A stretch of DNA of 10,606 bases, from positions 1 through 10,606 of the forward strand of contig JAHJXC010000055.1 in the NCBI GenBank assembly GCA_018827845.1, read 5' to 3'. The stretch comes from Patescibacteria group bacterium. GTDB lineage: Bacteria; Patescibacteriota; Minisyncoccia; UBA9983. The stretch's first letter is position 1; each line of letters starts with the position of its first letter. Shown one piece after another: positions 1 through 10,606 of the stretch. The position numbers and the translations under genes are program-made. A model generated the notes under the pieces. It made no database searches and was not told the origin of the DNA. It was given only the letters and a program-made list of their open reading frames with translations.

Positions 1-479
1 AAATAATTTTCTTCTTCAAGGATCTCTATTTCTAAATTTTGGTGTTCAACACATTTACCATTAACTAATTCTGATTCAGTTTTTTCAAGCTCACAACCTA
101 CACAGTACTTAGTTTTATATTTTGCCTTATAAATATCGTCATTCTTTAAACAACGATTCCAAAATTCTTGAGCAGCCATAATATGATGCTCGTCGGTTGT
201 TCGAATAAAATTATTATAACTTAAATTTAATAACTCTTTTAATTTATCGAATTTTATTGCACATTCATCACAATAAATCTTTGGGTCTTTTTGTTGTTCT
301 TGAGCCTTACGATAAATTTTAAGACCGTGTTCATCAGTCCCCGTATTAAAAAAAACATTGTACCCTAGCTCTCTATAAAACCTAGAAATAACATCGGCCT
401 GAATAATTTCTAATGCAAAACCAATATGTGGATCAGCATTAACATAAGGAAGAGTTGTTGTAATATAAAATTTTTCCAT
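1..479 (-). CDS. metG: Methionyl-tRNA synthetase, N-terminal part (cut by left window edge)
   Basis: Charges tRNA-Met with methionine in the cytoplasm. Reading leftward from the ATG at 479 gives 159 complete codons with no stop up to the window edge. The protein starts MEKFYITTTLPYVNADPHIG; PHIG at residues 17-20 is the class I HIGH signature in its usual MetRS form, and NTGTDEHG at 45-52 is another MetRS hallmark. C126-x2-C129 and C143-x2-H146 form a zinc-knuckle-like pair in the connective peptide. The KMSKS loop and anticodon-binding domain lie beyond the window. It begins 23 bases after the stop of the AI-2E-family gene, so it is probably co-transcribed. No Shine-Dalgarno is visible before the ATG. 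A hand count of positions 1-240 gives about 27-28% GC, lower than the neighbouring synthetase genes. Identity is confident; whether the full protein has further domains cannot be seen. Confidence 0.93.
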   Translation of the reverse strand, partial: MEKFYITTTLPYVNADPHIGFALEIIQADVISRFYRELGYNVFFNTGTDEHGLKIYRKAQEQQKDPKIYCDECAIKFDKLKELLNLSYNNFIRTTDEHHIMAAQEFWNRCLKNDDIYKAKYKTKYCVGCELEKTESELVNGKCVEHQNLEIEILEEENY

Positions 480-502
480 TTTATGATGAGCTTGCTGAAT
501 CA

Positions 503-1543
503 TTATTGAGCGATTCTTTTTTTCTTTTCAATGTCATTTAGAATTTCTACTAAAACTGCGGCTACTGGGACTGCAAGCAAAAGTCCAAAAAATCCTCCGA
601 GTTCACCTCCGATAACAAGAGCAAGGATAACTAAAATAGGAGGAATGCCAACAACTTTTCTTACCACTAAAGGATATATCAAATGATTTTCAAACTGCTG
701 GATAATTACATAAAGAATAATAACAGCCAGGGCCAATGCAGGACTTTGCAAAAAAGCAATACCAACTGGTGGAATAGCTGATAAAATAGGCCCGAAAATA
801 GGGATCAATTCAAACATGGCAGCCAGTAAAGCAAAGGTTATGGCATAGGGAATGCGCAAAATAGTAAGGCCAAGAAAAACAAACACTCCCACCAAAAGTC
901 CCAGTAAAATCTGGCCCTTAAGCCAGGCGCCTATTTTATTGCTGGCTCTTTGCCAAAGGTCAATAACATAATTTTCTTGAGGCAATGGAACAATAATTCT
1001 TAGAAATTTTTCAATTCCTTTTTCTTGGACAGAAAGATAGAAGGATAGAACTATAATAAGAATAAAAGAAAGAGCGCCACCAAAAATCATTGTTGTGGCC
1101 TGAAAAAATCCGCTGGCCAGTTTTTCTATAAAAACTCTCGCGTTTTCAGCAAAACCTAAAAGAAGCTGGGAAATAGATTCTGGAACTTCAGGCAAAAATT
1201 GATGAATCGTGCTTATTTCAAGTGGCTTCTCTAAATAATTCGGAATATTATCTGCAAGACTGGAAAGTTCATTAAAAATAGGTGGCACAACAAGATAAAA
1301 AAGAATTCCTAATATGGAAAAAGCAATGAGATAAACAAAAATAACCGCCAGCACTCTTGGAATCCTGTATTTTTGAAACCACTTGGCAGCAGGATCAATT
1401 CCTGAAGCCACTACCACTGAAAAAAGTATCACTCCTATTACATCCCTAATAAGGTAAAGAAAAACAATCAAACCCCCAACCAAAACAATTTTCATCAGGG
1501 TTCCAGTGGAAATATTTATAATTGTTTGTTTATTTTCGCTCAT
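503..1543 (-). CDS. AI-2E / PerM-family polytopic membrane protein
   Basis: This is an integral membrane protein of about 346 residues in the AI-2E transporter (PerM/TqsA/YtvI) family. Members include quorum-signal exporters and Na+/H+ antiporters, so the substrate cannot be assigned. Hydrophobic segments lie near residues 17-48 (two helices), 62-88, 148-171, 211-230, 232-262, 266-283 and 300-334, matching the family's roughly eight helices. Between 88 and 148 is the usual amphipathic, non-membrane stretch. PIFGPILSAIPP (248-259) and QQFENHLIYPLVVRKVVGI (282-300) correspond to the family's conserved C-terminal signatures. I chose the ATG at 1543, one base after the M16 peptidase stop, because its N-terminus fits the family. 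An in-frame ATG at 1594 would add 17 charged residues and overlap the M16 gene by 50 bases; neither has a good Shine-Dalgarno. Likely in the same transcript as its neighbours. Confidence 0.9.
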   Translation of the reverse strand: MSENKQTIINISTGTLMKIVLVGGLIVFLYLIRDVIGVILFSVVVASGIDPAAKWFQKYRIPRVLAVIFVYLIAFSILGILFYLVVPPIFNELSSLADNIPNYLEKPLEISTIHQFLPEVPESISQLLLGFAENARVFIEKLASGFFQATTMIFGGALSFILIIVLSFYLSVQEKGIEKFLRIIVPLPQENYVIDLWQRASNKIGAWLKGQILLGLLVGVFVFLGLTILRIPYAITFALLAAMFELIPIFGPILSAIPPVGIAFLQSPALALAVIILYVIIQQFENHLIYPLVVRKVVGIPPILVILALVIGGELGGFFGLLLAVPVAAVLVEILNDIEKKKRIAQ

Positions 1544-1544
1544 T

Positions 1545-2831
1545 TTATATCTTATTAAAAATTTCTCTATATAACTTTTCTTTTCTTGTCGCATCCTTAT
1601 GATGGCCTATAACTGCCAGATTGATTTTTTCCGGCTTAAAAATATCTCTGGCTAATCTTAGAATATCATTCTGGCTGACTTTTTCAATCTTTTTCAAAAT
1701 CTCCTCCGGCTGCATGATTCTCTTGTAAAAAAGCTCCTGGTTAGAAACAAATGAAGCGATTTGGTCAGAAGTTTCAAAACTTAAAGCCATCTGACCCCTA
1801 ATAAAACTTTTTGCAAAAGCCAGCTCTTTTTGGGAAACACCTTTTTCTTTTATCTCTTTAATAATTTCAGTTATCTTGTCAATAACTTTTTCTATTTTTT
1901 CATGAGGAATTCCGGCAGCCATTCCCAGATAGCCACAATCATTATACTGATCTCCCCAACTATAAACATAATAGGCCAAACCTAGTTTTTCTCTTATTTC
2001 TGTAAAAAGCCGGGAAGACATATTCCCGCCCAAAACAACGGAAAGCAAATTAAGAATATACCTTTTTTCATCAAACATATCATATCCCCGAAAGGCAAGA
2101 GCAAGATGAGTTTGATCAGAATCCTTTTTTATAATTTTTATTTGAGGGGATTTTTGAAAAATTTTTACCCGCTGGAAGGATTTATTCTCTCCTTTTCTAA
2201 TTCTAGAAAAAATATTTTTGATTTTTTTAAAAGCTGTTTTTTTATCAATATTCCCGGCCGCTATCACCACCATATTTTTCGAAAGATAATTGTCAGATTC
2301 ATACTTTACAATATCTGTTCTTTTGATATTATTAATTGTTTCCTTGGTGCCGGCAATATCCCGTCCCAGTGGTTGGTCTCCGTAAAGAACATTTTCCACG
2401 ATATCAATAACTCTTCGGCGCGGTTCATCTTCATACATGCTTATCTCCTGAAGAATTACGCCTCGCTCTTTTTCTATTTCTTCATTCTTGAACAATGGCT
2501 CTAAAAGAATGTCAGAAACAACATCCAAACCTACATCAAAATCTTCGACAGACGATTTTACCCAAAAACCCGTGTTTTCTTTTGAAGTAAAGGCGTTGTA
2601 AGCGGCGCCGATTCTATTTAAATCCTTATGAACCTGACCTGGTTTCGGCCGGCTCTTTGTTCCCTTAAAAAACAAGTGCTCAAGAAAATGAGAGATGCCA
2701 TTGATTTTCTTTGGCTCATACCTTGAACCAGCGCCAACTAAAACTTGAATAGTGACTGCCTCGCTATTTTTCATGGGCACAATGATTACTCTGAGCCCAT
2801 TGTCTAAAACTTTTTTCTCAACTTGAAACAT
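1545..2831 (-). CDS. M16 family zinc metallopeptidase (processing-peptidase-like)
   Basis: A 428-residue zinc peptidase of the M16 (pitrilysin / mitochondrial processing peptidase) family, of the single-unit M16B size, which cuts short peptides or exported protein segments. The inverted zinc motif HFLEH is at residues 48-52. The third ligand Glu is expected 76 residues after the second His and is present as E129 in VILQEI. The C-terminal half carries the substrate-binding Arg/Tyr signature: SSRLFTEIREKLGLAYYVYS at 272-291, with R280 and Y287. There is no signal peptide, so it acts in the cytoplasm or at the inner face of the membrane. Its ATG lies inside the end of glyS (28-base overlap), suggesting translational coupling, and the AI-2E-family gene starts one base after its stop. 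M16B proteins often work as dimers with a second M16 gene; none is present in this window. Confidence 0.95.
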   Translation of the reverse strand: MFQVEKKVLDNGLRVIIVPMKNSEAVTIQVLVGAGSRYEPKKINGISHFLEHLFFKGTKSRPKPGQVHKDLNRIGAAYNAFTSKENTGFWVKSSVEDFDVGLDVVSDILLEPLFKNEEIEKERGVILQEISMYEDEPRRRVIDIVENVLYGDQPLGRDIAGTKETINNIKRTDIVKYESDNYLSKNMVVIAAGNIDKKTAFKKIKNIFSRIRKGENKSFQRVKIFQKSPQIKIIKKDSDQTHLALAFRGYDMFDEKRYILNLLSVVLGGNMSSRLFTEIREKLGLAYYVYSWGDQYNDCGYLGMAAGIPHEKIEKVIDKITEIIKEIKEKGVSQKELAFAKSFIRGQMALSFETSDQIASFVSNQELFYKRIMQPEEILKKIEKVSQNDILRLARDIFKPEKINLAVIGHHKDATRKEKLYREIFNKI

Positions 2832-4021
2832 ATATCTTTTATTTCCATTCTTTCCTGTTTGCCGGTGTCGCGGTCGCGGATGGTAACTGTATCATTATCT
2901 AGAGTTTCAAAATCTATGGTAATGCAATAAGGCGTGCCGATTTCATCCTGGCGACGATAACGCTTGCCAATGTTTCCGTTGTCGTCAAAAACCGCTGGCT
3001 GGATTTCTTTGCGCACCATATCATAAACTTCTTTTGCTTTTTTAATTATATCCGGCTTATTCTTTAAAAGGGGAAAAACCGCGACTTTAACGGGTGCAAT
3101 ATGCGGTTTAAACCTTAGAAAAACGCGCTTTTCTCCGCCTTCATCCCGTCCGGGCGGGACAAGTTCATCTTCAGCAAAAGCGCTGTCTAAGAGAGCCAAC
3201 AATGTTCTGCCAGCCCCAAAAGTCGGCTCTATCACGTGCGGTATAAACTTTTCCTTTGTTTCCTCGTCATAATAATCCAATTTATGATTTTTCAAATCGT
3301 GGTCAGTCCGATAAGCCAAGCCATAAAGCTCTTTTCTGCCAAAAGGAAAATCGTATTGAAAATCGATCGTTCTCTTGGAATAGTGGGCTAACTCGTTTTT
3401 TGGCACTTCTAATTCATGGATTTTCTCGTTGTCAATACCCGTTTCTTTAATCCAGTCCCGCATTTCTTTTTTCCAATATTCAAAATATTTTTTCCAATCT
3501 TTCTCGCGGACAAAATATTCAAACTCCATTAAATCAAATTCCCTCACGCGGAAAAGAAAATCGCGTGGGGAAATTTCGTTCCTGAAACATCTTCCGATTT
3601 GAGCAATGCCAAACGGAATTCTGGGGTGGAAAGAATCAATTACATTCTTAAAATTCACAAACATTCCTTGAGCAAGCTCCGGCCGCAAATAAACATCAGT
3701 AGTTTCATCTTTTAACGCTCCGGCTTTTGATTTGAACATAGTATTGAATTTTTTTCCTTCACATGGATCAGTAAAATGTTCAAGATGGCCTGAAGCAACC
3801 CAAACCTGCTCCGGCATCATAATACTTGAGGCAATACCGAACATATCATCACGGCTGATGACAAATTTTTTCCACCAAGCCTCTTTGATGTTATAAAGCA
3901 TATTCGCGCCCAAAGGACCGTAATCCCAAGTGCCAGCCAAACCGCCATAAATTTCCGAGCCCGGATAAATAAAACCGCGCCGTTTCGCCAATGAAATAAT
4001 TTTTTCCATTTTACTTTCCAT
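2804..4021 (-). CDS. glyS: Glycyl-tRNA synthetase, alpha2 type, short form
   Basis: Class II synthetase that charges tRNA-Gly; homodimeric eukaryote/archaea/Thermus-like type rather than the alpha2beta2 bacterial type. The N-terminus reads LAKRRGFIYPGSEIYGGL, followed by TWDYGPLG. Motif 2 is GRCFRNEISPRDFLFRVREF (143-162), and motif 3 is EPTFGAGRTLLALL (265-278). The anticodon domain follows from about 305 (HIAPVKVAVFPLL) to the end. At 405 residues it is shorter than many alpha2 enzymes: the zinc-bearing insert usually found between HFTDP (82-86) and FNTMFK (92-97) is reduced to about five residues with a single Cys. A GC-rich palindrome adds an in-frame PPGRDEGG loop at 289-296. The ATG at 4021 is four bases after the upstream stop. 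The in-frame ATG at 4009 (MEKIISLAKRRGF), with GGAAAG before it, is an equally good start and matches relatives better. The gene overlaps the M16 peptidase gene by 28 bases. Confidence 0.96.
   Translation of the reverse strand: MESKMEKIISLAKRRGFIYPGSEIYGGLAGTWDYGPLGANMLYNIKEAWWKKFVISRDDMFGIASSIMMPEQVWVASGHLEHFTDPCEGKKFNTMFKSKAGALKDETTDVYLRPELAQGMFVNFKNVIDSFHPRIPFGIAQIGRCFRNEISPRDFLFRVREFDLMEFEYFVREKDWKKYFEYWKKEMRDWIKETGIDNEKIHELEVPKNELAHYSKRTIDFQYDFPFGRKELYGLAYRTDHDLKNHKLDYYDEETKEKFIPHVIEPTFGAGRTLLALLDSAFAEDELVPPGRDEGGEKRVFLRFKPHIAPVKVAVFPLLKNKPDIIKKAKEVYDMVRKEIQPAVFDDNGNIGKRYRRQDEIGTPYCITIDFETLDNDTVTIRDRDTGKQERMEIKDICFKLRKKF
3134..3160 (-). repeat. GC-rich palindrome inserted in frame in glyS
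   Basis: TCCCGTCC (3144-3151) and GGGCGGGA (3152-3159) form a 16-base inverted repeat with one G.T-type mismatch. It sits in a tract (3134-3160) that encodes VPPGRDEGG, residues 288-296 of GlyRS. Relatives usually run directly from an acidic AFxEDE segment to GEKRxxLRF, so these residues look like an insertion in the loop before the anticodon-binding domain. The tract is much richer in G+C than the surrounding gene. The insertion reading rests on family knowledge rather than an alignment I could run. Confidence 0.55.
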
Positions 4022-4025
4022 ATAT

Positions 4026-5921
4026 TTATTGCGTTACTCTACCTTCTTTGTAATTAAACTTCGGGTCATTGCTTAAAATAGTATTTAGGTCTTGTTTTTT
4101 CTCCTCAGCAATTGTTTCAGTAAAGTTGTCTTTCCCTGTCATATTTATATCTGAAACCAGAACAGGCGAACTTCCCGCCTGGCTCAAGCTGGGCATTAAG
4201 GAAATTTGGAAAGAAACTTTTTTGGCCGGCCATAAAATGCCGGTGCCAGCGGATAGACTGTGAATACTCCAAACCACCTCACCTGTTTTTTCATCAAAAG
4301 CAACTTCTTCTCCAGCAGGAGAAACCTTACTCAGCCATCTCGCATATGAAGGAAGTGCTGCTCTTACCTTAACATCAGAAAAGTCATTGGAAGTATTGCC
4401 TATTGACCAAACAATAGTATAAGTTGTCTCGCTCCCAACTTTTGGAGGCATAGGGCCGGTATTTTCAAAATCGCCTGAATAATGCAAGGCCTGGCTTGCC
4501 AACTGAAGAAACGAGGCTACTTTAACGTCTTTTGTAATGGTGTTGGAAATCTCGGTCGCACCCAAACTCTCAGAAACGGTCTTGCCTTTTATTTGAACTT
4601 CTATATTAATAATAAAATTTTTATCATCTACGCTAATAATGGGAAGCGGAGATAGAACAGAAAAACTGAACCTTCCGCTGCCTGTTTCGCCTGGACTGAT
4701 CAAATTGAGCCCTGGCAATCCGGAAGAATTCCAAACCAGTGTTTTGTCAAAAGTTCTATAAGTGCCGTTGCTTACTGAAATAGATTTTTCATTAAGCGTT
4801 ATTCCCTTAATCTTTAATTCCATAACAGCATTAACGATATTGGTCGGCAAATTATTTTTCCAAAATATTTCTCCTTTTACATAATTTCCAGGGGAAACAA
4901 TATTTTTTTCAGTATTCTCGCCGTTCAAAAACAAGGTCAGGTCAAGGAACGGTTTTTTGATGGCAATAGTTTCAGCAGAAGTGCCATAAGAGATAAAAAC
5001 ATTATCTTTATTCATTACCCCTGCTTGGACACGGAATGATTTTTCTTCTAAATCTTGCCCTTCAATTATGCCATACAGGGAAATATTCCTTTGCTGAGTA
5101 GGACCCAGGTCGCCTATTAACCAGGTGTTATTTTTTGTGGTCGGCTCAGGAACAGATTTAGAAAACTGGAAACCCGAAGGATATTCAACCTGTAGAACCA
5201 AATTCCTGATAACATTTTCGGCGTTGGAAACAATGTTTATATCCATTTTCATTTCCTGGCGGGAATTTATTTCTTTTGGCGCAGAAATTAAAATTCCTAC
5301 GGCAGGACGGCTTATCTTTACTGTATATTCTGCGTCTTTGGCAAAAATTGCATTAGAACCTTCAAGCCGATATTCAAGAGTGGTCTTTATATTTTTTTCC
5401 TCATCTTCTTCTCCAAATAAAACAAGGTTTATTGATTTTTTTACTGAGCCACGCAGACCGATTTCTCCCATAGAATATCTTTCTCTAACCAACTCTGTTC
5501 CGTCTTCTGAAAAAGCTCCTTCTGGAAACTCCAATAGCAAACTGGCCATTTCTAAAGGAGTGTCGTTTTTGTTTTCCACAAAAACATCGAGCGTGATTGT
5601 CTCTCCGCCATATGTATGAACAGGTCCTTTTATGTCTATAGCAATATTGCCCGAAGAAATAATATTCAAACCTCTGGTCAGAAAAAATAAAACTGCAATC
5701 ACTGACAAGACGAGAAAAATGATAACAATGATAAAAATTTTTTTCATAGGAAATGGTGATAATTTTTTTTCGATCTCTCCGTAAGAATGTTGCCAGTCAG
5801 TGGGAGGGGATTTAACGCCCCTGTTGAACATTCTTATCCCCCATCTTTTTTTTCTTTCGGAGAAAGATTCGTCTTTTTTATAAAGACGCTCTCTTAGTTT
5901 TTCAAGATTGTCGCTGTCCAT
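4026..5921 (-). CDS. Membrane-anchored surface protein with Ig-like beta-sandwich repeats
   Basis: A 631-residue protein with no assignable enzymatic role. Residues 1-60 are highly charged (many K, R, E) and are predicted to be cytoplasmic. One strong transmembrane helix spans about 61-81 (KIFIIVIIFLVLSVIAVLFF). The remaining 550 residues are predicted outside the membrane. They have alternating beta-strand character resembling DUF11/CARDB-like Ig folds in roughly four blocks (about 92-205, 205-325, 330-465 and 475-605). Recurring features are 'G(D/E)...TYTIVWSIGN'-type strands and phrases such as EYPSGFQF and ALPSYARWLS, typical of such repeats. The C-terminus (SNDPKFNYKEGRVTQ) is polar. It is probably an envelope or adhesion scaffold protein. 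It starts 8 bases after recO with no Shine-Dalgarno, but an extended -10-like TGCTATAAT ends 7 bases before the ATG. Repeat boundaries are estimates from reading the sequence. Confidence 0.85.
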   Translation of the reverse strand: MDSDNLEKLRERLYKKDESFSERKKRWGIRMFNRGVKSPPTDWQHSYGEIEKKLSPFPMKKIFIIVIIFLVLSVIAVLFFLTRGLNIISSGNIAIDIKGPVHTYGGETITLDVFVENKNDTPLEMASLLLEFPEGAFSEDGTELVRERYSMGEIGLRGSVKKSINLVLFGEEDEEKNIKTTLEYRLEGSNAIFAKDAEYTVKISRPAVGILISAPKEINSRQEMKMDINIVSNAENVIRNLVLQVEYPSGFQFSKSVPEPTTKNNTWLIGDLGPTQQRNISLYGIIEGQDLEEKSFRVQAGVMNKDNVFISYGTSAETIAIKKPFLDLTLFLNGENTEKNIVSPGNYVKGEIFWKNNLPTNIVNAVMELKIKGITLNEKSISVSNGTYRTFDKTLVWNSSGLPGLNLISPGETGSGRFSFSVLSPLPIISVDDKNFIINIEVQIKGKTVSESLGATEISNTITKDVKVASFLQLASQALHYSGDFENTGPMPPKVGSETTYTIVWSIGNTSNDFSDVKVRAALPSYARWLSKVSPAGEEVAFDEKTGEVVWSIHSLSAGTGILWPAKKVSFQISLMPSLSQAGSSPVLVSDINMTGKDNFTETIAEEKKQDLNTILSNDPKFNYKEGRVTQ

Positions 5922-5928
5922 AAATAAT

Positions 5929-5937
5929 ATTATAGCA
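5929..5937 (-). promoter_or_regulatory. Candidate extended -10 for the surface-protein gene (leaderless)
   Basis: On the minus strand, TGCTATAAT (5937 to 5929) is a perfect extended -10 at the very end of recO, overlapping its TAA stop. Seven bases separate it from the ATG at 5921, so transcription would start at or next to the start codon. No convincing -35 is visible, though extended -10 promoters can do without one. The gene has no Shine-Dalgarno, which agrees with a leaderless mRNA. A single AT-rich hexamer match can occur by chance. Confidence 0.45.
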
Positions 5938-6466
5938 TACTTTCTTTTATTGCCTTATTAATGGCAGAAACTGACTCTTTTTCTGTTTTGCAGCGCTGAA
6001 TGTCAATATAGCCCAGATTATTAAGAATTTCCAGCAATGATGATATCTCCAGAGCGCGCAGTTCTTTTTTGCTTAACTTTTTTCTGCTCAAAATTTCTGA
6101 AATGTTTTTTATTTTATTCCAAAGAAAAATATTCTTTTCCTCTCCTTGGAGCATTTTGTCTATGAGGTTGATGATGCGTGAAAATAAAATAAGGTTTTCC
6201 GGTTTTGTTATAATCTCTCTGTAATTTTTCATCTCTTCTGCATCCACAATGCGCCATTCTCCAGATTTGCCAGCCACCAAACCTACTCTTGAGAATGACA
6301 GAGGTTCAAGACTGTAACGGAGTTTGGATTTAATGTAGCGCACGCCCTGCGCCACGGCATTAATCTTGCCGAATTCCTTGGTAAAAACCGTAAGCACCCG
6401 ATCCGCCTCCCCAAAATCCTTTTTTCCCAAAACAATCCCCTCGGTTTGATAAATTATATGAGACAT
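5930..6466 (-). CDS. recO: DNA repair protein RecO, short form lacking the zinc finger
   Basis: Recombination mediator of the RecFOR pathway, which helps load RecA onto SSB-coated single-stranded DNA. The N-terminal OB fold (about residues 1-80) is recognisable: YQTEGIVLGKKDFGEADRVL (6-25), then LTVFTKEFGKINAVAQGVRY and SKLRYSLEPLSFSRV. A helical region follows, with the conserved LEISSLLEILNNLGYI near 143-158. At 178 residues it is about 60 shorter than typical RecO (about 240). The four-Cys zinc finger after the 'LGY' helix is absent; only one Cys remains before a short tail ending AINKAIKESML. Short RecO proteins are common in CPR bacteria, and the closing helix is intact, so I do not read this as a pseudogene. 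A good promoter ends 8 bases before the ATG and no Shine-Dalgarno is present. It is the first gene of the left-hand minus-strand block. Confidence 0.92.
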   Translation of the reverse strand: MSHIIYQTEGIVLGKKDFGEADRVLTVFTKEFGKINAVAQGVRYIKSKLRYSLEPLSFSRVGLVAGKSGEWRIVDAEEMKNYREIITKPENLILFSRIINLIDKMLQGEEKNIFLWNKIKNISEILSRKKLSKKELRALEISSLLEILNNLGYIDIQRCKTEKESVSAINKAIKESML

Positions 6467-6474
6467 TAACGATC

Positions 6475-6503
6475 ATCATACTTAAAAATTTCCTTCTTGA
6501 CAA
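6475..6503 (-). promoter_or_regulatory. recO promoter (leaderless type), sharing its -35 with a divergent promoter
   Basis: On the minus strand, TTGTCA (6503-6498) and TATGAT (6480-6475) are separated by exactly 17 bases, close to sigma-70 consensus. Only 8 bases lie between the -10 and the recO ATG at 6466, so the transcript would begin at or within a base or two of the start codon. The -35 hexamer overlaps the plus-strand TTGACA at 6497-6502 almost completely. Confidence 0.65.
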
Positions 6504-6524
6504 ATTTTCCTAAACTGCTATGAA
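6497..6524 (+). promoter_or_regulatory. Promoter of the 127-residue gene (extended -10)
   Basis: TTGACA (6497-6502), a 16-base spacer and TATGAA (6519-6524) preceded by TGC (6516-6518) make a strong sigma-70 promoter with an extended -10. The expected start near 6531 gives a leader of about 30 bases. The 11-mer TGCTATGAATT (6516-6526) recurs exactly before the next plus-strand gene (7060-7070), which supports a functional element. Confidence 0.75.
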
Positions 6525-6549
6525 TTGAAAGTAGAAATTTTGAACCTTG

Positions 6550-6557
6550 AAAGGAGG
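6550..6557 (+). promoter_or_regulatory. Strong Shine-Dalgarno AAAGGAGG
   Basis: AAAGGAGG ends 5 bases before the ATG at 6563 and fixes that start. It is part of an 11-mer, TTGAAAGGAGG (6547-6557), repeated exactly before the second small gene (7088-7098). None of the minus-strand genes in this window has a comparable site. Confidence 0.9.
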
Positions 6558-6562
6558 ATTCG

Positions 6563-6946
6563 ATGCCTGAGCAAATAAGCAGAGAAAATTGGGAGCAATC
6601 AGAAAATAAGTGGGTAGAAATAATAAGAAAAACAAGAAATAGAGAAAAATTCTCTAATCATAATGGTTTTACAAACCTTGATGCTGAGAGAAAGTGTGGT
6701 TATTGTGAACAATTTTATGGCCTACGTGGTTCTTTATGGAGTTCTTGTCTTGATTGTCCGTTGTACAAAAAAAATATCTGTGATAATTTATTTTATGATA
6801 ATCGGATAAGAGGTAATTTTCTATTTTATCAGTATTTAGATGAAATGAGAAAAAGTCTTTATGGCAGAAAAGTAAGTTGGGGGAAAGCCTTCAACTATGC
6901 AATTAAAATCCTCGCAGCTATCCGAGATGATGAGCCTATAGATTAA
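6563..6946 (+). CDS. Small cysteine-rich protein of unknown function (127 aa)
   Basis: I do not recognise a family with confidence. The protein has a polar, helical N-terminus (1-40, rich in E, K, R, N). A compact cysteine cluster follows, C45-x2-C48 and C62-x2-C65 plus C73, which is a probable zinc-ribbon-like or disulfide knob. The C-terminus is helical and aromatic (FLFYQYLDEMRKSLYGRKVSWGKAFNYAIKIL, about 86-117). There is no signal peptide or membrane segment. The gene is well supported as real: extended -10 promoter, AAAGGAGG five bases before the ATG, and a rho-independent terminator right after the stop. A hand count of 6601-6840 gives about 28% GC, lower than the housekeeping genes. 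It lies on the opposite strand to its neighbours, divergent from recO, and reads like an accessory, possibly transferred or phage-like, single-gene unit. A DNA- or RNA-binding role is only a guess from the paired CxxC. Confidence 0.88.
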   Translation: MPEQISRENWEQSENKWVEIIRKTRNREKFSNHNGFTNLDAERKCGYCEQFYGLRGSLWSSCLDCPLYKKNICDNLFYDNRIRGNFLFYQYLDEMRKSLYGRKVSWGKAFNYAIKILAAIRDDEPID

Positions 6947-6957
6947 TAAGAAAATTT

Positions 6958-6980
6958 AACCCTGCTCTGCAGGGTTTTTT
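6958..6980 (+). terminator. Rho-independent terminator after the 127-aa gene
   Basis: AACCCTGC (6958-6965), loop TCT (6966-6968) and GCAGGGTT (6969-6976) form a perfect 8-bp stem, with a run of T from 6975 to 6980. It begins 11 bases after the stop at 6946, so this gene is transcribed on its own. Confidence 0.92.
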
Positions 6981-6997
6981 ATTTCCACTCATTTAGC

Positions 6998-7033
6998 TAC
7001 GATCGTATGAATATGATTAATAAGTATGCTTAT
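6998..7033. promoter_or_regulatory. Two small dyads upstream of the second promoter (possible operator)
   Basis: TACGATCGTA (6998-7007) is a perfect 10-base palindrome. ATAAG (7020-7024) and CTTAT (7029-7033) form a second dyad with a 4-base centre. Both lie just upstream of the -35 at 7040, where an activator or repressor could bind. Short AT-rich dyads occur by chance, so this is tentative. Confidence 0.25.
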
Positions 7034-7039
7034 GAAGTA

Positions 7040-7068
7040 TTGCAAAATTTATAAGGATTTGCTATGAA
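7040..7068 (+). promoter_or_regulatory. Promoter of the 88-residue gene (extended -10)
   Basis: TTGCAA (7040-7045), a 17-base spacer and TATGAA (7063-7068) with TGC (7060-7062) just before. The block TGCTATGAATT (7060-7070) is identical to that of the first small gene, and the downstream leader is also similar. The expected start is near 7075, giving a leader of about 29 bases. Confidence 0.72.
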
Positions 7069-7090
7069 TTAGTTAGAATTTAGTAAATTG

Positions 7091-7099
7091 AAAGGAGGT
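7091..7099 (+). promoter_or_regulatory. Strong Shine-Dalgarno AAAGGAGGT
   Basis: AAAGGAGGT (7091-7099) is complementary to the 16S anti-Shine-Dalgarno over nine bases. AAAGGAGG ends 5 bases before the ATG at 7104, the same spacing as for the first small gene, and decides the start. Confidence 0.9.
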
Positions 7100-7103
7100 A
7101 AAA

Positions 7104-7370
7104 ATGAGTAAAAAGAAAGTAATTATAGAAAATATCGCATTGGAAGGATTGACTAAAGAAAGTAAAATAAAATGTGACTGCGAACAGAAAGCAACGATTC
7201 AATTAGTGTATGAATTAAGAGGTAAACAAAAACACTGCTGCTCTGATTTACCATGTTTTATTAAAGCCATAGTGTTATTACGCGGAGGTGATTACTCAGA
7301 TATAGAATTAACTCACTTAGAAATTCCGAACTACATTAAAGACTTATCACTCCATATTTTTATCAGATAA
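7104..7370 (+). CDS. Small cysteine-containing protein of unknown function (88 aa)
   Basis: No family recognised. The protein starts with a basic strand (MSKKKVIIENIALEGL). It carries C24-x-C26 and then C45, C46 and C51 in a stretch reading HCCSDLPCFIKAIVLL, and ends with a mixed hydrophobic tail (LSLHIFIR). The spaced cysteines could bind metal, but the pattern is not a standard zinc finger. No membrane helix or signal peptide is evident. Its own promoter, a strong Shine-Dalgarno and a terminator directly downstream make it a self-contained unit. Leader and ribosome-binding site are close copies of those before the 127-residue gene, yet the two proteins are not obviously alike, so they look like two members of a cassette family with shared expression signals. 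It converges on the serine hydrolase gene, with 38 bases between the two stops. Confidence 0.85.
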   Translation: MSKKKVIIENIALEGLTKESKIKCDCEQKATIQLVYELRGKQKHCCSDLPCFIKAIVLLRGGDYSDIELTHLEIPNYIKDLSLHIFIR

Positions 7371-7382
7371 ATCAATATGTAG

Positions 7383-7410
7383 GCCGACAGATTCTCTGTC
7401 GGCTCTTTTT
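7383..7410 (+). terminator. Rho-independent terminator after the 88-aa gene
   Basis: GCCGACAG (7383-7390), loop ATTCT (7391-7395) and CTGTCGGC (7396-7403) form a perfect 8-bp stem, followed by TCTTTTT up to 7410. The T-run is on the plus-strand side only. In the minus direction the hairpin is followed by mixed sequence, so it is a poor terminator for the converging hydrolase gene. Confidence 0.92.
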
Positions 7411-7981
7411 ATCTGCTGATTTTTAGGAGAGATTCTAGAACTATTGGCAATTCTGTAACACCATCATCTTTTATAAAATGCCCTTTATTTGATTCTATAA
7501 TAATTTCTGCGCCTAATTCTTTTTCAAAAATATCTTTATCGCTCAGTGGCACCCATTCATCATTATCAGAAAAAATTGCAATGAATTTTTTAGATGCATT
7601 TTTTATTTTTTTAAGGTTAATTTTGTTTTCAATCCACGGTTTGGTAATTCCCTTCTCTTTTGGACCCTCTAAATTAACGAGGTGGAACCATCCGGCCACA
7701 AAAACTGCTCCGCCGACTTTTTTATTTTCTAAAGTTTCCAAATAGCGCATAATCGCCTGGCAACCAATACTGTGGCCGACAAAATATGTGTTTTCATCCG
7801 GCTCGCCAACTAAATTTGCAAGAAACGGAATCCATTCTTCAATTTTCGGCTCATCAGTATTCGGCATAGCGGGAACAAAAACTTCGAACCCTCTCTGTTC
7901 CAATTCCTTTTTCAGCCAAGGAAACCATCCTTCTTCAGGATGTCCCTCCCAGCCGTGAATAATAAAAACCCGTTTTTTCAT
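7409..7981 (-). CDS. RBBP9/YdeN-type alpha/beta serine hydrolase
   Basis: A cytoplasmic alpha/beta-hydrolase of 190 residues, the usual size for the RBBP9/YdeN family, whose natural substrates are mostly unknown. The first strand and oxyanion region read VFIIHGWEGHPEEGWFPWL (5-23). The nucleophile elbow is GHSIG with S71. The acid is in SDNDEWVP (D139 or D141), and the catalytic His is H168 in NKGHF. The triad is therefore complete. There is no signal peptide. The ATG overlaps the ileS stop as ATGA (7978-7981), so translation is probably coupled to that of IleRS. No Shine-Dalgarno is needed or seen. The gene ends just past the hairpin that terminates the converging plus-strand gene. Confidence 0.9.
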   Translation of the reverse strand: MKKRVFIIHGWEGHPEEGWFPWLKKELEQRGFEVFVPAMPNTDEPKIEEWIPFLANLVGEPDENTYFVGHSIGCQAIMRYLETLENKKVGGAVFVAGWFHLVNLEGPKEKGITKPWIENKINLKKIKNASKKFIAIFSDNDEWVPLSDKDIFEKELGAEIIIESNKGHFIKDDGVTELPIVLESLLKISR

Positions 7982-10606
7982 TTCTTTATTTCTATTTTAA
8001 AAATTAAATCTTCAACTTTTATTTCTTCTCCGGAATTTTCTGAAAATTTTATCTCTGTTGTGTTAGTAAGTTTTTTGATTTCTGAATCAAATTTTTTGAT
8101 TATTTCTTCGCCATCTTTATTTGTCTCAATAATTAATCCTATTTTATCCTGCGGTTTAAGCCCGGCTTTTTTGCGCAAATCCTGAATATTACGCACCAGT
8201 TCGCGCGCAATGCCTTCGTTTTTTAATTCTTCAGTTATTTCTAAATCAAGTTTATTTTCTTTTTGTCCTATTTTTATTTTTTTAACATTTATCTCATCTT
8301 GCACAATTTGAATAAAATCATCACTAATGCTGTATGTTGTAGCAAAACCGTCTAACACTTGCCGCACTTTCACTCCGTGCTTAGACCTCTCCTCTAGCGC
8401 AATGGAAACAATTTTTCTAGCATCTTCCATATTTTCTAAAATCTTTTCTTCTTCTTTTGATATTTTTTTCACTTCCGGATATTCTTCCAAATGCACGCTT
8501 TCTTTCTTGCCCGCCAAAGCTTCAGCGTCGGCGGGTTCTCCTTTCAATTCCTGATAAACTGCCTCTGAAACAAACGGCGAAAACGGAGCTAGAAGTTTTG
8601 AAGTTTCTATTAAAACATAATGCAAAACATTCACTGCGTTCTCGTAATCTTTTTCGCTTTCCGGGTGCTGAAATCTGGGGCGCGATCTTCTGATATACCA
8701 ATTAGTCAAATCATCAAAAAAATCTATAAAAACTCGCGATGCGCGCGTTAAATCATATTTATCCATGTTTCCTGTTACATCATTAATTATTTTTTGTAAT
8801 TTTATTAAAATCCATCTATCCAATATATTATTTATTTCTTTTGGCTTTTCAATTTTTCCCAAACCAGAATATGTTTTTAGAAAATTCAGCGAATTATAAA
8901 AACTTGTTACAACCTTTCTCATTGACTCCTGAACGCCCTTGTCTGAAAAAAGATAATCCTCGCCAATGGCCGTGGAACTTAATAAATAAAAGCGCAAAGC
9001 ATCGGCGCCGAATTTATCCACAATCTCCTCCGGCTCTATATAATTCCTTAATTTCTTGCTTAATTTCCTGCCCTGCGAATCTAAAATCAAGCCGTTAACA
9101 ACAACATTTTTAAAGGCCTGGTTGTTAAATAAGGCGGTGGATAAAATATGAAGCGTATAAAACCATCCCCTTGTCTGATCCAAACCTTCAGCAATAAAAT
9201 CAGCAGGAAAAGTATCTTCCACGAATTTTTTATTCTCAAAAGGATAATGGTATTGGGCATAAGGCATAGCGCCTGACTCAAACCAGCAGTCAAAAACTTC
9301 TTCCACTCTTTTCATCTTGTCTCCGCATTTTTCACAATCCAAAACAATCTCATCAATATATGGCCGATGCAAATCAATCGGCTTTGAATAAATAATTTTT
9401 ACTGATCCTTTTTTGGGATACCAGCCCTTAAATGAATTGATTAAACTAAGATTTTGCGTTATGCCGTAAAAAATCTGAATAGGATCGCCATGGGAAATAA
9501 TAATAATATTTTTATTGCTATATTTTTTATTTATTTCTTCTAAAAAATTCTCTAGTCTTTCTTTAATTTGATTGCCAGTTTCTATACCATGCTCTGTTTT
9601 TTCTATTCTTGACTCTCTGGGATATTGTCTTTCAAAATCTCTATAAGCTTTTCCCTCCAAATCACCGTAATCCATTTCTCTTAATCGTTCATCAAAAATA
9701 ACTTTTATATCTAATTTCTTAGCAATAATTTCTGCTGTTTCTTTGGTTCTAGTAACAGGAGAACTAAAAATCAAATCAATATTCTCCTTTTTTAAAAACT
9801 CTGCCATTTTTTTGGCCTGCTCTTTCCCTTTTTCTGTTAAATGATATTCTGCTTTTTCCGGCCAAGAACTAAGAATTTCACTAACATTATTCTCCGCCTC
9901 AGCATGTCTGATTAAAAAGATTTTGTTAATTCCATTAAAAGACTGCTTGATTTCATTAAAAGATCCGATGGCTTTAAAATTGCCGCATTTATCGCATTTC
10001 CATATCGGCACTGGCGCTCCCCAAAAACGGTTTCTGGTAAATGCCCAGTCCCGCACGCCCTCCAGCCATTTTCCAAATCTTCCTTCCTTTATATGTTCCG
10101 GCACCCAATTTATTTTTTTATTGTTTTTAATAAGCTGATCCTTAATTTTTTCAACCGCAATATACCAAGTATCCAGCGGGTAATACAGAAGTGGGGAATC
10201 GCATCGCCAGCAGAACGGATAAGTATGGGTTATTGTTTCTGATTTAAAAAGTAAATTTCTTTCTTGAAGATTTTTTACGATTTCTTTATCAGCGTTTTTC
10301 ACAAATGTCCCGGCCCACGGCTTAATTTCTTCCTTGAATTTTCCTTCCTCATCAACAGTCAAAATTACGGGTAAATTATTTTCCTTGCCAACCTTCATAT
10401 CTTCAGCTCCAAAAACAGGAGCAATATGGACAATTCCGGTGCCATCCTCCATAGAAACAAATTCGCCAAGCACAACAAAATGCGCCTTCTTGTCTGGTTT
10501 TATAAAATCATAGATCAGCTCATATTCTAAACCCAATAAATCTTTGCCCTTCATCTCTTTCAAAATTTCATACTCTCCGTCAATAACACTTAATCTTTCT
10601 TTGGCT
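7978..10606 (-). CDS. ileS: Isoleucyl-tRNA synthetase (type 2) with an inserted histidine-phosphatase domain; N-terminus outside window
   Basis: Class I synthetase charging tRNA-Ile. The frame is open to the right edge (reading from about 10605), so some 250-300 N-terminal residues with the HIGH motif are missing. Numbering from the TTG at 10563: the editing-domain end GTGIVHIAPVFGAEDM is at 41-56 and TRNRFWGAPVPIW at 176-188. The first zinc pair is C190/C193. A complete histidine-phosphatase fold follows at about 212-393, then the second zinc pair C410/C413. FDCWFESGAMPYAQYHYPFE (424-443) and DFIAEGLDQTRGWFYT (455-470) are synthetase again. The KMSKS loop appears as KLSKK (500-504), followed by an anticodon-binding domain and a DUF5915-like tail (about 710-861). 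These sequences match the eukaryote-like type 2 IleRS. EPADAEALAGK (676-686) looks like an in-frame palindromic insert. The gene ends in TGA, overlapping the hydrolase ATG. Confidence 0.96.
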   Translation of the reverse strand, partial: AKERLSVIDGEYEILKEMKGKDLLGLEYELIYDFIKPDKKAHFVVLGEFVSMEDGTGIVHIAPVFGAEDMKVGKENNLPVILTVDEEGKFKEEIKPWAGTFVKNADKEIVKNLQERNLLFKSETITHTYPFCWRCDSPLLYYPLDTWYIAVEKIKDQLIKNNKKINWVPEHIKEGRFGKWLEGVRDWAFTRNRFWGAPVPIWKCDKCGNFKAIGSFNEIKQSFNGINKIFLIRHAEAENNVSEILSSWPEKAEYHLTEKGKEQAKKMAEFLKKENIDLIFSSPVTRTKETAEIIAKKLDIKVIFDERLREMDYGDLEGKAYRDFERQYPRESRIEKTEHGIETGNQIKERLENFLEEINKKYSNKNIIIISHGDPIQIFYGITQNLSLINSFKGWYPKKGSVKIIYSKPIDLHRPYIDEIVLDCEKCGDKMKRVEEVFDCWFESGAMPYAQYHYPFENKKFVEDTFPADFIAEGLDQTRGWFYTLHILSTALFNNQAFKNVVVNGLILDSQGRKLSKKLRNYIEPEEIVDKFGADALRFYLLSSTAIGEDYLFSDKGVQESMRKVVTSFYNSLNFLKTYSGLGKIEKPKEINNILDRWILIKLQKIINDVTGNMDKYDLTRASRVFIDFFDDLTNWYIRRSRPRFQHPESEKDYENAVNVLHYVLIETSKLLAPFSPFVSEAVYQELKGEPADAEALAGKKESVHLEEYPEVKKISKEEEKILENMEDARKIVSIALEERSKHGVKVRQVLDGFATTYSISDDFIQIVQDEINVKKIKIGQKENKLDLEITEELKNEGIARELVRNIQDLRKKAGLKPQDKIGLIIETNKDGEEIIKKFDSEIKKLTNTTEIKFSENSGEEIKVEDLIFKIEIKK
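8506..8538 (-). repeat. GC-rich palindrome inserted in frame in ileS
   Basis: CCCGCC (8510-8515) and GGCGGG (8530-8535) are perfect inverted arms around a 14-base centre that contains AAGCTT. On the coding strand the tract 8506-8538 encodes EPADAEALAGK (residues 676-686). It interrupts the otherwise familiar IleRS sequence YQELKG...ESVHLEEYPE near the end of the anticodon-binding domain. The base composition stands out against the AT-rich gene. I infer a small mobile or repeated palindrome; copies elsewhere in the genome cannot be seen here. Confidence 0.6.
9385..9933 (-). other. Histidine-phosphatase (phosphoglycerate-mutase-like) domain inserted in IleRS
   Basis: This segment of ileS encodes about 182 residues that belong to the histidine phosphatase superfamily, not to a synthetase. 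Visible in order: KIFLIRHAEAENN (214-226) with phospho-acceptor H220 and R219; FSSPVTRTKETAEII (266-280) with R272; LREMDYGDLEG (294-304) with acid E296; and IIIISHGDP (353-361) with second His H358. These are all the residues of the phosphate pocket, so the domain should be active. Before it the synthetase reads CDKCG...AIGSFNEIK, and after it PIDLHRPYIDEIVLDCEKCG, both normal IleRS. Hand counts give about 30% GC for 9421-9900, versus about 39-40% on each flank (8941-9180, 10021-10260). Substrate unknown. Confidence 0.92.

Follow-up and report, generated by a model that had tools for sequence, protein, structure and literature searches.

Introduction

Does one gene of a Patescibacterial genome encode both an isoleucyl-tRNA synthetase (IleRS) and a complete histidine phosphatase (HP), and what would a phosphatase do inside an enzyme that loads isoleucine onto tRNA? 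IleRS is essential, and in many ultra-small Patescibacteria it contains such an insert. The question is raised by a stretch of 10,606 nucleotides, referred to below as the window, which is an entire contig (C91) of a genome of 558,660 bases in 95 contigs (94.86% complete). A sequence-only reading of this DNA had proposed that a full phosphatase lies within ileS, and we have followed up this proposal computationally.

Results

The fused ileS gene is continuous and is the only IleRS gene of the genome

On the minus strand of the window, a frame of 875 open codons (7978-10605) was read up to the end of the contig. Pfam recognized in its product tRNA-synt_1 in two stretches, His_Phos_1, Anticodon_1 and DUF5915, which bears out the proposal that a synthetase and a complete HP share one polypeptide. 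The missing 5' part of ileS was found on another contig (C21), where argS lies upstream of it. P0001 is the protein of the window, and P0002, which derives from a separate contig of 3,509 bases, is the product of the same gene and bridges both pieces, being identical to the C21 part over 243 of 243 residues and to the C91 part over 404 of 404. Since P0002 matches both parts, ileS is an unbroken gene and the fusion did not arise as a chimera. An assembly artefact, of which the sequence-only reading had warned, was thus ruled out by a separate contig spanning the joint, as well as by the occurrence of the fusion in 37 of 50 informative relatives.

A single IleRS is encoded in the genome, whose one match to PF00300 is located within that IleRS. 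When the genome was searched with P0003, a relative 84-89% identical to the window's IleRS, no second canonical IleRS was found besides the C21 and C91 pieces; five other matches were 27-35% identical to P0003, a level that would be expected of other class I synthetases. The features of the locus are listed in Table 1.

Table 1. Features of the ileS locus, with positions in the window and residue numbers of the fused protein.
Feature	Position	Strand	Remark
ileS (type-2 isoleucyl-tRNA synthetase with inserted HP)	7978..10605	-	first 245 residues on another contig
First zinc knuckle, C204-x-x-C207, preceding the insert	9985..9996	-	Cys kept in 66/73 and 63/73 fused proteins
Inserted HP domain, residues 226-409	9379..9930	-	fold comparison
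Pfam core of the HP, residues 229-388	9442-9921	-	His_Phos_1
Catalytic R233-H234 (RHA)	9904..9909	-	invariant in 113/113 aligned
Catalytic R286 (TRTKET)	9748..9750	-	invariant in 113/113 aligned
Acidic catalytic residue E310 (EMDYGDLEG)	9676..9678	-	E 109/113, D 4/113
Second catalytic His, H372 (SHG)	9490..9492	-	invariant in 113/113 aligned
Second zinc knuckle, C424-x-x-C427, C-terminal to the insert and the DLHRP motif	9325..9336	-	Cys kept in 66/73 and 66/73 fused proteins
RBBP9-like serine hydrolase gene	7409-7981	-	PF06821, E 1.4e-23; 4-base overlap with the end of ileS

The insert is a complete phosphatase domain between the two zinc knuckles

Residues 229-388 matched His_Phos_1 (PF00300, branch 1) with an E-value of 4.7e-40 and 137.8 bits, above the gathering cut-off of 21.7. 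Fold comparison confirmed that residues 226-409 fold as an HP. The domain is therefore where it had been placed (9385-9933), with borders that move to 9379-9930. All the motifs that had been picked out, RHA, TRTKET, the E of EMDYGDLEG and SHG, are present, as R233-H234, R286, E310 and H372; the catalytic His had been numbered H220 because the earlier count began at a TTG codon, and is H234 here. In the HP superfamily, it is this His that becomes phosphorylated. Both the catalytic set (R-H, R, E, H) and the HP fold are found in the insert, which, judged from its sequence, is apparently a working and complete phosphatase in the middle of IleRS.

The HP sits in the zinc module of IleRS, between the two knuckles, in agreement with its suggested location on the zinc arm. 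Priestia megaterium IleRS2 (PDB 8c8u) and yeast IleRS (9wqs) have no phosphatase lobe at this place, so that the HP is an extra element of the window's enzyme.

The synthetase is otherwise of type 2 with intact editing residues

Against TIGR00392, the window's protein scored 577.1 bits, with 245 residues missing at the contig end (cut-off, 621.4), while a full-length fused relative (L069) scored 789.5 bits. The part of the protein encoded by C21 carries HYGH and the window's frame has KLSKK in place of KMSKS; these are active-site motifs of the HIGH and KMSKS types. In an alignment of 73 fused IleRS (A1), the His and Asp of post-transfer editing were present in 73/73, and the Thr triplet in 72/73, with one gap. 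These residues being intact, we rejected the idea that the HP substitutes for a lost editing function.

The window's IleRS is of type 2, an assignment made through P0003, for which P. megaterium IleRS2 and yeast IleRS ranked above type-1 entries in a structure comparison. The first active-site motif of the 73 fused proteins was GxHH in 45, HxGH in 24 and HxG followed by S or T in 3, with a gap in 1. Type-2 IleRS with HxGH and GxHH variants are described in two papers (PMC10485003; PMC4861432), the former of which presents GxHH as an altered motif.

The fusion is common in Patescibacteria

Whether databases already hold such fusions had been left undecided; they do. When the insert region was searched against proteins about as long as IleRS, 173 of 900 candidates matched at E <= 0.001, and an HP profile was matched by 120 of 120 among the matches listed. 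Most of the source names are those of Patescibacteria (Terrybacteria, Paceibacterota, Moranbacteria, Parcubacteria and others), while the name given for one fused protein (P0109) is Baltobacteraceae. Where the sources name the proteins, they do so as 'class I tRNA ligase family protein' or 'isoleucyl-tRNA synthetase'; one JGI protein name explicitly gives SixA-type and GNAT parts. No description of an IleRS-HP fusion was found in a literature search that took in few subscription journals and no bioRxiv. As far as searched, the fusion is undescribed rather than unseen, since databases hold the proteins with their domain calls.

Among 55 related genomes, searched via IleRS and PF00300 rather than via likeness to the HP, 37 carry an HP in IleRS at insertion site A (including G007, where only a partial HP precedes the contig end), 13 have the site covered without an HP and 5 are uninformative. 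A draw of 126 genomes across the phylum gave an HP in a frame of at least 875 codons in 8 of the 8 listed members of the window's own class; in 11 of the other 118 genomes, an HP lies in the frame of a synthetase, which is IleRS in nine and valyl-tRNA synthetase (ValRS) in three, G098 having both. Among the best 80 of 594 IleRS loci in a collection of named genomes, 9 had an HP inside IleRS (L115-L121, L123, L155), and their records bear Patescibacterial lineage names or just 'bacterium'. One more of these 80 loci, from Urinicoccus massiliensis (Bacillota; L163), has an HP gene (9064-9672) directly after ileS, and this HP groups in the HP tree among free-standing HPs, not among inserts.

The catalytic residues are the most constrained part of the IleRS inserts

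We considered the possibility that the HP fold has been retained only for tRNA binding or spacing. Conservation speaks against this. In an alignment of 113 fused proteins among the matches listed (7 of the 120, of at least 1300 residues, were left out), R233, H234, R286 and H372 are invariant and the fifth catalytic residue, E310, is E or D, compared with a mean top-residue share of 0.56 over the HP; the catalytic residues are the most constrained part of the inserts. The R-H-R-E/D-H set was also counted in insert rows dereplicated at 98%. It is complete in 189/189 IleRS inserts at site A, in 13/13 first and 13/13 second copies of IleRS tandems, in 20/20 at site C, in 4/4 at site B and in 4/4 labelled A2, one of which (L036) has an ambiguous border and sits among site-A copies in the tree. 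It is likewise complete in 4/4 HP genes adjoining ileS; three further site-A rows could be placed only incompletely, and of these, two have the full set and one starts in masked letters. Decayed copies may be missed in these counts because the rows were collected by likeness to HP. The eight HP copies of ValRS are less uniform. In four of them, of the Berkelbacteria type (P0121-P0124), Ser replaces the second catalytic His, which makes a non-catalytic use possible in that branch, while the other four are complete. As an explanation of the IleRS inserts, a purely structural lobe is quite improbable.

Family models place the insert near small-molecule phosphatases

The nearest solved HPs are the phosphoserine phosphatase PspA of Hydrogenobacter thermophilus (4ij5/4ij6), followed by a PhoE-like enzyme and Aquifex HFP (9mmh). 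These are free-standing enzymes, whereas the HP of the window is embedded in IleRS, and the His of the PspA motif EIDHG is replaced by Tyr in the window and found in 1/113 inserts. The insert scored below the cut-offs of the models for PspA (NF045917, 103.7 vs 350 bits), alpha-ribazole phosphatase CobC (TIGR03162, 97.7 vs 162.9 bits) and 2,3-BPG-dependent phosphoglycerate mutase (dPGM_arch, NF038349, 121.7 vs 225 bits), and these identities were rejected. The tandem relative L069 reached 202.2 bits with TIGR03162, summed over its two HP copies. A precedent for an IleRS with an extra catalytic domain is provided by NF040702, where the addition is a GNAT-type N-acetyltransferase; the window's protein does not belong there, as it scored 191.9 bits (cut-off, 1999) and had no GNAT in the Pfam result.

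The dPGM_arch model was the best-scoring HP model, which raises the possibility that the HP serves as the cell's phosphoglycerate mutase or pyrophosphatase (PPase). PF01676 is absent in 10/55 relatives, six of which are fused, and seven informative relatives lack the three tested PPase families, five of them being fused and one having an HP beside ileS. Yet the dPGM score stays below its cut-off, and the window's own genome already has a 527-codon PF01676 enzyme, of the size of a cofactor-independent phosphoglycerate mutase, as well as an H+-PPase. Furthermore, the kinds of PPase, which are mutually exclusive in the 55 relatives (family I in 16, H+-PPase in 28, family II in 3, none in 8), gave fused shares of 10/14, 22/26, 0/3 and 5/7 of the informative genomes, respectively, and the fusion was not linked to PPase absence (Fisher p 1.0). 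A pyrophosphatase acting in cis was rejected on this ground, and a housekeeping replacement of either kind is highly unlikely. The distribution of family-II PPase gave a Fisher p of 0.015 against fusion, in a post hoc comparison uncorrected for testing or kinship.

Another possibility is that the HP sets the rate of isoleucine charging by dephosphorylating IleRS itself, a partner protein or a signalling nucleotide. Its location in the zinc module, from where the lobe could act on the enzyme, is compatible with such a control, and the HP superfamily includes SixA, a protein-histidine phosphatase. The insert scored 44.4 bits with the SixA model, against a cut-off of 74.5, and is closest to small-molecule phosphatases, which makes control by a phospho-signal unlikely.

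HPs were recruited repeatedly into IleRS and ValRS

HPs occur in tandem at site A (L069, L070, L123 and others), at site A2, just beyond the second knuckle (P0137-P0139), at site B, around model position 540, and at site C, around 665-672, after the KMSKS loop. ValRS carries them at site A (P0121-P0124, L044 and a tandem pair in G098, L067) and at site B (P0168). In a tree of 185 HP rows, built by a quick method with 96 of 182 inner branches open, groups were formed by the site-C copies (support, 99), the first tandem copies (100) and the three A2 copies (98). The second tandem copies grouped with the ValRS pair of G098 (95), and P0121-P0124 with the ValRS copy L044 (96). Free HP genes located before ileS fell among site-A inserts, without starred support.

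A tree of 83 IleRS rows, made by the same kind of quick method after removal of the insert columns, requires at least 15 changes in the presence of the site-A HP, gains and losses being counted together. In this tree, the IleRS of G049 and G027, two genomes with a free HP gene before ileS, are sisters of fused lineages (100 SH-aLRT). HPs have been recruited repeatedly into IleRS and ValRS, or beside ileS.

Discussion

Two possible explanations: a clean-up enzyme acting in cis or a captured metabolic phosphatase

A continuous gene for the sole IleRS of the genome, a complete and constrained HP fold and signature, intact editing and repeated recruitment form the computed basis for regarding the protein as probably bifunctional: a type-2 IleRS whose second zinc module bears a catalytically competent HP as a separate lobe. 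Added domains are, as a kind, already known from synthetases. What is unusual is that about three-quarters of the informative relatives have a constrained small-molecule phosphatase in this essential bacterial enzyme, and that such phosphatases were also recruited elsewhere in IleRS and into its sister enzyme, ValRS.

Tentatively, and aware that it may well not hold, we propose that the HP acts in cis as a clean-up phosphohydrolase. By the usual phospho-histidine mechanism, it would dephosphorylate a small molecule that either comes from the charging of isoleucine or valine, AMP being an example of such a product, or hinders this charging as a phosphorylated inhibitor. Tethering would keep the HP at the synthetase, and in equal number. 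Three points count against this proposal. No PF00300 match was found anywhere in 5 of the 13 insert-less relatives (G006, G013, G034, G036 and G040), from which it follows that HP activity is dispensable. The second catalytic His has been lost from the Berkelbacteria-type ValRS inserts. Finally, clearance of AMP or the like should concern all synthetases, beyond those for isoleucine and valine.

It is nearly as likely that the HP is an ordinary small-molecule phosphatase of another pathway, a neighbour in the argS-ileS-recO cluster that was taken into insertion-tolerant loops and gained nothing but shared expression or stability. This gene order is seen in many of the loci drawn (e.g. L118, L119, L202, L212, L216, L217, L219), and three genomes have an HP gene between argS and ileS. 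In G053 and G027, this gene shares 4 and 7 bases, respectively, with the predicted start of ileS; in G049, further frames, one of them an HD-type gene, also lie in between. Three such neighbours would arise by chance with a probability of about 2e-4, a rough estimate that supposes 700 genes and takes the number of free HP genes, from a count by eye, as 18 or 19. Capture is also in line with the metabolic nature of the nearest solved relatives, such as PspA and PhoE, with the presence of the unrelated DUF559 and Y1_Tnp within some IleRS, and with the 5 insert-less relatives that have no HP at all. It accounts less well for the fact that HPs from distinct groups of the tree were inserted at different places in IleRS, and also into ValRS. 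Furthermore, the large site-A inserts in the 55 relatives are HPs only, when chance capture should have brought in more kinds of neighbours.

The recruitment of HPs is biased towards the synthetases for isoleucine and valine. Within these 55 relatives, HP matches in frames of more than 400 codons were confined to IleRS, a 486-codon frame of G052 and, below the cut-off, a 465-codon frame of G022. The G052 frame (L225) combines an HP with a pyruvate kinase, assigned by reading of the frame, and two frames from other genomes (L072 in G171, L074 in G118) were read as hydroxyacid-dehydrogenase-like proteins with an HP.

If the proposed action in cis is correct, the fusion would point to a phosphorylated compound tied to isoleucine and valine charging in a large, mostly uncultured bacterial branch. 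A broader idea, which we regard as rather doubtful, is that Patescibacterial IleRS and ValRS are platforms for plug-in catalytic modules (HP foremost, NUDIX, GNAT and perhaps a serine hydrolase). These would form a second layer of quality control or self-protection beside classical editing, directed at phosphates or adducts; its targets in cis would be by-products of the charging of branched-chain amino acids, or natural inhibitors of it.

Other domains in IleRS and genes next to ileS

Several IleRS carry further domains. P0138 has an HP, a GNAT and a second HP; L068 (G098) has a GNAT and an HP; P0144 combines DUF559 and P0149 Y1_Tnp with an HP; and P0134 has several added domains. The IleRS of G034 (L078, 220-3780) has a NUDIX domain inserted near residues 216-334 (E 7.4e-24) and no HP.

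The RBBP9-like hydrolase gene of the window has a counterpart in G006, where a gene 72% identical to it comes after ileS. Within the IleRS of G010 lies a segment that shares 22-23% identity with these two ileS-adjacent hydrolases; it had no Pfam match. In G006 (L079), where IleRS has no insert, a MazG-like gene of 107 residues (identified by eye, with no Pfam match; 1007-1327) lies just 3' of ileS, and a DUF559-like gene (4956-5354) is found between argS and ileS.
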